Origin: Planctomycetota bacterium
Lineage (GTDB): Bacteria; Planctomycetota; UBA8742; UBA2392
DNA length: 64,000 nt
Reading direction: 5' to 3'
NCBI GenBank assembly: GCA_020848275.1
Contig: JADLAK010000044.1
Coordinates: forward strand, 62,001 to 126,000
Shown: positions 1 to 64,000 of the stretch, one piece after another
How positions within the stretch are numbered: position 1 is the first letter of the stretch
Layout of the letters: each line of letters opens with the position of its first letter
Notes under the pieces: model-generated
Seen by the model: only the letters and a program-made list of their open reading frames with translations
Database searches by the model: none
What the model was told of the DNA's origin: nothing
Program-made: the position numbers and the translations under genes

Positions 1-1561
1 TGATGATCTCCGTGTGGCCCTTGGCATCGGGCAAACAAAGCAGCAAAAACTGCGCGTCTTTGCCGCCCGCGGCCTCAATTACTTCGCGGTTGGCCGCGTC
101 GCCATAAACCGCGTGGACGCCGTCCTCGGCCTTGAGCTTTTTGACGGTGTCGACGTTGAGGTCGATGACCGTCGGGCTCAGGCCGCAATCGCGCAGGATC
201 CGCGTGACGGTTTTGCCCACGGGGCCATAGCCGCAGACGATTGCGCCGGGTTTGCCGGTGCCGCCAATGGGCGGCGGGTCGTCCTCGATTTTGCCGGGGT
301 TGAGCATGGCCCAGAGTTTGGGGTTGCGGCGAATCCAGTTTTCGATTCGCGGCAGGTTGCGGAACAAAATCGGGTTGATCGCAATCGAGATCAGCGCCGC
401 GGCAACCAGCACGCTGCGGGCTTCCTGCGGGACCATACCCAGCGAGAAGCCGAGTTCGCCCAGGATGAAGGAGAATTCGCCGATCTGCGCCAGGCCCAGC
501 CCCGCGACCAGCGCGGTGCGAAGCGGCTTGCGCAGGACAAGCACGATGGAGAGTGCGGCCAGCGGCTTGCCGAGCAGGATTACGCCCAGCACCGCGGCCA
601 CCAGCTCGGGCCGGCCGAGTACGAAGTAAGGGTCGAACAGCATGCCGACGGAGACGAAGAACAACACCGCGAACGCGTCACGCATCGGGTGGGCGTCGGC
701 CGCGGCCTGGTGGTGCACGTCGCTTTGGCCGACGATCATGCCGGCCAGAAACGCGCCCAGAGCCATCGACGCGCCGAAAACCGTCGCCGACAGCCATGCC
801 AGGCCCAGTGCCAGCGCGAGCACGGTAAGCGTGAACAACTCGCGCGATCTCATGCGCGCCACGCCACTGAGCAGCCACGAGACGACCTTGCCGCCTACGA
901 GGAAGACCACCACGCCCAGCGCGATCAGCTTCAGCGTGGCAAGGCCAAAGCCCTCCACGATTTTCATGGTGTCGCCCTGGCTGTGCATGGCGTCGGCTAC
1001 CAGCGGCAACATCACCAGCACCAGCACCGTGAGGATGTCTTCGACGATCAGCCAGCCGACCGCGGCCCGTCCGGCGGGCGTTTCAACGAGGTTTGCGTCC
1101 TGCAACACGCGCAACAGCACCACGGTGCTTGCCACCGAGACGGCCAGGCCCAACACCAGCCCGGCTTCGAGCTTCCAGCCCCACATCAGCGCCAGCAGGG
1201 TGCAAAGCAGCGTCGCGACGCTGCTTTGCACCAGCGCACCCGTGATCGCGATGCCTTTCACTTTCCAAAGGTCTTTTAATTGAAAGTGCAGCCCGACGCC
1301 GAACATCAGCAGGATTACGCCGATTTCGGCAAGCTGCGCCGCCAGGTCCGGGTCGGCTTGAAAACCGGGCGTGTAGGGGCCCACGACGATGCCCGCCACG
1401 AGGTAGCCGATGATCGGCGACAGGCCGATACGTTTGGCAGCCAAGCCGAGCACCAGCGCAAATCCCAAACCCATTGTGACGGTCAGGATCAGGCTGCTGT
1501 GGGGGCCAGCGGTCGAAAGGATGGGCAATAGAGTCGACATCGCGCCCAAAAGGTAGCCCAT
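1..1561 (-). CDS. CPA2 cation:proton antiporter with RCK domain (KefB/YbaL type), 3' end cut by window edge
   Basis: This would be an inner-membrane K+ (or Na+)/H+ exchanger that couples cation efflux to proton entry. About 520 residues are visible and the C-terminus runs off the left edge. Residues 20-400 form a long series of hydrophobic helices of the Na_H_Exchanger fold, with an acidic pair (Glu174-Asp175, in IVEDIL) where CPA2 proteins keep their ion-binding Asp. A hydrophilic linker follows, then an RCK/TrkA-N Rossmann domain from about residue 439 with the nucleotide loop GYGPVGK (444-450) and a conserved D about 20 residues on. The order membrane domain then a single RCK-N resembles YbaL/KefB. 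The start is the first ATG at 1561; an in-frame ATG at 1540 is possible. The gene is divergent from the BatA-like gene across an 88-base gap. The family call is secure; the ion and any glutathione gating are not. Confidence 0.85.
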   Translation of the reverse strand, partial: MGYLLGAMSTLLPILSTAGPHSSLILTVTMGLGFALVLGLAAKRIGLSPIIGYLVAGIVVGPYTPGFQADPDLAAQLAEIGVILLMFGVGLHFQLKDLWKVKGIAITGALVQSSVATLLCTLLALMWGWKLEAGLVLGLAVSVASTVVLLRVLQDANLVETPAGRAAVGWLIVEDILTVLVLVMLPLVADAMHSQGDTMKIVEGFGLATLKLIALGVVVFLVGGKVVSWLLSGVARMRSRELFTLTVLALALGLAWLSATVFGASMALGAFLAGMIVGQSDVHHQAAADAHPMRDAFAVLFFVSVGMLFDPYFVLGRPELVAAVLGVILLGKPLAALSIVLVLRKPLRTALVAGLGLAQIGEFSFILGELGFSLGMVPQEARSVLVAAALISIAINPILFRNLPRIENWIRRNPKLWAMLNPGKIEDDPPPIGGTGKPGAIVCGYGPVGKTVTRILRDCGLSPTVIDLNVDTVKKLKAEDGVHAVYGDAANREVIEAAGGKDAQFLLLCLPDAKGHTEII

Positions 1562-1649
1562 GGCCGAAGGATTGCCAGTGATCCGCAAAGAATGTTTTGC
1601 GGCACGCACGGATGCCCATTGAGGCCCGCACGCTCTATGATCTGCGGCG

Positions 1650-3539
1650 ATGCTCGAATTCGCCCGCGACCAATTTCTGTGGCTGTTCGCCTTCGTGGGC
1701 GTGTTCTTCCTCGTCTACTTTTTTGCGCGGCGCTACCGGCGCGCGCGCGTGACCTACGGGTTTGTCTGGGAACGCGTGGCGAAAAAACTTCGCCCGCCGG
1801 CCTGGAAGCGCCTTCTGCGCACGATTATTACCGTGGTCGTCAGCCTGACACTGCTGGGTTCGCTGGTGCTGTATGCGTCGGGCCTTGGACCGCCGCGCGA
1901 AGAAGAAACCCCGCCGCTGGTGGTCTATCTCGTCATCGACGGCACTCCGAGCATGCGGACTGCCGCGACCGGCGGCGCGCGCCGCGAACTAGCCATTAAG
2001 CGTGCGGCGGAAATCATGCGCCGCCTTGGCGAGCGAGATCGCGCGTTGCTGATCCAGTTCCGCGGCGGCGTCGCAAGCGCTGGGCGCTGGCTCAAGAGCA
2101 CCGACCAGCCCGGCGAGCTCGCGCCGACCGATTTCGCTCAACCGGATTTCGCGTCGCTGCGCGGCCTACTTGCCGGGCCGCTGCCGCCGGACGTGCCGGT
2201 CTCGCCGTCGCCGCAACGGCTGGCCGTGTGGCTGGGCGACGCGCCGCCTCCGCTGAAGGAAATCATCGCGCCCGTGCGCTTGCAACGCCTGTCGCCGCGC
2301 TGGTTTGACTGCGGCGGCGTCCCCTGCGCCTTCGAAAGCATCGGCGTCGCCGCGGCCAACGACGGCGTCGCCGACGTCGTTTATCGCCCCGCACGCGCGG
2401 ACAGCCCCGCGACCGTCAGCGCAAAGCTGGTCAGCGGCAAGCCGCCGGCGTGGCGCATCGAGGACGACGAGGGCGCGAAACTTGCCGAGGGAGCGTCGGC
2501 CGAAATTGAACTGCCGCGCGATCTGCCTGAAAACGTGCGGGTTGTGGTTTCGACCGCGCCCGACGCTCTGATTGAGGACGACCGCGTCACGCTGAACCTG
2601 GCGCAATTCAGCGTACGGCGCGTGGCGCTGTGTTACCCGGCGTCGGAAACCGCCAATGCACTGTTGCTGGACAGCCTGAAGCTGCTGCTACCGGGGCGTG
2701 AGATCACGACCAAGCCGATTGCAACGGGCGCACGGGAAGTTGAAGCCGACCTCGTCGTACTTGACCGCGTCGCGCCGGAGTCCGTCAAAGCGCCGCTGTT
2801 GCTCGCGTTCTGCGCCCTGCCGCCGGCGCTGGGCAAACTCGGCGCGCCAACCCGCGCTGCGGCGGGCCTTTACGGCACGCCGCGCTCGCCCGACGACTTC
2901 ACTGTGCCGGATCCGGCGCTGATTTCGGCGCGCGAAGTTGTGCCGCTGGCGTCGTCGGACGCGCTCACGCCGCTGGTCACGCATGCGCAAGTCGGCACGC
3001 TGGTCGCGCGCGGTCGCAAGGACGGCGACGTCCTGTACATAGGCTTCTCGCCGCACGAAAGCGGCTTTTTGTTTGTGCCCGCGGGGCCGCTGTTGCTACA
3101 GCGCTGGCTGGGAGTGCCACGCGGACGAGCGAGCCTGCCGCCCCTGGTGCGCTACAACGCTGCGACAGACATCAAGCTGTCGCGCGCGGGAAAACTGGAG
3201 CTGGAACTAGCGCAGGGCTGGACCGACGCCCAGGGCGCGCGGCGCGTCGAGATCACTTCGGGGCCGGATGGCCGCCTGACGCTTGGCCCGCTTGAGCAGC
3301 CGGGTGTTTATCGCGCGCAGATCGACGGCGCGGTCGCGGGCGAAATCACCGCGCTGTGGGGCGACGCGCGCGAGCAATCGGGCGAATTCGCGCCAACGCC
3401 CCCGCTGGACCTTGCGGGCCTGCGCCCCGAAGCGCGGCGGCAGGATTGGCGCGATCTGTTCCCCGGCGTGTTGTTGTGGATTGCGCTGTTCGCGCTTGTG
3501 CTCGAATGGCTGCTCTGGCTGGCAGGCATTACGGACTGA
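1650..3539 (+). CDS. BatA-like membrane protein with a VWA-type domain
   Basis: Inner-membrane protein of 629 residues. The N-terminus carries two membrane helices (about 9-25 and 56-78) separated by a basic stretch, the arrangement of the BatA/aerotolerance N-terminal domain. A von Willebrand A-like segment follows, starting at VVYLVIDGTPSM (residues 91-102). Its metal site reads D-x-T-x-S instead of the usual D-x-S-x-S, a conservative change. The remainder is a long extracytoplasmic part rich in beta structure (alternating hydrophobic pattern, no cysteine motif), closed by one C-terminal helix near 604-625. Such proteins are frequent in Planctomycetota and are often next to MoxR ATPase/DUF58 genes. 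None of those is here, so the gene is isolated from its usual partners. Its substrate and role are unknown. Confidence 0.7.
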   Translation: MLEFARDQFLWLFAFVGVFFLVYFFARRYRRARVTYGFVWERVAKKLRPPAWKRLLRTIITVVVSLTLLGSLVLYASGLGPPREEETPPLVVYLVIDGTPSMRTAATGGARRELAIKRAAEIMRRLGERDRALLIQFRGGVASAGRWLKSTDQPGELAPTDFAQPDFASLRGLLAGPLPPDVPVSPSPQRLAVWLGDAPPPLKEIIAPVRLQRLSPRWFDCGGVPCAFESIGVAAANDGVADVVYRPARADSPATVSAKLVSGKPPAWRIEDDEGAKLAEGASAEIELPRDLPENVRVVVSTAPDALIEDDRVTLNLAQFSVRRVALCYPASETANALLLDSLKLLLPGREITTKPIATGAREVEADLVVLDRVAPESVKAPLLLAFCALPPALGKLGAPTRAAAGLYGTPRSPDDFTVPDPALISAREVVPLASSDALTPLVTHAQVGTLVARGRKDGDVLYIGFSPHESGFLFVPAGPLLLQRWLGVPRGRASLPPLVRYNAATDIKLSRAGKLELELAQGWTDAQGARRVEITSGPDGRLTLGPLEQPGVYRAQIDGAVAGEITALWGDAREQSGEFAPTPPLDLAGLRPEARRQDWRDLFPGVLLWIALFALVLEWLLWLAGITD

Positions 3540-3544
3540 CGCGA

Positions 3545-3621
3545 TCAGCCCCGGCCGGCAGGCCGGGGCAATGCCATGACAGTCGTCGGTGATCAATCCC
3601 CGCCCTCGGGGGCGGGGCTGA
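3545..3621. repeat. Palindromic element, family 1 (TCAGCCCCG...CGGGGCTGA)
   Basis: The element fills the gap between two converging genes. Its ends are TCAGCCCCG and the reverse complement CGGGGCTGA. Inside are two further perfect hairpins, CCCCGGCC/GGCCGGGG near 3549-3568 and CCCCGCC/GGCGGGG near 3598-3617. The same end words recur at 37435-37497, also in a convergent gap. It can act as a bidirectional terminator, although neither strand has a clear U tract. Confidence 0.7.
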
Positions 3622-3629
3622 ACAGCCCG

Positions 3630-5048
3630 CTAAAACTGAAAGTAGATGAAATTCGCGCCGTGGCCGCCCGCAGTCACGGCGAGAAACAGCATGATGCCCG
3701 CAGCGATCGCGGTTGGCACCCAACCCACTTTGTCGGCGAGTTTCTCGACGGTCATCTGGCGCATGCCGATGTGCGTGCTGACAATGGCGATGATGCCCGC
3801 CAGCGCCGTGGCGATCTGCCAACGCGAAAGCCGCGGGTCGGCGATCTCGAGGTTCAGGCCCGCCATCGATTTCAACATCGACAGCGTGTGGCCGAAGTCG
3901 CTGGCGCGAAACGGCACCCACGCGATGCAGATGAGGTGAAATGTAATCAGCGCGAGCACGAACACACTGAAGCGCGAAAGCGGGCGTCGGCCCACGGCGA
4001 ATTTCACGGCGCGCTCACCGATCAAAAACAAGCCGTGCAACCCTCCCCAGAGCACGAAATTCCACGAAGCGCCGTGCCACAGGCCGCCCAGCAGCATCGT
4101 CAGCATCAGGTTGAAGTAAACGCGCACTTTGCCGACGCGGTTGCCGCCAAGCGGAATGTAGAGGTAGTCGCGCAGCCACCGCGACAGCGTGAGGTGCCAG
4201 CGCTGCCAGAAGTCGGAGAATCCCACGGAGCCGTAGGGACCCCTGAAATTGTCCGGCAGCGCAAAGCCAAAGGACATCGCCAGCGCAATGGCCATGTCCG
4301 AGTAGCCGCTGAAGTCGCAGAATATCTGGCCGGCAAAGGCGTATGTCCCGACCCACGATTCCATCAAACTGAGTTTCGCCCAGGGGTTGTAGACGGCTTC
4401 CACGACCGGGGCAAAAAGCGCGTCAGCCAAAAAGACTTTCTTGAACAGTCCCAGCGCGAACAACACAAACGCCCAGGATAACTGCGCCGAGGTTGCACGT
4501 TTGGGCGTGTCAAGTTGCGGCAAAAATTCGCTGGCGCGCACGATCGGCCCGGCCACGAGCTGTGGGAAAAAGCTCACGAACAAGCCGAAGTCGATAAGGC
4601 TGCGCGTCGGCTTCAACTGCTTGCGATAGACGTCAATCGTGTAGCTCAGCGTCTGGAACGTGTAGAAACTGATGCCGACGGGCAGAACGATGCTCCAGGG
4701 CGCGAGGTGAACGTCCCAGCCCACGGCGTGCGCGATGCCGATGAAATTCTCGGAGAGGAAGTTGGCGTATTTAAATGCCGCCAGCACACCGAGGTTCACG
4801 ATCAGGCTGATGATCAGCAGCGCCCTTCGTGCGCCCTGCTTTTCCGTCGCGCCCATCGCCAAGCCGAGGCCGTAGTCCATCACGGTCGAAAGCACCAGCA
4901 AAAGCGTGAACGGCGGATTCCACGCCGAGTAAAAGAGGAAGCTCGCCGCCATCAACACGAACTTGCGCAGCTTCCAGGGCGACGGTAGCGCCACGAGGCC
5001 GAAAACGACCAGGAAGAAAATCAAAAAGACTGGCGAGGTGAACAGCAT
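3630..5048 (-). CDS. MBOAT-family O-acyltransferase (AlgI-like)
   Basis: Polytopic membrane acyltransferase of 472 residues that would move acetyl groups across the inner membrane for O-acetylation of an exported or cell-wall polysaccharide. The family signatures are clear: FWQRWHLTLSRWLRDYLYIP at 280-299, and the catalytic region LLGGLWHGASW with His325, followed by His338 in GGLHG. About ten or more hydrophobic segments cover the full length, as in AlgI/PatA. It starts three bases after the end of the upstream SGNH-like gene, so the two are almost certainly co-transcribed. MBOAT plus SGNH partner is the AlgI-AlgJ/X or PatA-PatB arrangement. No polysaccharide synthase is in view, so the acetylated polymer cannot be named. 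Confidence 0.92.
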   Translation of the reverse strand: MLFTSPVFLIFFLVVFGLVALPSPWKLRKFVLMAASFLFYSAWNPPFTLLLVLSTVMDYGLGLAMGATEKQGARRALLIISLIVNLGVLAAFKYANFLSENFIGIAHAVGWDVHLAPWSIVLPVGISFYTFQTLSYTIDVYRKQLKPTRSLIDFGLFVSFFPQLVAGPIVRASEFLPQLDTPKRATSAQLSWAFVLFALGLFKKVFLADALFAPVVEAVYNPWAKLSLMESWVGTYAFAGQIFCDFSGYSDMAIALAMSFGFALPDNFRGPYGSVGFSDFWQRWHLTLSRWLRDYLYIPLGGNRVGKVRVYFNLMLTMLLGGLWHGASWNFVLWGGLHGLFLIGERAVKFAVGRRPLSRFSVFVLALITFHLICIAWVPFRASDFGHTLSMLKSMAGLNLEIADPRLSRWQIATALAGIIAIVSTHIGMRQMTVEKLADKVGWVPTAIAAGIMLFLAVTAGGHGANFIYFQF

Positions 5049-5051
5049 CGG

Positions 5052-6107
5052 CTATCTCATCCGTCCTTTTAGCAATTCTCCGAGGCGGCGGCTCAGGGCC
5101 ACGGCGTCCTCGCCGCGCAAATGCGAGCCATCAAAGGTTTGCAGCCGCGACGCAACGGGGTCGCCCGCAAAATGCCAGCAACGGCCGGGCAGCCTGCGGG
5201 CGAGCGTGTCCCACGTCTGCACGCGTGGAAAACGCTGCTCTTCGGCTTCCAGGACGCTCAGGCCTGAGTGCATGCGCGCCAGGATCACGACTCCGCCGCG
5301 ACTTTCGAGTTTGCGCGCCGCCGCGTCGTATCGCGCAATCAAGGCCTCTAATTGCCACGGTTGCGGCGGCTTGCCCCAGCGGCTGAAAGTACGTGCGGTG
5401 TCTTCGGCATCGGCCTTGCGTTTCGCGTTGTCGGGTTCCGGGCTGAGGATTTCGCGCCAGCGGTCACGGTGCAGTTGCTGCGCGACTTTGTTCGAGGACA
5501 TTTCCTCGCCGCGCATACGCCATGTCACCGCACGCGCCGCCGCAAGCGGCGACCCATGTTCACTCACGCTGCGAAGGTTCGTCGCCCAGGCAGTGTGCAT
5601 GGCGAGTTCGGCATCGCTGTAGGGCCGCGGCCTCACCAGTTGCTCGATGCAGGCGTTCTGCATCGGCGAAGGTTCGCCGCCGAAGTCGTGTGTCGGCAGG
5701 ATTTCGACGACCAGCGTGCCTTTAAAGTCCTCGCGTGCCGCGAAGTGCTCCAGCATCGGCAGGCCCGGGCCCGCGGAAATGCCGAGGTTGATCACGCGCT
5801 CGTGCGGGATGCCGAGAACTTCGGCGACGACCGCGGGCGAAATGTCCTGCTGTGTGCGCGAGCTGCCGACAAACACCACGCTATCCGGCCCGATCTTGCG
5901 GTAGTTCTCCAGCCACAAGTCGAGTTCACCGGGCAACGAGTCGGGCGTTACGCCGCTTGCCACCAGGCTGCCCTCCCAGCCGGCAAACAGCAGCAGCGCC
6001 AGCGCCCCCGCAGCAAACGCCATGCGCGGCGACGCACGCCCCGGCACGCGGGCGTGCACGCCCGCCGCAACGGAAGCTGCCAACTTGAGGTCGGAGGAAT
6101 CGCCCAT
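5052..6107 (-). CDS. SGNH-hydrolase-like membrane-anchored partner of the MBOAT acyltransferase
   Basis: The protein has 351 residues from the ATG at 6107; a TTG at 6119 would add four. A signal anchor sits at about 29-45. The mature part begins its catalytic fold at VVFVGSSRTQQD (around 77-88), whose GSS supplies the SGNH block I serine. It ends with TFDGSHLRGEDAV near 330, matching the D-x-x-H of block V. This is the layout of AlgJ/AlgX/PatB-like acetyl transferases that take acetyl from an MBOAT protein and pass it to a sugar in the periplasm. It lies directly upstream of the MBOAT gene with a three-base gap. The overall sequence is divergent, so the SGNH assignment rests on these two blocks and the neighbour. 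Confidence 0.7.
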   Translation of the reverse strand: MGDSSDLKLAASVAAGVHARVPGRASPRMAFAAGALALLLFAGWEGSLVASGVTPDSLPGELDLWLENYRKIGPDSVVFVGSSRTQQDISPAVVAEVLGIPHERVINLGISAGPGLPMLEHFAAREDFKGTLVVEILPTHDFGGEPSPMQNACIEQLVRPRPYSDAELAMHTAWATNLRSVSEHGSPLAAARAVTWRMRGEEMSSNKVAQQLHRDRWREILSPEPDNAKRKADAEDTARTFSRWGKPPQPWQLEALIARYDAAARKLESRGGVVILARMHSGLSVLEAEEQRFPRVQTWDTLARRLPGRCWHFAGDPVASRLQTFDGSHLRGEDAVALSRRLGELLKGRMR

Positions 6108-6188
6108 GGGCCGCGGCAAGCTTAGCCGACAGATGGGGGTAGGTAAACGACGCTACCAGTTGGCGGCGCGGCGCGATAATCTGCGGCT

Positions 6189-7823
6189 ATGGCTTCTGTG
6201 AACCCGGTACTGCTAGTAATCCTTGACGGCTGGGGCGTCGCGCCGCCCGGCCCCGGCAACGCAACGATCCTCGCCAAGCCCGCGTGTTTCAACGCGCTGA
6301 TGGCGCAGCACCCCAATTCCACGCTGGAGGCCAGCAACGAAGACGTCGGCCTGCCCGACGGGCAATTCGGCAACTCCGAAGTCGGCCACATGAACCTTGG
6401 CGCGGGCCGCGTGGTCTACCAGGACATCACGCGCATCGACCGCGATATCCGCAACGGCGATTTCTTCAAGCTGCCGGCGCTGAAACGCGTGCTCGACGCC
6501 ACACAGCCCCAGGGCCCGGGCACAGCCAAGGGGGGGCGCATCCACTTCATCGGGCTAGTCAGCGATGGCGGCGTGCACAGCATCGACCGCCACTATTTCG
6601 CGCTGATCGACTGGCTCAAGCGCGAGAAATTCCCCGGCGAGCAGGTGTTTTTCCACGCCATCACCGACGGCCGCGACACTTCGCCAACCGGCGGGCGCGG
6701 CTATATCCAGGCCCTGCACGAAAAACTCGACGCGGCGGGCATCGGCCGCATCGCCAGCGTTTCAGGCCGCTACTGGGCCATGGACCGCGACAAACGCTGG
6801 GAGCGCACCGAGCGCTACTACGACATGCTGACGCTGGGCCAGGCCGACGTGTGCCACGACGCCGTGACGGCAGTCGAGGAAAGTTACGCCGCGGGCAGGA
6901 CCGATGAGTTCATGGAACCGCGCCTGATTGTCAGCCACGGCGAGCCCTTTGGACGCCTGCGCGACGGCGATGTCGTAGTGTGGTTCAACTTCCGGGCCGA
7001 CCGCGCGCGCCAGCTTTGCCGCGCGCTGACGCTCGACAACTTCGAAGGATTCAAGCGCAAGTCGCGCCCCGCGGTCGCACTTGCGACCATGACGAAATAC
7101 GCGGACGACATCCCGGCGCACGTATGTTACCCGCCGGTTCCGCTGAAAAATGTGCTGGGCGACTGGCTGGCGCAAAAGGGCATTGCGCAATTCCGCTGCG
7201 CCGAGACCGAAAAGTACGCGCATGTGACCTACTTCTTCAATGGAGGCGTCGAGCAGCCATTTACAGGCGAAGAACGATTCCTGGTGCCGTCGCCGAAAGT
7301 CGCGACCTACGACCTCAAGCCGGAAATGAGCGCGCCGGAAGTCTCCGACGCCGTGGCCAAAGCAATCGAATCGGGCAAGCATCCATTTGTACTGGTCAAC
7401 TTCGCCAACCCGGACATGACCGGCCACACCGGCATGATCTACGCCGCGATCAAGGGCTGCCAGGCAACGGACGCGGCGTTGGCGAAAATCCTCGCCGCGG
7501 CAGAGCGTAAGGGCTATGCGGCGCTGATCACCGCTGATCACGGCAACGCCGAGGAAATGCTGATCTCCGCAGCGGCGGCCAACGACCCGCTCAACCAGGA
7601 AAAAGGTGCAAGCTACACCGCGCCAAGCGCGGCGCCCGTGCGGGACGACGGCCTGGTAGCGAGCACGCAGCACAGCCACAACCCCGTGCCGCTGATCCTT
7701 GCGGGCAAACACGGCCCGGCGAAGCTGAAGAAGGGGCGCTTGAGCGACATAGCCCCGACGGTGCTGGCGTTGATGGGCGTGCAACCACCGCCCGAAATGA
7801 CGGGCAAGTCGCTGATAAGCTGA
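6189..7823 (+). CDS. gpmI: 2,3-bisphosphoglycerate-independent phosphoglycerate mutase
   Basis: Cytosolic glycolytic enzyme interconverting 3- and 2-phosphoglycerate, using two Mn2+ and a phosphoserine. The start reads VLLVILDGWG (metal ligand Asp13), and the catalytic serine is Ser63 in FGNSEVGHMNLG. The second metal cluster is seen in ADHGNAE and HSHNPVP near the C-terminus. At 544 residues it is some 30 longer than typical GpmI. The extra length lies between the last two motifs, where a short loop is usual and a stretch with AAANDPLNQEKGASY is found here. It is the first gene of a plus-strand run gpmI-pgi-trkH-trkA with 53 bases to pgi. Its 5' end faces the SGNH gene across 81 bases. Confidence 0.97.
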   Translation: MASVNPVLLVILDGWGVAPPGPGNATILAKPACFNALMAQHPNSTLEASNEDVGLPDGQFGNSEVGHMNLGAGRVVYQDITRIDRDIRNGDFFKLPALKRVLDATQPQGPGTAKGGRIHFIGLVSDGGVHSIDRHYFALIDWLKREKFPGEQVFFHAITDGRDTSPTGGRGYIQALHEKLDAAGIGRIASVSGRYWAMDRDKRWERTERYYDMLTLGQADVCHDAVTAVEESYAAGRTDEFMEPRLIVSHGEPFGRLRDGDVVVWFNFRADRARQLCRALTLDNFEGFKRKSRPAVALATMTKYADDIPAHVCYPPVPLKNVLGDWLAQKGIAQFRCAETEKYAHVTYFFNGGVEQPFTGEERFLVPSPKVATYDLKPEMSAPEVSDAVAKAIESGKHPFVLVNFANPDMTGHTGMIYAAIKGCQATDAALAKILAAAERKGYAALITADHGNAEEMLISAAAANDPLNQEKGASYTAPSAAPVRDDGLVASTQHSHNPVPLILAGKHGPAKLKKGRLSDIAPTVLALMGVQPPPEMTGKSLIS

Positions 7824-7876
7824 GCCATTTTCCCCGCGCCGCCGCGTCCGGGTGGCTATCATGCGGCCCAATAACT

Positions 7877-9193
7877 ATGACCGAGACGCCGATCAAACTC
7901 GACCACCGCAACCTGCTCGCGCAGGCCGTGGGCGACCACGGCATCACGGCCGAGGAAGCCGCTAACCTCCCGCACCGCATTCGCGGCATGCGCTCGCGCC
8001 TGGCGATGGAGCGCAAGCAGGGCCTGCACGAATATCTCGCCCTGCCCGGCGATGACCTGATGATCGAACAGGTGCTGCGCGTCGCGCAGCCGCGCATGGG
8101 CCGCTTCGAAAGCCTGATTTTAATCGGCATCGGCGGAAGTGCGCTGGGCCTGCGTGCGCTGGTTCGAGCGCTTTCTCCCTTTGGCACGCCGGGGCCGGAA
8201 CTTTTCATCATCGATAACACCGACCCGGCGCTGTACGCCGAGGTCGCATCGCGCGCCAACCTCAAACGTTCGCTGATTGTCGTGGTCTCGAAATCGGGCG
8301 GGACGCTCGAGTCCGTGATCGCGCTGGGTTACTTCGTCGAACGACTTCGCGAGGCCAAGTGCGACTTGCGCGAGCACTTGATAGTGGTCACGGATCCCGA
8401 AAAAGGCCCTCTGCGCGCTTTTGCCGACAAATACGACCTCGACAGCCTCGCAATTCCGCCCGGCGTCGGCGGCCGCTTCAGCGTGCTGACGGCCGCTGGG
8501 CTATTGCCCGCAGCCCTGATGAGCGTCGACATTGCGGGCCTGATTGGCGGCGCCGCCGCGGCTGAACGCGCCTCGTGGCAAGGCGAACCCGAGGCCGACT
8601 GGCCCGCGACGCTGGGTTTGCTCGTGACCGACCTCTGCCGCAAGCGCGGCAAACACAACGTCGTGTTCATGCCCTACACCTCGCGGCTGGACGCCTGCGC
8701 CGACTGGTTTGTGCAACTGTGGGATGAAAGCCTGGGCAAGTCCCGCGCGCTGGACGGCACGGCAATCGAGGCGGGCCAGACCGCCGTGCGCGCCATCGGC
8801 GCGACCGACCAACACGCCCAGTTGCAGCTTTTCCTCGAGGGGCCCAACGACAAGGCCGTGGTGCTTTTGAAGATCGAAAAGCATGAAGCCGACGTGCACG
8901 CGGGCAAGTTCGAATGGGCGGATTTCGACGCCGCGTTTGTCGCCGACAAGACGCTGGGGCAGATCATCAACGCGCAACTCGACGGCACGGCGCAGGCGCT
9001 GGCCGAACGCAAGCGCCCCAACGCCACGCTCACGCTACCGCGCCTGAACTCGCATGGACTGGGCGAGTTGATGCTGGGGCTGGAACTCGCCACAAGTTAC
9101 GCGGGCTTTGCCTGGGGCATCAACGCCTACGACCAGCCCGGCGTCGAACTTGGCAAGCGGCTGTCCCGCCGCATCCTGGGTGTGAAAACTTGA
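7877..9193 (+). CDS. pgi: Glucose-6-phosphate isomerase
   Basis: Cytosolic enzyme converting glucose-6-phosphate to fructose-6-phosphate. At 438 residues it belongs to the short bacterial Pgi type (Bacillus/Thermotoga size) rather than the 550-residue enterobacterial type. Diagnostic segments are LIGIGGSALGLRAL, the phosphate-binding VVSKSGGTLES, and the C-terminal INAYDQPGVELGKRLS, which carries the catalytic lysine of the PGI signature 2 region. The gene follows gpmI, placing two glycolytic enzymes together. Its TGA stop overlaps the proposed TTG start of trkH by four bases (TTGA), suggesting translational coupling with an otherwise unrelated potassium transporter. Confidence 0.96.
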   Translation: MTETPIKLDHRNLLAQAVGDHGITAEEAANLPHRIRGMRSRLAMERKQGLHEYLALPGDDLMIEQVLRVAQPRMGRFESLILIGIGGSALGLRALVRALSPFGTPGPELFIIDNTDPALYAEVASRANLKRSLIVVVSKSGGTLESVIALGYFVERLREAKCDLREHLIVVTDPEKGPLRAFADKYDLDSLAIPPGVGGRFSVLTAAGLLPAALMSVDIAGLIGGAAAAERASWQGEPEADWPATLGLLVTDLCRKRGKHNVVFMPYTSRLDACADWFVQLWDESLGKSRALDGTAIEAGQTAVRAIGATDQHAQLQLFLEGPNDKAVVLLKIEKHEADVHAGKFEWADFDAAFVADKTLGQIINAQLDGTAQALAERKRPNATLTLPRLNSHGLGELMLGLELATSYAGFAWGINAYDQPGVELGKRLSRRILGVKT

Positions 9194-11025
9194 AGCCGTC
9201 GGCACTGGCGCAACTGCTCACCGAAGAACGCGTCAACGCGTTTCGCGGCAAGTATCGGCCCATCAACGTGCTCGCCGCGCTGGCGGGTTTGACGACATTC
9301 CTCCTTTATCACGGCCAGGTACTGGGACCCGCCGATGCGGCGTGGGTGAGCGCCGTGCAGGGCGGATGCCTGGCTGCCTTTGCGGGCGAAACGCTGGGCT
9401 GCTACACGGTGGCGCGTTCGGCGCGCGTGGCCTTTGCGCAGTCGCTGGTGGACAGCGGCGTGCTGGTCGCGGGGGGCGTGGTGGCGCTGGCGCTGCTGCT
9501 GCTTTCACCCGTGGTCTTTGCGGCCATTGACGGGCCGACAGCGACGATCGCTTTTGGCTTCTTGCTCCAGGGCGCGATGATGTTGTTTGTGGTCACTCGC
9601 GTGCTGCGCGCCTTCAGCGTGGTGTCGCGCGCGATCAACAGCCCGCTGGCGGCGTTCGCCTTGAGCTTCGTCGGCATCATCCTGTTCGGCGCGGTGTTGC
9701 TGCTACTGCCCGGAGCCACGCACAGCCCCGGCAGCATGGGCATCGTCAACGCCGTGTTTCTTGCGACGTCGGCAACCTGCGTTACCGGCCTTTCGACGAT
9801 GGATGTAGGCCGCGACCTCACGACCTTTGGCCAGCTCGTGATTCTCGGCCTGATCCAGGTCGGCGGGCTGGGCATCATGACATTCGCGGGGTTCTTTTCG
9901 CTGGCATTTGGCCGCGGCATGGGCGTGCGCGACAGCGTGGCTATGGGCGAGGCGCTCAACGTGAGCGTGATCGGCCAGGTCGGCCGCACCACGGCATGGA
10001 TCGTCGGCCTCACGCTGCTGATTGAACTGCTTGGCGTTGCGGCGCTGACGGGGCACTGGCGCGACACATCGGGGCGGCTGCTTGGAGTGGGCGACCAGAT
10101 TTACTATTCGGTGTTTCATTCAGTCAGCGCGTTCTGCAATGCGGGCTTTTCACTGCACAACGACAGCCTTGTCTCGTACTCAGGCGACGCGACGGTGCTG
10201 CTGACGGTCATGGGGCTGATTATCGTCGGCGGCATCGGCTTTTTCGTCGTGGGCGACCTGCTCACCTATCGCTTCTGGGCTGCGCCGCTGTTTCGCCGCC
10301 TGCCCATGATCGGCAAGAAGGTCAAACACCAGCGGCTGCCGCATTTGAGCCTGCAAACCAAGATGGTCACGCTCGCCACGCTGGCGCTGATACTCGGCGG
10401 CGCTGCGATGTTCTGGCTGCTGGAGCACGACGGCGCGCTTGCGGGCAAGCCCATCGACCAGCAGGTCACGGCGTCGCTGTTCTTGAGCGTGACGCCACGC
10501 ACCGCAGGCTTCAATACGGTCGATGTTGGCGCCCTGAGACCCGTAACCAATTACGCGACAATCCTGCTGATGCTGGTCGGCGCCAGTCCCGGAGGCACCG
10601 GCGGCGGCCTGAAAACGACGACGGTGGTTGTGTTGTTTTTGGCGGTGATTGCGATGATCCGCGGGCGCGACCCGGAAATTTTCAGGCGCCGGCTCGCGGA
10701 ATCGCAGGTGCGCAAGAGCCTGGTGATGCTGGTGACGGTGCTCAGCGTGATCGGGCTGGCGGTCTTTGGCCTTATGTTGTGCGAATCCGGCAACACCCTG
10801 GGCACGGCAGGCGGTTTCGAGGCGCTGCTGTTCGAGACGGTCAGCGCGTTCTGCACCGTCGGCCTTACCATGGGCGTAACACCGGAGTTGACCGATCCCG
10901 GCAAGCTCATCATCATCGCGTGCATGTTCGTGGGCCGCGTCGGCCCGCTGACGCTGGTGCTGGCCATCGGCCGCCGCGTAGCCATGCGCTACAGCTACCC
11001 TGCGGAAGAAGTGATGATCGGGTAA
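9190..11025 (+). CDS. trkH: TrkH/KtrB-family potassium uptake subunit
   Basis: Inner-membrane K+ channel-like transporter, about 611 residues. All four selectivity-filter pores are visible in order: TCVTGLST, FCNAGFS, TPRTAGFNT and FCTVGLTMG, together with the glycine-rich SPGGTGGGLKTTT in the third/fourth repeat. The reading frame stays open far upstream inside pgi. I place the start at the TTG of 9190 because it overlaps the pgi stop as TTGA and leaves a plausible cytoplasmic leader of about 30 residues. The first ~160 residues add extra hydrophobic helices before the first pore, longer than KtrB. The regulatory RCK partner trkA follows 83 bases downstream, forming a complete two-gene K+ uptake system. 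Confidence 0.93.
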   Translation: MKPSALAQLLTEERVNAFRGKYRPINVLAALAGLTTFLLYHGQVLGPADAAWVSAVQGGCLAAFAGETLGCYTVARSARVAFAQSLVDSGVLVAGGVVALALLLLSPVVFAAIDGPTATIAFGFLLQGAMMLFVVTRVLRAFSVVSRAINSPLAAFALSFVGIILFGAVLLLLPGATHSPGSMGIVNAVFLATSATCVTGLSTMDVGRDLTTFGQLVILGLIQVGGLGIMTFAGFFSLAFGRGMGVRDSVAMGEALNVSVIGQVGRTTAWIVGLTLLIELLGVAALTGHWRDTSGRLLGVGDQIYYSVFHSVSAFCNAGFSLHNDSLVSYSGDATVLLTVMGLIIVGGIGFFVVGDLLTYRFWAAPLFRRLPMIGKKVKHQRLPHLSLQTKMVTLATLALILGGAAMFWLLEHDGALAGKPIDQQVTASLFLSVTPRTAGFNTVDVGALRPVTNYATILLMLVGASPGGTGGGLKTTTVVVLFLAVIAMIRGRDPEIFRRRLAESQVRKSLVMLVTVLSVIGLAVFGLMLCESGNTLGTAGGFEALLFETVSAFCTVGLTMGVTPELTDPGKLIIIACMFVGRVGPLTLVLAIGRRVAMRYSYPAEEVMIG

Positions 11026-11026
11026 A

Positions 11027-11094
11027 GGCAGGGCTGGGTTTAGGGTTAGGGCTAGAAACGTCCCTCGCGGCTCGTTTTCAGCCCGATCCCTGCC
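11027..11094. repeat. Intergenic inverted repeat between trkH and trkA
   Basis: The arms GGCAGGGCTGGG (11027) and CAGCCCGATCCCTGCC (11079) can pair over most of their length. The left arm is followed by TTTAGGGTTAGGG, an incidental telomere-like word. It fills almost the whole gap between two genes expected to work together and may tune trkA expression. No Shine-Dalgarno motif is obvious after it. Confidence 0.45.
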
Positions 11095-11108
11095 CTCTCC
11101 TGAAACAA

Positions 11109-11786
11109 ATGCAGAAGATCGCCGTGATTGGCCTTGGCCGTTTTGGCAACGCCCTTGCCGAGAATCTCGCGCTTGAGGGCGCCGAGGTGATTGCCATTGA
11201 CGCGCGGCCCGAACTCATCGGCGCGATCAAGGACAAGGTCGCGCTCGCCGTCAGCGCCGACGCCAGCGACGTCGAAACCCTGCGTTCGCTGGGCGTGGGC
11301 AAGGCTGACGTCGTGATCGTGGCAATCGGCGAAAACTTCGAGGCCTGCCAGCTTGCGATGCTTGCGGCGCGCGACCTTGAATACCCGCGGGTGATTGCGC
11401 GCGCCAACGACCGCATCAAGGCGACGATCCTGCGCCGCCTTGGCGCCGATGAAGTGCTGATGCCCGAGGAACAGGCGGCATTAAAACTAAGCCAGCGGCT
11501 GGCCAAGCCAAGCCTGCTGGAAAGCGTCGACCTCGGTAGTGAGCACTCGTTTGTCCAGGTCCAGTCGCCGCACAAGACCGTCGGCAAAACGCCGCTTGAG
11601 TTGAACCTGCGAAAGGGCTTTGGCCTTAACCTTGTCGCGATCAAACGGCCTGCGCTGGCGGGCAAAGAAGGCGCGCAGGCCAGCATCATCATTCCCGGCC
11701 CCGACACACGCATGGGCGAGGGCGACGTGCTGATGCTAGTGGGCGAAAACAACTCCATCGACCGCTTCCTGCGCGAAATGGAGTAA
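11109..11786 (+). CDS. trkA: Trk/Ktr K+ uptake regulatory subunit (RCK protein)
   Basis: Cytoplasmic ring-forming regulator of the TrkH channel, 225 residues, a single RCK unit as in KtrA rather than the duplicated E. coli TrkA. The N-terminal Rossmann domain begins [16 protein letters not shown] with the dinucleotide loop G8-x-G10-x-x-G13 and an acidic residue at the end of the second strand (AIDARPE), typical for NAD(H)/ATP binding. The C-terminal half (from about 140) is an RCK-C/TrkA-C domain, containing [20 protein letters not shown] and ending in [14 protein letters not shown]. The ATG at 11109 is chosen because the Rossmann strand starts at once; the frame is open upstream without homology. 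Confidence 0.93.
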
Positions 11787-11860
11787 CAGGTTCGGGTGCG
11801 GGGTCAGGTCCAGATTATCGGACGGAACCGTTTTCTGAACCTGGATCTGAACCTGGACCT
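11787..11860. repeat. Intergenic inverted repeat (CAGGTCCAG / CTGGACCT words)
   Basis: Between trkA and xerD. CAGGTTC and GGTCAGGTCCAG on the left pair with CTGAACCTGGATCTGAACCT on the right, around a short GGACGGAACCG loop. The words are repeated within each arm, so several pairings are possible. It belongs to the general class of decorated palindromes seen throughout this window. Confidence 0.5.
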
Positions 11861-11866
11861 CCATTA

Positions 11867-12802
11867 ATGCCGATAGACGCTGCGGAGGTATTCGTGAGCG
11901 TCACACCGCTGGGCATGCAGATTCAGCAATTCCTCGACTACCTCCGCCTTGAGTGCGGGCTTGCCGGCAATTCCATCACCGCCTACCGCAACGATCTTGA
12001 CCACATGCGCGACCATCTCGAGCCGCGCGGTTTCAACGACGCCAAAAACGTCATGCCCGATCACTTGAGCGCGTTTCTCGCAGACCAGCGCGGCGCCGGC
12101 GACAGCGATCGCACACTTGCCCGCCGCGTCAGCGCCCTGCGCATGTTCTTTAAATTCGTCAGCGTCGAGATCACGCGCGGCCCGGACCCCGCGCAGTTCC
12201 TGCAGCCGCCGCGCTTGCCAAGCAACCTGCCCGATTGTTTGTCGACTGAAGACATCGAGCGCCTGCTGGCGTCGCCGCACGGTGACGAGCCTGCGACGCA
12301 ACGCGACCGCGCACTGCTGCACGCGTTTTACGCCACCGGCGCGCGCGTGAGCGAACTCTGCGGTCTGGTGCTGTCGCGGCTGCATCTTGACGCGGGCTAC
12401 TTGTCGGTGCGTGGCAAAGGCAACAAAGAGCGCATCGTACCGCTGGGTGTGCGCGCCAAGGACCAGTTACGGGCCTATCTTGTTTCCGGTCGTCCGGCCT
12501 TATTAAAGGCGCCGAGTGAACACGTGTTCGTGTCGACGCGCGGTCGGCCGCTGGCGCGTTTTCGCGCCTGGGAAATCGTGCGCAAGTACGCGAGTGTAGC
12601 GAACATCCACACCGACCTCGTGCATCCGCACACGTTTCGGCATTGCTTCGCCACGCACATGCTCGAGAACGGCGCGGACATCCGCAGCGTGCAGGAAATG
12701 CTGGGCCACGCGAGCATCTCGACGACGCAGATCTACACGCATGTCAACGCCAAGCGCCTGCGCGACGTTGTCCTGCGCCATCACCCCCGCGCCGCGGGTT
12801 AG
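11867..12802 (+). CDS. xerD: Tyrosine recombinase XerC/XerD type
   Basis: Site-specific recombinase that resolves chromosome dimers at dif by breaking and rejoining DNA through a tyrosine. With the start at 11867 it has 311 residues. An alternative ATG at 11915 gives 295, nearer the family norm, and begins directly at the SAM-like DNA-binding domain ([16 protein letters not shown]). All catalytic residues are present: Arg160 (ATGARVSEL), Lys184 (RGKGNKE), His255 and Arg258 (HTFRH), His281 (LGHAS) and Tyr290. Together with the typical length this supports a housekeeping Xer protein, not a phage integrase. No integrase-associated genes or attachment site are nearby. XerC versus XerD cannot be decided from one copy. 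Confidence 0.9.
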
Positions 12803-12806
12803 TTTT

Positions 12807-12920
12807 TAGCCACAGATAAACATGGATAGACACAGATAAAGCACTTCACGCGAAGGCGCGAAGGTCGCGAAGAACTGCAAAAGCATTTTTCCACGGAGAA
12901 CACGGAAGCCACGGAGAAAG
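12807..12920. repeat. Dispersed repeat, copy A (CACAGATA module + CGCGAAGG module)
   Basis: The module TAGCCACAGATAAACATGG is followed at 12846-12874 by a CACGCGAAGGCGCGAAGG module and then by a CCACGGAGAACACGGAAG module. The first two modules recur in inverted orientation at 13470-13547, on the other side of the small gene 12931-13518. The words are themselves short near-direct repeats. Confidence 0.75.
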
Positions 12921-12930
12921 CAAACGTACT

Positions 12931-13518
12931 CTAGCCGTTTGGCAATGCCCGAACCGACAGGGTGCGAATGACTTCTTTGTTTTCGTTCTCGAATTGCCAG
13001 AGGTGAACCGTCACGTTCGAAAGTGGTTGTCCGAACAGTTCTTCAGGTTTGACATCGAGCGCCATCGTTTTTCGAAGTGGCGGCCAATCGGGTTTGAGCA
13101 TCATCAGCCTGGGCGGCCCGTCTTTGTTGCTTAACCATCGATTCAAATCGGCCCGTGACGTCAATTGAACCTTGACGGGCTTTCGCCCGCGTCGCAACGA
13201 AAAATCGAGTGCGATCAAAAATGGTATCTTGTGTCGCTGTATAAACTCGGCGGCAAACTCAATGGCTGCCAAACCCGAAGTGATCCAATAGCGGTGTTCT
13301 TTGAAACGGGCCTCGATCTGATCAACGTGTAGCTCGTCGAAGTTGTTGTATGAACCACCTTCGTAAGTCTGACGAATCCACGTGCCGACACGTTTCTTCA
13401 TCGCCGCGGTCAGAACAACGCGGCCAACTTCCAGGGCGTTCGGCCCGATTCTTGGCGAACTTGGAACTTTTCTTCGCGACCTTCGCGCCTTCGCGTGGGT
13501 TTTCGCTTTTGCTGCCAT
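12931..13518 (-). CDS. Hypothetical protein between inverted repeats, possibly acquired
   Basis: A 195-residue product that I do not recognise. It is basic at the N-terminus (MAAKAKTHAKARRSRRK). That part is encoded by the neighbouring dispersed repeat, so the true start may lie further in, for example the ATG at 13401. The body is a small mixed alpha/beta protein with YNNFDELHVDQIEARFKEHR, LIALDFSLRRGRKPVKVQL and a C-terminal NVTVHLWQFENENKEVIRTL, with no membrane segment or cysteine motif. Base composition is visibly less GC-rich than the flanking xerD and aspS genes. Inverted copies of one repeat flank it on both sides. Transfer by or with the repeat is an inference. Confidence 0.6.
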   Translation of the reverse strand: MAAKAKTHAKARRSRRKVPSSPRIGPNALEVGRVVLTAAMKKRVGTWIRQTYEGGSYNNFDELHVDQIEARFKEHRYWITSGLAAIEFAAEFIQRHKIPFLIALDFSLRRGRKPVKVQLTSRADLNRWLSNKDGPPRLMMLKPDWPPLRKTMALDVKPEELFGQPLSNVTVHLWQFENENKEVIRTLSVRALPNG

Positions 13519-13547
13519 CTGCGTTTATCCGTGTCCATCTGTGGCTA
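13470..13547. repeat. Dispersed repeat, copy B (inverted relative to 12807)
   Basis: Reading the minus strand from 13547, the order is TAGCCACAGATGGACACGG, then CACGCGAAGGCGCGAAGG, then TCGCGAAGAA: the same two modules in the same order as copy A. The repeat therefore borders the small gene as an inverted pair about 590 bases apart, and it contains that gene's annotated start codon. Confidence 0.75.
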
Positions 13548-13554
13548 AACGCAG

Positions 13555-15537
13555 TTACGCAACCGGCTTGATTTCGATGCCGAGTTCCTTCAGCAGCTTG
13601 GGTTCAACCTCGTTGGGCGTGTCGATCATCAGGTCGCGGCCTGTCGCCGATTTCGGGAACGCCATCACGTCCTGGATGTTGTCCAGGCCCATGTAGCACA
13701 TCAGGTTGCGTTCGATGCCCATGGCAATGCCGCCGTGCGGCGGCGCGCCATGCGCCAGCGCGTTCATCAAAAAGCCGAACTTCTTCTCGGCCTCTTCCTT
13801 GGTGATGCCGACAAGCTCGAACAGGTTTTCCTGCCAGTCGGTGCGGTGCATGCGGATGGACCCGCCGGCGATCTCCGTGCCGTTGAGGACGAGGTCGTAC
13901 TGGTTGTTGCGCAGTCCCAGCACCTGCTCGAGCGTAAAGCCCGCCTGCTTCAGAATCCCGATCACGCTCAGCACCTGCGGCAGCCTCGGGCTCGAGCGGC
14001 TGGCAATCGCCGTTTCCTCAGGATCGTGTTTTTTCAGCTTTTCGACCTGTGCGATCATGTTGCTGCGCCAGCCGCGCACGGCGTCGGCCATCTTGGCCAC
14101 GGTCGCGACGTCGGCGGGCAGCGTAAACGGGTGGTGCGTGGCGTAGAGCTTCTCTTCTTCCTCTTTGTACTCAAACAGCGGGAAGTCCACGATCCACGTC
14201 AGCCCGAACTTGTTCGGGTCAAGCAGGCCCAGTTGATGGCCGACCAGCGTGCGCAGGTTGTGCATGACCGCGTGCACGACTTTTTCCTTGGCGTGAGCAC
14301 ATATGAAAATCATGTCGCCGGGTTGCGCCTTGAAAGCCGCAATCAGCGCCTTTTGCTCGGCCTCGGGAAAGAACTTCGCAATTGCGGCGTCGATTTTGCC
14401 GTCGGCGGCGACTTTCAGGCTGGCGAGCCCCGCCGCACCCATGCCTTTGGCGTCGCGCTCGAGGTTGCCGATCTGGCCTCGCGAGAACTTGTCGGCCATG
14501 CCCGGGCAGCGCAGTCCTTTAACGAGGCCGCCACCTGTGGCCGCCGTCTTGAAGGCGTTGAACGAGCAGGTTTTGGACCATTCCGTGAGTTCGGTCAGGC
14601 GCAGGTCGCGCGAGCGCAAGTCCGGCCGGTCGATGGAATAATCGCGCATCGCCGTTTCATAGGTCATGCGCTCGATTGGCGTCTGGATATCGCCGCATTT
14701 CAACACGGGCCAGTCGCAATCCTTGAACGTGGCGTCTTGCTGTAGCGCGCGCACGTAACCGGGCACCACGCGCTCCATCATCGCAATCACGTCTTCTTTG
14801 CCGACAAAACTCATCTCGACGTCGAGTTGCGTGAATTCGGGCTGGCGGTCGGCGCGTTTGTCTTCATCGCGGAAGCATCGCGCGATCTGGTAGTAACGGT
14901 CCATGCCCGCGACCATACACAACTGCTTGAACAACTGCGGGCTTTGCGGCAGCGCGTAAAACTGGCCGGGGTAAGCACGCGAGGGCACGATGAAGTCGCG
15001 CGCGCCTTCGGGCGTGCGTTTGTAGAGGATCGGCGTTTCGATTTCCGTGAATTGTTCGCCGTCGAGCGTCTTGCGCATCGAACGAATGACCGATGCTCGC
15101 GCCTGCAGCATGCGCTGCATCGGCTTGCGGCGCAGGTCGATGAAGCGATGTTTCAGGCGCAGTTCGGGGTCGCATTTTAAATCGTCGCGGACTTCGATCG
15201 CGGGCGTCTTGGCCGAATTCAGGTGTTCGAGTTCCGTCACGTCGATTTCGATTTCGCCAGTACTGATGCGCGCGTTCACGTTGCGCGATTCACGCGCGCG
15301 CACGGTGCCCGTTGCGGCGACGACATATTCATGGTGCTGGGCCTTGGCGAGCGCATGGAGTTCCGGGCGTTTTTCGACGTCGAAGGCAAGCTGCACCTTG
15401 CCGGCGACGTCGCGCAGGTCGATGAACACCAGCGCACCCATTTCGCGCTTGGTGTCGACCCAGCCGCAAACGGTGACGGTTTTTCCGACGTGCTCTTTGC
15501 GGAGATCGCCGCAACGGATGGTGCGCTTGTGGTTCAT
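13555..15537 (-). CDS. aspS: Aspartate--tRNA ligase with an internal insertion
   Basis: Class II synthetase charging tRNA-Asp in the cytosol. The N-terminal OB fold (1-110) reads VCGWVDTKREMGALVFIDLR. Motif 2 is at ARCFRDEDKRADRQPEFTQ (220-238), and a bacterial GAD-type insertion lies around 290-430. Motif 3 is GIAMGIERNLMC (603-614). The protein has 660 residues against about 590 for the family. Most of the excess lies between the conserved HHPFT (468-472) and YDLVLNGTEIAGGS (547-560), where roughly 55-60 extra residues (ADVATVAKMADAVRGW onward) replace a short loop. At the position where Leu or His separates discriminating from non-discriminating enzymes (residue 33), this protein has Met. 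The downstream gap of 36 bases abuts repeat copy B. Confidence 0.96.
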   Translation of the reverse strand: MNHKRTIRCGDLRKEHVGKTVTVCGWVDTKREMGALVFIDLRDVAGKVQLAFDVEKRPELHALAKAQHHEYVVAATGTVRARESRNVNARISTGEIEIDVTELEHLNSAKTPAIEVRDDLKCDPELRLKHRFIDLRRKPMQRMLQARASVIRSMRKTLDGEQFTEIETPILYKRTPEGARDFIVPSRAYPGQFYALPQSPQLFKQLCMVAGMDRYYQIARCFRDEDKRADRQPEFTQLDVEMSFVGKEDVIAMMERVVPGYVRALQQDATFKDCDWPVLKCGDIQTPIERMTYETAMRDYSIDRPDLRSRDLRLTELTEWSKTCSFNAFKTAATGGGLVKGLRCPGMADKFSRGQIGNLERDAKGMGAAGLASLKVAADGKIDAAIAKFFPEAEQKALIAAFKAQPGDMIFICAHAKEKVVHAVMHNLRTLVGHQLGLLDPNKFGLTWIVDFPLFEYKEEEEKLYATHHPFTLPADVATVAKMADAVRGWRSNMIAQVEKLKKHDPEETAIASRSSPRLPQVLSVIGILKQAGFTLEQVLGLRNNQYDLVLNGTEIAGGSIRMHRTDWQENLFELVGITKEEAEKKFGFLMNALAHGAPPHGGIAMGIERNLMCYMGLDNIQDVMAFPKSATGRDLMIDTPNEVEPKLLKELGIEIKPVA

Positions 15538-15548
15538 GAGTGTGTCCC

Positions 15549-15648
15549 GATTGTGGATCGTGGATTGTGGATTGTGGATTGGACATGTCCAGCGCGGATT
15601 CGGTCGCCGCAGGGCGAATCAAAAATCCACAATCCAAAATCCACAATT
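15549..15648. repeat. Palindromic element, family 3 (ATTGTGGATT arms)
   Basis: The left arm is made of GATTGTGGAT units, the centre is GC-rich (GGACATGTCC), and the right arm is the complementary AATCCACAAT units. The same build occurs at 44931-45033. The right end overlaps the stop codon (TAA, 15647-15649) of the FHA gene, so the element has replaced or extended that gene end. Its left end is 11 bases from the aspS start. Confidence 0.8.
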
Positions 15649-17605
15649 AGTCGGTCATGGTGTCGCCGGGACTGGCGGGATCTGCGGGACGGGCTTTCTT
15701 GACATCGGGCAGGGCGTCAGCGGCGGCGTCGAAATCTGCGCCGTCGGCGGCGGCCTTCTTGGCACGCAGGCGCGCTTCCTCTGCCTTGGCGAGTTCCGCG
15801 GCCATTTCCTTGGGCACATGGAAGGTGTCGCCGCCGGGACCCTGCGGCTCGGCCTTTTGGCGCGGGCGCGAGGAATCGGCCGGGAAACCCTCGGGCTTGG
15901 CGACGTAGACCGTCTTGGCCTCGCCCTCCGGATCCTGGTTTTTGGGGGCGATCACTGTGAGGTCTTCGTGTCCCGGCAATTCCCTTTTCTTGATCATCAG
16001 GCGCTTGGTCGGCGGCTTGCCGGTGTTGGGCGGCGCAACGGGCGAAGCGGTAATGACCCGCGGATCGGCGGGTGGACTCTGCGGGGCATCGTCGCCGCCA
16101 AGGTCGAGTTCGCTGTCCTCGAGCAGTGCGTCGTCGCCGTCGTCATCAAGTTTGGCGCCGGGCCCGAATTTGGGGGGTTCATCTTCCTCGACCGGAGCTT
16201 TGCCGCCGAAGTCGACGGCTTCGAGTTTGCCGGTCTTGCGCTGGCCGCCGAAGTACTCGGCAATTTCGTCCGTCGACAGGTCGTGGTCGTCGTCCACGGG
16301 TTGCTCCGGCGGCGGCGGCGCGGCCTTAACTTCCGAACTTGCGGGCTTGGGCGGCGCTGCTTTGATCTCGGCGCTGGGCGGCCTCGAAGCCGGCGCTGCT
16401 TTGGTCTCGCCGCTGGGCGGCCTCGAAGCCGGCGCTGCTTTGGTCTCGCCGCTGGGCGCGCGAGGGGGCCTGGCGTCGCTGTCGGGTATGCGCGCCCCGG
16501 GCGCCGTGCGTGTTTCGCCCGAATGGCCCTTGGGCGGCTTGTTGTCGCCGCTGAGGGCTTTGGCTGAAGGCACGCTGCCAAGCCTGACCGTGGGCATGGC
16601 GGCGGGTGCCGAGTATTCGTCCATCATTTCTTCGGAGATGGTGCGCTTGCGGCCCGTCTCTGACTTCGGCTCCGTCTGCGACGGCGGCGGACCCAGATTG
16701 GCCGACGGCACCTTCGGAGCCGGCGGCGCAGTTGTGCCGGGGCCGCCGCTCATATTCCGCGGTGACGGCAAGCGCGCCGGCGCCTCCGTCAGCGCGCCCG
16801 GGGGCAGCGGCGCGTCGGGCTTTTTCGCCACGGGCATATTCAGCGGCGCGGGCCTCGGCGTGTTGCCGGTGCGCTGCGGCATTGGAACAGGGGCGTTGGC
16901 CTGGCTTGGCTTGAGCGGAATGGCTGTTTGCTTGCGCTTGTCCGTCGAGGTCGGCGGCCAGCTTTCTTCCCAGGGCGCCGGCACGATGCCCGTTTGCCGC
17001 TTCTTTTTTGGCGCGGGTATCACCGGCGCTTGTTGCTGTGTCGTCGATTTGCCCGCAGTCTTCACCTGCGGCTGCGCGGCCGAGGGTTGCATGGGCTTGG
17101 CGTCATCGGAGAACTGCTCCTGCTTTACTTCCGGCGGTTCCTCGGCAGGCTCGTTTTCGTCCGTGGGCGCGACGCGTTCGGCAGCGAGCACGGTCTCGTT
17201 ACCCGCCATGTAGCGTTCGCGCACGTTGAAGCGGATCAGGCCCTTGGGATCGCTCTTGGCAGGCGCATCCTTGGCGTTCACGGGCGGATCGGCGTCCCAG
17301 AACACCAATCGCGCCTGGCCGATGCGCACGCGCGCGCCGTCCTTGAGCCGCCGGGTGCCGCGAAGCTGCTGGTCGTTGACGAAGGTGCCGCCGGAGCTGC
17401 CGAGGTCGCGCACAAATGCGTTGCCGCGGCTATCCATGAACACTTGCGTGTGCAGGCGCGAAACCGACATGTCGCGCAGTTGCACGTCTGCTTTGGGAAG
17501 ACGGCCCAATACGTAATCGATGCGCCCAACGAAGCGCATCATCAGGTTGTCCGGGCCTAGTTTGACTTCCAAATAAGGCATCTTGCCGTTTCCGGCTTCC
17601 GTCAT
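15647..17605 (-). CDS. FHA-domain protein with long low-complexity tail
   Basis: 652 residues. Residues 12-105 form a forkhead-associated domain with GR (34-35), SVSRLH (47-52) and DLGSSGGTFVN (67-77), the residues that bind phosphothreonine. The remaining 540 residues are a Pro/Ala/Lys/acidic-rich, probably disordered tail without membrane segments. It includes the near-perfect repeat GETKAAPASRPPS (about 390-430), encoded by a 39-base tandem duplication. The protein therefore looks like a phospho-threonine reader with a scaffold tail, a likely partner of Hanks-type kinases such as the one at 52050-55040. An alternative ATG at 17581 would drop eight residues. Stop and last bases come from a palindromic element. 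Confidence 0.85.
   Translation of the reverse strand: MTEAGNGKMPYLEVKLGPDNLMMRFVGRIDYVLGRLPKADVQLRDMSVSRLHTQVFMDSRGNAFVRDLGSSGGTFVNDQQLRGTRRLKDGARVRIGQARLVFWDADPPVNAKDAPAKSDPKGLIRFNVRERYMAGNETVLAAERVAPTDENEPAEEPPEVKQEQFSDDAKPMQPSAAQPQVKTAGKSTTQQQAPVIPAPKKKRQTGIVPAPWEESWPPTSTDKRKQTAIPLKPSQANAPVPMPQRTGNTPRPAPLNMPVAKKPDAPLPPGALTEAPARLPSPRNMSGGPGTTAPPAPKVPSANLGPPPSQTEPKSETGRKRTISEEMMDEYSAPAAMPTVRLGSVPSAKALSGDNKPPKGHSGETRTAPGARIPDSDARPPRAPSGETKAAPASRPPSGETKAAPASRPPSAEIKAAPPKPASSEVKAAPPPPEQPVDDDHDLSTDEIAEYFGGQRKTGKLEAVDFGGKAPVEEDEPPKFGPGAKLDDDGDDALLEDSELDLGGDDAPQSPPADPRVITASPVAPPNTGKPPTKRLMIKKRELPGHEDLTVIAPKNQDPEGEAKTVYVAKPEGFPADSSRPRQKAEPQGPGGDTFHVPKEMAAELAKAEEARLRAKKAAADGADFDAAADALPDVKKARPADPASPGDTMTD
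16350..16457. repeat. 39-base tandem repeat inside the FHA gene
   Basis: Two perfect 39-base units (16380-16418 and 16419-16457) starting GGCCTCGAAGCCGGCGCTGC are preceded by a degenerate third (16350-16379). The length is a multiple of three, so copy-number change would lengthen or shorten the tail without shifting the frame. Confidence 0.9.
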
Positions 17606-17674
17606 TCACTTTTTGACCGGGGGGCCAGCCGCACACAATAACACCCGCATTGGTCCATTCCAGTCATTGGCGCG

Positions 17675-19417
17675 TCATTGCGTTCTCAGGGAGAAAGTCA
17701 CGGGTTGCGGGTTGGGCGCCGCGTGGTGCACCCTCACCATATACACGCCGTCGGCCAGGGCGACGGTGGCGGATTTTTCCTGTTCTATGCCAATCATGTA
17801 GAAAACCAGGTGATGGTTGAGGTCGTAGATGTAGAGGTCGATACGGTGATTGGCGGCAAAATAGACAAAGGGCGTTGCCTCGAGTTCGAAAGTCACGTCC
17901 TCGGAGGTCGCCAGGTCAAAACGGAAGACCGCGTTGGCGTTGGCGCCAAGTTCCGCGTTGGGCGGCGTGCCTCCGGGGCCCGTTGAGGCGTCGAGGCCGC
18001 CCGTGACGGCGTCCGGCAGAAGCAAGTCTTCGGGCCACAGATCGCTTGCCATGGGCGGGAACGCAGCACCCTCCGAGGCCATCAGATCGTTGGCTTGCGC
18101 GATGGTGAGCGCGCCGTCGTCGATCAGTTGCTGCAACAAGCTTGCAAGCCAGGCGATGTCGTAGGGTTCGTCGCGCGTGGCAAGGTTGCTGAGGCTGTTG
18201 AAGAACGAGGTGAAATCGATCTCGACGCCGTCGTTGTCGAAATCGGTCAAGCCGTTGAGGCCATCGAGAATGTCCCAGCCTACGGCAATTACGCTGAATT
18301 CCGCGTCGTAGCCCTCGACGCCCGGCACCATCGGCGGGTCCTCGCAATCAAACGCAAACAGCAATTCGCTTGTCGGCGGCAGGCCGCGGGTATCGATGTA
18401 GGCGCTGTTGCCAAGCAGCGCGCAGCCGATAGCGGACGGCAGGCCCTCGCTGTAGGCCGCGGCGGGCACAATGGATTCGCCGCTGTGGGGCCCGCCCCAG
18501 TTCTGGTCGCGCGAGGTCGTGAACATGATGAAGTGCCCGAATTCGTGCGCAAGCACCGCTTCGTCGTATTCATCGTGGTCGGAATTCTGGACGTCGTAGG
18601 GATCGCCGCCGGAAACCGTCAGGTAATGGTCTTCACCCTCACCCATGAAAATGAACGCGGTGCCCGGCACCGCCGCGAAGAAGTCTTCCGACGATGTGCT
18701 TAGCGAGAAATATTGGCCAAGGTTGCCCGGCGACCAGACGACATTGAGTTTATCGGGCAACGAGTTCAAAACGCCCGCGGCCTCCATCGTGCGCAGGCAC
18801 TTGTAGAACGTGCCGAGGATGCTGAAGGCGCCGCCGCGTGCGTAGGGCAGTTTGGTGTCGGCGATGACGTCGGCCTGCTGGTCGCCGTCGGCGCGATGCA
18901 GGATCTTGCTGCTGGCGGCGTAGAGGATGGGCTCGGGCGGCGCGAGCGACGTGCGGGTCTTGGCCACGGGTTCAATCAGCGGGAACAGCGTGCTGGCACT
19001 GACGGTGATGCGCGTGCCGTAGTCCATGTCTGCAAGCACGCGGATGTAGAAATCGGCGCTTGTTGAAATGTCGATGGAATAACGCCCCAATTCGTCGCTG
19101 GTATCCTCACCCAGAACCGCGTGCGGCGGCGCCCAGCCAACGGCCTGGACCGTCACGAACTGGCACACTTCGTATACGCGATAGCCGGAAAGCCCGCTGG
19201 GAAGCGGCACGTGGCGGTAATAGCCCGCACGTCCGCTTACGGTAAGGTTTACGGACGCGCCGCCGTCGGGGTCGGGCAATTCGCCGGGTTCAGGCCCCAG
19301 CAGGCCTTCTTCCGTCACAAAGGGGCCGTAGACCGTGATGACTTCGGTCTTAGAACAGCCAAAAATCGTCAGCAAAGCCGCGAAGGCGCTGACAGCGAAA
19401 AACATGGCTCGCGGCAT
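17675..19417 (-). CDS. Lipoprotein with a gluzincin-type zinc protease motif
   Basis: 580 residues with a lipoprotein signal (MPRAMFFAVS to the lipobox TIFGC, Cys21), so exported and lipid-anchored. The central motif is VLAHEFGHFIMF (His291, Glu292, His295), followed 29 residues later by AYSEGLPSAIG. Glu324 there is well placed as third zinc ligand, the HExxH...E arrangement of gluzincins. The N-terminal 150 residues look like beta-sandwich domains (LTVSGRAGYYR, RVLADMDYGTRITV). The C-terminal part, FRFDLATSEDVTFELEATPF to VRVHHAAPNPQPVTFSLRTQ, resembles a pre-peptidase C-terminal beta domain. It faces waaA across a 123-base divergent gap. I infer an extracellular or periplasmic metalloprotease; the substrate is unknown and the family is not one I can name. 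Confidence 0.7.
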   Translation of the reverse strand: MPRAMFFAVSAFAALLTIFGCSKTEVITVYGPFVTEEGLLGPEPGELPDPDGGASVNLTVSGRAGYYRHVPLPSGLSGYRVYEVCQFVTVQAVGWAPPHAVLGEDTSDELGRYSIDISTSADFYIRVLADMDYGTRITVSASTLFPLIEPVAKTRTSLAPPEPILYAASSKILHRADGDQQADVIADTKLPYARGGAFSILGTFYKCLRTMEAAGVLNSLPDKLNVVWSPGNLGQYFSLSTSSEDFFAAVPGTAFIFMGEGEDHYLTVSGGDPYDVQNSDHDEYDEAVLAHEFGHFIMFTTSRDQNWGGPHSGESIVPAAAYSEGLPSAIGCALLGNSAYIDTRGLPPTSELLFAFDCEDPPMVPGVEGYDAEFSVIAVGWDILDGLNGLTDFDNDGVEIDFTSFFNSLSNLATRDEPYDIAWLASLLQQLIDDGALTIAQANDLMASEGAAFPPMASDLWPEDLLLPDAVTGGLDASTGPGGTPPNAELGANANAVFRFDLATSEDVTFELEATPFVYFAANHRIDLYIYDLNHHLVFYMIGIEQEKSATVALADGVYMVRVHHAAPNPQPVTFSLRTQ

Positions 19418-19540
19418 GGGTCACCGATGTCAAACATTACCGTGCACGGAGGTTACAGCATATCCCGCGCCAGTCCACGCAAGTAGAGCGTCCAAAGGCG
19501 CCTCTGGCGCGCCGCGCGTGGCGCGGTAAAACCCCTGTCC

Positions 19541-21064
19541 ATGCGAAAGTGGCTCTTCAACCTTGCTTATCTGGCCCTTGGGGCGCTTCTCCTGCCCTGG
19601 TTCATCTTCAAGGCTATGACCACCGGCAAGTACCGGGCCGGCATTGGCCAGAGGCTGGGCAGCATCCATCCGCGCGAAGGTGAAAAACCCTGCATCTGGA
19701 TCCATGCCGTGAGCGTCGGCGAGTTGCTCGCCGCACGGCCGCTCATCACCGCGCTGCGCGAGCGATACCCGCAGCTCGAGATCGCGCTGACCTATACAAC
19801 CAAAACCGCCGCGGCGATTGCCGCGCGTGAATACCCGGAATTGCACCGCAGTTATTCGCCGCTGGACTTGTCCTGGGTCGTGAACAAGTTTTTCAAGCTG
19901 CTGCGTCCCAGGCTGATCATCCTGATCGAGCTTGAGCTCTGGCCCAACTGGCTGATGAAAGCGCGCGACAGCGAGGTGCCGGTGCTGCTGGTCAACGGGC
20001 GCATCAGCGAGAAGAGTTTCAAGAACTACCTGCGGGCCGGCGACCTGCTCGGGCCTGCTTACGGCGGGGTTACGCATTGGGGAATGCAGGATGGCGCATA
20101 CGCCGAACGTGCGGCGCAACTTGCCGGTTTTGCGCCACAACACCGCGCGCGCGTGTGGTTGCAGACGGCCGACGACGCGTGGTGGATGTCGGGGCAGGAG
20201 CTTTCGCTGGACGCACGCAAGGCGTGGTCGGTGTACTTGGCCGACTACCTCGACGCCGCGGCCCGGGGGGAAAAATCCCTGCGCTTCAACACGCCGGACC
20301 CTGACCGCAAGGCCTACGGCAAGCCCTACCAACCGCTTACGTTCGTCGATGGCAAGCCGCACGTGCACGGCGTGCCAATGGTGCCCGCGCCGGTCAGCAT
20401 CGCCGGCAACCTGAAATACGATTCGCTGAAGTCCGAGATCGACGCAGGGCAGCTTCGCGCGCTGCGCAAGCTCTTCAGCCTGCCGCCGGGCGACCAGGTA
20501 CTGGTTTGCGGCAGCACACACCCCGGCGAGCACGAAGCCCTCGTGCCGATCTTCTCGCGCCTCACGGCGCAGGGCGTGCGTGTGATCATCGCGCCGCGCC
20601 ATCCCGAGCGTTATGCCGATGTGCGCGAACTGCTCACAGACGCGGGCCTGCCATGGTGCAACCGCAGCGATCTGAACGAAGACGTCCAGGCCGCGGCGGG
20701 CTCGATCATCCTGCTGGATACCGTTGGAGAACTCGCGACGGTTTATGGGCTGGCGGACGTCGTGTTTGTCGGCGGATCGCTGATCAAGCACGGCGGCCAG
20801 AACATGGCCGAGCCCGTGGCGCTGGGCAAGGCTACGCTGTTTGGCCCCAACACCGACAACTTCAAAGAAACTGTGCGGGAACTTATCGAGGTCGGCGGGG
20901 CGGTACAGGTCAAAGACGCCGGCCAACTTGAGAGCGAAATCGTGCGTTTGCTTGGCGACGATGCGGCGCGCGAAACCTTGGGCAAGAACGGACAGGCTCG
21001 GCTGCTGAACTCCCGTGGCGCCCTGGGGCGCTACATGGAACTCGTCGACCAACTGCTGGCGTAA
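19541..21064 (+). CDS. waaA: 3-deoxy-D-manno-octulosonic acid (Kdo) transferase with a central insertion
   Basis: GT30 glycosyltransferase adding Kdo to lipid A precursor at the cytoplasmic face of the inner membrane; its presence implies an LPS-type outer membrane. A membrane anchor lies at 7-24. The catalytic loop IHAVSVGELLAA (Glu61 as base), YTTKTA, LIELELWPNW and the C-terminal SIAGNLKYDS (286-295), HPGE, GGSLIKHGGQNMAEP are all present. At 507 residues it exceeds the usual ~425. About 85 extra residues sit between the two Rossmann-like domains (roughly 200-285), containing WLQTADDAWWMSGQE and FVDGKPHVHGVPMV. No other LPS gene is adjacent. Confidence 0.93.
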   Translation: MRKWLFNLAYLALGALLLPWFIFKAMTTGKYRAGIGQRLGSIHPREGEKPCIWIHAVSVGELLAARPLITALRERYPQLEIALTYTTKTAAAIAAREYPELHRSYSPLDLSWVVNKFFKLLRPRLIILIELELWPNWLMKARDSEVPVLLVNGRISEKSFKNYLRAGDLLGPAYGGVTHWGMQDGAYAERAAQLAGFAPQHRARVWLQTADDAWWMSGQELSLDARKAWSVYLADYLDAAARGEKSLRFNTPDPDRKAYGKPYQPLTFVDGKPHVHGVPMVPAPVSIAGNLKYDSLKSEIDAGQLRALRKLFSLPPGDQVLVCGSTHPGEHEALVPIFSRLTAQGVRVIIAPRHPERYADVRELLTDAGLPWCNRSDLNEDVQAAAGSIILLDTVGELATVYGLADVVFVGGSLIKHGGQNMAEPVALGKATLFGPNTDNFKETVRELIEVGGAVQVKDAGQLESEIVRLLGDDAARETLGKNGQARLLNSRGALGRYMELVDQLLA

Positions 21065-21120
21065 CAAGACGCAGTTCGCAGATAGCTATAGCTTGTCGAC
21101 AAAGCCGCGAGGATCCGAAC

Positions 21121-21156
21121 AAGAAAAGAGAGCGGCGGTCGGCCGCTCTCTTCTTG
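21121..21156. terminator. Bidirectional Rho-independent terminator
   Basis: A ten-base perfect stem AGAGAGCGGC/GCCGCTCTCT with a GGTCG loop. It is flanked by an A-rich run on the left and TTCTT on the right, so it can work on both strands. It sits between the converging waaA and giant secreted protein genes. Outer words GCAGATAGC (near 21074) and GCTATCTGC (near 21177) form a wider inverted repeat that includes the stop codon of the minus-strand gene. Confidence 0.75.
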
Positions 21157-21177
21157 CTATCCGCTATTTGCCGCCCG

Positions 21178-24100
21178 CTATCTGCCGTCGGCCTCTTTGC
21201 GCCGGCGGGTGAAGAAGCCGCCAAGCAGCAGCGAGATCATCGCCAGCAGGCCCCAGGCGCCATTGCCCGAGACAGTGGCCGCGCAGCCGTCATCGTCACC
21301 GTTCTTGATGTTGTTGATGACGTCGGTGGCGTCGTAGATCTGCACGGTGATGGTGTCATCATCGTCGCTGAACGCCGTCGTGCCGCCGTTGACGCTGGCA
21401 TCCACCTGAGTGCCCGGCGTGCCGGCATCCGACTGGTCCCATGCACGATAAAGCAGCGTCGCCGTGCCCGCGGCGCCCGCATCAGGCACAAAGCGCACGT
21501 CATTGTCGTCATCGAGCAGCAACGCGGCGCTTTCGGCAATACCCGCCGGGAAGTCCGTCCAGTTGGTGCCGCCGTCGGTGGAATACTGCCACTGGCCATC
21601 GCCGCTGGCCGACGTGATCGCGACGCCCTCGAGCGCGCCGGTGTCGACATCGGTAATCAGCGCGCGGACCACGTCGCCGATTTCGTAGGGGATGGGCGCC
21701 GCGCCGCGCAGGGCCACAATCTGCGGCGAAGCCGAGACATCCAGAACCGGCGCGTCGTTTACCGCGTTGACGGTGACGGTGAAGGAGTCCTCGATGAAGT
21801 CGCCGCCGGCGTTGGTAGCGCGCACGGAGATGACCGCCGCGCCGTTCTGGTCCGGCAGATATGTGAGCGTCAGGTTGCCGCTGCCGTCAGCAATGGCGTT
21901 GACCAGCGTCGGGTTGTCGTTGGCGCTGACGTTGTAAATGACATCCGGGTCGGTGCTGGCGAAGATCGTCGAAAGGTCGATGACCGTCGGAGCGTCGTCC
22001 TCGTCCACAGAAAAGTCGGCTATGCCGCCGCCGATGACTGTGGGCGTGCCAAAGGGCGCAAATCGCTGGGCCCAGACGTCCAAGTCGCCCGACGGAGCGC
22101 GCGGGCCGTTTCCCTGCACCGCGAAGGTGGAGGTGCTGCTGGACGAATAGAAGGCCTCCCATGCGCCCACGAATTCGCCGTCGGCATCCATGGCCACGGC
22201 GGGATCCCACTCGGCCCTGGGCGTATCGGTCGCCATATTGAACGGCAGCGTCTGGGCCACGCCCAGCCAGTTGTAGCGCCGCGCCATGACATCGGAGCCC
22301 GCGGGGAAGTAGTCGTTGGGGTTTTGCTCCCAGGCGACGACGAAATCGCCGTCGTCATCCATGGCGACAGCGGCATCAGAGCTGTTGCCGTTGGGGTCGC
22401 TGACCACGATGGTCTCGGCAACAAGGCCGCTACCGATCTGGCCATCAAAAGTACGAAGATGCACTTCGGTTTCGTAATTGGGGTAAGAGTAGTACACGTG
22501 AGTGTAGGCGATGACGAAATCACCGTCGGCATCCATCGCCACAGACGGCGCAAACTGCTCCCCTGCAAAGAGCTCCGTTATCGTGGTAATCGACGTGTTC
22601 TCGCGAATCGCGCCGTCCCGGTCGCCGCGCGCGGCGAAAATCCTGTTGCCGCCGGGGAAGGGGAAGCCGCCCGGCTGATATCCGTGATAGGCGATCACAA
22701 AGTCGCCGTCGGCATCCATGGCAACGGACGGTCGGCCAAAGCCGTAGCTGAAGCCGCTGCTGGTCACCGCAAACTCCGCGCCCATAGGCGTCCCGTCGTC
22801 GTTGTAACGGCGGGCAATGATGCCGTTGGAGAAAAAGCCGCTTGTCGGGCCTTCCCACGCGACAATGAAATTGCCGGTGGCGTCCATGGCGACATCGGCC
22901 ACGTAGCCGGGGGTCCCGCCCGAAGGCATTTCCATGTGCACGGGAGTGTTTGAGCCAACGGGTGCACCCGAGGAGTTGAAGAGTTGCATCACGATGTTGT
23001 TGTCGCTGCTGGACGTCGCGTAGGAGCTGAGCACGCCCGACCACACCACCACGAAATCGCCGTCGGCGTCCATGGCCACCGCGGGATCACCCTGGAAGCC
23101 GAACGAGAGCGTGTTGACCTGGAACTCGGCGCCCTGCGCCACGCCCTGCGCGTTGTACAGGCGCGCAAACACGTTATAGCCGAAAGGCGGAGAGTAGCTC
23201 TGCCACACCACGACAAAGTTTCCGTCAGCGTCCATCGCGACGTCCGGGTTTTCCTGGTCGGTGGAGGACGCGGCGGCGTGCACCATGAATTCGCCGCCGA
23301 CCTTCTGCTGCCGGCTTACGGTGAAGTCGGTGACAAAGTTGCCGTCCTGAATGCCGTCAAAATTGCCGTCGAGGGCATTGCCGAATGGGACATCAAGCAG
23401 GTTATCGGTGGCCGTCAGGACGTAGTCGCCGTCCTCAAGGGCGGTGTCGCCGAAGTCCAGCGTTGCCTCGTAACGGTAGCGCGTGAAGTTGAACATTGAG
23501 GTCACGCCGAGGATTGCCACCGGCGCGCCGTTGTGCGTGAGGCTCCAGTTCGTCACGTCCTCAACCAAGGCCTGATCCATCTGTTCGCTGAAGGTCACCA
23601 GCAGGCGCGAGATATTCTGTGTCAGGGTTTCGCCCTGCGTCACGCGATGGCCGTCGTTGGGGACATACACGCCCGCAATCCAGGGCGCTGCGCCGCCGCT
23701 GTGGTTGAGTGCAAGGTTGCGTGCCTTGACGTCCCAGGTGCTGGATACCTGGCCGTGCCAGCCCGTCACGTAATCGCCGTCGGCATCAACGGCCACGGAG
23801 GGATAACCGGTCTGGAAGGTGTTTCCCGTGGTGTCGAGGGTTGTGGAGCCTGTGGAAGCGCCGCCAGCGTTGAAAGTTTCAACCATCACGCGAAAGCCAC
23901 TGAAGTAGGGCGAAGAGTAGTAATAGTACTCGTTGTCAAAGGCGATCACAAAGTCGCCATCGGCGTCCATGCTCACCGAGGGCCGATGGCTGTCCTGGAT
24001 CATCGGATAGAACGACGGCGGGCTGGCCTGGGTCTGCACGCCCTGTGGCGCGCCAACGGCGTCGAAGCGCTTGAACTGCACATTGTTGGTGTAATAGGAG

Positions 24101-25152
24101 TAGTAGTTGGTCGAATAGGGGGACGAAATGGACGTGTAGCTGTAGACGAAAAGGTAGCCGTTGGTGAAAGCCACCACAAAATCGCCGTCCACATCCATTG
24201 CGACTGCCGGCTGCGACTGATTGTCCGTCGATGGGTCGTTGACCGAAATCGGCGTGCCCTGGGCGACGCCCGCGGCGTTGTAACGCTGCGCGAGCACATC
24301 GTAGTCCCCGCCGTTGCCTATCTGCCAAGCGATGACAAATCGCCCGTCGGCGGCCATCGCCACATCGGGGTAATAGTCATAACCGGCGTCCGCAATGAAT
24401 TGCTCCGCCGCGCCTGCGCCGCCGGCATCAAAGCGCCGGAAGAAGACTTGGCCGTCTACCGCCGAGTTGACCCAGCGATGCCACGCCACCACGAAGTTGC
24501 CGTCAGCGTCCATCGCTACGCTGGGCGCACTAAGCCCGTCAGAGGTGTCACCGCCGCCGACGTAGAATTGCTCGCCCATCGGCGCGCCTTCAAAGTTGAA
24601 GCGCTGGCCCCAGATCGCGTCGAAGTCGTAAAGGCTTGAATCGCTGGCCGAGTGCCCATAGCCGCGCCACACCACCACAAAGTCTCCGTCGGCGTCCATC
24701 GCCACATCGGGCGCGTACTGGTTGCCGCTCGTCTCGGTATGCACCCGGAATTCCGGGCCCGAGGCATCGCCATTGGCATTGTAGCGCCGCGCATAGATGC
24801 CTTCGCCAACACCGTCCTGGGCGTAGCTCTGCCACACAATCACGTTGTCGCCGTCAGCATCGGCCGCGACCGCGACCGCGGTTTGGTTGTTGGACGCGAA
24901 TTGGTTGACGACGTACGACGTCGGGCCACCCGCGTGCACCGCCGGGCCGGCGATGCCGCCCGCCACCGCCGCGGCAAGGCCGCAACCAACCGCGATCTGC
25001 GCCAGGCGATAACCGACTGTCCCCGGCACGCCGCCAACCAGCCAGCGCACGCACGCGCCCGCGAGACGTTTGAGCATCGCAGCGATCTTGTTGCGCTTGC
25101 GGCGGGGCAGCTTCGAGACCGACAGTGCAAACACGCGAGTTTTGGCGGACAT
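21178..25152 (-). CDS. Giant secreted 14-repeat (2 x 7) protein with C-terminal sorting signal
   Basis: 1324 residues from the ATG at 25152; the open frame continues upstream but with unlikely sequence. A long basic N-region and hydrophobic stretch (AQIAVGCGLAAAVAGGIAG) end at AVHAGG, a signal peptide. Fourteen repeats follow, each about 55-70 residues, with the core PSVAMDADGDFVVAW. Seven come before and seven after a single Ig-like domain (around GVYVPNDGHRVTQG to TDFTVSRQ). DxDxDG in each repeat suggests Ca2+ binding, and sets of seven suggest two beta-propellers. A cadherin/VCBS-like region (SFTVTVNAVNDAPVL) follows. The C-terminus reads NGDDDGCAATVSGNG, a hydrophobic helix and TRRRKE, a Cys/TM/Arg tripartite sorting signal like MYXO-CTERM. 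It is likely a surface adhesin or structural protein; the partner is unknown. Confidence 0.8.
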   Translation of the reverse strand: MSAKTRVFALSVSKLPRRKRNKIAAMLKRLAGACVRWLVGGVPGTVGYRLAQIAVGCGLAAAVAGGIAGPAVHAGGPTSYVVNQFASNNQTAVAVAADADGDNVIVWQSYAQDGVGEGIYARRYNANGDASGPEFRVHTETSGNQYAPDVAMDADGDFVVVWRGYGHSASDSSLYDFDAIWGQRFNFEGAPMGEQFYVGGGDTSDGLSAPSVAMDADGNFVVAWHRWVNSAVDGQVFFRRFDAGGAGAAEQFIADAGYDYYPDVAMAADGRFVIAWQIGNGGDYDVLAQRYNAAGVAQGTPISVNDPSTDNQSQPAVAMDVDGDFVVAFTNGYLFVYSYTSISSPYSTNYYSYYTNNVQFKRFDAVGAPQGVQTQASPPSFYPMIQDSHRPSVSMDADGDFVIAFDNEYYYYSSPYFSGFRVMVETFNAGGASTGSTTLDTTGNTFQTGYPSVAVDADGDYVTGWHGQVSSTWDVKARNLALNHSGGAAPWIAGVYVPNDGHRVTQGETLTQNISRLLVTFSEQMDQALVEDVTNWSLTHNGAPVAILGVTSMFNFTRYRYEATLDFGDTALEDGDYVLTATDNLLDVPFGNALDGNFDGIQDGNFVTDFTVSRQQKVGGEFMVHAAASSTDQENPDVAMDADGNFVVVWQSYSPPFGYNVFARLYNAQGVAQGAEFQVNTLSFGFQGDPAVAMDADGDFVVVWSGVLSSYATSSSDNNIVMQLFNSSGAPVGSNTPVHMEMPSGGTPGYVADVAMDATGNFIVAWEGPTSGFFSNGIIARRYNDDGTPMGAEFAVTSSGFSYGFGRPSVAMDADGDFVIAYHGYQPGGFPFPGGNRIFAARGDRDGAIRENTSITTITELFAGEQFAPSVAMDADGDFVIAYTHVYYSYPNYETEVHLRTFDGQIGSGLVAETIVVSDPNGNSSDAAVAMDDDGDFVVAWEQNPNDYFPAGSDVMARRYNWLGVAQTLPFNMATDTPRAEWDPAVAMDADGEFVGAWEAFYSSSSTSTFAVQGNGPRAPSGDLDVWAQRFAPFGTPTVIGGGIADFSVDEDDAPTVIDLSTIFASTDPDVIYNVSANDNPTLVNAIADGSGNLTLTYLPDQNGAAVISVRATNAGGDFIEDSFTVTVNAVNDAPVLDVSASPQIVALRGAAPIPYEIGDVVRALITDVDTGALEGVAITSASGDGQWQYSTDGGTNWTDFPAGIAESAALLLDDDNDVRFVPDAGAAGTATLLYRAWDQSDAGTPGTQVDASVNGGTTAFSDDDDTITVQIYDATDVINNIKNGDDDGCAATVSGNGAWGLLAMISLLLGGFFTRRRKEADGR

Positions 25153-25324
25153 GCGTCGTCTCCGTTGAGTGGTTTGGGTCGCGAGTATAGCCATGGGGCA
25201 CACCCAAAGACCAGTGCGGACGCGCCGCGTGCGCGGAGATTTTGGCGTGACGGTTGCGGGAACTGACCCGTTTTCAATCCACGGGGCTTGCCGAGCGCGC
25301 GTTGGGGCGTAGTTTGAGGACGCG

Positions 25325-26164
25325 ATGGCGGCGACCAAAGAAAAGAAGATGTCGGGTAAAGAGGCGTCGGCACGGAAGTTTTTGGCCGATTTGCGCGCGG
25401 AAATTTTGATTCATCCCGGCGTGGGCCATTCGCTGCTTGGCCGCATGAACACCGACCCGCGCAGCAAATTCGATTTTAAGGTTTTGGCCGGCCAACACTT
25501 TGCCCTGGTGGGAAATTTCACCCGGTACATGGAACTCTTGTTATTAAACGCGCCGGACAGCGACGCCAAATGCTGGCTTGCCAAGGTGCTGGTCGACGAA
25601 TACGGCGAACGCAGCGAGGGTGAAGACCACGCCGAGCTTTACATGCACTTCATGCACGCCGCGGGCATCAAACCGGGCACGGAGTACGACCAGCCGCTGC
25701 ATCCCGAAGTCGTTAATTTTATCCGCGAGCACTACCGCATCTGCACTGAGGAGCCCTTCCTCGTCGGCCTGGGCGCCTTGGGCCCGGGGCACGAGTGGGC
25801 GATCCCGACGATGTTCACCCATGCCATCGCGGGCTTGCGAAAAGCCGGCTTCAAGGAAACAGAAATCGACTACTGGACCTGCCACCTCGGCCAGGACAAG
25901 GACCATGGCGCGTGGCTTGAGGAGGCCCTGGTCGACTATTGCGACAGCGCCGAAAAACGCGCTCAGATTCGCCGCGGGGCGCTGCTGAGCCTCGATGCGC
26001 GCGAGCGTTTCTGGTGGGGCGTGACTGACAAGGTCGCGAGCGAAAAAACCAAGGCGATAATCCCTGCGACGGCGTCAACGGCCGCGATGGAAGCGGGCCA
26101 ATTAACGCTGCGCCAGTTGCGCGAACGCTGGAAAGTCGAAGCGAAGCTGGTGGAAAAACCGTAG
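25325..26164 (+). CDS. Heme-oxygenase-like diiron oxidase/oxygenase family protein (HDO)
   Basis: 279 residues, soluble and all-helical, with a complete diiron ligand set in the order known for this fold: Glu92 (LVDEYGER), His102 (EGEDHAELY), Glu157 (GPGHEWAIP), then His187-x3-Asp191-x2-His194 (CHLGQDKDH). The H-x3-D-x2-H spacing equals that of chlamydial CADD and other heme-oxygenase-like diiron enzymes such as UndA and SznF. At the place of the sacrificial tyrosine of CADD (Tyr27) there is a leucine, so p-aminobenzoate synthesis by the CADD route is unlikely. A good Shine-Dalgarno (GAGGA, 25316-25320) precedes the ATG. It is divergent from the giant repeat protein and followed by an HTH regulator. 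Substrate unknown. Confidence 0.8.
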   Translation: MAATKEKKMSGKEASARKFLADLRAEILIHPGVGHSLLGRMNTDPRSKFDFKVLAGQHFALVGNFTRYMELLLLNAPDSDAKCWLAKVLVDEYGERSEGEDHAELYMHFMHAAGIKPGTEYDQPLHPEVVNFIREHYRICTEEPFLVGLGALGPGHEWAIPTMFTHAIAGLRKAGFKETEIDYWTCHLGQDKDHGAWLEEALVDYCDSAEKRAQIRRGALLSLDARERFWWGVTDKVASEKTKAIIPATASTAAMEAGQLTLRQLRERWKVEAKLVEKP

Positions 26165-26165
26165 G

Positions 26166-26224
26166 GACACGCGGCAGTGTTTCCGCCCAAAGGCGACATT
26201 TCCGACGGACACGCTGCCGCGTGC
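26166..26224. repeat. Palindromic element, family 7 (CACGCGGCAG / CTGCCGCGTG)
   Basis: A perfect ten-base inverted pair CACGCGGCAG...CTGCCGCGTG, extended imperfectly by TGTTTCCG/CGGACACG, encloses GACATTTCC. A related word, GACACGCGGCATGTCC, occurs at about 39852. The element lies directly after the HDO stop codon and ends just before the HTH gene, so it separates two genes on the same strand. Confidence 0.65.
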
Positions 26225-26233
26225 CTGCAAAAG

Positions 26234-27697
26234 ATGACCAAGACGACCGACGAGGGCGACACAGCGATGCGCGAGCGCCTCAACCAGGCGCTGGCCGGCA
26301 TTTCGCACAGCGAAATCAGCCGGCGCACGGGCTTTCACGTGTCCAACGTCAACCGCTATTTGCGCGACGCGCGCATGCCCGCCGATTTTCTCGCGCGAGT
26401 AACATACGCCTTCGGCCTCAACCCCGTCTGGGCGCTGGCCGGCGAGGGCCACGCGCGCCTTGACGCCGTCAGCCAGGAAGTCACCCGCAACGCCGAGAAT
26501 CTACTGTCGCTGGTGCAGGCCATGCGCAGCGTGATGCGCCAGCGCCTGGGATCGCTGCTTGGCAACCGCGACAAACTTCTGCTCAGCGACCTCAACGACG
26601 CGCTGGCGTCGCTCGAAAAAGCCCGCGTCGAGCTGCGCAAGCAGGCGCACCCGGTGATGAAGGACTACCTCGGCCGCTTCCAGGACGCCCTGAACAAGCG
26701 CGACCACAAGGCTGCGGCCGCCATCGAGCCCGCACTGGTTGAACTCGCGCGCCTTGATGACGACGATGAGTCACGCCAGATACTGCTGCACCTGCGCGCC
26801 GGCCTGGCGCACATGCAGGGCAAGTTGCCGGAGTCCCTCGACCTCGAACTGCGCGCTTTTTTGAGTTTCCCCACGCGCGTCCAGCGCCTCGACATGCCGT
26901 TTTGCACGGGCGTGCACAACCTGGTGCTGAAACTCGAGGCCATCGGCCGCTCGCGCGAAGCCCTCAAGGTCGCCCGCGCCGCGCACATCCTGCTCGAGGG
27001 CTCAAGCGTGCCGCAGGTGCACGTCGCGAAGATCCTCGGGCTCGAGGGCATGCTCCAGTGCGGCTTCTTCCGCCTCGACAAGGGCTTGCCGCTCGTGCTC
27101 AAGGCCTTTGCGCGCGTTGAGGACGCGTTCAGGCGCGACATGATGTGGGCCGTGCGGTTGCAGGCCGAATTCCTCGCGGGACTTACGAACTTCGACGGCG
27201 CGCTTGCCTTGGCGCCGCAACAATCGACATCGAGCAGCATGATGCTGCTGGCTATAGCCGTGCTTGAGGACCGGCGCGACGCGATCAAGGAACTGATGGA
27301 AACGCGCGTGGGCGAAGGCGTGGGCAAATTGGCGCCGACTTCGCCCTGGGCCATCCACAGCCGTGCGTTGATAGGCGAAAGCCTCGAGCCGCTGCGCCAA
27401 GCCGAGGAAGCCGCGCTGAAACTGGGCGCGCCGCCGCAACTTACCCGTGCGGCGTGGGCGATACGCCGGGCGCACGTGCTGGCCGCACGCGGCGACGGCA
27501 AGGGCGCGCGGCGCGAACTTGACGACGCCGATGCAGCCCGGAAAGCCATGCCGGCCCATGAGCGCATGCCCTGGCAATTGCTGCTGATGTACCAGCGCCT
27601 GCGCAGCCACGCCGATCTTGCCACGCCGGTGCAGCTCAAACGCGCCGGGAAGTTCTTTGTCCGCGCGACTAACGGCGGCTGCCGCAACCTCGCGTAG
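26234..27697 (+). CDS. HTH regulator with TPR-like helical sensor region
   Basis: 487 residues from 26234; an ATG at 26267, preceded by GAGGGCG, starts directly at the DNA-binding domain and is equally likely. The first 60 residues hold a helix-turn-helix, QALAGISHSEISRRTGFHVSNVNRYLRD, the pattern of XRE/Cro-type repressors. The remaining 400 residues are continuous amphipathic helices with TPR-like A-A periodicity (e.g. AIGRSREALKVARAAHILLE) and no membrane segment. This is the plan of quorum- or ligand-sensing TPR regulators, though no specific family is claimed. It follows the diiron enzyme gene and precedes a secreted propeller lipoprotein. A perfect 14-base palindrome lies 65 bases downstream and could be its operator. 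Confidence 0.7.
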   Translation: MTKTTDEGDTAMRERLNQALAGISHSEISRRTGFHVSNVNRYLRDARMPADFLARVTYAFGLNPVWALAGEGHARLDAVSQEVTRNAENLLSLVQAMRSVMRQRLGSLLGNRDKLLLSDLNDALASLEKARVELRKQAHPVMKDYLGRFQDALNKRDHKAAAAIEPALVELARLDDDDESRQILLHLRAGLAHMQGKLPESLDLELRAFLSFPTRVQRLDMPFCTGVHNLVLKLEAIGRSREALKVARAAHILLEGSSVPQVHVAKILGLEGMLQCGFFRLDKGLPLVLKAFARVEDAFRRDMMWAVRLQAEFLAGLTNFDGALALAPQQSTSSSMMLLAIAVLEDRRDAIKELMETRVGEGVGKLAPTSPWAIHSRALIGESLEPLRQAEEAALKLGAPPQLTRAAWAIRRAHVLAARGDGKGARRELDDADAARKAMPAHERMPWQLLLMYQRLRSHADLATPVQLKRAGKFFVRATNGGCRNLA

Positions 27698-27761
27698 CTG
27701 CGCGCATTCGACATCGATTTTCGGCCTTCTCACTTCCGCACATTCGGATGCACTACGCTTT

Positions 27762-27775
27762 TGCACAAATGTGCA
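27762..27775. promoter_or_regulatory. Perfect 14-base palindrome, candidate operator
   Basis: TGCACAAATGTGCA, a perfect dyad in the 182-base gap between the HTH regulator gene and the lipoprotein gene, about 105 bases before the lipoprotein ATG. Unlike the other palindromes in the window it is not GC-rich and has no hairpin loop, so it reads as a protein-binding site rather than an RNA stem. The binding protein is unknown; the adjacent HTH protein is the natural candidate. Confidence 0.4.
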
Positions 27776-27879
27776 CCTGTGCCTAACTTCTCTCCGTCGC
27801 ATTGACGGGTTGAGCCCCTCACACCCGGTGCGCCGACCGACCCCGAGACCACGGAAGTTTCATATTGAGGAGAGAGACC

Positions 27880-29922
27880 ATGACCCGCAGGACAACGACG
27901 AGCATTCAAGCCGCGCTGGGATTGATCGTCCTGGCAATGGCCGTAGCGACATTACTTGCCGCGTGCGAGACGGAAACCGATACCGGAGCGCAGGCAACCC
28001 AAGGTCCCGCACGCCGGTTGACCGACAGCCCGCCGAGCGACGACGTCGTACCCTTCGAAGGCTGGATCTACGTTTTCAGCGGCTATACGCAGTTGCAGGA
28101 CGACGGCACCCACGAAAGCGGAAGACGCGGCTGGGCGGTGCCGGGCCCCGCGCTCGATTACACCATTGAGAACCCCGGCGGCGGCGAACTTTTGCTGACC
28201 GCAATGCCGGCGGTAACCGTCAGCCATCTCCATAACGTAGGAAGCGTCTCGATCTCGCAGCCTTCAACCAGCGTAATCGGGCCGCAGCAATCGGTCGACT
28301 TCAGCATCACCTTTACCGTCGTTGCAGAAGGTCCGTTTGCCATGCTGGTGACGATCCCGACCAACGCCATCAACGGCCAGACCGGCCCCGCTTTTGAGTT
28401 CAAGATTTCCGGCGCCGGCGCACCCGAACTTTTCTACATGCAGTGGAATTCGCCGCTGAACCAGGAACTCCCGTACATCAACGGGACAGCGCACGGCAAC
28501 CTCGAGACCGCCCTGCTTCCCTCGGGCTGGCCGATTGCGTCGCAACGCCGCGCCGTCAGCGCGCTGTCGCCCAACGGCGCTTACGCCGCGTACCTGCCGC
28601 CGCGACAGAACGGCAACGACCCTATCGTCTACGTGCAGTCCAGCTCCGGCAGCGCGCTGGTTGCCACCATGCCCCCCACCCCGCAGCCCGACAACCGCAG
28701 CACAGAATTCGTCTGGGGGCAGGATGCGGCGGGCAACCAACTCCTGGCCATCGCCACCAACGCCTACGTCAACGCCGTCGACCCGGCGCTCTCGCGCCGG
28801 CTTTACGTGTGCAGGATCAGCGGGACTCAGCCAGTGGTAAGCGCGCTTGTCGCGGTCACGGGCTACTACGAGGCCGACGTGAAGCGTTCGGTTGTTTCGA
28901 TGAGTTTCAGCAGCGATGGATCGCGGCTGGGCTTCATGGTCGGCGCGTATTACCTCAACGGCGGCGGTTACTCGCAGTTGCGGCGCGAAATCTGGGGCTG
29001 CGCGATTACCAATGCGCTGCCGGGACCAGCGACGAGCCTGCTCGGCACGCCGGGAACGCCCGATCAATTCCACGTTAATTCGTTCGCGTGGTCGGACGCC
29101 GCGACCTTGGTGTTTGAACTTTACGCGATGCCAATCCGCAACCCGTCGCGGCTGTGGGCGGTGCCGATTTCGGTCAATAAGGGCGCGCTTGTCGCCGGTG
29201 CGCGCGTGCGGCAGATAACCACGATTGACGAAATCCCGCGCTATCTCGCCGAATGGAAAATTTCGCCCAACGGCAAGCGCATTGCCTACTACCACTCCGT
29301 CGGCGGCGTCTATGAGTGGCCGGCGGTGCTCAACATCAGCACCACGGCGGCGCCGGGCGGAACATTGCTGGCTCGCGGCGTCGAGCCGCTGAACATGGGG
29401 CCGGACTCGCACGTGGCCTTCCAGGACCGCGAAATCGCGTGGTCGCCGGACAGCAAGGTTGTGGCTTTCATCGGCCAGGCGTCACCCGGCGGCTACATGC
29501 TGCCCCGCAACGTGTTTGCGCAACGCCTGGCGACCGACAGCGGACTGGTCGTGCTGTTCGGCAACACCCTGCAATTGACGACGTTCACTGACGGCAACGG
29601 CGCGCGCCCGTTTGCGTCGCTGGTGTTCTCGCCGGAAAGCAGACGCCTGTTGTTCAGCACCGGCATTTGGCCGAACTCAACGGCCGACCTCGTGCTAGCG
29701 CCGCTGAGCCTTTCCGGCAACGTAACGGTGTTCCACGCCTTCTCGTTCATCGGCGACTACGGCTTCAGGCCCGGCGAGGGACACATGATTGCGTTTGCGG
29801 CTAACACCGACCTGATGGTCGCGCCGCTTTCCGGACGCCGGCTGACGACGGTGCTGACGCCCTATCGCGTCAACTCGGGCAGCACGTGGTCCGGCGTCAC
29901 AAAGTTCGAATGGATGAGGTAA
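27880..29922 (+). CDS. Lipoprotein with TolB-like (PD40) beta-propeller
   Basis: 680 residues from the ATG at 27880, which has the clear Shine-Dalgarno GAGGAGAG at 27867-27874. A lipobox LLAAC (Cys29) ends the signal. Residues about 40-190 are a beta-sandwich resembling an Ig-like or choice-of-anchor domain (SVSISQPSTSVIGPQQSVDFSI is read here as two strands). From about 215 on, five or six PD40/TolB-type blades are visible: SALSPNGAYAAYL, SMSFSSDGSRLGFM, EWKISPNGKRIAYY, IAWSPDSKVVAFI, LVFSPESRRLLFS. It is therefore a periplasmic or outer-membrane-facing propeller, probably for protein interaction. A strong terminator follows, so the gene is likely transcribed alone or with the regulator upstream. 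Confidence 0.8.
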   Translation: MTRRTTTSIQAALGLIVLAMAVATLLAACETETDTGAQATQGPARRLTDSPPSDDVVPFEGWIYVFSGYTQLQDDGTHESGRRGWAVPGPALDYTIENPGGGELLLTAMPAVTVSHLHNVGSVSISQPSTSVIGPQQSVDFSITFTVVAEGPFAMLVTIPTNAINGQTGPAFEFKISGAGAPELFYMQWNSPLNQELPYINGTAHGNLETALLPSGWPIASQRRAVSALSPNGAYAAYLPPRQNGNDPIVYVQSSSGSALVATMPPTPQPDNRSTEFVWGQDAAGNQLLAIATNAYVNAVDPALSRRLYVCRISGTQPVVSALVAVTGYYEADVKRSVVSMSFSSDGSRLGFMVGAYYLNGGGYSQLRREIWGCAITNALPGPATSLLGTPGTPDQFHVNSFAWSDAATLVFELYAMPIRNPSRLWAVPISVNKGALVAGARVRQITTIDEIPRYLAEWKISPNGKRIAYYHSVGGVYEWPAVLNISTTAAPGGTLLARGVEPLNMGPDSHVAFQDREIAWSPDSKVVAFIGQASPGGYMLPRNVFAQRLATDSGLVVLFGNTLQLTTFTDGNGARPFASLVFSPESRRLLFSTGIWPNSTADLVLAPLSLSGNVTVFHAFSFIGDYGFRPGEGHMIAFAANTDLMVAPLSGRRLTTVLTPYRVNSGSTWSGVTKFEWMR

Positions 29923-29994
29923 CGGCTTTCATGCGCCGGGTGGTCCGGCGCAAACATGTTGGACAAGTTTCAGGAGGAGTGTGAGCGACAGCGG

Positions 29995-30025
29995 GGACGG
30001 CCTGCAAAGGCCGTCCTTGCTGCTT
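29995..30025 (+). terminator. Rho-independent terminator after the propeller lipoprotein
   Basis: A perfect nine-base stem GGACGGCCT/AGGCCGTCC with a GCAA tetraloop, followed by TTGCTGCTT. It is about 70 bases after the stop codon. Another small palindrome, GCGCCGGG...TCCGGCGC, lies just before it. Confidence 0.85.
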
Positions 30026-30138
30026 AACGATCACTCAATATTGCTGATCTGAATGTTGATTCGCACCTTTGCAGACCTGCGAGACAGGTTTCATTCCGTT
30101 TTTTGCCCGCGGGTGCACGAGTCGTACAATTCCAACGC

Positions 30139-30187
30139 CGCAGCGCGCCCGCTTGCTATCCCTCTCTCCCAAGGCGGGTGCGCTGCG
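30139..30187 (-). terminator. Hairpin after proS
   Basis: CGCAGCGCGCCCGCTT pairs with AAGGCGGGTGCGCTGCG over about 16 bases with one bulge. It lies eight bases beyond the proS stop on the minus strand. There is no clear U tract, so it may be a transcript-end stabiliser rather than a classic terminator. Confidence 0.5.
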
Positions 30188-30194
30188 GCTCGGT

Positions 30195-31733
30195 TTAATA
30201 GGCCACGGCGAACAACACTTGCTGCGCATCGTCAGCGCCGCTGTAGATGCACTTGCCGCGCTTTAAATCCGTATCCAGGGGGATGCAGCGCACGGTGGCC
30301 TTCGTTTCTTCCTTGATCTTCGCCTCCGCCGCCTTGTCCTGTTTAAAATAGCACCGGACAAAACCACCCTTTTCCGCTATCAGCTTTTTCAGCTCGTCGT
30401 ACGAGTGCGCCTCGTGCGTATTGTCGTGGCGGTACTTCAGGTTCTTCTCGAACATCAGCTTCTGCACTTCCGCCAGTTTGCCGCGCAGCCACTCGCCGCT
30501 GATCGCGTCGACTTTCACCACCTCTTTAGCCCGATCCAAACGGCGTTTCACCATCAACGCGCCCTGCTCCACGTCTCTGGGTCCCACTTCGAACCTAAAG
30601 GGCACGCCGCGCTGCTCCCAGTGGAACTGCTTGTCGCCGGGCCGCGCATCGCGCCAGTCAACCACCACGCGCTGGTGCGTGATCTTGTCGAAGAAGTAGC
30701 TGCGGATTTCATCGCGGCTGTTTCGTTCGCTGGCCGCGGCGAATTCGTCCTCGCCGACCAGCGCCTTGACGGTACGGTCGATGAACGCGGCGACTTTGGC
30801 CTTCTCTTCGTCGGTTTTGTAGATGGGCACGATCGCGACGAGGTTCTGCGCCACGCGGGGAGGCAGAACCAGCCCGTCGTCATCGCTGTGGGCCATGATC
30901 AAAGCGCCGATCATACGCGTGCTGACGCCCCAGCTTGTGGTGTGGCAATGCGCGATCTTTTGGTCGCGGCCCAGGAATTTGATGTCGAACGCCTTGGCGA
31001 AGTTCTGCCCCAGGTTGTGGCTCGTCCCGCATTGCAGCGCCTTGCCGTCCTGCATCAGGCCTTCAATGGTGTAGGTAGTATCGGCGCCGGCGAACTTCTC
31101 CGATTCGGTCTTGCGCCCTTTGACCACGGGAATAGCCAGCACGTCTTCGGCGAATGACCGATAGACTTCCAGCATCTTCATGGTTTCGCTCTGCGCGTCT
31201 TCGCCGGTTTCGTGCGCGGTGTGCCCTTCCTGCCAGAGGAACTCCGCCGTGCGCAAAAACAGGCGCGTGCGCAGTTCCCAGCGCATAACGTTGCACCACT
31301 GGTTAATGAGCACAGGCAGATCGCGATAGCTCTGGATCCATTGCGCATACATGTGGCCGATCACGGTTTCGCTCGTGGGGCGGATGATGAGCGGTTCTTC
31401 AAGCTCGCCGCCGGGCGCGAGCTTGCCATCCTTGCCTTTCTCGAGCTTGGAATGCGTGACGACCGCGCATTCCATCGCAAAGCCCTCAATGTGCTGCGCT
31501 TCCTTGGTCAGGAAGCTCTGGGGAATGAGCAAAGGAAAGTACGCGTTGACGTGCCCGGTTTCTTTGAAACGCCGGTCGAGGTCGCGCTGGATTGCCTCCC
31601 ACATCGCGTAACCTTCGGGGCGGATCACCATGCAGCCGCGCACGGGGCTGTAATCGGCCAGTTGCGCAGCCTTGATGACATCGAGGTACCACTGCGCGTA
31701 ATCTTCGGCGCGGGATTTAATATTTTTAGCCAT
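30195..31733 (-). CDS. proS: Proline--tRNA ligase, short (ProS type 3) form
   Basis: Class II synthetase for tRNA-Pro, 512 residues. It lacks the YbaK-like editing insertion of the long bacterial form and belongs to the archaeal/eukaryotic-like type. Motif 2 reads RWELRTRLFLRTAEFLWQEGH; PLIIRPTSET and QCGTSHNLGQNF bind the substrates. The anticodon-binding domain is around 290-400, and the type-specific C-terminal zinc-binding-like domain ends in the conserved tyrosine (LFAVAY). The start codon lies 16 bases from the palindromic element at 31751. No trans-editing YbaK/ProX gene is nearby, so mischarged Ala/Cys-tRNA would have to be handled elsewhere. Confidence 0.95.
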   Translation of the reverse strand: MAKNIKSRAEDYAQWYLDVIKAAQLADYSPVRGCMVIRPEGYAMWEAIQRDLDRRFKETGHVNAYFPLLIPQSFLTKEAQHIEGFAMECAVVTHSKLEKGKDGKLAPGGELEEPLIIRPTSETVIGHMYAQWIQSYRDLPVLINQWCNVMRWELRTRLFLRTAEFLWQEGHTAHETGEDAQSETMKMLEVYRSFAEDVLAIPVVKGRKTESEKFAGADTTYTIEGLMQDGKALQCGTSHNLGQNFAKAFDIKFLGRDQKIAHCHTTSWGVSTRMIGALIMAHSDDDGLVLPPRVAQNLVAIVPIYKTDEEKAKVAAFIDRTVKALVGEDEFAAASERNSRDEIRSYFFDKITHQRVVVDWRDARPGDKQFHWEQRGVPFRFEVGPRDVEQGALMVKRRLDRAKEVVKVDAISGEWLRGKLAEVQKLMFEKNLKYRHDNTHEAHSYDELKKLIAEKGGFVRCYFKQDKAAEAKIKEETKATVRCIPLDTDLKRGKCIYSGADDAQQVLFAVAY

Positions 31734-31750
31734 GAGAGTATTCCAAGGTG

Positions 31751-31770
31751 AGCGGACAGGAATGTCCGCT
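31751..31770. repeat. Palindromic element, family 2, single arm
   Basis: AGCGGACAGGAATGTCCGCT, a perfect dyad apart from its centre. The same core GCGGACAGGAATGTCCGC forms the right arm of the double element at 61874-61970. It stands alone here, 17 bases upstream of the proS start. Confidence 0.7.
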
Positions 31771-31926
31771 CCACGAATTCAAAGTTGGTTGATTATTGCG
31801 GCCGGTGGGGCCGCGCTGACGCCAGCGCAAATGACCACACGAGCCGCTATCGCGGTCGCGGGGACACCTGTTTCGCTGATTTCCTGCTCATGACGGCAAG
31901 CGTAACGCGCAAAGCCCGCCTGTCAA

Positions 31927-32106
31927 TTACGTGGTGAGGTTGCCTTGTTCGCGCACCTGATGGCGATACCACATGATCAGCGCGATCAGCACGACGATGA
32001 ACGCCACGCCAATGCCGACATAAAGCCACAAGTTCGCGACGTCGCCGCGAGTGAACTCGGGCGTCGGCACGTTGTCAGCAGCTTTCACAGCGGCAAGCGG
32101 CAGCAT
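31927..32106 (-). CDS. 59-residue single-pass membrane protein after the diguanylate cyclase
   Basis: Small gene in a different frame from its neighbours. The product begins MLPLAAVKAADNVPTPEFTR, then has one strong membrane helix, LWLYVGIGVAFIVVLIALIM (residues 26-45). A short basic tail follows (WYRHQVREQG), which predicts a cytoplasmic C-terminus. It starts 15 bases after the stop codon of the GGDEF gene, on the same strand, so co-expression is likely. I recognise no family; the size and shape are those of small regulatory or complex-stabilising membrane proteins. Support is its clean helix, charge pattern and operon spacing. Confidence 0.6.
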   Translation of the reverse strand: MLPLAAVKAADNVPTPEFTRGDVANLWLYVGIGVAFIVVLIALIMWYRHQVREQGNLTT

Positions 32107-32121
32107 GGAAACATTGTACGG

Positions 32122-33954
32122 TTATTTCGGCTGTTCAGTGCCGCGCAGGCGTTTGCTGGGGGATTCACCGGCAATCAACTTGTCCGCTTCATCGGGCGTG
32201 AGGTAATCCAGACGGTCGCTCTCGTTTTTCAAGGCCATTTCGCCGGGCGTAAGTATTTCCGTCTTTCGCTTGCGCGGGGCGCGCACGGCCTGTGTGCCGG
32301 GCTTGCGCCGCCGCGTCGCGCGTTTGGTCAGGGAAGTCGCCGCGTCGCCGTCCTTGGGCGCACGCGCTTTGCCGCTGCGCGCCTGCAACAGGCGCGCTGA
32401 AAGGTTCTGCGCCAGGTATTCCGTCGCCTCACGCACCAGCGAATCGACAATGCGCGTGTGGTCGCCGTTGGCCCCGACCACCTCCGCAAGGCCGCTCGCC
32501 AGCGCATCGATGTTTTCACCGACCACGTGCGCCACCGGCTGCTCCGAGGCCCCGTGCAGCGCCGAGTCGCCGCGACCATTGAGCGGCGAGTTGTCGCCCG
32601 CCAGGCCCAGGCGCCGCTTGACCTCACTCGCGAGTTCGCCGCCGCGCTCGATCATGCAAAATTTGCTTTCGCCCTCGCACACCACGACGCAGTTGCGGCC
32701 GCCTTCCTTGCCCTTGTACAGGGCATTGTCGCAGGCCTTCTTCAGGGCTTCTTCGTCGGCCATGTTGGCCGGGTCGAACTCCGCCACGCCAAAACTCGCG
32801 CTGATCGGCAGCAGGCGGCCCTTGTCGTCGTGGAATTCCGTGTGGGCAATCGTCTGCCGCAGACGCTCGGCGAACTGCGCGGCGTCTTGCTCCGTCGTGC
32901 CGTTGCAGATCACGCACATTTCTTCGCCGCCGTAACGGTAGGGCGTGTCCGTTTCGCGCGCTTCGCGGATCAACAGCGCCGAAACCTGCGCCAGCACCAG
33001 GTCGCCGGCCATGTGGCCGTAACGGTCGTTGATGTGTTTGAACTTGTCGATGTCGAGCATGACCAGCGACAAGGGCACGCCGGTGCGGCGGGCGTTGGCA
33101 ACACGGCGGCGAATCTGGTCGGCGTAGTGGTTGTGGTTGTAGAGGCCTGTCTTTTCGTCCTTGATGGCGCGGTCGAACATCGTCGTCGCCTTCAGGCCCA
33201 GGCTGACCATGCGCACAAGTTGCGCCACCGCCTGTTCGTAGGAAACGAGGTCCTCGAGGAAATCCGGGTCCTCCGCGAGGTTGCGGCTGATGCGCACTGC
33301 GCCGCGAACACCCTCTGGCGTGCTGAAAAACACCGCGAGCGTGTAAACGCCCTTTTCCTCGTCGATTTTGCGGATCACCTGGCCGCGGCGTACGGCGTCC
33401 TCGACCAGCGTGCACTCGACATCCTCGGAGGCGATGTTGGGCGCGAACTGGTTGATGCCGTGGCGGCGCAAAGCGCGCGCCACGGGATGATCCTGTTTGT
33501 CCATCACGAACACGGCGACACTCTCGGAGCGCGCGAAGAATTCGAGCTGCTCGAGCACTACAGCGATGATGCGTTCGAAGTCGACTTCCTGCTTCACCGC
33601 GAGGCTGACCTGCTGAGCCGCCGACACGAGGTCGAGGTTGCGCTGCAGTTTCACGCGTTCACGGGTGACGTCTTCATTGAGATAACGTTGAAGGTTGCGG
33701 TATTCGTTTTCGAAACGCACGCGGGCGCGGTAGGTCGCCGCCGAGAACAGCGCCAGCAGCGCGGCCATGATCGCCGACAGGCCGCCGGCGATGGCGATAA
33801 CCGAAAACGCCCAGTGGTCAGGTTTAAAAGCGCCACCCGAAAGAGGACTCATCCGGGCAAAGTAGTAGCTCACAAGCACCAGCGTGCCGATCGGCAGCAA
33901 AAGCGCCACGCCGAGGAAGTAACTTGAACGCCAGTTGGTATTTGAGTTCGCCAA
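32122..33954 (-). CDS. Membrane diguanylate cyclase (GAF-GGDEF)
   Basis: Predicted to make cyclic di-GMP from GTP at the inner membrane. From a TTG at 33954 the protein has 610 residues. The frame is open further upstream, but that part is translated from a palindromic repeat and looks spurious. Two membrane helices (11-31, 48-71) are followed by a coiled segment and a GAF-like domain (about 115-245). The GGDEF domain (262-420) has the active loop YRYGGEEMCVI (GGEEM in place of GGEEF). An RxxD inhibitory site (Arg333-Asp336) stands five residues before it, so product feedback is likely intact. The 190-residue C-terminal tail is basic and repetitive (ATRRRKPG, APRKRKTE), with no recognised fold. 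The 59-residue membrane protein follows directly. Confidence 0.88.
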   Translation of the reverse strand: MANSNTNWRSSYFLGVALLLPIGTLVLVSYYFARMSPLSGGAFKPDHWAFSVIAIAGGLSAIMAALLALFSAATYRARVRFENEYRNLQRYLNEDVTRERVKLQRNLDLVSAAQQVSLAVKQEVDFERIIAVVLEQLEFFARSESVAVFVMDKQDHPVARALRRHGINQFAPNIASEDVECTLVEDAVRRGQVIRKIDEEKGVYTLAVFFSTPEGVRGAVRISRNLAEDPDFLEDLVSYEQAVAQLVRMVSLGLKATTMFDRAIKDEKTGLYNHNHYADQIRRRVANARRTGVPLSLVMLDIDKFKHINDRYGHMAGDLVLAQVSALLIREARETDTPYRYGGEEMCVICNGTTEQDAAQFAERLRQTIAHTEFHDDKGRLLPISASFGVAEFDPANMADEEALKKACDNALYKGKEGGRNCVVVCEGESKFCMIERGGELASEVKRRLGLAGDNSPLNGRGDSALHGASEQPVAHVVGENIDALASGLAEVVGANGDHTRIVDSLVREATEYLAQNLSARLLQARSGKARAPKDGDAATSLTKRATRRRKPGTQAVRAPRKRKTEILTPGEMALKNESDRLDYLTPDEADKLIAGESPSKRLRGTEQPK

Positions 33955-33969
33955 GGTGCCCCGCCTGTG

Positions 33970-34088
33970 TTGTGAGCGTCTCGCTCGCACGTGAGGCAGC
34001 CGTCTCGGCTGCCGGGCCGGTGCAGCGGCCCAAAAAAGCGGCGGGTCGGAGGCCCACCTCACATGCGGCCAGGATGGCCACATCACAA
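33970..34088. repeat. Nested palindromic element between tsaE and the GGDEF gene
   Basis: Outer ends TTGTGA (33970) and TCACAA (34083-34088) are complementary. Inside them GTGAGG and CCTCAC form a second level. Between the levels stand complete hairpins: GAGCG/CGCTC, CAGCCG-TCT-CGGCTG and GGCCA-GGAT-GGCC. The structure can fold into several branches. Its translation forms the spurious N-terminal extension of the GGDEF frame. Confidence 0.7.
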
Positions 34089-34138
34089 GCGAGCTATCGG
34101 CGCAATTTGTGCAAACCTTGAGTCCGATAAATTCTGAC

Positions 34139-34774
34139 TCATCCCTGGCGACGGCGGTCGCCGCGGCGGCGATCACCCCAGATCAACGCGAGGTTCACGC
34201 GTCGGCGGTCAACGCCGCTGCGCTTTTCGCCCACGGGAATGACTCCCGCGGCCTCGGGTGCGATCAACCACGACTCGCCTTCCAGCGGCGAGGGCTTGAG
34301 CCATCGCGCCAGCCGCGCAGCCAGGCCGGGCAGGAGGTCATGGCGGTCTTCGATCACGTCGAGGCGCTTGTTGTCCCTGCTGACGCGCATCTCGATCTCG
34401 ATCAACTCGTGGTCGGGGCAGACGTCGCGCAACACATCGGCCCACTCCACCACGCAGATTGTCTCGGGATCCGCGATCGCGTCCTCGATGCGCTCGGGCA
34501 CCTCGGGCGCCTGGTTGATGTGGTAGAAATCGATGTGGTGCAACGTGCAGCGACCGCCGTGGTATGTACACATCAGCGTGCGGCCGGGCGCGCGCAACGC
34601 AGCCCAGCCCGGGATGTCCAGGCCCTGCGCAATGCCGCGCACCAGCAGGGTTTTGCCCGCGTGATGGTCGCCGGTCAGGGCGACAAACGCACCGTTGGGA
34701 AGAAGAGCGCCGACTTCGCGCCCTATGGCGAGTGTATCGTCCTCGTTGCTGCTCAGAAGTTCATAGCGGGGCAT
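34139..34774 (-). CDS. tsaE: tRNA threonylcarbamoyladenosine biosynthesis ATPase TsaE
   Basis: P-loop ATPase that drives turnover of the TsaB-TsaD complex making t6A37 in ANN-decoding tRNAs. The order DDTLAIGREVG, Walker A, HHIDFYHI (usual H-x-D-x-Y-R region) and VVEWADVL is that of TsaE. The Walker A loop reads GDHHAGKT (35-42), whereas the family normally has G-x-L-G-A-G-K-T; the Lys and Thr are kept. The protein is 211 residues against about 155. The added ~55 C-terminal residues end in GVDRRRVNLALIWGDRRRGD, basic and repetitive. It lies 96 bases downstream of thiL on the same strand, a neighbourhood also seen in other bacteria. Confidence 0.88.
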   Translation of the reverse strand: MPRYELLSSNEDDTLAIGREVGALLPNGAFVALTGDHHAGKTLLVRGIAQGLDIPGWAALRAPGRTLMCTYHGGRCTLHHIDFYHINQAPEVPERIEDAIADPETICVVEWADVLRDVCPDHELIEIEMRVSRDNKRLDVIEDRHDLLPGLAARLARWLKPSPLEGESWLIAPEAAGVIPVGEKRSGVDRRRVNLALIWGDRRRGDRRRQG

Positions 34775-34870
34775 AAGGCACCTACCTAGCCCCGCCCACT
34801 ATATGTGATTTTACTCGATACTTTCTTCGAGGGCAGGCGAAATCGGCCGCCAAGAAAAATTTCCCGCCTT

Positions 34871-35887
34871 CTACAACTTATGCACATACGAGTGCACTTC
34901 GAGCGTTTCAGGTTCGCCCTTCTTGAGCAACCGGATCGGCGGCTGGCCTTTGTTCTGCGCGCGAATCACGCCCAACGCATGCAGCGGCGTGTCGAACGGC
35001 CATTCGGCCACGATGCGCTTCCATTTAAAGCTCGGGACCGTGAACAAAAGTTCGAAGTCTTCGCCGTCATGCAGCGCGTGCTCAAGCGCGCGCTCGGCCG
35101 CCGTGCCTTCGCCCGCGCCTTCCATCTGCGTCAGGCGGCGGGCGGCTTTGCTGACGGGCACGGCCTCGGCCACGATATCGGCGCCAAGCGGCGCGCGACG
35201 CGAGGATTCTTCCAGTACGTGTTGCAAGTCGCCGGAAAGACCGTCGGAGAGATCGATCATCGCCGACACGCCGTTTTTGCACAGAAAGCGGCCCTCGCTA
35301 AGGCGCGGCTCAAAGCGCAGGTGGTGGCCCAGGATCGATCCCCCGAGGCTGCCCGTGACGGCGATGACGTCGCCGATCGCGGCGCCTGCGCGAATAGCGG
35401 GCCGCTCGTTCTGCATTTCGCCGACCAGCGAGACCGACAACATCAACGGTCCTTCCCAGCTTTGCGTGTCGCCGCCGGCCAGCGTCACGCCGTAGGTCGC
35501 GCAGGCTTTGGCCAGGCCGAAAAACAATCCCTCGCGCACCTTGGCGCCCGCGCCGACGGGCAGCGCAACGGCGGCCAGCGCCGCAAGCGGCACGCCACCC
35601 ATCGCCGCAATGTCCGAAAGCGGGCGGCATAGGGCCTTGCGCCCGGCTTCCTCGGGCGTGGCGGGCGGGCCTAGCTTCGGGTCGGTTTTCGCGCCCTTGA
35701 AGTAGAAGTGTTTGCCCTCAAGCACGCTGTCGACCTTCAGGCACAAGCGTTCGTTCTGGGGCACGCGCAGGATTGCGGCGTCGTCGCCGGGCCCGACCTC
35801 AAGGCGCGGGCTGGCGGGCGGCAAATGGGAGCGCAGCCACTGGATGTAGCTGAATTCGCTGTCGGCGGAATGTGCCGGGGTTTTCAT
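34871..35887 (-). CDS. thiL: Thiamine-monophosphate kinase
   Basis: ATP-dependent kinase making thiamine diphosphate from thiamine phosphate, PurM/AIR synthase-like fold, 338 residues. Signatures are GPGDDAAIL (ATP/Mg site, around 38-46), RPLSDIAAMGG, LAGGDTQSW, MIDLSDGLSGDL and HDGEDFELLF. The ATG at 35887 is preferred; a TTG at 35902 adds five residues. It heads a minus-strand group with tsaE downstream and is divergent from the LOG gene across a 175-base gap containing a GGGGTC/GACCCC palindrome. No other thiamine gene is in view. Confidence 0.95.
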   Translation of the reverse strand: MKTPAHSADSEFSYIQWLRSHLPPASPRLEVGPGDDAAILRVPQNERLCLKVDSVLEGKHFYFKGAKTDPKLGPPATPEEAGRKALCRPLSDIAAMGGVPLAALAAVALPVGAGAKVREGLFFGLAKACATYGVTLAGGDTQSWEGPLMLSVSLVGEMQNERPAIRAGAAIGDVIAVTGSLGGSILGHHLRFEPRLSEGRFLCKNGVSAMIDLSDGLSGDLQHVLEESSRRAPLGADIVAEAVPVSKAARRLTQMEGAGEGTAAERALEHALHDGEDFELLFTVPSFKWKRIVAEWPFDTPLHALGVIRAQNKGQPPIRLLKKGEPETLEVHSYVHKL

Positions 35888-35977
35888 GCCTTGACCTGTC
35901 AAGTACGGACGCTACGCCGACGTTATACAATGGTTCGTCGACGAGTTGCATAGCGTGCGCGCGCGGCTAATATCCCC

Positions 35978-35993
35978 GGGGTCTTCAGACCCC
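35978..35993. repeat. Small palindrome in the thiL/LOG divergent gap
   Basis: GGGGTCTTCAGACCCC, a six-base perfect stem with a TTCA loop, centred between two divergent start codons. It fits the general class of GC-rich palindromes in this genome; a regulatory role is possible but not shown. Confidence 0.5.
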
Positions 35994-36062
35994 AGTACTC
36001 GAAGCGAAAGATATTCGCGTCAAGGCTCTTGGGCCGGGAGCCCCCAGCCACAAGTACAAACT

Positions 36063-36785
36063 ATGCGCAAACAGCAGGTCATCGAGGGCATGCGCGACAC
36101 CTGGCAGGTGTTTCGCGTCATGGCCGAGTTCGTGGAAGGTTTCGACACGCTGACGCGCCTGCGCCGCGCGGTTTCAATCTTCGGCAGCGCGCGCACGCCC
36201 CGCGATAGCCCACTCTACCACACCACGATGAAAATGGCGGCCAAGCTGATCGAGGCCGGCTACGGCGTTATCACAGGGGGCGGCCCCGGGGTGATGGAGG
36301 CCGGCAACCGCGGCGCGTTTGAGGCCGGCGGCGAAAGTACGGGGCTGGCCATCGACCTGCCGATGGAGCAGGAAGCCAACATCTACTGCAAAACGCTGGT
36401 CGACTTCCGCTACTTCTTCATCCGCAAGGTGATGTTCGTGAAGTACGCCCAAGGTTTCGTTTTCATGCCCGGCGGCTTTGGCACGCTGGACGAAATGTTC
36501 GAGGTGCTGACTCTGGTGCAGACCCTCAAGATACGCAAGATTCCCTGCGTGATGTTCGGCAAGGGTTACTGGCAGGGTCTTTACGACTGGATGGTGAAGG
36601 TGATGTTGCAGGAGTATCACCACATCAACGAAGAAGATCTCAACCTGTTCTTGCGCACTGATGACATCGACGAAGCCGTCAATTACATCGTGGAGTTCCA
36701 CAAGCGCGCCAAGACCAAGCTCAAGGGCCGCGTCGTTCCCAAGGGCAAGAATAACGACACGCGACACCTTAATCGCGATGCTTAG
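36063..36785 (+). CDS. LOG family protein (nucleotide 5'-monophosphate phosphoribohydrolase)
   Basis: 240 residues. The LOG motifs are unmistakable: VSIFGSART, ITGGGPGVMEAGNRGA (the GG-GxMxA ribose-phosphate site) and FMPGGFGTLDEMFE (the PGGxGTxxE signature holding the catalytic Glu). Such enzymes hydrolyse nucleotide monophosphates, including cytokinin ribotides, to base and ribose-5-phosphate. In bacteria the physiological substrate is often unknown. The ATG at 36063 is chosen because homology starts there; the frame is open to 35946 with no sensible sequence. The gene is probably monocistronic, with a hairpin GCGTGGC-ATCCA-GCCACGC about 60 bases after the stop. Confidence 0.93.
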   Translation: MRKQQVIEGMRDTWQVFRVMAEFVEGFDTLTRLRRAVSIFGSARTPRDSPLYHTTMKMAAKLIEAGYGVITGGGPGVMEAGNRGAFEAGGESTGLAIDLPMEQEANIYCKTLVDFRYFFIRKVMFVKYAQGFVFMPGGFGTLDEMFEVLTLVQTLKIRKIPCVMFGKGYWQGLYDWMVKVMLQEYHHINEEDLNLFLRTDDIDEAVNYIVEFHKRAKTKLKGRVVPKGKNNDTRHLNRDA

Positions 36786-36989
36786 AGATCTTGATCGAAA
36801 CTGCTTGTGGCGACCTTCGCATCTCCGCGTCGCGCTCGCTTAGCGTGGCATCCAGCCACGCGGACGCTCGCGCTCCTTGATCTGCTCGGTCGGCACGGCG
36901 CATTTTCTCCCTACATGACATGTCGAATCGTCAAAAAGCACCACCCCTAATGCTTTCGTTCGATGGCCATTAAACTAACGTAGAACGAT

Positions 36990-37433
36990 ATGGCCGCCGT
37001 CGACGAAACCTACATCTCACGCGGGCGCTCCATCGCCTCGGTCATCACCGTCGCCCAGAAAATTTTTCGCGCCGTCACTGACCTCGTGCGGCGGCACGAC
37101 CTGACCGAAAGCCAATACAACGCACTGCGCGTGTTGCGCGGAGCGGCGCGACGCGACGAAAAGCTGACGCAGGCGCAACTTGCCGACCGCCTGATCGCCA
37201 GCCGCGCGAACACCACCTGGATTCTGGACCGCCTCGAAGAGCGCAAGTTGATCGAGCGCCAAGCCCACAGCGACCGGCGCAAAAACACGGTCGTGATCAC
37301 ACCCGGCGGCCAGAAGCTGCTGACGAAAATCGACCCGGAGTTCGAGCAGTTCCTCGCCGGGATGCTGGGCGACATCGACGCCGACGAACTCGCGGGGTTG
37401 CAGGCGCTGCTGGCCAAATTCAAGTTCAAATAA
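36990..37433 (+). CDS. MarR-family transcriptional regulator
   Basis: 147 residues with a winged helix-turn-helix. LTESQYNALRVL leads into AQLADRLIASRANTTWILDRLEERKLIERQ (recognition helix), then the wing DRRKNTVVITPGGQKLL with the conserved Asp-Arg-Arg. Dimerisation helices lie at both ends. No transporter or catabolic target gene adjoins it: the next gene is prs on the opposite strand, and the upstream gap of 204 bases is long enough for autoregulation. The ligand is unknown. Confidence 0.92.
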   Translation: MAAVDETYISRGRSIASVITVAQKIFRAVTDLVRRHDLTESQYNALRVLRGAARRDEKLTQAQLADRLIASRANTTWILDRLEERKLIERQAHSDRRKNTVVITPGGQKLLTKIDPEFEQFLAGMLGDIDADELAGLQALLAKFKFK

Positions 37434-37434
37434 A

Positions 37435-37497
37435 TCAGCCCCGCCCGCAGGAGCGGGGGGACTGGGGTAAATCCCCCGGCCTTTCGGCCGGGGCTGA
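37435..37497. repeat. Palindromic element, family 1, second copy
   Basis: The ends TCAGCCCCG (37435) and CGGGGCTGA (37489-37497) are identical to those of 3545-3621. The interior holds CCCCCGGCC-TTTC-GGCCGGGG. It starts one base after the marR stop and ends five bases before the prs stop, so like copy one it sits in a convergent gap and could terminate both genes. Confidence 0.75.
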
Positions 37498-37502
37498 ATA
37501 CG

Positions 37503-38456
37503 TTACTTGAACAACAAACTGACGCTTTCGCTGAAGTGGATGCGCCGGATCGCCTCTGCCAGCAGGTTGGCGACGCTGACGAGTTTCAACTGCGGGAAGT
37601 CCTTGCCCAGCGTCGGGATCGTGTCGCACACCACGCATTCCTTGATCGGCGCGCCGCGCAGGCGCTCGACGGCCGGACCGCACAACACCGGGTGCGTGCA
37701 GGCGACGTAAATGTCCTGCGCGCCGAACTTCTTGCAGGCGTTGGCGCTGTCCACAATCGAGCCGCCGGTCGCGATCATGTCGTCGATGATCACGCACACC
37801 TGGCCGTCGACCTTGCCGATCATGTCCAGCACTTCGGTTTCCTCGCCACTCACGCGGCGCTTGTCGACAATCGCCAGGCCTGCGTTCAGGCGCTTGGCGT
37901 AGCCGCGCGCAACCTTTGAGCGGCCGACGTCGGGCGCGACAATCGTCAGGTTGCGCAAGTCGGCGCGGGTCTTGAGGTCGCGGAAATAATCGAACAACAC
38001 CGGCGCCGCATAAAGGTGGTCGACCGGGCAATCAAAGAAGCCCTGGATCTGCGCCGAGTGCAGGTCCATGGTCAGCACGCGGTCGTAGCCAGCGGCGGTA
38101 ATGCAGTTGGCGACCATCTTGGCCGAAATCGGCACACGGCCTTCGTCTTTGCGGTCCTTGCGCGCGTAGCCGTAATACGGGATCACCGCGGTCACACGTT
38201 CGGCGCTTGCGCGGCGGCAGGCGTCGCCGAACAGCAGCAATTCCATTATATTGTCGTTGACCGGCGGGCAGGTGCTCTGGATGAAGAACGCGTCGACGCC
38301 GCGCACGTCATCGTAGATTTTCACGTCAATTTCGCCGTCGGGGAATTTCTCGATGCGGCAGTTGCCCATCGGCATCTCAAGCGCGCGGCTGACGGCCTGC
38401 GCCAGCACCGGGTTCGAATTGCCCGTGAAAAGTTTCAGTCCCTTGCTGCGTGCCAT
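37503..38456 (-). CDS. prs: Ribose-phosphate pyrophosphokinase
   Basis: Makes PRPP from ribose-5-phosphate and ATP for nucleotide, His and Trp synthesis. 317 residues, normal length. Signatures: LFTGNSNPVLA, FPDGEIDVKI, the flexible-loop residues DGFFIQSTCPP as DAFFIQSTCPPVND, YYGYARKDRK, DLHSAQIQGFF, and the PRPP-binding loop CVIIDDMIATGGSI. It begins six bases after the end of glmU, and the glmU-prs order is a well-known conserved pairing that links UDP-GlcNAc and nucleotide supply. Confidence 0.97.
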   Translation of the reverse strand: MARSKGLKLFTGNSNPVLAQAVSRALEMPMGNCRIEKFPDGEIDVKIYDDVRGVDAFFIQSTCPPVNDNIMELLLFGDACRRASAERVTAVIPYYGYARKDRKDEGRVPISAKMVANCITAAGYDRVLTMDLHSAQIQGFFDCPVDHLYAAPVLFDYFRDLKTRADLRNLTIVAPDVGRSKVARGYAKRLNAGLAIVDKRRVSGEETEVLDMIGKVDGQVCVIIDDMIATGGSIVDSANACKKFGAQDIYVACTHPVLCGPAVERLRGAPIKECVVCDTIPTLGKDFPQLKLVSVANLLAEAIRRIHFSESVSLLFK

Positions 38457-38462
38457 GGCCCG

Positions 38463-39728
38463 TCACTCCCCCGATGTCTTCTTGCGCAACACCCGCGCGG
38501 GCGCGCCCACGACGATCGTATCGTCCGGCACATCCTTGCCGCGCGGCACCACCGTGTTTGCACCTGTTTGCGCGTTCTTCCCTACCTTCACCGGGGCGAC
38601 AAGTACAGTGCCGCAACCGATGAAAGCGCCGTCGCCGATTTGGGTCTTGTGCTTCTTCTTGCCGTCGTAGTTGGCCACGATGCTGCCCGCGCCGATGTTG
38701 ACGTTTTTGCCGAGCGTCACGTCGCCCATATACGCCAGGTGGCCGGACTTCGCGCCGTCGCCGTAAATCGCGTTCTTGGTCTCGACGAACGCGCCGATTT
38801 TGCAGTCGTTGCCGACCTTCGTGCCGCCGCGGATGTGCGCAAAGGGCCCGATTTCGCAACGCTCGCCGATCACCACGCCCGAATGAATTACGGTGCTAGG
38901 GTAAACGATGGTGTCGCGCCCGATTTCGACGCCCGCCTCAATGTACGTGTTACCCGGGTCGAGCACCGTCACGCCGCGGTTCAACATCAGGTCTTCGAGA
39001 ATGCCCGAGCGCGCCGCAACGTCACACAGTGCGAGGTCTTTGCGCGTGTTGATGCCCTGCACCTCGACGGCGTCGGTCAGCGTTGCGCCCACGTGCTGGC
39101 CGCCCTGGCACAGCAGGCCGATCACGTCGGTCAGGTAATATTCCTTCTGCGCGTTGTTGGTGGTGAGCTTGTCGAGCCTTTTGAGCAACGCTGCCGCGTC
39201 AAACACATAGGTCCCGCTGTTAAATTCCTCGATCTCCGCATGCTCGGCCGAGAGGTCCTTCTGCTCGACGATGCGCAGCACGCGGCCGCTGGTGTCGCGA
39301 ACGATGCGCCCGTAGCCGCGCGGGTCAGGCAGTTTCGCCGTCAGCACCGTCGCCTTGGCTTTGCTGTCGCGATGATTTTTCAACAGGCGCGTGAGCGTGT
39401 CATGGCGCAACAGAGGGACATCGCCCGCAAGCACCAGCACGTCGCCCTTGAACCCCTTCAATTGCGGCGCGGCCTGCATCACGGCGTGGCCGGTGCCGAG
39501 TTGCGGCGACTGGTTGACGAACGTGAGCTTGTCATCGGTGAATTTCTTGCGCACTTCGTCGGCGCCGTGGCCGACGACCGCGACGACTTCGTCAGGGTTG
39601 AGAGCCTCGGCGGCGTTGACGACCCAGCGTAGCACCGGCAGGCCCGCAACTTTGTGCAGCACCTTGGGGGTGTCGGACTTCATCCGCGTGCTCTTGCCCG
39701 CGGCGAGGATCACGATCTTGAGCGGCAA
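38463..39728 (-). CDS. glmU: Bifunctional UDP-N-acetylglucosamine pyrophosphorylase/acetyltransferase, short form
   Basis: Makes UDP-GlcNAc for peptidoglycan and lipid A. The N-terminal uridyltransferase shows VILAAGKSTRMKSDTPKVLH, QLGTGHAV and LAGDVPLL. The C-terminal left-handed beta-helix shows SGHLAYMGD (catalytic His), NVNIGAGSIVANYDG and KHKTQIGD, so the acetyltransferase site appears intact. At 421 residues it is about 35 shorter than E. coli GlmU. The loss is in the first coils of the beta-helix (between NTYIEAGVEIG and CEIGPF) and at the C-terminus. Operon with prs. The 183-base divergent gap upstream contains the word GACACGCGGCATGTCC. Confidence 0.93.
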   Translation of the reverse strand: MPLKIVILAAGKSTRMKSDTPKVLHKVAGLPVLRWVVNAAEALNPDEVVAVVGHGADEVRKKFTDDKLTFVNQSPQLGTGHAVMQAAPQLKGFKGDVLVLAGDVPLLRHDTLTRLLKNHRDSKAKATVLTAKLPDPRGYGRIVRDTSGRVLRIVEQKDLSAEHAEIEEFNSGTYVFDAAALLKRLDKLTTNNAQKEYYLTDVIGLLCQGGQHVGATLTDAVEVQGINTRKDLALCDVAARSGILEDLMLNRGVTVLDPGNTYIEAGVEIGRDTIVYPSTVIHSGVVIGERCEIGPFAHIRGGTKVGNDCKIGAFVETKNAIYGDGAKSGHLAYMGDVTLGKNVNIGAGSIVANYDGKKKHKTQIGDGAFIGCGTVLVAPVKVGKNAQTGANTVVPRGKDVPDDTIVVGAPARVLRKKTSGE

Positions 39729-39911
39729 GGCGTCGTCCCTAAGGCCGCGCGAAGTCTAGCGGAACCCCATGCAGCCTTCCAGCGTGCGCATTGCCGTAGG
39801 ATACGCGAGTTCCCCGACGAAGCCTTGGCGAAGTCGGGCAGCGCGTCAACGGAGACACGCGGCATGTCCCTGCAAAATCATCGCCAATGAACCTCAGGGG
39901 GTGGTTATCGT

Positions 39912-42260
39912 TTGAAGGACATGCGCAAAACGCGGGCATTTGCGGTGCTGTTGATCATCGGCGCGCTGGTCGCGCTCTGGATCTTCTTGGCGGCGCCGCG
40001 CGCAGCCCGCAACGTTCTAAATGAACCGCCCGTCGACGAGGTCGCCTCCGCCTTACAGCCGCCCGGTAAGAACCCGACTGTACGCCCTTCACCTGATCGC
40101 GCGCCACAGAAGACAACCGACAAGCCCCCCGCGCTGGACCGGCCCGAAGACCCGTTCATGCTTGAACAGCCGCTGTGGAAACCCGATTACGGCGACAAGT
40201 TGAAACGTGCGGGTTGCAAGGCGGAGTTTGAGGTCCGCGACGCCAAGGGCAACCCGCCGGATGTCGAGAACTTCTTCTACGTCGACGTCTGGCGCAAACT
40301 CGGTTCCTACTACTCAGAAGAGCAAGGCCGGCTGGACAAGGCGACAGGCAAGATCATCTGCGACGGCTGGAGAGTGCGCAGCGGCGAACAGGGCGTCGGC
40401 CTGGAGCCCGGCGACTACGAAGTTCATGCCTGCTACGGCAAGTACGGCTGCGCCTTGGCCGAGTTCAGCGTGACGCCGGGCACGGTGACCACCGGCAGCC
40501 TCACGTTGCCGCATTACCAGCGCACGATCACGCTGCGATTTTTGGACCAGGCGGGGCAACCTGTTCCCTACCTCTTGCAGAACGAACTGCACGGCGCGCC
40601 AAGAGTAGACACGGAACTCGAGAACGACCTTCCCAGGCATACCTTCGGCGGGCCTCGGGCCGCCTTGCGTGATCCGCCGGGCATCGATCCCGGATCCTGG
40701 AACGGCGGCAGCGGGGCTTCAAGCAGCGATTACCGGCACCTGCCTGCCGGCAAAATTCCCCTGACTGACGGCAAGCTCTCGCTGACGGTTTTCGCGGGCG
40801 TGTCAAACACGATCACAATCCCATTGCTGCCCGAAATCTGGGGCCGGGAAACCCTGACCATCATGGATGCGACGTTCACCGGTCCGGAATGGGACGATTA
40901 CGTTGTCAACCTCGAGCTTGCGCCCGATTTCCTTGAGAAGCTCAACGCAAAGCGCGAAGAGTACGATGTATATCCGGTGATCCAGCCCAAGGACATCGGC
41001 GTGCGCAAGCCATACACGCGCAGGTTCAAGGTGCGGGCTGACCCGGCGGATATTCCGCCCAAGCCCGATTTGCGCGACGTGTCGAAACTCGCGCCCGATT
41101 ATTGCCGTTTGCTGCTGCGCTGCCTGGGGCGTGAGGGCCTATTCCCGATCGTCGACTCGACCAGCCACAAGGAACGCTTCCTCGGCGCGCCCAACCCCGA
41201 CAACCTTTGGGTGTTCGAGTTCCCTGCGACAAGCGTCGTGAAAGTCGTCTGGAGCGATGGCAGGCTCCTGTCTTCACAGCCGCAAACCATTGAGCTGGCA
41301 GGCGCGCGCCTGAACGAAACGACCCACGCCGTCAACGAACACCCGGTGTCATGCCACACGCGCATGCCGTCGCCGACGCTGGCGGCCCAGTGCATCGACT
41401 TGCAACTCAACACCCTTTCGGCAACTGCACAGGCCACACTGTGCGTCGAGCCCGGTATGCCCTTGGCTGATTCCCACCTGTCGCCGCCCGGGGCAAATGT
41501 TTTTGGCGGACGACGCCAGGCAGCGTACGCCACGCGCGCCGACGACTTCTTTGTCTTTGAGGGATCTGTCGACGATGCCATGGCTTCGGCCATGGACAAA
41601 CAAACTGTTTGGCGCTTACGGGGCTGGGGTGCGGGGCGAAGGGACAAAGACTTTTATGCCCTGCGCCTTAACAGCACGTTGACGCGGGGCATAGAACCGC
41701 TGGAGCTGCTTGCCACCACCAAGGGCACGGGATCACTGCAGCCGACACTGCAGCCCCTGCGCCCGCTGCTGGCCCTGCGGGCCGTCGGCACAACTTGCGG
41801 CGGCCTGCCCTGGGTGCAGGGCGTGGTGGTGAGCTACGAACAGGACGAGTTCAACCGCGCCATGCGCCGCCGCATCGTCTCGCAGGAAATCCAACCGGCG
41901 CTTGGCGAAAAGGACGCCGCGGGCAAATACCTTTCGAGTGCACACTTCAAGCAGACAACCGACAGCGATGAGGCTTTGCGCGCGTTGATGGGCGAGGCCA
42001 ACTACGACGCCTTCGATTCGCGCAGCCAGCGCGAGTTCTTCTTTCGCCACGGGACCTGGTACGACACGCAACTCACGGTTGCTTCGGATAGCCACGGCTA
42101 CATCGCCGCCGACTACGCCGACATTAAACCCGGTAAACGCTACGTGCTGTACCTGTGGTCGAACTCGCGCGACGACATCAAGCCGGATCTGCGCATCGAC
42201 TTCATCGCATCTGAAGGCTGCACCGACCTCGGCGCCGTGATCTTGCCCGAGTATCGCTGA
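39912..42260 (+). CDS. Membrane-anchored extracytoplasmic protein of unknown function
   Basis: 782 residues from a TTG at 39912, which has AGGGGGTGG seven bases upstream; an ATG three codons on is the alternative. An N-terminal anchor AFAVLLIIGALVALWIFLAA is followed by a Pro-rich linker (to about 80) and a large soluble region with several beta-sandwich-like stretches: CKAEFEVRDAKGNPPD, LEPGDYEVHACYG and SVTPGTVTTGSLTLPHY read like carboxypeptidase-regulatory or SpaA-like folds. Scattered cysteines suggest disulfides. The C-terminus (LRIDFIASEGCTDLGAVILP) has the same beta character. An ExbD-like gene follows after 64 bases on the same strand. I recognise no catalytic motif. Confidence 0.6.
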   Translation: MKDMRKTRAFAVLLIIGALVALWIFLAAPRAARNVLNEPPVDEVASALQPPGKNPTVRPSPDRAPQKTTDKPPALDRPEDPFMLEQPLWKPDYGDKLKRAGCKAEFEVRDAKGNPPDVENFFYVDVWRKLGSYYSEEQGRLDKATGKIICDGWRVRSGEQGVGLEPGDYEVHACYGKYGCALAEFSVTPGTVTTGSLTLPHYQRTITLRFLDQAGQPVPYLLQNELHGAPRVDTELENDLPRHTFGGPRAALRDPPGIDPGSWNGGSGASSSDYRHLPAGKIPLTDGKLSLTVFAGVSNTITIPLLPEIWGRETLTIMDATFTGPEWDDYVVNLELAPDFLEKLNAKREEYDVYPVIQPKDIGVRKPYTRRFKVRADPADIPPKPDLRDVSKLAPDYCRLLLRCLGREGLFPIVDSTSHKERFLGAPNPDNLWVFEFPATSVVKVVWSDGRLLSSQPQTIELAGARLNETTHAVNEHPVSCHTRMPSPTLAAQCIDLQLNTLSATAQATLCVEPGMPLADSHLSPPGANVFGGRRQAAYATRADDFFVFEGSVDDAMASAMDKQTVWRLRGWGAGRRDKDFYALRLNSTLTRGIEPLELLATTKGTGSLQPTLQPLRPLLALRAVGTTCGGLPWVQGVVVSYEQDEFNRAMRRRIVSQEIQPALGEKDAAGKYLSSAHFKQTTDSDEALRALMGEANYDAFDSRSQREFFFRHGTWYDTQLTVASDSHGYIAADYADIKPGKRYVLYLWSNSRDDIKPDLRIDFIASEGCTDLGAVILPEYR

Positions 42261-42324
42261 ACCAGCGCCAATTGCCGCCGTTTGTAGGTTCATTCCCGGC
42301 AACTACCGAGGCCGGAGCAAAGCC

Positions 42325-42915
42325 ATGTTGCGCAGAAGAAGGCGGGCCGGCGATGAGGCGAATTTCGACCTCACGCCGATGATCGATTGCGTTTTTCAAC
42401 TGCTGATTTTCTTCATCGTCTGCACGCGCTTCGTCCCCGACGAACGCATCTTCAATACCAAGCTGCCGACGGACGAGGGCGATCTCAAAAGGCCCGAAGT
42501 CCCAAAAGAACAGCTCACGGTCTACTGCAACTGGGACGGCGCGGCGAACACCTACGCCCTTGGCGTGCAGGGCCGCAACCGGAAGGTCATCGCCGACAGC
42601 CGCGCAGCGATGGCCGACCTGGTGATTTACCCGACCGACGCTGTCGCGGCCATCCGCGAAAAGAAGCGGCGATACGCGCGGGCCCACGCCGCACTGACGG
42701 ACCATATTCGCCATTACCTCGACTTGTCGGGTGCGCGCGTCGAGAAGATCGAGATCAGCTTCGCCAACGACCCCGTGCGCGGCGCGGTTTCAGGCACCGC
42801 GCCCTGGGTGTTCGTTTCGCTGGCAATCGACGCTTGCGCACAGGTGAACAAAGACCGCGACAAGGCGGATCAACTGCCGGTGAACTTCAAGTTCGCTAAC
42901 GCGTTGGGTCGTTAA
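42325..42915 (+). CDS. ExbD/TolR-like proton-channel subunit, without adjacent ExbB
   Basis: 196 residues. The N-terminal cytoplasmic basic stretch (MLRRRRRAGDEA) is followed by NFDLTPMIDCVFQLLIFFIV. This is the ExbD/TolR membrane helix with its proton-carrying aspartate (Asp in PMID), normally paired with ExbB/TolQ. The periplasmic part is longer than usual (about 150 residues against 95) and has the terminal beta/alpha pattern GTAPWVFVSLAIDACAQVN. No ExbB/TolQ or TonB gene is near. It follows the 782-residue anchored protein gene, suggesting a dedicated energised complex whose ExbB partner is elsewhere. A strong terminator ends the unit. Confidence 0.85.
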   Translation: MLRRRRRAGDEANFDLTPMIDCVFQLLIFFIVCTRFVPDERIFNTKLPTDEGDLKRPEVPKEQLTVYCNWDGAANTYALGVQGRNRKVIADSRAAMADLVIYPTDAVAAIREKKRRYARAHAALTDHIRHYLDLSGARVEKIEISFANDPVRGAVSGTAPWVFVSLAIDACAQVNKDRDKADQLPVNFKFANALGR

Positions 42916-42951
42916 CGGACGGGAAGCCGGGCCGATTTCAGCCCGGTGTCA

Positions 42952-43000
42952 GTCTGCGGGCCGCTTCCCGGGCGGCTCGCAGACAATTTTTACATATTTT
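42952..43000 (+). terminator. Rho-independent terminator after exbD-like gene
   Basis: GTCTGCGGGCCGC pairs with GCGGCTCGCAGAC (one mismatch region) around TTCCCGG, followed directly by AATTTTTACATATTTT. It is the best canonical terminator in the window. A smaller hairpin, CCGGGCCGATTTCAGCCCGG, precedes it. Confidence 0.9.
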
Positions 43001-43114
43001 ATTATTTAGTTGATTTTTATGTTTTGTGTAATACACTTCAGGAGTCGTGATTGACAACGATTTCAGGAGCTTGCAGCCAACCCTACTCGCCCAACCTACC
43101 CCGGCGGCGGGCTC
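43001..43114. other. AT-rich island in an otherwise GC-rich gap (no gene seen)
   Basis: The gap 42916-43215 holds no convincing gene. After the terminator, bases to about 43035 are almost pure A/T (ATTATTTAGTTGATTTTTAT), sharply unlike the rest of the window. Two direct copies of TTCAGGAG follow (43039 and 43065), then GC-rich hairpins. The minus strand contains TTGTCA-N18-TATTAC, a possible promoter, but nothing identifiable is transcribed from it. Confidence 0.4.
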
Positions 43115-43174
43115 CTAAAAAACACCGACGCGGGGCCACTTAATCACACCAAGGCGGAGCACCCCGGCCCCGCG
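43115..43174 (-). terminator. Terminator after xseB
   Basis: On the minus strand CGCGGGGCC and GGCCCCGCG pair around a 28-base loop and are followed by GTCGGTGTTTTTTA, giving a U tract. It lies about 40 bases beyond the xseB stop. Confidence 0.6.
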
Positions 43175-43215
43175 CCGGTAGATTTTCTCCCTGAGCGGAT
43201 GTTCGCCGCGTTCAT

Positions 43216-43518
43216 TTAAAAGAGTTTGCCGCCCGCATTTTCTTCGGGGGCCTTGTGGGTTTCGCCCTCGGCGTCAAAGGGCCTGGTTTGCGCCTGGCCG
43301 TTTTGCTCGGTCAGCAGCAGCACGCGGGCCTCGGCCTGCTTGAGAATGCCGTAGCATTTGCGCAGGGCCTTGACGCCTTCTTCGTATCGCTTCAGCGCGT
43401 CCTCAAGCGGCAACTCGCCGCCTTCCAGCGCACGCAGGGCTTCTTCGACGCTTGCGACAAGGTTTTCAAACCGCTCGCCCGTTGGCGGCGTGATCTCCGG
43501 ATTATTCTTCCTGGCCAT
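43216..43518 (-). CDS. xseB: Exodeoxyribonuclease VII small subunit
   Basis: 100 residues. The family pattern FENLVASVEEALRALEGGELPLEDALKRYEEGV is complete: two helices with the L-E-x-G-x-L-x-L-E-x-x-L-x-x-Y-E-x-G signature. XseB binds XseA to degrade single-stranded DNA from both ends. The tail after residue 75 is polar and variable. The gene follows folC by 71 bases on the same strand; xseA is not in the window. Confidence 0.92.
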   Translation of the reverse strand: MARKNNPEITPPTGERFENLVASVEEALRALEGGELPLEDALKRYEEGVKALRKCYGILKQAEARVLLLTEQNGQAQTRPFDAEGETHKAPEENAGGKLF

Positions 43519-43589
43519 GTCTGAACGTCCTTCGCGGCCTTCCGCTTTGCTTCGCTACTTCGCGCCGCAGTTTTCCTGAGCCGCGGTTA

Positions 43590-44924
43590 TCAAACGCCCG
43601 CAACCTCCCGCGCCAGCGCGCGCAGTTCTCCCGCAAGATAGGTCGAGCCGGTCACCAGCACGAGCCCCGACTTGCCCGCAATTCCCAACGCATTCTGGAA
43701 CGCCGCCTGCGGGCTTGCCCCGATGCTGCCGGCGCGACCGCCGAATTTCTGGTACAGCGTGATCAAATCTCGCGGGTCGCTGGCGCGGGGGCTGTTGTAG
43801 CCGGTGAAGATGCAGGCGTCGGCGCCCGCAAGCACGCCCGCGCAGGCCTCAACGTCCTTGTCCCTGGCAATGCCCGCAACCAGCACCACCGGGCCCTTCA
43901 CATTCAGCGCGCGCGCCGTCGCCAGCGATGCCTTGAGGCTGAGTTCGTTGTGCGCGCTGTCGATCACAATCGTCGGCGCACCGCCGAAAATCTCGAAGCG
44001 GCCCGGCAGCGGCGTCGTGAACAGCGCCTTGCTGACTTTCTCGCGGTCCAGCACGTCAATGATATCGGGGTCGCTCGCCATCACCTCCAGCGCGCACAAC
44101 GCGTGGCAGGCGTTGTCGGCCATGAAGCGCGCCGGGTTGTTCAGCCGCACGTCGTAGCGGTGCTCGCGAATCGCCGCCGTGAAATGAATCATTCGGCCCT
44201 CGCGCTGAAACGCCCGCGCCTCGTAATCCTTGCCGAAAACAATCAGCGGCGCCTCTTCGTCGCGCGCCGTCAGCGAAATCACGCGCTGCGCTTCGGGAAG
44301 TTGCGCGCCGCAAACCACCGGCACGCCCGGCTTGATAATGCCGGCCTTTTCGCGGGCGATTTCTTCGATCGTGTCGCCAAGCTGCTGGGTGTGATCGAGG
44401 CCAATTTCAGTAATGACGGTCACCAGGGGATTGACGACGTTGGTCGCGTCCAGCCGCCCGCCCAACCCGACCTCGAACACCGCGACCTCGACCTTGGCCT
44501 GCGCAAAAGCCACCATCGCCGCCAACGTCAGCACCTCAAAGAATGTGACGTTACCCGGGCCTTTTTCGCGCGCCTTGACCACGGTGCGAAAGGCCTTCAC
44601 CAGGTCCTTGTCGCTGATTTCCCTGCCCCCGACTTCGATGCGCTCGTTCAGGCGTTCAAGGTGGGGGCTGGTGTAGAGACCCACTTTCAAGCCCTGGCTC
44701 GCCAGCGCCGCCGCAAGAAAACGCGAGGTGCTGCCTTTGCCCTTGGTGCCCGCGATGTGCGCGCAGGGATAGCCGAGGTCCGGCCGGCCCGCGGCATTCA
44801 GCAGTTCGACCATGCGGTCGAGATCGAATGTCTCGCGCGTGCGGCCGCCCAGTTGGCGCTCATAGTCGGTATGGGCGCTCAAATAGGAAAGAACATCGTT
44901 GAGGGTGTTAATGCGGGTGGCCAC
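43590..44924 (-). CDS. folC: Folylpolyglutamate synthase / dihydrofolate synthase
   Basis: Mur-ligase-family enzyme adding glutamate to dihydropteroate and folates. 444 residues, normal length. Visible motifs: HIAGTKGKGSTSRFLAAAL (P-loop), GLYTSPHLERLNERI, FEVLTLAAMVAFAQ, VFEVGLGGRLDATNVV, ITEIGLDHTQQLG and IDSAHNELSL (normally DGAHN; here DSAHN). It is transcribed with xseB. The divergent gap to the plus-strand gene at 45073 is occupied by a family 3 palindromic element ending seven bases from its start codon. Confidence 0.95.
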   Translation of the reverse strand: MATRINTLNDVLSYLSAHTDYERQLGGRTRETFDLDRMVELLNAAGRPDLGYPCAHIAGTKGKGSTSRFLAAALASQGLKVGLYTSPHLERLNERIEVGGREISDKDLVKAFRTVVKAREKGPGNVTFFEVLTLAAMVAFAQAKVEVAVFEVGLGGRLDATNVVNPLVTVITEIGLDHTQQLGDTIEEIAREKAGIIKPGVPVVCGAQLPEAQRVISLTARDEEAPLIVFGKDYEARAFQREGRMIHFTAAIREHRYDVRLNNPARFMADNACHALCALEVMASDPDIIDVLDREKVSKALFTTPLPGRFEIFGGAPTIVIDSAHNELSLKASLATARALNVKGPVVLVAGIARDKDVEACAGVLAGADACIFTGYNSPRASDPRDLITLYQKFGGRAGSIGASPQAAFQNALGIAGKSGLVLVTGSTYLAGELRALAREVAGV

Positions 44925-44930
44925 GGGTTC

Positions 44931-45033
44931 GATTTTGGATTTTGGATTGTGGATTTTGGATTGGCGCTGCCGCGCCCCGGCGCAACCGCGCGACTAGGGT
45001 AATCCACAATCCACAATTCACAATCCACAATCC
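44931..45033. repeat. Palindromic element, family 3, second copy
   Basis: GATTTTGGATTTTGGATTG units on the left and AATCCACAATCCACAATTC units on the right enclose a GC-rich centre (CGCCCCGGCG). The same design as 15549-15648, but here between divergent genes, so it is not tied to gene ends. The arms are runs of a 9-10 base word, so pairing can slip. Confidence 0.8.
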
Positions 45034-45072
45034 GGGTCTAAAGAACCTGCGTGCTCTTGACGATCAACCGAT

Positions 45073-45813
45073 ATGGCCAAACCTGTCATCGGCATTTGCA
45101 TGGATTTCATCGCGGACAGCGCACCCAGCGGCCGCGACCGCAGCTACCTCAAGCTCTACCCGCAATACCCGCAAGCCGTCGCGCGCGCGGGCGGCATCCC
45201 CGTCGCGCTGCCGATTCTCGACGACGTTGAAACTCTGCGCCCGCTGCTTGGCATGCTCGCCGGCGTGGTTTTGGTCGGCTCCGACGACTACCCGCCGCAA
45301 TGGTACGGCGAAGAACCCGACCCGACGGTCGAGCTTTGCACGCCGCAGCGTTACGAGTTCGACCGCAAATTCGTCGCCATGCTTTATGCGACGGACCTGC
45401 CGGTGCTCGCGATCTGCGGCGGCATGCAGATGACGGCGATCCACCACGGCGGCGCGTTGATCCAGGACATCGCCAAGCTTGGCGGCGCCGTGAAGCACCG
45501 CGACCCCAACGCCAAACAATCGCCGCGCCACGAAATTGCAATCGAGCCGAACTCGAAACTTGCCGAGGCGCTGGGCGCGACCGCCTGCACCGTCAACAGC
45601 CTGCACCACCAGGCCCTGCGCGCGCCGGTCAAGGGCTGGCGCGTGAGTGCGCGCGCGCCCGACGGCGTAATCGAGGCCATGGAAGCGCAGGATCACCGCT
45701 TCCGCATCTGCACGCAGTGGCATCCCGAGCGCATGGGCGACGATGCGGCGATGCAGCGGCTGTGGAAAGCATTTGTGGCGGCTAGTTCGATTGCCGCGCC
45801 ATGCAGCGCTTGA
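45073..45813 (+). CDS. Class I glutamine amidotransferase-like gamma-glutamyl hydrolase (PuuD/peptidase C26 type)
   Basis: 246 residues. The fold starts PVIGICMDFIAD; the nucleophile is the Cys of LAICGGMQMTAIHHGG; the dyad is completed by QWHPERMGDD (His and Glu). VNSLHHQALRAP is the substrate-loop signature of gamma-glutamyl-GABA hydrolases and related C26 peptidases. No polyamine or folate gene adjoins except folC on the other strand, and hydrolysis of gamma-glutamyl bonds would suit either pathway. The last 32 bases overlap the 3' end of the converging gene, an unusual arrangement. Confidence 0.88.
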   Translation: MAKPVIGICMDFIADSAPSGRDRSYLKLYPQYPQAVARAGGIPVALPILDDVETLRPLLGMLAGVVLVGSDDYPPQWYGEEPDPTVELCTPQRYEFDRKFVAMLYATDLPVLAICGGMQMTAIHHGGALIQDIAKLGGAVKHRDPNAKQSPRHEIAIEPNSKLAEALGATACTVNSLHHQALRAPVKGWRVSARAPDGVIEAMEAQDHRFRICTQWHPERMGDDAAMQRLWKAFVAASSIAAPCSA

Positions 45814-48634
45814 TGGTCGTGCGCAGGTAGAGCGCATCGGCCCGCGCAACCGCATCCTTGGGCCTCATCTCGTTGAGTGTTGCCAGCAGGCGCAGGCCCA
45901 GCATGTAGTCGTCGGTCGAGTTCAGGCCGTTGTATTGCGGCCGGTAGCCGCGCGGGAAGAACGCCTGGCGCGACTCCAGGTCCTCGAAGTCGTCGTAGCC
46001 GGTGCGGGCCGTGGGCAAGTCACTGGCAATCACGAAGACCGCAAGCCGCCAGCAATTGCCGTGCATCTCCGGCGCGCGCAGCAGCTTGGGCCAGTTGTCG
46101 GGGATGGCGCCGGTATTGGACGTCTGCAGGAAGCTGCCGAAAATACCCGCAAGCCCCTCATGGGCCGGGTTGCGCATCAACAGCGCCGGGTTGACGTCCT
46201 TGAGTTCGGGCGACATGGCAAAAATTTCGTCCAGTCCCGCACCGGCAACGTAGGGCACGTACTGGTTCTCGACATAGGTCGCCAGGTCGGCGGCGTTGCC
46301 GAACTCGATGATGTCCTTGCGCGCAAACGCATATTCAGCCACCGGCGCGGCCTCCCACTGCGATTGCACCATAGGGCTTGCGGCTTTCATCCAGCAGCGC
46401 GCCGCCAGCGTGTCGTCTTTGCCCTTTTGCGCCAGCACCGCAGCAAAGCTGATCACGCGCACCGAACTTTCGGCGCCAAAAGGCGGGACAGGGTTATAGA
46501 GCAGCAGCTTTGCAGCGTCGGAATATTGGCCCGCACGGGCAAGGCAGCGTGCGCAATCCATCAGCACGCCGGAATGAATCACCTCGGGGATGCCCGCCGC
46601 AAGACGGCTGTCGGCAAGGCGGCGCGCGGCGTCGTCGCCGGTGTCGGCAAGGCGCTCAGCCCAGATCACGGGGCGAAGGTCGAGCTGGCCCTGGTTTTTG
46701 GCAAGCCAATCGGCGACTTCCTTCAGGTTCACGGGCTTGAGCTGGTTGAGGCGAGCGCGCAGCACCGTGGCGCGCGTCTCGACGGCGCCCAGCACCGCCA
46801 GCAGTTTCTTGTTGAATTGCTCGCCCAGGTTCCCGTCGCGGGGGTTCTGCTTGATGCGGCCCGCAAGGTCGGTGATGGCGTCGAGCGTCGTCTTGAGCGC
46901 CTTGCTTTCGGCGCTCTCGACGTTGAGGACTTCCTCGAGTTCCTCGGGCGTTGCGGAAGCCGCGATCATTTCCGGCAACGCCCACACGACTGTCTTGAAT
47001 GTGGCAAGCACGTCGGGCCGCGCGCTGAGCGTGTAATAAGCCGACTCGTTGTAGCGGTGGTAACCGAAGGGATGGATGCCCGCCGCGGTGCGCATGCGCT
47101 GGCGGTCAAAAATGTTGGCCGCAACGAAGCCCGCACGCGGCGCGAGCCCAAGCAAGCCTTTGCGCTGGCCCGCCGCGGGGGCGCTGCCGCCGCCTTCAAG
47201 GCCCTTGGCGACGTCGGCGAGGTCGAGGCCAATCAGCGCGTTTTCGACCCACAGCGTGTCCCACGATTGCAGCCCGCCGGCCTCAAAACCGTCAAGACGG
47301 CTGGCTTCGCGCAGATATTCGCGCGCCAGGTCATTCACGCCGTTGGAAGCCAGCCAGAAACCAAGGCAACCCACGGGCACCGACTCGCCTTCGCCCTTGG
47401 GACCGAATTGCAGGCGCAGTTCATTGAACTCGGCGGCGCCGGCCTTGGGATCTTTGCGGTAGAGGTTGAGCGCGCCGGTAAAAATGCGGTTCAGCACCTG
47501 GTCCTGCAGGCGCGTCTGCGCGCCAAGCATCATGCCGTTCCAGACCGCGAGGTTTGCGTTGTCGCGCAGGTCGCGCAGCGGCCCGGTGCGCGCCTCGGCC
47601 GATTTGCCCTGCGCCGCCAGCGCGCGCGCGAGGATGTCCAGCAGCGCCACGTCCTGGCCCTGGAGTTGCAGCGCCTTGCGTGCGGCGGCTTCGGCATCGG
47701 CGGGCTTGCCCGCGGCGAGGTCAGCCAGCGCGACGATGCGGGCTGTCAGCAGCGCGTCCCACAGTGTGATGCGCGTCTTGGCCTCGAGCTTCGTGCGTTC
47801 TTCGATGGCGCCGCGGAAGGCGTCGACGGCGGCGCGCGCCTCGGTCGTGGCCTTGATGGCGGCGTCGAGATTCGCCCTCGCCTTGGCGGCTCGCCGGGCG
47901 TCGGCGGCCATTTCATCCAGCAGCCGCTCAAGCCCCGGCAGGTCGGTGATGTACCAAACCGGCGTGACGCAAAGGCTCGAGAACGGCTCGGTCTTGGCCG
48001 ATCCCGTGGCGGCGGGCGCAGCGACTTCCTTTTTGGGCTCGGCGGGTTGCCAGGCTTTTACCTCGTCCCACGAGCGGCTGTCCTGGACCTGGTAGGGATA
48101 ACCCGCGGGCCCGTTCAAAATCGCCTGGCGATAAGCGGCGAGCGCACCCTCGAAATCGCCGGAAAGCCACAGCAGGTCGGCCTCGTAGCGCACCAGCGTC
48201 ATCGAGTCCGGCCCGCGCAGGCGTCCCTCACGCACGACTTCGAGCGCTTCCTTCAGTTGCCCGAACGTCACCAGCAGCCGTGCGGCGCGCGCGAAATCAC
48301 GCGCCTGCACCGCCGACTTCAGCGACGCGCGCAAAATCGCCATCGCCGCGGGCGCGTCGCCGCGCTTGAGGCATAGCGCCGCGCGCAACGACGCATACCA
48401 GCGCGGCAGTTCGCCGCTGACGCGTGAATCGCCCTCGATGGCGGCAAGGCGCGCCTCGGCGCCGGCGTCGTCGTCGTACAGCCACGCCTTGCGGATTTCA
48501 TTGAGCTGGAACGAAAGCGGCGGCGCCGACGCAGCCTGGCCGTCAACGGGCGTGCGGGCCGCGGCAATCAGGCCCAGCGCCGCAAGCAGCATGACGCGGC
48601 ACAAGCGACTCGCGACTCGCGACACAGCCGTCAT
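45782..48634 (-). CDS. Large exported TPR-like protein of unknown function
   Basis: 950 residues. A signal peptide (MTAVSRVASRLCRVMLLAALGLIAAA to the GQA region) is followed by an almost entirely alpha-helical protein rich in Ala/Leu/Arg. TPR-like pairs include WYASLRAALCLKRGDAPAAM, ARLLVTFGQLKEALEVVREG and ADLLWLSGDFEGALAAYRQA in the first 200 residues. No catalytic motif, membrane segment or cysteine pattern is seen. It is the last gene of the kinase-DUF2064-HEAT-TPR operon and starts inside the stop of the upstream gene (four-base overlap), so translation is probably coupled. Its 3' end overlaps a converging gene by 32 bases. Confidence 0.75.
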   Translation of the reverse strand: MTAVSRVASRLCRVMLLAALGLIAAARTPVDGQAASAPPLSFQLNEIRKAWLYDDDAGAEARLAAIEGDSRVSGELPRWYASLRAALCLKRGDAPAAMAILRASLKSAVQARDFARAARLLVTFGQLKEALEVVREGRLRGPDSMTLVRYEADLLWLSGDFEGALAAYRQAILNGPAGYPYQVQDSRSWDEVKAWQPAEPKKEVAAPAATGSAKTEPFSSLCVTPVWYITDLPGLERLLDEMAADARRAAKARANLDAAIKATTEARAAVDAFRGAIEERTKLEAKTRITLWDALLTARIVALADLAAGKPADAEAAARKALQLQGQDVALLDILARALAAQGKSAEARTGPLRDLRDNANLAVWNGMMLGAQTRLQDQVLNRIFTGALNLYRKDPKAGAAEFNELRLQFGPKGEGESVPVGCLGFWLASNGVNDLAREYLREASRLDGFEAGGLQSWDTLWVENALIGLDLADVAKGLEGGGSAPAAGQRKGLLGLAPRAGFVAANIFDRQRMRTAAGIHPFGYHRYNESAYYTLSARPDVLATFKTVVWALPEMIAASATPEELEEVLNVESAESKALKTTLDAITDLAGRIKQNPRDGNLGEQFNKKLLAVLGAVETRATVLRARLNQLKPVNLKEVADWLAKNQGQLDLRPVIWAERLADTGDDAARRLADSRLAAGIPEVIHSGVLMDCARCLARAGQYSDAAKLLLYNPVPPFGAESSVRVISFAAVLAQKGKDDTLAARCWMKAASPMVQSQWEAAPVAEYAFARKDIIEFGNAADLATYVENQYVPYVAGAGLDEIFAMSPELKDVNPALLMRNPAHEGLAGIFGSFLQTSNTGAIPDNWPKLLRAPEMHGNCWRLAVFVIASDLPTARTGYDDFEDLESRQAFFPRGYRPQYNGLNSTDDYMLGLRLLATLNEMRPKDAVARADALYLRTTIKRCMARQSN

Positions 48635-51441
48635 GGCAGCGTCTCCAGCACGTAGGTCTTCTTGACGCTATCCCACTGGGCGAGCGCGCGGCGCGCGGAC
48701 CACCAGTTGCGCCAGTCGCCCTCGATGGGCGCCGAGAACTTTTCCGCCACCAGGTGGCGCGGGAAGAAGCGCCGGCCGTTGGCGGGCAAAAAAGCGCCGA
48801 CATCCAGCGGCCCCGCGCGCACGATTTCAGGGCTGCCCCAGCGCGAACGCATGATGAAGTTTGCCGAACTGCCGCCCAGCGCAATGCCGTAGTCGTTGCC
48901 AAAACCGTCCAGCAGGCGGCGCAGCGCACTCACGTCGCCCGTCATCGCCGCACGTTCCATCAGCAATGCGCCCTGCACCGGCGACGCCATCGCCTGCATC
49001 TCAAACACCGTCAGCGGCCGCGAGCCCGCCACAAGTTGCAGCCACACGCGGGCGAACTCGATGGTCTCGAAGTCGCGCCCGTCTTTCTGCGGCGTGAATT
49101 TTTCAAAGATCGCCTTGGCTCGCTCCGGCTCGCCGAGCATGGCCGTGATCATCACCTGCGAGGGCGAGCGCGGCGAAGGCGATGCTGCGTCGCCGTACAG
49201 CACGCCCAGCACATCGACGCCGCTGCGCACAAGGCTCAGGGTGCGGCCGGGGTCGGCCCACAGTTGCGCGCTGTCCTGGTTGTCGTGGATCAGCGCCGTC
49301 AGCAGGATCTTGGCCGCGGGCGCGGGCAGCGGGTCTTCGACCATGAAATCAAGCGCGCCGATGCGGTTGAGGTTCTCGGGCTTTTCGAACATCACCGGCA
49401 GCAGGTCGGCAAGCTTGACTTTGCCGCCGCGGCCCGCCAGCACCGCCGAGATCACCGAATAAAACTCGGGTGCCGCAAACCCGCGCTTCAGCGCGTCCTG
49501 GCGGAACTGCTCGCCTTGCGGCGTGGCACTGTAGGCAATGGGCACGGACAGCCCGGAGCCGATGGGGTCGGAGACCGCGCCGGTGAAGCGCGCGATCCAG
49601 TTGTCGATAAGCGGCCCGTCGCGGCCCGCAAACACCAGCGCAATGATGGCGTCCATGCGGCTGGCGTCGTCGAGGTCGGCGGCGACTTCCTCAAGCAGCT
49701 TGAAGCCCTCATCGTTTTTCATCGTCAGCAAGCGGCGCAGCAGCACGAAATCGGAAAGCGTGAATTGCGCGCGCAGCAGGTTGTCGAGCGTCGTGCGTGA
49801 CGCAAGCGCGGCGGCAGCGGCGCCCGCCGACCACGCGCCCGCGGGCGTTGAAGGATCGCGCGCCAGCACCATGACCGCCAGCGTGGTCTCGGGCCGCGTG
49901 ATCTCGCGCTTCCAGCGCGCCTTTAGCGCGTTTTCGGCGGCAGGGTCGCGGCTTTCAACCAGCACATCAAAGAGGAAGGGACGCACGCGCAGATTGGGCG
50001 AATCGACGCGGGCAATGAACTGCTTGAACTCGGCGGGAGCGGCCTTGGGCAGCAGGTCGGCCATGCCGCGCAGGGCCTCGAGCATGTGCGGCGCCGTGTC
50101 TTCAAACTTGATCGCACTTTTGGCCAGCGCCAGGGCGCTGCTGTTGGCGCGGCAGCAAGCCAACAGGCGCGCCGAGGCCGTGCGCAACGCGAAGTTGTCG
50201 CCTTGCGCGAGCTTGCAGAAGAAGGGCTGGAAGACTTTCAGGTCGCGCGGCGAAAACCACCACGATTCCATCACCGCAAGCTGCGCCGAAAGCGGCAGCG
50301 CGTCGAACACGTCGATCACGTCCTGCGCGGGCGCACCCGCGGCATAAGCGCGGGCGGCGACACAGACGCCGCTCTCGCCGCTGTCGCTGGCCAAGGCCGC
50401 GGTCAGGGCTTGCTCAAGCTGCGCGGAAAGTTTGCTGCGCGCAAGCAGTTCAACGTAGGCCACGCGCGTGCGAGAATTCATGCTGGCATAGGGCAGCACG
50501 CGCGACTGGCGCAACTCAGCCTCCGTGACGGCCGGCGCAAGCGAAAACGCCACCGCGGCGCGCATGTTGTCGAACTCGGCATCTTTCTGCAGGGGATCGG
50601 CCGGGTCGGGCGTAAGCGCCGCCAGGCATTCCTTGCCCACGAAACTTCCGCGCAAAGCACGCGCCGTCGAAACCGCCCAATCGCCGTCCTGGCCGCCAAG
50701 GACCGGGTCGGCCTTGCGCCCCGCGCAAGCAAGCGCGAGCACCGTGTGGCGCGCCTTGCCCGGGGGCAGCAGGCGAATCAGGTCCATCAGGCCGCGACCG
50801 TGGCCGCTGACCGGACCCTCGTGCAGTGCAGCGCCCGCAAGCACCAGCGCCTCGCCGTAACCCTCGGCTCCTTCGATCGACTTACAAAGCTGCGCCGCCG
50901 GGTAGCGGTTGGTGCGCGGCGCAAGCTGGCGGAACACCGTGGCCCAAAGCGGCGTGAGGCCCGGCACCGCGCGGCTTTGCAGCAGTTCCAGCATCGCCTC
51001 GGTGTCGCTGGACGAAAGCTTTTCCTTCAATTCCTGGATCGACATGCCAAGGCGCTTGGCCGCGAGGAACAAATCGGCGTTGTCCTGGCTCAGCATTTCG
51101 TCGAGGATGCGGCAGCGGTGGGCAATTTCGTCGTCGTCGTGTTTTTGGCCCTCGCGCACGAGTTTCAGCGCATAAGCGCCGAACTTCGCCAGTTCACTCA
51201 TGGCGCGGTCGCGCGCGGCCAGCGTCGGCGCGCCAAGTTGCTCGATCAGGCGTTCAATCTGGTCCGCCTGCTCCGGCGAAGGGTCCTTGGGCTCAACTTT
51301 GGCCGCGGGCGCGGGATCAGCGGGCACCTCGCGTGAGCTGCTTTTCACGACCATTTTGCCGGCGGCCGGTTGCGGCGACGCCACGAGCGCAAGGCCCGCG
51401 ACGATTGCGGCAACGACGGTGGTGGGTCGCAACCATTTCAT
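48631..51441 (-). CDS. Large exported HEAT-like repeat protein of unknown function
   Basis: 936 residues from the ATG at 51441 (MKWLRPTTVVAAIVAGLALV, signal peptide ending near PAAGK). An upstream in-frame extension overlaps the previous gene and is unlikely. Shortly after the signal comes IERLIEQLGAPTLAARDRAM and SELAKFGAYALKLVREG, the paired-helix unit common in Planctomycetota exported proteins (L-x-x-L-G-x-x-x-x-x-x-R-x-x-A-x-x-x-L). The rest is helical with HEAT-like spacing and no catalytic motif. It is followed by a four-base overlap with the TPR gene and preceded by the DUF2064-like gene with an 11-base gap. Confidence 0.78.
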   Translation of the reverse strand: MKWLRPTTVVAAIVAGLALVASPQPAAGKMVVKSSSREVPADPAPAAKVEPKDPSPEQADQIERLIEQLGAPTLAARDRAMSELAKFGAYALKLVREGQKHDDDEIAHRCRILDEMLSQDNADLFLAAKRLGMSIQELKEKLSSSDTEAMLELLQSRAVPGLTPLWATVFRQLAPRTNRYPAAQLCKSIEGAEGYGEALVLAGAALHEGPVSGHGRGLMDLIRLLPPGKARHTVLALACAGRKADPVLGGQDGDWAVSTARALRGSFVGKECLAALTPDPADPLQKDAEFDNMRAAVAFSLAPAVTEAELRQSRVLPYASMNSRTRVAYVELLARSKLSAQLEQALTAALASDSGESGVCVAARAYAAGAPAQDVIDVFDALPLSAQLAVMESWWFSPRDLKVFQPFFCKLAQGDNFALRTASARLLACCRANSSALALAKSAIKFEDTAPHMLEALRGMADLLPKAAPAEFKQFIARVDSPNLRVRPFLFDVLVESRDPAAENALKARWKREITRPETTLAVMVLARDPSTPAGAWSAGAAAAALASRTTLDNLLRAQFTLSDFVLLRRLLTMKNDEGFKLLEEVAADLDDASRMDAIIALVFAGRDGPLIDNWIARFTGAVSDPIGSGLSVPIAYSATPQGEQFRQDALKRGFAAPEFYSVISAVLAGRGGKVKLADLLPVMFEKPENLNRIGALDFMVEDPLPAPAAKILLTALIHDNQDSAQLWADPGRTLSLVRSGVDVLGVLYGDAASPSPRSPSQVMITAMLGEPERAKAIFEKFTPQKDGRDFETIEFARVWLQLVAGSRPLTVFEMQAMASPVQGALLMERAAMTGDVSALRRLLDGFGNDYGIALGGSSANFIMRSRWGSPEIVRAGPLDVGAFLPANGRRFFPRHLVAEKFSAPIEGDWRNWWSARRALAQWDSVKKTYVLETLP

Positions 51442-51452
51442 GCCCGGCTCCG

Positions 51453-52046
51453 CTATTCGGTGAACTTCTCGAACCATTGCCGCAAACGTTCGGCGGAGAA
51501 ATCGTCTTCGCCGTCTTCACTCAACACGCTCAGCCTTGCCACGCAATCTATTACGTTGAAGTCCCGCTCGTTGGATAGGCGGAACCACGACGGCAGCAAT
51601 TCGACCTCGGCCTCCGCGTCGGTCAACAGGTCCGTCAAGGCCGCCAGCGGTTCGGTCGACGCCAGCGCGTTGCACATGCCCTCTGTTAACGCGCGATCGA
51701 CGCTGGCGGACCACGCCAGAAGGTAAATTCCGCCGTCGGCGCAGGGGCCCAGCACGACGTCGGCTTCGCGCAGGATTTGCGGCAGGCTTTCCATCGCGGG
51801 CAGGGGCAGGCCCGGAACGTCGGTGAAGACCACGACCGCGGCTTCGTTGGGTTGCACGGACCCGCGCAAGTCAGCCGCTTGCAGGGGCTGTTGCGAGCCC
51901 AGGGGCAAACCCGCCGCGTGCAATACCTCGCGGCAATCCTCGATCAGCGCCTGTTCAAGCTGCTCAGCGCCGCTGGCGGGTGTAAAACAGCGCCGACGAA
52001 CCATGTGAGCCCGTGGACGCCTCGGTTTACTGAGTTTGTCAGCCAA
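51453..52046 (-). CDS. DUF2064-like (glycosyltransferase A fold) protein, N-terminally shortened
   Basis: 197 residues from a TTG at 52046, three bases after the kinase stop codon; an ATG at 52004 gives 183. The middle carries VVVFTDVPGLPLPAM and ADVVLGPCADGGIYLLAW. These match the family pattern in which D-S-P-x-L-P and D-V-V-L-G-P-x-x-D-G-G-Y-Y-L form the nucleotide-sugar site. The usual N-terminal F-x-K-x-P-x-P-G-x-V-K-T-R-L segment is not visible, so nucleotide binding may be lost. Position between a Ser/Thr kinase and two exported scaffold proteins suggests recruitment to a new role. Confidence 0.65.
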   Translation of the reverse strand: MADKLSKPRRPRAHMVRRRCFTPASGAEQLEQALIEDCREVLHAAGLPLGSQQPLQAADLRGSVQPNEAAVVVFTDVPGLPLPAMESLPQILREADVVLGPCADGGIYLLAWSASVDRALTEGMCNALASTEPLAALTDLLTDAEAEVELLPSWFRLSNERDFNVIDCVARLSVLSEDGEDDFSAERLRQWFEKFTE

Positions 52047-52049
52047 GTT

Positions 52050-55040
52050 TTACCCGATCGTCCTGGGCAACCAGTCTTTGACCCGGCCCTTGAGCAGGCG
52101 CAGCACGCCCGCGTCGTCGCGTTTGGAAAGCTTGTCCAGCATCGGCTCCACAAGTTTGCGGTCGGGGTCGAAGTCGAGCGTCGAAACCGCCACCGCATAG
52201 TCGATGAACGCCTGCACCGCCGTGCCGCCGCGCCACAAGGCGTCGTGTTCGGGCAGGGCGCGGGCCATGCCGCGGCGGAAAGCCTCAATGTGGCCCTCCA
52301 TCTCCGTGGGCCCGCCGACGCTTGTGAAAAGCGTGGCCAACAATACGACGGCGTCGTGGCGCGGGTTGGCGCCGCCGACACGCGAGAGTTCCTTGATATC
52401 GGCGTTCAGCGTTTGCCAGGCGGTAAATCGTGCCTGCGCGTCGCCGCCGGCGCGGCGTTCCTGCTGCGAAAGCAGGCGCAAAGCGCGAATCCAGAGCTTG
52501 CCCTCGGTGTCAGCGACGGGCTCGGCGATGGCCAGCATGGTGTCGCTCGTCTTGAGGTCGCCCTGCATGCGCGCCAGCCAACTGGAATGGACAAACACCG
52601 GCAACAGCGGTTTGCGGTCGATGCCGTTGAGCGCCGCCAGCCGCATGCCGGCGTCAATCAGTTCCGGCGCGGCAGGCTTGGCATCGTCCAGCGCGGCGCG
52701 GCCCAGCGTGACCTCAGGCAGGCGCAGTTCAAACAGCGTGCGCAGGGAGCCCGCATAGGCGTCGGGAAACGACGCATAGTTGCCGTCACGCAGGCCGCGC
52801 AGCGCAACCAGCGCCCGCGTGCGAAGCTCAAGCGCGTCCGCGGCCTTGGGATCATCGGCGAGTTTCAGTCGCAGGCGCGAGCCCTCAAGCACCGCCGCAC
52901 AAATCAGGTAGGCGTCGGGCGCCATGTCGCCCGCGACGAAGTCGTAGTAGCCGATCGCACGCGCGGCGTCCTCGCCTTTGGCCAGCGTCGCGGCATGCGC
53001 CAGCGCGGCATGGAACGCGCGGCTGGCAAGGTCGCCGCTGGTGCCCGCGTAGCGCACGGCCTGGCGCATCTGGAACAACGCTGTGCGGTCATCACCGCGC
53101 TCGGCCAATATCTGCGCGCTAAGCATGTACGAACGCGCAAGCGTGCGCGGGCTGGTCGTGGGCTTGTTGAGTTCGGCCAGTTCCGCCAGCGCATCCTGCG
53201 TCTTGCCCATCGCCTGCAGGCAGCGGGCGCGCATCAGCCGCCAGTTGGCGCGCGCTTCCGGGTCTTCGCCCTCGACCACCGGCGCCGAGAGGCGCGCCGC
53301 CAGCCGGAACTCGGCCTCGGCGTATGCCCCGACAGAAAACAACAGCGCCTCGGCGCCGCGTGCGCTGTCGCGGTGGCGGATGGCGACGTCACGGATCGAC
53401 AGCGCCGCGGCGTCGGCCGAAAACGCGAAGCGCCGCCGGCCCTCGACCAGCGCCGGGAAGTCGTCATCAAAGTTCGCCACCGCCACGGTCAGTTCGCCGG
53501 GGTAGGAGCGAAGTTCAAAGCGCAGGTTTTCCGCCGCACGCGTCACTTTCACACGATACCAGCCTCCGGCCATCAGCAGTTGCGGCTGCGCAATGGCGCT
53601 ACCCGCGTACATGGGCACGCCAAGGCGGCGAATCTCGAAGCGTTGCGGTGCGTGCGCGCCCAGCACGATGCTGTAGGCCGGCTCATTCAGGCGCGGCGGC
53701 GCGCCCTCGGCGGGCTCCGCCGGCAGACCGATCAGCAGTGCGACCTCGCCTTTGGCGTCGCGCACCGAGAGATTGGCCTCAAGCTCGAAATCGCCCCAGC
53801 ACAGGTCGTCGCGGTGCGCAAGGCTGATCGGCGCCTCCGAGGTACGCGTCAACACCAGTTCCCGGTTGGGTCCAAAGGCCATCGCCGCGCCGGCCGTCAC
53901 CCAGTCTTGCAGGCGTTTGGGATCGTCGGTCGCCGTCGCCACGGGCTTCCAGATGTCGCGTTCCGGCAGCAAATCGCCGGTGTTGCTGCGGCGCGAGGGC
54001 GGGTCGAGGCTGGTCCAGACGATGCCGCCGCCAAGCGCCAGCGCGATGATGATCACCGCCGCAACCGCGGCGTAGCGCCGCGCGCGGAAGAAAGCTTTCT
54101 GCACCCAACTGCGGCTGCGCGCGATCACCCATTCGCCGGCCATGAAACGTTCGAGATCGTCGGCCAGCGATTGCGCCGTGTCGTAGCGTTTGGCGGGGTC
54201 GTTCTGCATTGTCATTTCGACGACGGCGCGAAGGTCGGCGGGAATGACTTCAATGTCGCCGCGCGTCCAACGCGGGCCGGGGGACTCGGCGACCTTCATC
54301 ATGATTTCGTAGGCGCTTTCGCCCTCGGCAGGGCGGCGGCCCGTCAGCATCGAATACAGCGTCGCGCCCATGGCGTAGATGTCGCTGCGCTTACCAAGGC
54401 GATGGCGCTCGCCACGCGCCTGCTCGGGCGACATGTAGGCGGGCGTGCCCATCGAGACGCCGGTTTGCGTGAGTTGCGCGCTTTGCGACAGGTCCTGCGC
54501 CAGGCCGAAGTCGGTCAGCACCGGCGTGCCGTCCTTCTTGATGAAGACGTTGCCGGGCTTGATGTCGCGATGGACGAGTTCTTTGCGGTGCGCCTCGCCT
54601 ACGGCGCGCGCGATGACTTCCATGATCGAGGCCGCTTCGTCCGGCGCGAAGTTGCTGCGCCGAAGCTTGGCCTCGGCGTCTTCACCCTCAAGGTACTCCA
54701 TGGTGAAGAAGGGATGGCCCTCGAGTTCGCCGGCCTCGTAGACACGCACGATGTTGGGGTGCGCGAGCTTGGCGACGTTTTCGACCTCGCGCCGAAAGCG
54801 CGTGAGCGTGTCGGCGTCTGTGATTACCGTCGAGGGCAGCAGCTTGAGCGCGACGGGACGACTGAGGTCGGTCTGCCAGGCACGGAACACGCGGGCCTGG
54901 CCGCCGCGCGGAAGCTCGCGCTCGATGATGAAATGGCCTAACTCCTGCCCGACCTTGGGCAAGGGACGCAGCGGCGGCAACTTACGTGTGTCCTTGGCTT
55001 CTTCCACTACAAGGGCCTCAATGCGTGACGAATCACCCAT
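52050..55040 (-). CDS. Transmembrane Hanks-type Ser/Thr protein kinase with large extracytoplasmic TPR-like region
   Basis: 996 residues from the ATG at 55040. The kinase domain is at 35-300: glycine loop GHFIIERELPRGGQARVFRA (third glycine replaced), VALKLL with Lys66, LVHRDIKPGNVFI with Asp159, TDFGLA with Asp177, GTPAYMSPEQARGE, and RSDIYAMGATLYSMLTG. All catalytic residues are kept, so it should be active. One membrane helix (about 323-343) leads into 650 extracytoplasmic residues. These comprise a beta-sandwich-like segment (about 400-560) and then TPR-like helices (e.g. ARCLQAMGKTQDALAELAEL). It is the first gene of a four-gene operon. Domain order resembles planctomycete sensor kinases with C-terminal repeats. 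Confidence 0.92.
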   Translation of the reverse strand: MGDSSRIEALVVEEAKDTRKLPPLRPLPKVGQELGHFIIERELPRGGQARVFRAWQTDLSRPVALKLLPSTVITDADTLTRFRREVENVAKLAHPNIVRVYEAGELEGHPFFTMEYLEGEDAEAKLRRSNFAPDEAASIMEVIARAVGEAHRKELVHRDIKPGNVFIKKDGTPVLTDFGLAQDLSQSAQLTQTGVSMGTPAYMSPEQARGERHRLGKRSDIYAMGATLYSMLTGRRPAEGESAYEIMMKVAESPGPRWTRGDIEVIPADLRAVVEMTMQNDPAKRYDTAQSLADDLERFMAGEWVIARSRSWVQKAFFRARRYAAVAAVIIIALALGGGIVWTSLDPPSRRSNTGDLLPERDIWKPVATATDDPKRLQDWVTAGAAMAFGPNRELVLTRTSEAPISLAHRDDLCWGDFELEANLSVRDAKGEVALLIGLPAEPAEGAPPRLNEPAYSIVLGAHAPQRFEIRRLGVPMYAGSAIAQPQLLMAGGWYRVKVTRAAENLRFELRSYPGELTVAVANFDDDFPALVEGRRRFAFSADAAALSIRDVAIRHRDSARGAEALLFSVGAYAEAEFRLAARLSAPVVEGEDPEARANWRLMRARCLQAMGKTQDALAELAELNKPTTSPRTLARSYMLSAQILAERGDDRTALFQMRQAVRYAGTSGDLASRAFHAALAHAATLAKGEDAARAIGYYDFVAGDMAPDAYLICAAVLEGSRLRLKLADDPKAADALELRTRALVALRGLRDGNYASFPDAYAGSLRTLFELRLPEVTLGRAALDDAKPAAPELIDAGMRLAALNGIDRKPLLPVFVHSSWLARMQGDLKTSDTMLAIAEPVADTEGKLWIRALRLLSQQERRAGGDAQARFTAWQTLNADIKELSRVGGANPRHDAVVLLATLFTSVGGPTEMEGHIEAFRRGMARALPEHDALWRGGTAVQAFIDYAVAVSTLDFDPDRKLVEPMLDKLSKRDDAGVLRLLKGRVKDWLPRTIG

Positions 55041-55125
55041 GCTAGTGCAATTTGGACGCGGGGCAACCCAAACCGTCAACTGGTTTGGGACGCAAGTTAT
55101 TGCCTCAATTGCGCCGCGAGTTTCA

Positions 55126-55863
55126 TCAGCCCTTGAGGGCTTTGGCCAGCGCCAGCGCCTTGTCGTAGCGCTTCTCGACTTCTTCCCAGTTGACGTTGGT
55201 GAAGAACGCGTCGATGTACTTCGCGTGCGCCGCGCCGTAATCCATCTGGTAGGCGTGTTCGTACATGTCCATCACCAGCAGCGGCACGCCAAAGCCCAGC
55301 GCCAGCGTGTGGTTGTTGCTCCAGTAATTGCGCAACTGGCCGCTGTGCAGGTTGTAGTACAGGATCATCCAGCCCGAGCCGCCGCCCAGGCTCGCGCCCG
55401 CTTGCCTGAACTGCTGCTCCCACGAGCCCGCAAAAGCTTCGCTGAGCGCCTTTTCGACCTTCGGCGTGATTTTGCCGTTGCCGCCAAGGTTGTCGAAGTA
55501 GTGCTCATGCAGGATAATCGAGTTGCTGTACATCAATTCGTGCATCTTGATGCCGCCCACGACAAACCCGGGCGTGTCCTTGTTGACTTGCGCCAGTTGC
55601 GCCTCGGTGGCGTTGAGGTTCTTCACCGCTGCGGCGTAGTTGTTGTCGTGGTGGCTGACGATCAGCTTTTCGGAAATGCCGCTGAGCTTGGCCGGGTCAA
55701 AACGCAGCGGCTTGACCTCGTATTTCGCGCTCGGCCTGGGCGGCTCGGTTTTCGGCGCATCGCCGGCCTGCGCCAGCAAGCTCGATCCTCCGGCGGCGGC
55801 GGCAAGGATGGCGGCCGACCCGGTCACAATTCCCTTCAGCGCATCGCGACGCGACATGGACAT
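55126..55863 (-). CDS. Tat-exported Fe/Mn superoxide dismutase
   Basis: 245 residues from the ATG at 55863. The leader SRRDALKGIVTGSAAILAAA is a twin-arginine signal, so the enzyme is folded with its metal and then exported. The metal ligands can be placed: His71 or His72 (IVSHHDNNY), His119 or His121 (ILHEHYF), Asp199 and His203 (VMDMYEHAYQMDYG). Relative to E. coli SodB the first ligand region is two residues shorter. Exported SOD protects against superoxide formed outside the cytoplasm. It is divergent from the porin gene across a 760-base gap; iron versus manganese cannot be decided. Confidence 0.9.
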   Translation of the reverse strand: MSMSRRDALKGIVTGSAAILAAAAGGSSLLAQAGDAPKTEPPRPSAKYEVKPLRFDPAKLSGISEKLIVSHHDNNYAAAVKNLNATEAQLAQVNKDTPGFVVGGIKMHELMYSNSIILHEHYFDNLGGNGKITPKVEKALSEAFAGSWEQQFRQAGASLGGGSGWMILYYNLHSGQLRNYWSNNHTLALGFGVPLLVMDMYEHAYQMDYGAAHAKYIDAFFTNVNWEEVEKRYDKALALAKALKG

Positions 55864-56356
55864 GGTGTTCTCGCTTTCGTTCAAGGAAGGCCCGGCTGAT
55901 GCTCTGAGATACTTTACGTGTGAATGTGTTGCCACACCGACGCCAAAAAACTTTGGCACAAGAGTGGCTCGCGACACGCCCAAATGGGCCTATTTGCTAA
56001 TGACTAAAGGAAGAAAGGCGGAGGACGGCACAGGAAAATCGGGACCGGGCAGAAATCGCTAAAAGTCATCTTCACAATCCCAACCGAATTTTGCTGGAAT
56101 TCTTATGCGATGTATGTATTTTTCTAGCCTCACGGTATGTCAGAAACTTTTGCCGCAAGCTTGTAAAGCCTTTATTGAAGGGCACTCAGGCCGCTTTTGC
56201 AGTTTGGCAAGCATGTTTGAAACAGGCATTCGTAGTAGTTCTTGGCGCTGGCAAAGCTTCAAGCAGCCCAAAAGAGTCAGTAAAGCCGCTTGACGAACGT
56301 TGTTTTGAGCTTTATATTTCGTAAAGCATAAAAGTTATCGGACGCAGTTTGCCGAT

Positions 56357-56444
56357 ACGCCCCAAGGTTGTGCGCCCGCGTGGGCGATCCAAGGTGGCGG
56401 CTACAAACGTCGTAACCGCAGCAGAGCTATGTTCTTTGGGGCGT
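56357..56444. other. 88-base stem-enclosed element of unknown function
   Basis: ACGCCCCAAGG (56357-56367) pairs with CTTTGGGGCGT (56434-56444) over ten of eleven bases and encloses inner hairpins such as GCGCCC-GCGT-GGGCG. Length and closing stem are tRNA-like, but there is no T-loop consensus. It may be a noncoding RNA or another dispersed palindromic element. Either strand could be the sense strand. Confidence 0.35.
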
Positions 56445-56482
56445 AAAGAAAGGGCAAAGGAACGATTTTCGGAATCAAGAGC

Positions 56483-56510
56483 TTGACCCAAAGCTTGGGC
56501 TGGCTATGGT
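56483..56510 (+). promoter_or_regulatory. Likely promoter of the porin gene
   Basis: TTGACC, 16 bases, TATGGT: close to the sigma-70 consensus with near-ideal spacing, about 115 bases before the porin ATG. The ribosome site is AGGAGAG (56611-56617). Transcription start not established. Confidence 0.45.
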
Positions 56511-56623
56511 TCCACCGTCACTTTGGGCGGGCAGGGCACATCACGGAAAGGATTGTGCCACGCCTTCACATACACGACGGCCGGACTGTTGTTATTTCAA
56601 GGTCACGTTAAGGAGAGCGAGGC

Positions 56624-58135
56624 ATGGCAAAACTTTGGTCATTGGCCTTGGCGCTGTTGGTCGGCGCCGGGTGTTGGGCGGCGCCGGTGTCGGCACAGTC
56701 CAGCAAGGTTGAAGAACTCGAGCGCGAGATCAGCACCCTGCGCTCGGAAGTGGACACACTCAAGAAGGTCGAACGTGAAGGACAGGGCGGCGACCCCGCC
56801 GTGATGACGTCGCTGAAGAAGCACGTGTTTGCCTGGGCGACCGAAGACGGCAAGTTCAGCTTCACCATGAACTTCCGCGTCCAGGTCCGCCTGACGTACA
56901 ACGACGAGCGTGGCGATGACGTTGAAGATCCCACCTCGGGCGCCACCAACGGCAAGGACTACACCCATTTCAACATCCGCCGTTTCAAGTGGTCCGCCAG
57001 CGGCAACATCTTTGAAAAAGAGTTCAAGTACATGTTCGTTGTCCGCCTCAACGCGGGCTCGAGCGACAACATGATCGAAGACGTGGTCTTCACGTGGGCG
57101 AAGTACCAGTTCCTCAACGTGAGCGCGGGCCAGGTCAAGGTCCCGTTCAACCACAGCTTCATGACCAGCTCCGGCGCCCAGCAGTTCGTTGACCGCTCCA
57201 TCGTCAGCGACGTGTTCAACCAGGGCTGGGGCAAGGGTATCTGGATCAATGGCACCATCGGCGAGACTGTGCCGTGGGTCAAGTACTGGTTCGGTATCTT
57301 CAACGGCGTCATCGCCAACACCGCCGGTGACTTCCGCAACAGCGACCAGACCATCCGCAGCCAGACCTTCAGCAACTTCGTTGATGCCGACCTGTTCCCC
57401 GCCCTCCGCGTCGAAACCCACCCCCTGGGTGAAGTTCCGGCCGGCATGACGGACATGCGCGGCGCTGACGAGTACGACAAGGTTCTGTTCTCGGTCGGCC
57501 TCGCTCTCAACTGGCTGCAGGGCCGCTTCAACAACTCGGCTCTGTACTCCGACGGCGTCGCTCCTGGCGCCCCGGGCTCGGGCCGCTTCCGCACCGCGTT
57601 TGACACCATCGCCCTCACGCTCGACGGTCACTTCCGTTGGCACGGCTTGAGTGTCAACATCGAGTGGATTTGGCGCCACACCAACTTCCACAACACCGGC
57701 CTGCTGGAAGGCAACAACATCACCCGCGGCCGCAACCGCCCGGGCGACATGGACGACAACGGCTTCCTGTTCGAAGTCGGCTACTTCATCCTGCCCAAGC
57801 AGTTGGACGTTGCTATCCGCTGGGCGGACGTGAACGCTGACGAGTATTGGGCCGGCGGCACCACCAGCAAGCCCTTTGCTCTGCGTCCTGACAGCAGTGA
57901 ACTCGGGCTGTGCGTCGGCTACTACATCGCCGGCAACAACCTGAAGATCCAGATGGACTTCACCTACATCAGCCACCAGCTCGCGTTCTTCACGGCGACC
58001 AGCTCGGGCGGTTCTCTCGGCAGCTCGCCCAACGGCGACAGCTTCGAGAGCCGCAGCCTCACGAGCCTTGCCAACGAGACCTCGGACTGGACCAACGTGT
58101 GGCAGCTCCGCATCCAGCTCCAGTGGATCTTCTAA
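56624..58135 (+). CDS. Outer-membrane porin (OprO/OprP-like) with periplasmic coiled coil
   Basis: 503 residues. A signal peptide (to about 24, PVSAQ) is followed by a short coiled coil, KVEELEREISTLRSEVDTLK, as in porins tethered to peptidoglycan, and then a beta-barrel. Alternating strands appear throughout (FSFTMNFRVQVRLTYND, FNIRRFKWSASGNIF, KYMFVVRLNAGSS). FNIRRFKWSASG matches the R-R-x-R/K-x-x-x-x-G region of phosphate-selective porins O and P. The chain ends in aromatic WIF, the outer-membrane insertion signal. Codon choice is strongly biased (few rare third positions, frequent AAC, TTC, ATC). The promoter, Shine-Dalgarno and terminator are all strong, so it should be abundant. Substrate selectivity is inferred only. 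Confidence 0.85.
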   Translation: MAKLWSLALALLVGAGCWAAPVSAQSSKVEELEREISTLRSEVDTLKKVEREGQGGDPAVMTSLKKHVFAWATEDGKFSFTMNFRVQVRLTYNDERGDDVEDPTSGATNGKDYTHFNIRRFKWSASGNIFEKEFKYMFVVRLNAGSSDNMIEDVVFTWAKYQFLNVSAGQVKVPFNHSFMTSSGAQQFVDRSIVSDVFNQGWGKGIWINGTIGETVPWVKYWFGIFNGVIANTAGDFRNSDQTIRSQTFSNFVDADLFPALRVETHPLGEVPAGMTDMRGADEYDKVLFSVGLALNWLQGRFNNSALYSDGVAPGAPGSGRFRTAFDTIALTLDGHFRWHGLSVNIEWIWRHTNFHNTGLLEGNNITRGRNRPGDMDDNGFLFEVGYFILPKQLDVAIRWADVNADEYWAGGTTSKPFALRPDSSELGLCVGYYIAGNNLKIQMDFTYISHQLAFFTATSSGGSLGSSPNGDSFESRSLTSLANETSDWTNVWQLRIQLQWIF

Positions 58136-58156
58136 ACCACTGGTAGTCAGACTCAA

Positions 58157-58192
58157 ACACGAGGGCGGCCATCAGGCCGCCCTTAGTGTTTT
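58157..58192 (+). terminator. Rho-independent terminator after the porin gene
   Basis: GGGCGGCC-ATCA-GGCCGCCC, an eight-base perfect GC stem, extended by ACAC/GTGT pairs and followed by TTTT. About 20 bases after the stop codon. Confidence 0.9.
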
Positions 58193-58200
58193 AACTCGCG

Positions 58201-58267
58201 TAGCTAAGCCATCCTGGCTTAGCGGAGATAACGGTGACACACTGCTAAGCCAAGATGGCTTAGCTAC
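58201..58267. repeat. Nested palindromic element, family 4 (TAAGCCA/TGGCTTA)
   Basis: Two arms, one starting TAGCTAAGCCATCCTGGCTT, are reverse complements of each other with one mismatch over about 24 bases. Each arm is itself a hairpin (TAAGCCA-TCC-TGGCTTA; TAAGCCA-AGA-TGGCTTA). This is the same architecture as the unrelated sequence at 61874-61970. It lies between the converging porin and fabG genes, ending two bases from the fabG stop. Confidence 0.8.
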
Positions 58268-58268
58268 A

Positions 58269-59000
58269 TCACATGTACATCCCGCCGTTGATCCCAAGCA
58301 CTTGACCCGTGATGTACCCCGCCTCGTCGCCCGCCAAAAAGCTCACGGCCGCGGCGATCTCCTCGGCCTTGCCAAAACGCCCCAGCGGAATCTGCCTGGC
58401 CAGCTCATCCCTGGGCAACTCCTTGACCATGTCCGTGTCGATGAACCCCGGGGCGACCACGTTGACTGTGATATTCCGCTTGGCGACTTCCTTGGCCAGC
58501 GCCTTGCACGCGCCTATCAAACCTGCCTTGCTGGCGGCGTAATTCACCTGGCCGGCGTTGCCGGCCTGGCCGCTGACGCTCGAAACCGCGATCACACGGC
58601 CCGCGCGCTTGCGCAGCATTTCGCGCACCACCACCCTGCTGACGTTAAAGAAGCCCGTCAGGTTCGTCTCGATCACGCTGGCCCACTCCTCGTCGCTCAT
58701 CATCGCCAACAGCCCGTCTTTGGTGATACCCGCGTTGCTCACGAGCACGTGCGGCACGCCTTCTTTTTCGATCAGCGGCGTCAGGGCTTCGCGCACCGCC
58801 TTGCTGTCACGCACCGAAAATCCGACGGCCTGGGCCTTGCCGGCGGCGGTCTCAATTTCGCGGCAAAGGCTTTCAGCAGCGTCTTTGCCTGCGGAATAGT
58901 TGGCCCAGATGCGAAAGCCGTCACGCGCCAGCCGCAACGCGATCGCGCGGCCGATACCGCGCGATGCTCCGGTTACAAGGGCAATTCGATCGGTGGACAT
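58269..59000 (-). CDS. fabG: 3-oxoacyl-ACP reductase (FabG type short-chain dehydrogenase)
   Basis: NADPH-dependent ketoreductase, 243 residues. TGASRGIGRAIA is the nucleotide loop (G11, G15, G17), NAGITKDGLL the NAG motif, and the catalytic set is Ser in VSSVSGQ and Tyr-x-x-x-Lys in NYAASKAG. The C-terminus GQVLGINGGMYM is typical of FabG. It is divergent from the ACP gene over 92 bases and so faces the ACP-KS-CLF-UbiA genes. It may serve that cluster rather than housekeeping fatty acid synthesis, but that is an inference from position. Confidence 0.94.
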   Translation of the reverse strand: MSTDRIALVTGASRGIGRAIALRLARDGFRIWANYSAGKDAAESLCREIETAAGKAQAVGFSVRDSKAVREALTPLIEKEGVPHVLVSNAGITKDGLLAMMSDEEWASVIETNLTGFFNVSRVVVREMLRKRAGRVIAVSSVSGQAGNAGQVNYAASKAGLIGACKALAKEVAKRNITVNVVAPGFIDTDMVKELPRDELARQIPLGRFGKAEEIAAAVSFLAGDEAGYITGQVLGINGGMYM

Positions 59001-59092
59001 GTCAACCTCGCGAATACGTCAAAACGTCATGCTAGGCAAGTTCAAAACCCGCGCATGGCGTTTGCAGGCCGCGCGCGCGCAGAATATAAGGT

Positions 59093-59386
59093 ATGCGGGC
59101 CAATTTGCGAGCCATCGAGGACTACGTGGAATCACTCGTCAACGAAATAAAGATTCTGATCATTGAGCACCTGAATCTCGAAGACGTGGATCCCGCGAAG
59201 GTAAATGCCGATGCGCCGCTGTTTGGTGACGGGCTGGGGCTGGACAGCGTTGACGCGCTTGAGCTGGTCATGCTGATGGAAACGACTTACGGCGCGAAGA
59301 TCGAATCTTCTGCCGTGGGCAAAACCGCTTTCCGCAGCCTGCGCAGCCTTGCTGAGTTCGTCAGCAAGAATCGCACCAAGAAATAA
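59093..59386 (+). CDS. Acyl carrier protein
   Basis: 97 residues, an ACP with the phosphopantetheine serine in LGLDSVDALELV (Ser at about 54) and acidic helix II. It departs from housekeeping AcpP: DAPLFGDGLGLDSVDALELV with GD-GLGLDS rather than DLGADSLD. This form is usual for carriers in aryl polyene, dialkylresorcinol and other specialised KS/CLF clusters. The N-terminus carries about 15 extra residues and the C-terminus is basic. A GTG at codon 12 could be the true start. Four bases separate it from the ketoacyl synthase gene, indicating one operon. Confidence 0.92.
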   Translation: MRANLRAIEDYVESLVNEIKILIIEHLNLEDVDPAKVNADAPLFGDGLGLDSVDALELVMLMETTYGAKIESSAVGKTAFRSLRSLAEFVSKNRTKK

Positions 59387-59389
59387 GTC

Positions 59390-60643
59390 ATGGGTTCGAC
59401 GCCGGTTGCCATCACCGGGCTGGGTTTGGTAAGCGCCGTCGGCGCTTCCGTCACCGCGTTGCGCGCGGCGCTCGACCGCGGCCAAAGCGGCCTGAGGCGC
59501 CTCACGCTCTTCGAAAGCGAACTGGCATCCGAGTTCCCCGTCGGCCAGTACGACGGCGACCTCGTGGCCGACTTCGCCTCCGTCCGCCGCAAGCTTGGCG
59601 CGCGAGAGATCAAACGTCTCTCGCGCTCGGACCTGCTGGCGCTCTGCGCCACGGCCCAGGCCGTCAATCAAAGCGGGCTGGCCGACGCCGCGCTATCGCC
59701 CGCCGGCGTTTACCTGGGCCACAGTGTTTGCGGCACAAACCGCAGCGAAGCCTACTACATTGACTGCTTCAGGCGCGCCCAGGACGGCCGCGAACAAACC
59801 CGCGCCGGCATCGCCAACCTGATGGTCCACGAGGCCGCGCAAAGCGTCGACGCGATCGCGCGCGAATATGGCCTGTGCGGGCCCAGCACGTCGCTGATGA
59901 CCGCGTGTTCCTCGGGCGCAAACGCCATCGGCCGCGCCGCGTGGCTGATCCGCCAGGGCCGCGCCGATGTGATGATCGCGGGCGGCACCGACAGCCTCTC
60001 GCGCATCACGCTCAACGGCTTCAACGCGCTGCAGCTTGTCGCCTCGGACGGCCCGCGACCCTTTGACGCCGAGCGCAAGGGCATGACCGTCGGCGAGGGC
60101 GCGGGCGTCCTCGTGCTGGAATCCCTCGATCACGCGCGCAAGCGCGGCGCGAAAATCCTTGCGCTGCTCTCGGGTTATGGCCATTCCTGCGACGCCCACC
60201 ACCTGACCGCGCCGCACCCGCAAGGCGCGGGCGCATTTGCGGCGATGAAATCCGCGCTGATCGACGCGGCGTTGCAACCCGGCGACATCGGCTACGTCAG
60301 CGCCCACGGCACCAGCACGCCCGACAACGACAAGACCGAAGCGCTCGCGGTCTCGCGCCTTTTTGGCGAAGGCGCGGTCCCGGTCAGTTCGACGATGCGT
60401 TTCTTCGGCCACGCGCTTGCCGCCAGCGGCGCGATCAAAGCCGTCGTCTGCGTCGACGCGATCCAACGCCGCACGCTGCCGCAGAATCTTGGCCTGCGTA
60501 CGCCGCTGACGGAATCTCGTCTAGACCTCGTGCGTGAGCCCCGTGCGGCGGCCAACTTGCGCCACGTGATTTCGAACAGCTTTGGCTTTGGCGGCAACAA
60601 CGCCGTGCTGGTGTTTTCGAGGGAATCAGGGCCCGCTGCGTAA
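59390..60643 (+). CDS. Beta-ketoacyl-ACP synthase (FabF-like), active-site lysine replaced
   Basis: 417 residues, thiolase-fold condensing enzyme. The Cys-His-His triad is present: Cys173 (LMTACSSGAN), His306 (VSAHGTSTPDND) and His341. The last motif reads SSTMRFFGHALAASG, where condensing enzymes have S-T-K-S-x-x-G-H-x-x-G-A-A-G. The conserved lysine is a methionine (336) followed by arginine, and the following glycine is altered too. SNSFGFGGNNA is normal. It is followed after 79 bases by a second synthase that lacks the triad, so the two look like a KS-alpha/KS-beta pair. The stop codon lies inside a palindromic element. Confidence 0.93.
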   Translation: MGSTPVAITGLGLVSAVGASVTALRAALDRGQSGLRRLTLFESELASEFPVGQYDGDLVADFASVRRKLGAREIKRLSRSDLLALCATAQAVNQSGLADAALSPAGVYLGHSVCGTNRSEAYYIDCFRRAQDGREQTRAGIANLMVHEAAQSVDAIAREYGLCGPSTSLMTACSSGANAIGRAAWLIRQGRADVMIAGGTDSLSRITLNGFNALQLVASDGPRPFDAERKGMTVGEGAGVLVLESLDHARKRGAKILALLSGYGHSCDAHHLTAPHPQGAGAFAAMKSALIDAALQPGDIGYVSAHGTSTPDNDKTEALAVSRLFGEGAVPVSSTMRFFGHALAASGAIKAVVCVDAIQRRTLPQNLGLRTPLTESRLDLVREPRAAANLRHVISNSFGFGGNNAVLVFSRESGPAA

Positions 60644-60707
60644 GCGGCGGGGCAGAGAACATGGACGTGCAATACTTCCGGCCCCGCCGCTAACGCGGGC
60701 GGGCTCC
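60629..60707. repeat. Palindromic element, family 5 (GCGTAAGCGGCGGGGC)
   Basis: The left arm GCGTAAGCGGCGGGGC and the right arm GCCCCGCCGCTAACGC are complementary in 15 of 16 bases. A related word, GCCGCCGCTTACGCGGC, is at about 63274. The TAA stop of the upstream synthase gene is in the left arm, and the element fills the whole gap to the next gene of the same operon. Confidence 0.65.
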
Positions 60708-60722
60708 GAAGTCGAGGCAATT

Positions 60723-61868
60723 ATGGCTGCGATAATCACCGGCGTAGGCGTCGTGAGCTCCCTCGGAGCTGATCCCGTCTCGTTCGCCAAGGGTCTGCGC
60801 GGGGGGCGCTCCGGCTGCGCGCTGCACGACTTCGAATATTTAGGCGGCCGCAAAGTCAGTGCGCCGGCGTATCTGGCAATGCCCGCTGACGCCAAAGGTT
60901 TGATCGACCCCAAAAAGCTGCGCCGCATGGACCGCTTATCGCGCATGTGCGCGGTTTCCGCGCGCCAGGCGCTGGCGATGGCAGGTATTGACGCGTCAAC
61001 GCTCAACCCGGCGCGCACCGGCGTCGTTTTCGGCACCGCCTTTGGCGCCATGGCGACCACGCAGGCGTTTGTGGACAGTTGGCTCAAGCAGGGCGAACGC
61101 CACGCAAGCCCGCTCAACTTCATGAACTCCGTACACGGCATCATGGCCAGCCTGATCGCGCTCGACCTTGGCATTACCGGCGTCAATCTCACGCTCAGCC
61201 AGCGCGACCTGAGCTTCGAGGGCGCGCTCGTGACGGCCCTCGAAATCCTCGAGAGCGGCGAGGCCGATACCTTGATCGTGGGTGCGGGCGACGAACTCAC
61301 GCCGCTGCTTCACGATTTCGGCGCGCGCGTGCACTACGTCAACCTCGACGCCGCAAACGCCCGCGGTCTCGACCCCTTCGCGCCCACCGACCCGACGGTG
61401 CCGGGCGACGGCGCGGCAGTGATCGTGCTTGAACGCGCTGACAGCAAACGCAAGCCGCTGGCGAAGTTCGAAGCCGCGGCGATGGGACGGCTTGGCAAGA
61501 CCGACCTTGCGGCGAAGCTGCTTTCGAGCGATCTGCGCTCGATAATTTCGCTGGCGACCACCAACCGCGGCGGCAGTAAACGTGCGGCGGCGCATTTTGC
61601 GCGGCGCGAAAATGCGCTCGATGGTTTGCTTGGCCGCGAGCTTGTTAAACTGACGCATCGCGGCAACTTCGGCGATTCGCCTTCGGCGGGCGCGTTGCAG
61701 TGCGTTGCCAACGTGCTGATGCTGTCGGGCGGCGAGGTGTTTGCGCCGCTGGCGGCGGGCGAAATTCGCCGCGACCTCGTCGCGGGCGTTGCCGCCCCCA
61801 CCGCGATCCTGCACGACGCCGCCAGCGTTTCCGGCACCCACGCGGCGTATGTGTTGACGCAGGCATAA
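60723..61868 (+). CDS. Chain-length-factor-like ketoacyl synthase without catalytic residues
   Basis: 381 residues with the ketoacyl synthase fold (IITGVGVVSSLGADP, GVVFGTAFGAMATTQAF, NSVHGIMASLIALDLGITG, TLIVGAGDE, PGDGAAVIVLER). The nucleophile region reads LTLSQRDLSFEGA: the cysteine is gone (Asp162 in an ungapped alignment, Gln160 two residues earlier). The first histidine motif (AHGT) is replaced by ATTNRGGSKR and the second (KSxxGH) by HRGNFGDSPSAG. It cannot condense by itself. Such proteins act as chain-length factors that form heterodimers with an active KS in type II polyketide, aryl polyene and related systems. The immediate upstream KS is the obvious partner. Confidence 0.85.
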   Translation: MAAIITGVGVVSSLGADPVSFAKGLRGGRSGCALHDFEYLGGRKVSAPAYLAMPADAKGLIDPKKLRRMDRLSRMCAVSARQALAMAGIDASTLNPARTGVVFGTAFGAMATTQAFVDSWLKQGERHASPLNFMNSVHGIMASLIALDLGITGVNLTLSQRDLSFEGALVTALEILESGEADTLIVGAGDELTPLLHDFGARVHYVNLDAANARGLDPFAPTDPTVPGDGAAVIVLERADSKRKPLAKFEAAAMGRLGKTDLAAKLLSSDLRSIISLATTNRGGSKRAAAHFARRENALDGLLGRELVKLTHRGNFGDSPSAGALQCVANVLMLSGGEVFAPLAAGEIRRDLVAGVAAPTAILHDAASVSGTHAAYVLTQA

Positions 61869-61873
61869 TCTCC

Positions 61874-61970
61874 CGTGGGGCGGACATTCTTGTCCGCCCG
61901 GTCGGCGAAGCCGACCGAATTAGCTAGAGTGCCGCAAAGCGGCACCGCGGACAGGAATGTCCGCGCCACG
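61874..61970. repeat. Nested palindromic element, family 2, double form
   Basis: Outer arms of about 24 bases (left core GCGGACATTCTTGTCCGC, right core GCGGACAGGAATGTCCGC, outermost CGTGG/CCACG) are complementary with two mismatches. Each is also a palindrome by itself. Between them are two more perfect hairpins, GGTCGGC-GAA-GCCGACC and GTGCCGC-AAA-GCGGCAC, so the whole can form a cruciform or cloverleaf. A single arm is found at 31751-31770. It precedes the ubiA-like start by ten bases. Confidence 0.85.
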
Positions 61971-61980
61971 GATTGCAATT

Positions 61981-63084
61981 ATGCCCGAAGCCCCCGTCAA
62001 AGAGGTCACGCCGCCGCCGATGCCCGCGCCGCAGGGCGTGATCGGCACGATCAAAACCTACGGCAGCTTCGTCAAATTCTCGCACACGGTGTTTGCATTG
62101 CCGTTCGCGATCACAGGCATGCTTGTTGCCTACACAATGGGGATCGGTTTTCGAGATGTCTGGCCTTCATTTGTGTTTGTGGGAGATTCCATTCCCGGCA
62201 ATGTCCGGCCGTTGCGCGAATCAATCTTTCCAGTTTTCAGCGTCGTAACGTTAGCACTGGTATTTGCGGCCATGGTGGGCGCACGCAGTTTCGCAATGGC
62301 GCTCAACCGCATCCTTGATCGCCGCATTGACGCATCAAACCCCCGCACGGCAGGCCGTGAACTTCCATCGGGCCGAATGACGTTGGCCCAGGCTTGGGCG
62401 TTCGCCATTAGCGCCGCGATTCTCTATTTCGGAGCCTGTGTTGCGCTGGGCCGCGTAACAACCGCTCTCAGCCCAATCCCGATTGCGCTGATGACGGTAT
62501 ATCCGTTCACCAAACGCTTCACGTCGCTGTGCCACTTCGTGTTAGGTGCGTCTCTAGGATTGGCTCCTGTTGGGGCATGGGTCGCAGTCCGCGCTGGCGG
62601 TTCACTTTTGCTCCCCGATCAGCTTCCCGAATTAGGCGGCTGGGGCGCGGTCACCGAACCGCTCCCTTGGATTCTTGGCCTCGGCGTCATGCTCTGGGTC
62701 GCAGGGTTCGACATTATCTACGCGCTGCAGGACGATGAGTTCGACCGGGCAAACAAGCTGCACTCTTTTCCCGCGCAGTTTGGACGTTTCGAGGCGCTCG
62801 TTATGTCCCGCATTGTGCACGTGTTCGCAGCCGTCGCGTTTGTGGTCTTTTCAATCCAGATGTCTGGCGCTTTCGCCTTGTCTGAAGATCCTCAACCGCT
62901 GCCACTTTGGACCCTTGCCGCCCCTGTTATCGCCATTGTCGGGTTGATCTGGCAGCACAGGCTGGTGAAACCCGACGACCTGTCACGCGTGAACGTGGCG
63001 TTCTTCACCGTGAACGGGATTATCTCGGCACTGTTCGGCGCGGTGTACGTCGCGGGTTACATTGTGTGGCGAATGGCCAATTGA
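61981..63084 (+). CDS. UbiA-family polyprenyltransferase (MqnP/4-hydroxybenzoate type)
   Basis: 367 residues, about nine membrane helices. Both aspartate motifs for Mg-diphosphate are clear: N109-x3-D113-x3-D117 in NRILDRRIDASNPRT, and DIIYALQDDEFDR in the second repeat. The surrounding text (FVKFSHTVFALPFAI; ASNPRTAGRELPSGRM) is that of the UbiA/MqnP branch that prenylates aromatic acids for quinone synthesis. An ATG at 61957 lies inside the palindromic element, so I use 61981. It is the last gene of the ACP-KS-CLF run; it either prenylates the product of that run or is a neighbouring menaquinone gene. No other mqn or ubi gene is seen. Confidence 0.9.
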   Translation: MPEAPVKEVTPPPMPAPQGVIGTIKTYGSFVKFSHTVFALPFAITGMLVAYTMGIGFRDVWPSFVFVGDSIPGNVRPLRESIFPVFSVVTLALVFAAMVGARSFAMALNRILDRRIDASNPRTAGRELPSGRMTLAQAWAFAISAAILYFGACVALGRVTTALSPIPIALMTVYPFTKRFTSLCHFVLGASLGLAPVGAWVAVRAGGSLLLPDQLPELGGWGAVTEPLPWILGLGVMLWVAGFDIIYALQDDEFDRANKLHSFPAQFGRFEALVMSRIVHVFAAVAFVVFSIQMSGAFALSEDPQPLPLWTLAAPVIAIVGLIWQHRLVKPDDLSRVNVAFFTVNGIISALFGAVYVAGYIVWRMAN

Positions 63085-63373
63085 TTCTGTCACTCCTTGC
63101 GGTTGTAGGGGCTTGCCGCGGCAAACCCGACTATTTGGCGGGTTCGCTGCGGCGAACCCCGACGGTTCTGCGGCTACGTCCTCACCCTTTGGAAAATTTG
63201 GACACAGTTAACGCGGATTAATCCGGCCATCGGCGCGGGGTTACATCGCGTGGCGTGTTTCGAAGGGATTTTGTGCCGCCGCTTACGCGGCTCAGGACTT
63301 CTCCATAAATCGAAAGCCACCGGCTTTCGCCGGTGGCTAATGAAATGACGGCGCTACGCGCCTTCCAGTGGCT
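63085..63373. other. Gap rich in palindromes between ubiA-like gene and greA
   Basis: No gene seen. It contains GGGTTCGCTGCGGCGAACCC (about 63138), a GCCGCCGCTTACGCGGC word (about 63274) related to the family 5 element, and the perfect hairpin GCCACCGGC-TTTC-GCCGGTGGC (63316-63337). The last can end transcription of the plus-strand operon. Confidence 0.6.
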
Positions 63374-63409
63374 GTTTCAAAACAATCGGGGCAACCTTGC
63401 GGTCGCCCC
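63374..63409 (-). terminator. Terminator after greA
   Basis: On the minus strand GGGGCGACC-GCAA-GGTTGCCCC forms a nine-base stem with a stable tetraloop, followed by GATTGTTTTG. It lies about 45 bases after the greA stop. Confidence 0.8.
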
Positions 63410-63452
63410 GACGATCACTTTAGTTCAGACCGCTCGCGGCTCGTAATGACCA

Positions 63453-64000
63453 CTAGAACGAAGCTTTGCTGATGCCGCCGACTTCGTAGTTCACAGTGCC
63501 TTCCGGCGTCGTGACCACGGCCTTGTCGCCGGGCTTCTTGCCCAGAATGCCCTGCGCGATCGGGCTCTCGTTGCTGATGATGTTGCGCTCGTGGTCGGCT
63601 TCATACGGCCCAAAGATGGTGTATTCGACCGTCTTGCCATCGGTGCGCTTGAGCGAAACCTTGGTGCCGAAGCCCGCGGTGCTCGGGTCGACGTCGTCGG
63701 GTTCAACCACGCGCACGCGCTTGAGCTCGTCGATGATCTCGCGCGCGCGTTCCTTCAGGCGGCCTTCGCGTTCGCGCGCCGCATCCAGTTCCGCGTTTTC
63801 CGAGATATCGCCCATCGCCAGCGCTTCGCCAATCTGCTTGGCGACAGCCGGCAGCTCCTCTTCCTGCACGCGGCGAAGCTCTTCCTCGCGCTTGCGCCGG
63901 CCCTGCTGCGTGGCCAGGATTTCGTCGCTGGTCTTGCCGCGCGCCAGCGCCGCAAACTTGTCCTCGCGCTGCATCAGCGCCGGGTAGGCCTTGGTAACGA
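63453..64000 (-). CDS. greA: Transcription elongation factor GreA, C-terminal part; 5' end beyond the window
   Basis: GreA rescues backtracked RNA polymerase by stimulating transcript cleavage. Visible are the coiled-coil with the acidic tip (EALAMGDISENAELDAARERE, residues given in two parts: EALAMGDISENAEL and DAARERE) and the C-terminal FKBP-like domain (FGTKVSLKRTDGKTVEYTIFGPYEAD, split as FGTKVSLKR and VEYTIFGPYEAD; SPIAQGILGKKPGD). An ATG at 63974 exists, but the frame stays open to the edge as VTKAYPALMQREDKFAAL. The GreA domain begins only at about QQGRRKREEELRRV. I therefore think the gene is the long type found in Chlamydia and some spirochaetes, where a large N-terminal domain precedes GreA. 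If not, the start is 63974 and the protein has 173 residues with an odd leader. Confidence 0.85.
   Translation of the reverse strand, partial: VTKAYPALMQREDKFAALARGKTSDEILATQQGRRKREEELRRVQEEELPAVAKQIGEALAMGDISENAELDAAREREGRLKERAREIIDELKRVRVVEPDDVDPSTAGFGTKVSLKRTDGKTVEYTIFGPYEADHERNIISNESPIAQGILGKKPGDKAVVTTPEGTVNYEVGGISKASF

Follow-up and report, generated by a model that had tools for sequence, protein, structure and literature searches.

The 64-kb window analyzed here, the whole stretch of Planctomycetota DNA under study, contains on its minus strand four genes encoding, in this order, a transmembrane Ser/Thr kinase, a DUF2064-like protein, a HEAT-type protein, and a TPR-type protein. The set is kept throughout one GTDB family and was not found beyond it, suggesting a sensing system of the cell envelope that is private to this family. 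Tentatively, and giving it slightly less than an even chance, we interpret the set as a family-specific sensing module composed of the kinase, an exported HEAT/TPR pair, and a cytoplasmic DUF2064-like protein.

Architecture of the locus and its products

Re-derivation of the four genes from the window sequence reproduced the coordinates, strand, and spacing given in the initial annotation (Table 1). The kinase gene and the DUF2064-like gene are separated by 3 nt, and 11 nt lie between the latter and the HEAT gene, counted to the ATG at position 51441. If translation began instead at the in-frame ATG farther upstream, at 51477, the HEAT gene would overlap the DUF2064-like gene; the HEAT product is about 936-948 aa long. 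The HEAT and TPR genes share a 4-nt ATGA overlap, and the TTG start of the DUF2064-like gene is backed by alignment of orthologue N-termini. This tight spacing, leaving no intergenic room, suggests that the four genes are co-transcribed. Long antisense frames lie on the plus strand opposite the kinase and DUF2064-like genes (51777-54941) and opposite the TPR gene (45743-48376), and opposite-strand open frames reach 877 and 1054 aa. These are probably shadows of GC-rich coding DNA. It is the minus-strand frames that conservation identifies as the genes.

Table 1. Features of the four-gene locus (window coordinates; residues are those of the respective protein)
Feature	Coordinates	Strand	Basis
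Transmembrane Hanks-type Ser/Thr kinase, 996 aa	52050..55040	-	Pkinase E 1.6e-43; catalytic residues kept
Kinase catalytic domain, residues 37-293	54162..54932	-	Pkinase match; 68-73% identity to orthologues
Transmembrane helix, residues 325-341	54018..54068	-	Hydropathy peak 2.71; in all orthologues tested
Ectodomain beta-sandwich, concanavalin/L-type-lectin-like, weakly PF06439-like, residues 377-558	53367..53912	-	AlphaFold2 model, Foldseek, PF06439
Ectodomain alpha-solenoid, TPR-like, residues 563-991	52068..53354	-	AlphaFold2 model; weak TPR matches
DUF2064-like protein, 197 aa, TTG start, without PGKVKTRL	51453..52046	-	PF09837 E 3.9e-10; motif compared with 3cgx
HEAT-type alpha-solenoid protein, predicted exported	48631..51441	-	Signal segment; AlphaFold2 pLDDT 81; HEAT_2 in 6/13 orthologues; alphaRep match
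N-terminal HEAT-like module, residues 66-131	51085..51282	-	Most-matched part across Planctomycetota
C-terminal WW..RR.L motif and beta-hairpin of HEAT protein	48634..48714	-	Motif invariant in family alignment; model
TPR-type protein, predicted exported, 950 aa	45782..48634	-	Signal segment; sub-threshold TPR_16/TPR_19; designed-TPR match E 1.8e-4

The kinase combines the catalytic Lys, HRD, and DFG elements of Hanks-type Ser/Thr kinases with a match to the Pkinase profile. Residues K66 and E85/E87 and the HRDxKPxN and DFG motifs are invariant or nearly so across orthologues, and judged by its sequence the kinase domain is intact. The gene is one of approximately 30 kinase-like loci in the source genome (35 matches, some of them split). 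A match to the PASTA kinase model NF033483 (E 5e-78, 263.5 bits versus a cut-off of 450) ends at residue 304, and no PASTA repeats were matched in the kinase in this search, which leaves the protein outside the PASTA kinases. The single strong hydrophobic segment, the same one in the orthologues, provides one membrane span between the kinase domain and a C-terminal helical repeat array.

The ectodomain is 29-38% identical to its orthologues, far below the identity of the kinase domain. The AlphaFold2 model obtained from 15 ectodomains (pLDDT 87, pTM 0.85) consists of a beta-sandwich and, C-terminal to it, a helical solenoid. Foldseek matches of the sandwich (E about 1e-5) are dominated by L-type lectins and also include CBM66 and B. 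subtilis 1oq1; for the lectin folds, the model-based target-normalised TM scores are mostly 0.5-0.64. PF06439 was found in two members (best E 0.002). As modeled, the sandwich is L-type lectin/concanavalin-like by fold, and the solenoid is TPR-like, a label resting on its fold and a weak sequence match. These fold matches favor a reading in which the kinase is a sensor of carbohydrates or envelope glycans, with the sandwich binding sugar and the HEAT and TPR proteins helping to present or transport polysaccharide, as does the presence of PF07396 porin-like genes divergently beside the kinase gene in several genomes. However, a concanavalin-like fold also serves without sugar binding, sequence identity to the fold matches is 9-16%, and porins are missing beside the locus in other lineages, so that we regard a glycan sensor of this kind as quite unlikely.

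The DUF2064-like protein of the window matches PF09837 with 40.1 bits versus a gathering cut-off of 25.8, and all 15 family members match this profile at E up to 0.1. The central core with S/T-D-x-P and GPxxDGxxYL is kept, including D76, GP, and D104, and the profile match to 3cgx spans 111 positions. None of the 15 aligned members has the N-terminal PGKVKTRL of 3cgx. Because of this loss, the protein looks catalytically degenerate. A match to TIGR04282 (arsenosugar biosynthesis glycosyltransferase) scores 33.7 bits versus a cut-off of 134 and covers positions 89-151 only, so the protein is not assigned to that family. The conserved core and the match to 3cgx could also be taken to indicate an active nucleotidyl or glycosyl transferase, regulated by the kinase, for modification of the exported proteins; the missing motif and the short TIGR04282 match far under the cut-off make this very unlikely. 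A plasmid search gave no match to canonical DUF2064 proteins.

Both repeat proteins have a hydrophobic N-terminal segment, accompanied by an AxA-like site in most orthologues, and from this signal-like segment both are predicted to be exported. The HEAT designation in the initial annotation holds up on evidence from the orthologues and the model: Pfam gives no HEAT match in the window protein alone, HEAT_2 is matched in 6 of 13 orthologues, the family profile matches the artificial alphaRep HEAT proteins (E 8e-6), and the AlphaFold model (pLDDT 81) shows about 50 helices arranged as an alpha-solenoid. Thus, both the profile and the fold expected of a HEAT-repeat protein are found. Comparison of the model with PDB folds returned importins and CAND1 at non-significant levels (E above 1e-3, TM below 0.3). 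The N-terminal module (approximately residues 60-130) recurs in many otherwise unrelated proteins of the 392 Planctomycetota genomes; possibly, it represents a phylum-wide HEAT-like domain, one that has no Pfam match in the window protein. The 950-aa partner is a putative TPR protein, with a Pfam TPR score of 23.0 bits versus a gathering cut-off of 32.7 (TPR_16 and TPR_19, sub-threshold) and a short match of 42 positions to designed TPRs.

Several other genes of the window were noted. A Porin O/P-like gene (PF07396, E 1.3e-7) is located at 56624-58135 on the plus strand; in relatives from several genera, such genes are divergent upstream of the kinase gene and often in tandem. At 59390-61868 (plus strand), one beta-ketoacyl synthase gene directly follows another, and their frames overlap. 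The plus-strand gene at 39912-42260 encodes a 782-aa protein that has no Pfam match, adjoins an ExbD-like gene, and belongs to a family that is multi-copy in relatives.

Conservation of the gene set and gene order

Each of the four proteins is single-copy in 15 of the 16 genomes of the window's GTDB family, the records of which are metagenome-assembled genomes of uncultured Planctomycetota. Two genomes with a broken HEAT frame, interrupted by a contig end in G004 and by a frame break in G008, were counted as carriers. The remaining genome, G011 (84% complete), lacks all four genes and also a flanking gene that is 91% identical between its two genus mates. Co-loss of the four genes in G011 was rejected; because the flanking gene is missing too, an assembly gap is a simpler explanation and real loss is not established.

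In a sample of 392 Planctomycetota genomes, no full-length relatives of the HEAT protein were found in any other family, where matches are to the module at approximately residues 60-130 and to some HEAT-like stretches from the middle of the protein. In the same sample, the only relative of the kinase ectodomain outside the family is one 76-residue solenoid match, and a search to the class level for relatives of the TPR protein yielded only one marginal 63-residue match beyond the family. Since the genes are present in essentially all genomes of the family, their co-occurrence inside it carries little information.

All four genes are contiguous in nine genomes, including G002, in which approximately 1.6 kb separates the kinase and DUF2064-like genes. 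A tenth genome probably has the same arrangement, interrupted there by a contig break. The HEAT-TPR pair is never separated in the family genomes and forms the tightest link of the locus; the DUF2064-like and HEAT genes are adjacent in 13 of 15 genomes, and the kinase and DUF2064-like genes in 12 of 15. The kinase gene is located elsewhere in G001, G008, and G009, and the kinase-DUF and HEAT-TPR pairs are found on different contigs in G013 and G014. Thus, the kinase is separate from the HEAT-TPR pair in five genomes, yet it is always present. A substitute partner gene behind the displaced kinases was considered and rejected, as their neighbors are unrelated to one another.

The order and the ATGA overlap recur in relatives whose HEAT and TPR products are only about 35-38% identical, so the arrangement is more than chance. 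On the TPR side, the neighbors in the window are a FolC-like Mur ligase gene (43590-44924, minus strand) and a peptidase C26 gene (45073-45813, plus strand). The folC and C26 genes adjoin the TPR gene in only 8 of 15 genomes, and hence the linkage of the four genes is stronger than that of their surroundings. The SOD neighbor seen in the window was not observed in the other fetched regions of relatives. The simplest scenario is that the contiguous order is ancestral and would have been broken several times independently on the tree. Conservation of this order in other Planctomycetota had been proposed in the initial annotation as a check on its reading, which was to fall if no relative kept the order or if the repeat proteins occurred dispersed without the kinase; inside the family, the reading withstood this check.

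Possible function of the four-gene set

According to our preferred reading as a sensing module, the outer half of the kinase, with its lectin-like sandwich and TPR-like solenoid, would monitor something outside the inner membrane and control the cytoplasmic kinase domain. Both exported repeat proteins would work jointly on the far side of that membrane, and a role as client, scaffold, or reporter of the kinase may be the reason why they are produced along with it. For the DUF2064-like protein, we envisage a cytoplasmic location and, probably, a non-catalytic binding or regulatory role.

The locus was initially described as an envelope signaling or assembly system in which the ectodomain senses or binds the repeat proteins, and the DUF2064-like protein was given no role. 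The architecture of the products agrees with the signaling part, whereas the binding part is so far unsupported, given the kinase separations and the analysis of correlated evolution. Mirror-tree permutation tests gave P = 2e-4 to 1e-3, but genes simulated independently on the same tree show comparable residual correlation, and we therefore rejected these P values as evidence of interaction. For the ectodomain paired with the HEAT or the TPR protein, the residual correlation of rates is not above the simulated null, and in the same test the DUF2064-like gene has no residual correlation. The HEAT-TPR correlation is marginal, with 0.04-0.15 of simulations reaching the observed value. The 782-aa protein at 39912 was rejected as a fast-evolving control because it is multi-copy.

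The marginal excess for HEAT and TPR, the only one observed, and the departure of the kinase from a never-split pair both speak for a reading in which these two proteins operate on their own as an exported scaffold or assembly machine, and the kinase and DUF2064-like genes are co-located ancestral neighbors with another job. We consider this rather unlikely, since most genomes keep the kinase-DUF and DUF-HEAT adjacencies although protein identity is down to about 35% and the flanks vary.

Within the sensing module, binding of the HEAT and TPR proteins by the ectodomain is a plausible hypothesis and not more, since the correlations equal the simulated null. The kinase may respond to these proteins or, as its ectodomain consists of a beta-sandwich plus a solenoid of its own, to a glycan or other ligand. 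A more specific variant has in our estimate a low probability: a receptor-kinase system private to this lineage, with the exported HEAT and TPR proteins as ligand or gate for the lectin-like ectodomain and a repurposed, non-catalytic DUF2064-fold protein as cytoplasmic adaptor.

Membrane Ser/Thr kinases whose outer halves are rich in repeats are very numerous in Planctomycetota, and for most of them the signal is not known. The kinase described here, with its lectin-like ectodomain and the linkage of its gene to those of exported partners, provides a few candidate ligands that can be tested, in a four-gene set that is core to an entire family.

Comparison with known systems

The HEAT product shares an extended alpha-solenoid with the alphaRep designs, importins, and CAND1, and differs from them in its predicted export, its family-specific C-terminal motif, and the lack of a significant whole-fold match. 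The DUF2064-like protein has the S/T-D-x-P and GPxxDGxxYL core in common with the DUF2064/TIGR04282 family (3cgx); unlike 3cgx, the members described here are devoid of PGKVKTRL and carry their own conserved C-terminal RLS...DRLRxWFE beyond the profile match. The kinase resembles the PknB/Stk1 PASTA kinases (NF033483) in its kinase domain and one membrane span, but has no PASTA match.

The closest parallel is provided by membrane Ser/Thr kinases described in Ca. Uabimicrobium and Gemmataceae that carry TPR or WD40 arrays in the periplasm (PMC11032199); the main text of that study makes no mention of operons, gene order, or HEAT repeats. A cytoplasmic kinase domain, a single membrane span, and a C-terminal periplasmic repeat solenoid are common to these kinases and the one analyzed here. 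Since such kinases are already described and the source genome itself has about 30 kinase-like loci, the locus is a variation on a known kinase type. It is distinguished by the lectin-like sandwich located between the membrane and the solenoid, and by the linkage of the kinase gene to genes for two putatively exported solenoid proteins and a DUF2064-like protein.

Follow-up and report, generated by a model that had tools for sequence, protein, structure and literature searches.

A 97-base, hairpin-rich, non-coding element whose inverted outer arms are themselves palindromes raises two questions: what kind of sequence it is, and by what means it has spread. The element was met in the window, the whole stretch of 64,000 nt analysed here. 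Within it, positions 61875–61969 hold two GTGG-tagged REP palindromes placed head-to-head, with two hairpins inside (Table 1). In what follows, the genome of the window is called G000 (4.41 Mb, 111 contigs, 88% complete).

The element in the window and its copies

The outer arms (61873–61897 and 61947–61971) are 92% complementary over 25 nt, each of them is also a palindrome by itself, and the two inner hairpins stand between them, so that the description given by the initial annotation, of reverse-complementary arms that fold alone and enclose two further hairpins, is borne out. REPs usually bear a GT[AG]G tag (PMC6006769), and the element carries GTGG at 61875 and CCAC at 61966. Read from outside to inside, an end of this family comprises GTGG, the palindrome (GGCGGACA-TTCT-TGTCCGCC or GCGGACA-GGAA-TGTCCGC) and an inner hairpin, and a short centre, AATTG or a sequence like it, separates the two facing ends of a dimer.

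Table 1. REP-type features of the window, with strand and the evidence for each
Feature	Position	Strand	Evidence
Single REP of the same family as the window element (AGCGGACAGGAATGTCCGCT + CCAC)	31751..31774	-	sequence, genome matches
Another REP sequence as a head-to-head dimer, GTAG-CTAAGCCATCCTGGCTTAGC ... GCTAAGCCAAGATGGCTTAG-CTAC	58200..58267	.	sequence, fold
GTGG tag (guide-like tetranucleotide) of left REP, CC before	61875..61878	+	sequence; CC/CT rule at own-genome non-MITE tags
Left REP palindrome, GGGCGGACA-TTCT-TGTCCGCCC	61878..61899	+	sequence, copies, covariation (100% paired)
Inner hairpin A, CGGTCGGC-GAA-GCCGACCG	61899..61917	+	fold; compensatory changes in 5/8 pairs, 12 dimers
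Inner hairpin B, GTGCCGC-AAA-GCGGCAC	61929..61945	+	fold; compensatory changes in 4/7 pairs
Right REP palindrome, CGCGGACA-GGAA-TGTCCGCG, inverted partner	61946..61965	-	sequence, copies, covariation (100% paired)
CCAC, outward GTGG tag of right REP, GG after	61966..61969	-	sequence; CC/CT rule

As single-stranded DNA the element folds with z = -10.2 against dinucleotide shuffles, none of 200 shuffles being as stable, and its lowest-energy fold is the long arm-to-arm hairpin. It is very stable as RNA too (z = -10.9 against shuffles), all four hairpins are kept by compensatory changes, and the window copy occupies the space separating two genes of the same strand, from the end of a KS-like ORF at 61868 to the UbiA ATG at 61981. 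These features would suit a purely host-functional structured element, such as a transcription attenuator, a terminator or an mRNA stabiliser, selected as RNA and not mobile. We regard this as very improbable, since the copies are scattered in unrelated contexts and match the ends of a transposase gene, the tag and its adjoining dinucleotide are as expected of RAYT substrates, and at the window element neither a terminator-like site nor an Rfam match was found. A host role of the element may be secondary. All copies of the REP family in the window lie between Pfam-supported genes.

The single arm reported at 31751 is confirmed as a palindrome (31751–31770) followed by a CCAC tag (31771–31774). 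We take it for a dimer that has decayed or collapsed. With the proS ORF starting about 18 nt downstream, it could affect proS translation. The sequence at 58201–58267 had been credited with exactly the same architecture and taken as a sign that design, not sequence, is conserved. The head-to-head layout, the palindromic arms (96% complementary; fold z = -8.5) and the tags do recur there with another REP sequence, but the 20-nt spacer is without inner hairpins, and no second copy of the palindrome was found in its own genome or in the family genomes. Inverted repeats of GGATTGTGGATT units, a different type of repeat, occupy 15550–15647 and 44931–45033 of the window.

Across G000 there are 115 perfect GCGGACANNNNTGTCCGC palindromes, against 0 for the reversed control pattern. 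At least 32 pairs among the 101 listed palindrome sites form inverted dimers, mostly 64 bp apart, and the 91-nt element finds 40 matching places by blastn: the window copy at 100% identity and some 27 others at 82%, the latter closely alike among themselves. The copy count is a lower bound because many contigs of G000 end in these copies. The initial annotation, which proposed a search for the core across the genome and named its confinement to the window sites as the finding that would count against a mobile element, is thus answered by a dispersed core with 115 palindromes in 4.41 Mb; together with a RAYT gene with matching ends, described below, this supports its claim of a dispersed mobile element type.

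Singles tagged on both sides exist (for instance L017:395), and one copy of the larger MITE-like repeat treated below, C95:19614–19700, has a single REP. We infer that these are dimers collapsed by deletion between the arms, and decay or collapse of a dimer is the best reading of single REPs in general. One single REP forms head-to-tail 40-bp arrays at C9:64–232 (L226) and at the starts of C41 and C49. The C9 array has 4.2 copies, 97% alike, and adjoins a GTAGCGCGGGCGTCTCGCCCGC palindrome, further copies of which stand at several contig ends. A CRISPR-like origin, or chance palindromes in G+C-rich DNA, could appeal to this array, yet it consists of one repeated REP with near-constant spacing sequence and no unique spacers. 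The count of 0 in the reversed control against 115 refutes such readings, the fold (z = -10) speaks against them as well, and practically no credence is left to them.

A transposase gene with matching ends

A REP-associated tyrosine transposase (RAYT) is encoded at G000:C102:11329–11763. The PF01797 profile finds 11 genes in G000, and this one is the weakest, its score of 21.7 being just under the Pfam cut-off of 23; against the NCBIfam model for REP-associated tyrosine transposases (REP_Tyr_transpos) the protein reaches 1.6e-19 and 70.2 bits, where the curated cut-off is 80. Its HFH and YIxxNP motifs are present, its best PDB sequence match is 4er8 TnpArep, and a protein search aligns it with a RAYT of the family member G014 at 46% identity (3.2e-46). 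The ATG-initiated N-terminus runs into a stop, and it is the next frame that encodes the catalytic part. The reading frame is apparently not intact, through a one-base frameshift or an assembly error, and judging from the sequence the gene may be dead or mis-assembled.

The gene is bracketed by inverted REPs with outward GTGG/CCAC tags (L220:1323 and L220 near 1934). Ahead of it stands GTGGC-GCGGACATTCCTGTCCGC-G; behind it come hairpin A and then GCGGACAAGAATGTCCGC-GCCACGG. The flank after the gene, with its inner hairpin, agrees with the window element (43 of 48 positions) and with a MITE copy (43 of 46). The position of hairpin A in the window element is that of the hairpin beside the RAYT gene. 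In the flank before the gene the first 26 nt are identical to the window (REP and tag exact); an inner hairpin of its own follows, with a sequence unlike that of hairpin B. The dimer therefore looks like the two ends of this RAYT unit with the gene missing (a REPIN), and a RAYT with matching ends, which the initial annotation had recommended looking for, is present in the same genome.

Elsewhere in G000, palindromes beside the other Y1 genes are either absent or different in sequence. RAYT-like genes at L018, L021, L022, L024 and L025 are each bracketed by a palindrome pair of their own, which indicates that several REP/RAYT systems coexist in this genome. A candidate RAYT on C70, with a MITE copy some 330 bp away, was set aside: its flanking palindromes differ and it is frameshifted, and by our estimate such nearness would arise by chance in a few percent of cases.

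RAYT genes lie beside this palindrome, or one almost identical to it, in three genomes: G000, G029 and a Zixiibacteriota MAG. In G029, of the same phylum, four tandem units come after the RAYT, and each is made of a GTGG-GGCGGACATTCGTGTCCGCC REP and an inverted GGCAGGCA REP; the RAYT of the Zixiibacteriota MAG (L245) lies between GTGGGGCGGACACTCTTGTCCGCC-type REPs. The family members G007 and G014 have single GTGGC-GCGGACATTCTTGTCCGC-GC copies in which the GTGG tag is one-sided. GCGGACA ends were absent from the RAYTs scanned in these two genomes, and a related loop type, CCCGACA-ATCT-TGTCGGG / CCCGACA-GGAT-TGTCGGG, accompanies the G014 RAYT at L198.

A RAYT domain was also observed in frame inside alanyl-tRNA synthetase, at G000:C18:59521–59841 (L019, L317), in G007:C30 (L219) and in G014:C1 (L190). 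In these three genomes, which represent two genera, its position is identical, immediately ahead of the CGGTH zinc motif; G005 (L316), G006 (L319) and G012 (L318) lack the domain there. In G000 this is the only alaS found; it is a 1170-aa open frame in which the flanking GTAG-tagged REPs are translated as well. In G014 the frame is broken elsewhere.

Conserved hairpins, the putative cutting site and the larger repeat

Two models of the transposase target, separate arm hairpins or one long dimer hairpin, can be separated by covariation. In an alignment of 12 distinct dimers, 97.8% of cells in the four local hairpins pair and 13 pairs have changed on both sides; 0 of 500 shuffles reach this, although such counts are not probabilities, as the aligned dimers are related. 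Both structures were compared on this one alignment. In it, no pair of the arm-to-arm duplex has changed on both sides, and pairing is lost where an A-T to G-C change affected only one arm. The pairing kept by evolution is within each arm.

The bases outside the tag are likewise conserved. Before the 40 non-MITE GTGG tags of G000, a few of which are units of one tandem array, the preceding two bases are CC in 20 and CT in 12 (32/40). For a group-3 TnpAREP, cleavage is reported to shift to CC when GTGG takes the place of GTAG (PMC8266576). The CC/CT before GTGG is in line with this published rule, as far as sequence can tell, and the agreement was not built in.

Very probably, then, we are dealing with a head-to-head REP dimer (REPIN/BIME-1-like) that descends from a RAYT transposon, lacks the gene between the ends and is non-autonomous. 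When the region becomes single-stranded, each arm would fold by itself, and the RAYT, an HUH single-tyrosine nuclease, would bind tag and hairpin; the candidate substrate is single-stranded GTGG-GGCGGACATTCTTGTCCGCC with CC or CT before the tag. The enzyme would cut at the CC or CT that borders the tag on its outer side, and then join both ends, and the joined unit would be excised and inserted elsewhere. Cutting and movement of the dimer by the RAYT are what we infer from these sequences; the dispersal, the matching RAYT ends, the conserved local hairpins and the conserved CY before the tag are the observations on which this model is built.

Spread by the RAYT is probably not the whole account. 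The TIR CTAAGCGGTCCNA occurs at about 26 places in G000, each beside this palindrome, and with GGACCGCTTAG at the other end it bounds a repeat of about 150 bp that holds the dimer. Most of the near-identical dimer copies lie inside this MITE-like repeat; the window copy is without its ends. The CTAAGCGGTCC/GGACCGCTTAG ends fit CTAG targets, and the flanks of copies seen whole share no direct repeat outside CTAAG/CTTAG. IS630-type elements duplicate TA within a CTAG target. The natural reading for the repeat, by analogy, is such a TA duplication, though it is inseparable from the conserved ends. A further repeat, with ends like AGAGCATTTTCAAGATTACCGTGCCGG, was seen in the flanks of L035, L044, L056, L069, L075 and L086 and often abuts MITE-like copies.

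In a second step, one dimer would have been captured by such a TIR-bounded, IS630-like MITE, which would have given rise to most of the near-identical copies, the window copy being an independent dimer outside it. Most of the recent copies appear to have been multiplied by the MITE-like element carrying the REP dimer, and not by the RAYT alone. The earlier suggestion of mobilisation by a REP-associated transposase accordingly holds in that a cognate RAYT is present, but does not by itself cover these recent copies. One could go further and let the TIR-bounded MITE alone spread the copies, with the REP arms as passive cargo and the RAYT link historical, as the TIR beside a palindrome at all of the roughly 26 places and the near identity of the TIR-bearing copies would allow. 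This we consider unlikely, since about a dozen dimers, and the window copy with them, have no TIR, and their inner hairpins vary but still pair; moreover, RAYT genes in three genomes are flanked by the palindrome. A nested element of two transposases is about as likely as not: a RAYT-type dimer within an IS630-like MITE and mainly its cargo, in which the four local hairpins, not the arm-to-arm duplex, are maintained. If this is true, a double-strand cut-and-paste element has become the main vehicle of a structure maintained for a single-strand nuclease.

Relation to known REP and MITE systems

The window element is a genuine REP dimer, or REPIN, with a RAYT in the same genome, and belongs to a known kind; less usual are its structured, covarying spacer and the nesting of most copies in a MITE-like repeat. 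It offers a clean RAYT/REP pair in an uncultured lineage. The findings suggest routes of derivation among singles, dimers, tandem arrays and gene-bearing units, and that the spread of REPs can be taken over by a different transposon.

The larger repeat resembles IS630/Tc1-type MITEs (RUP and similar) in its 13 bp TIR, its ends fitting TA within CTAG, its length of ~150 bp and its lack of coding sequence. Unlike these, it contains a complete REP dimer, and no DDE_3 (IS630-type) transposase was found in the G000 assembly.

REPINs are REP doublets that form hairpins (Bertels and Rainey 2011, PMC3116915). The window family shares with them two inverted REPs with a spacer, a length of about 65–100 bp, dispersal, common singles and linkage to a specific RAYT. 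It differs in a spacer filled by two extra covarying hairpins, in covariation that backs within-arm hairpins rather than arm-to-arm pairing, and in the many copies inside a MITE-like repeat. Similarly, the RAYT on C102, between two inverted REPs with outward tags, resembles a REPtron, a RAYT gene with flanking REPs, and GTGG-type tags are listed for Pseudomonas RAYTs (Nunvar 2010, PMC2817692). Unlike a REPtron, it is apparently frameshifted in the assembly, and an inner hairpin accompanies each REP.

The HH dimer, a REP pair with tags outside, is described for the GTAG superfamily, with spacers of 20–100 bp, some with small stem-loops, of which there are two in Agrobacterium CGTC-3 dimers (Di Nocera 2013, PMC3733652). 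The window element likewise has tagged palindromes, tags outside and a structured spacer. In contrast to those dimers, its family has the tag GTGG and the stem GGCGGACA/TGTCCGCC, and its inner hairpins covary and on one side match the hairpin beside the RAYT gene.
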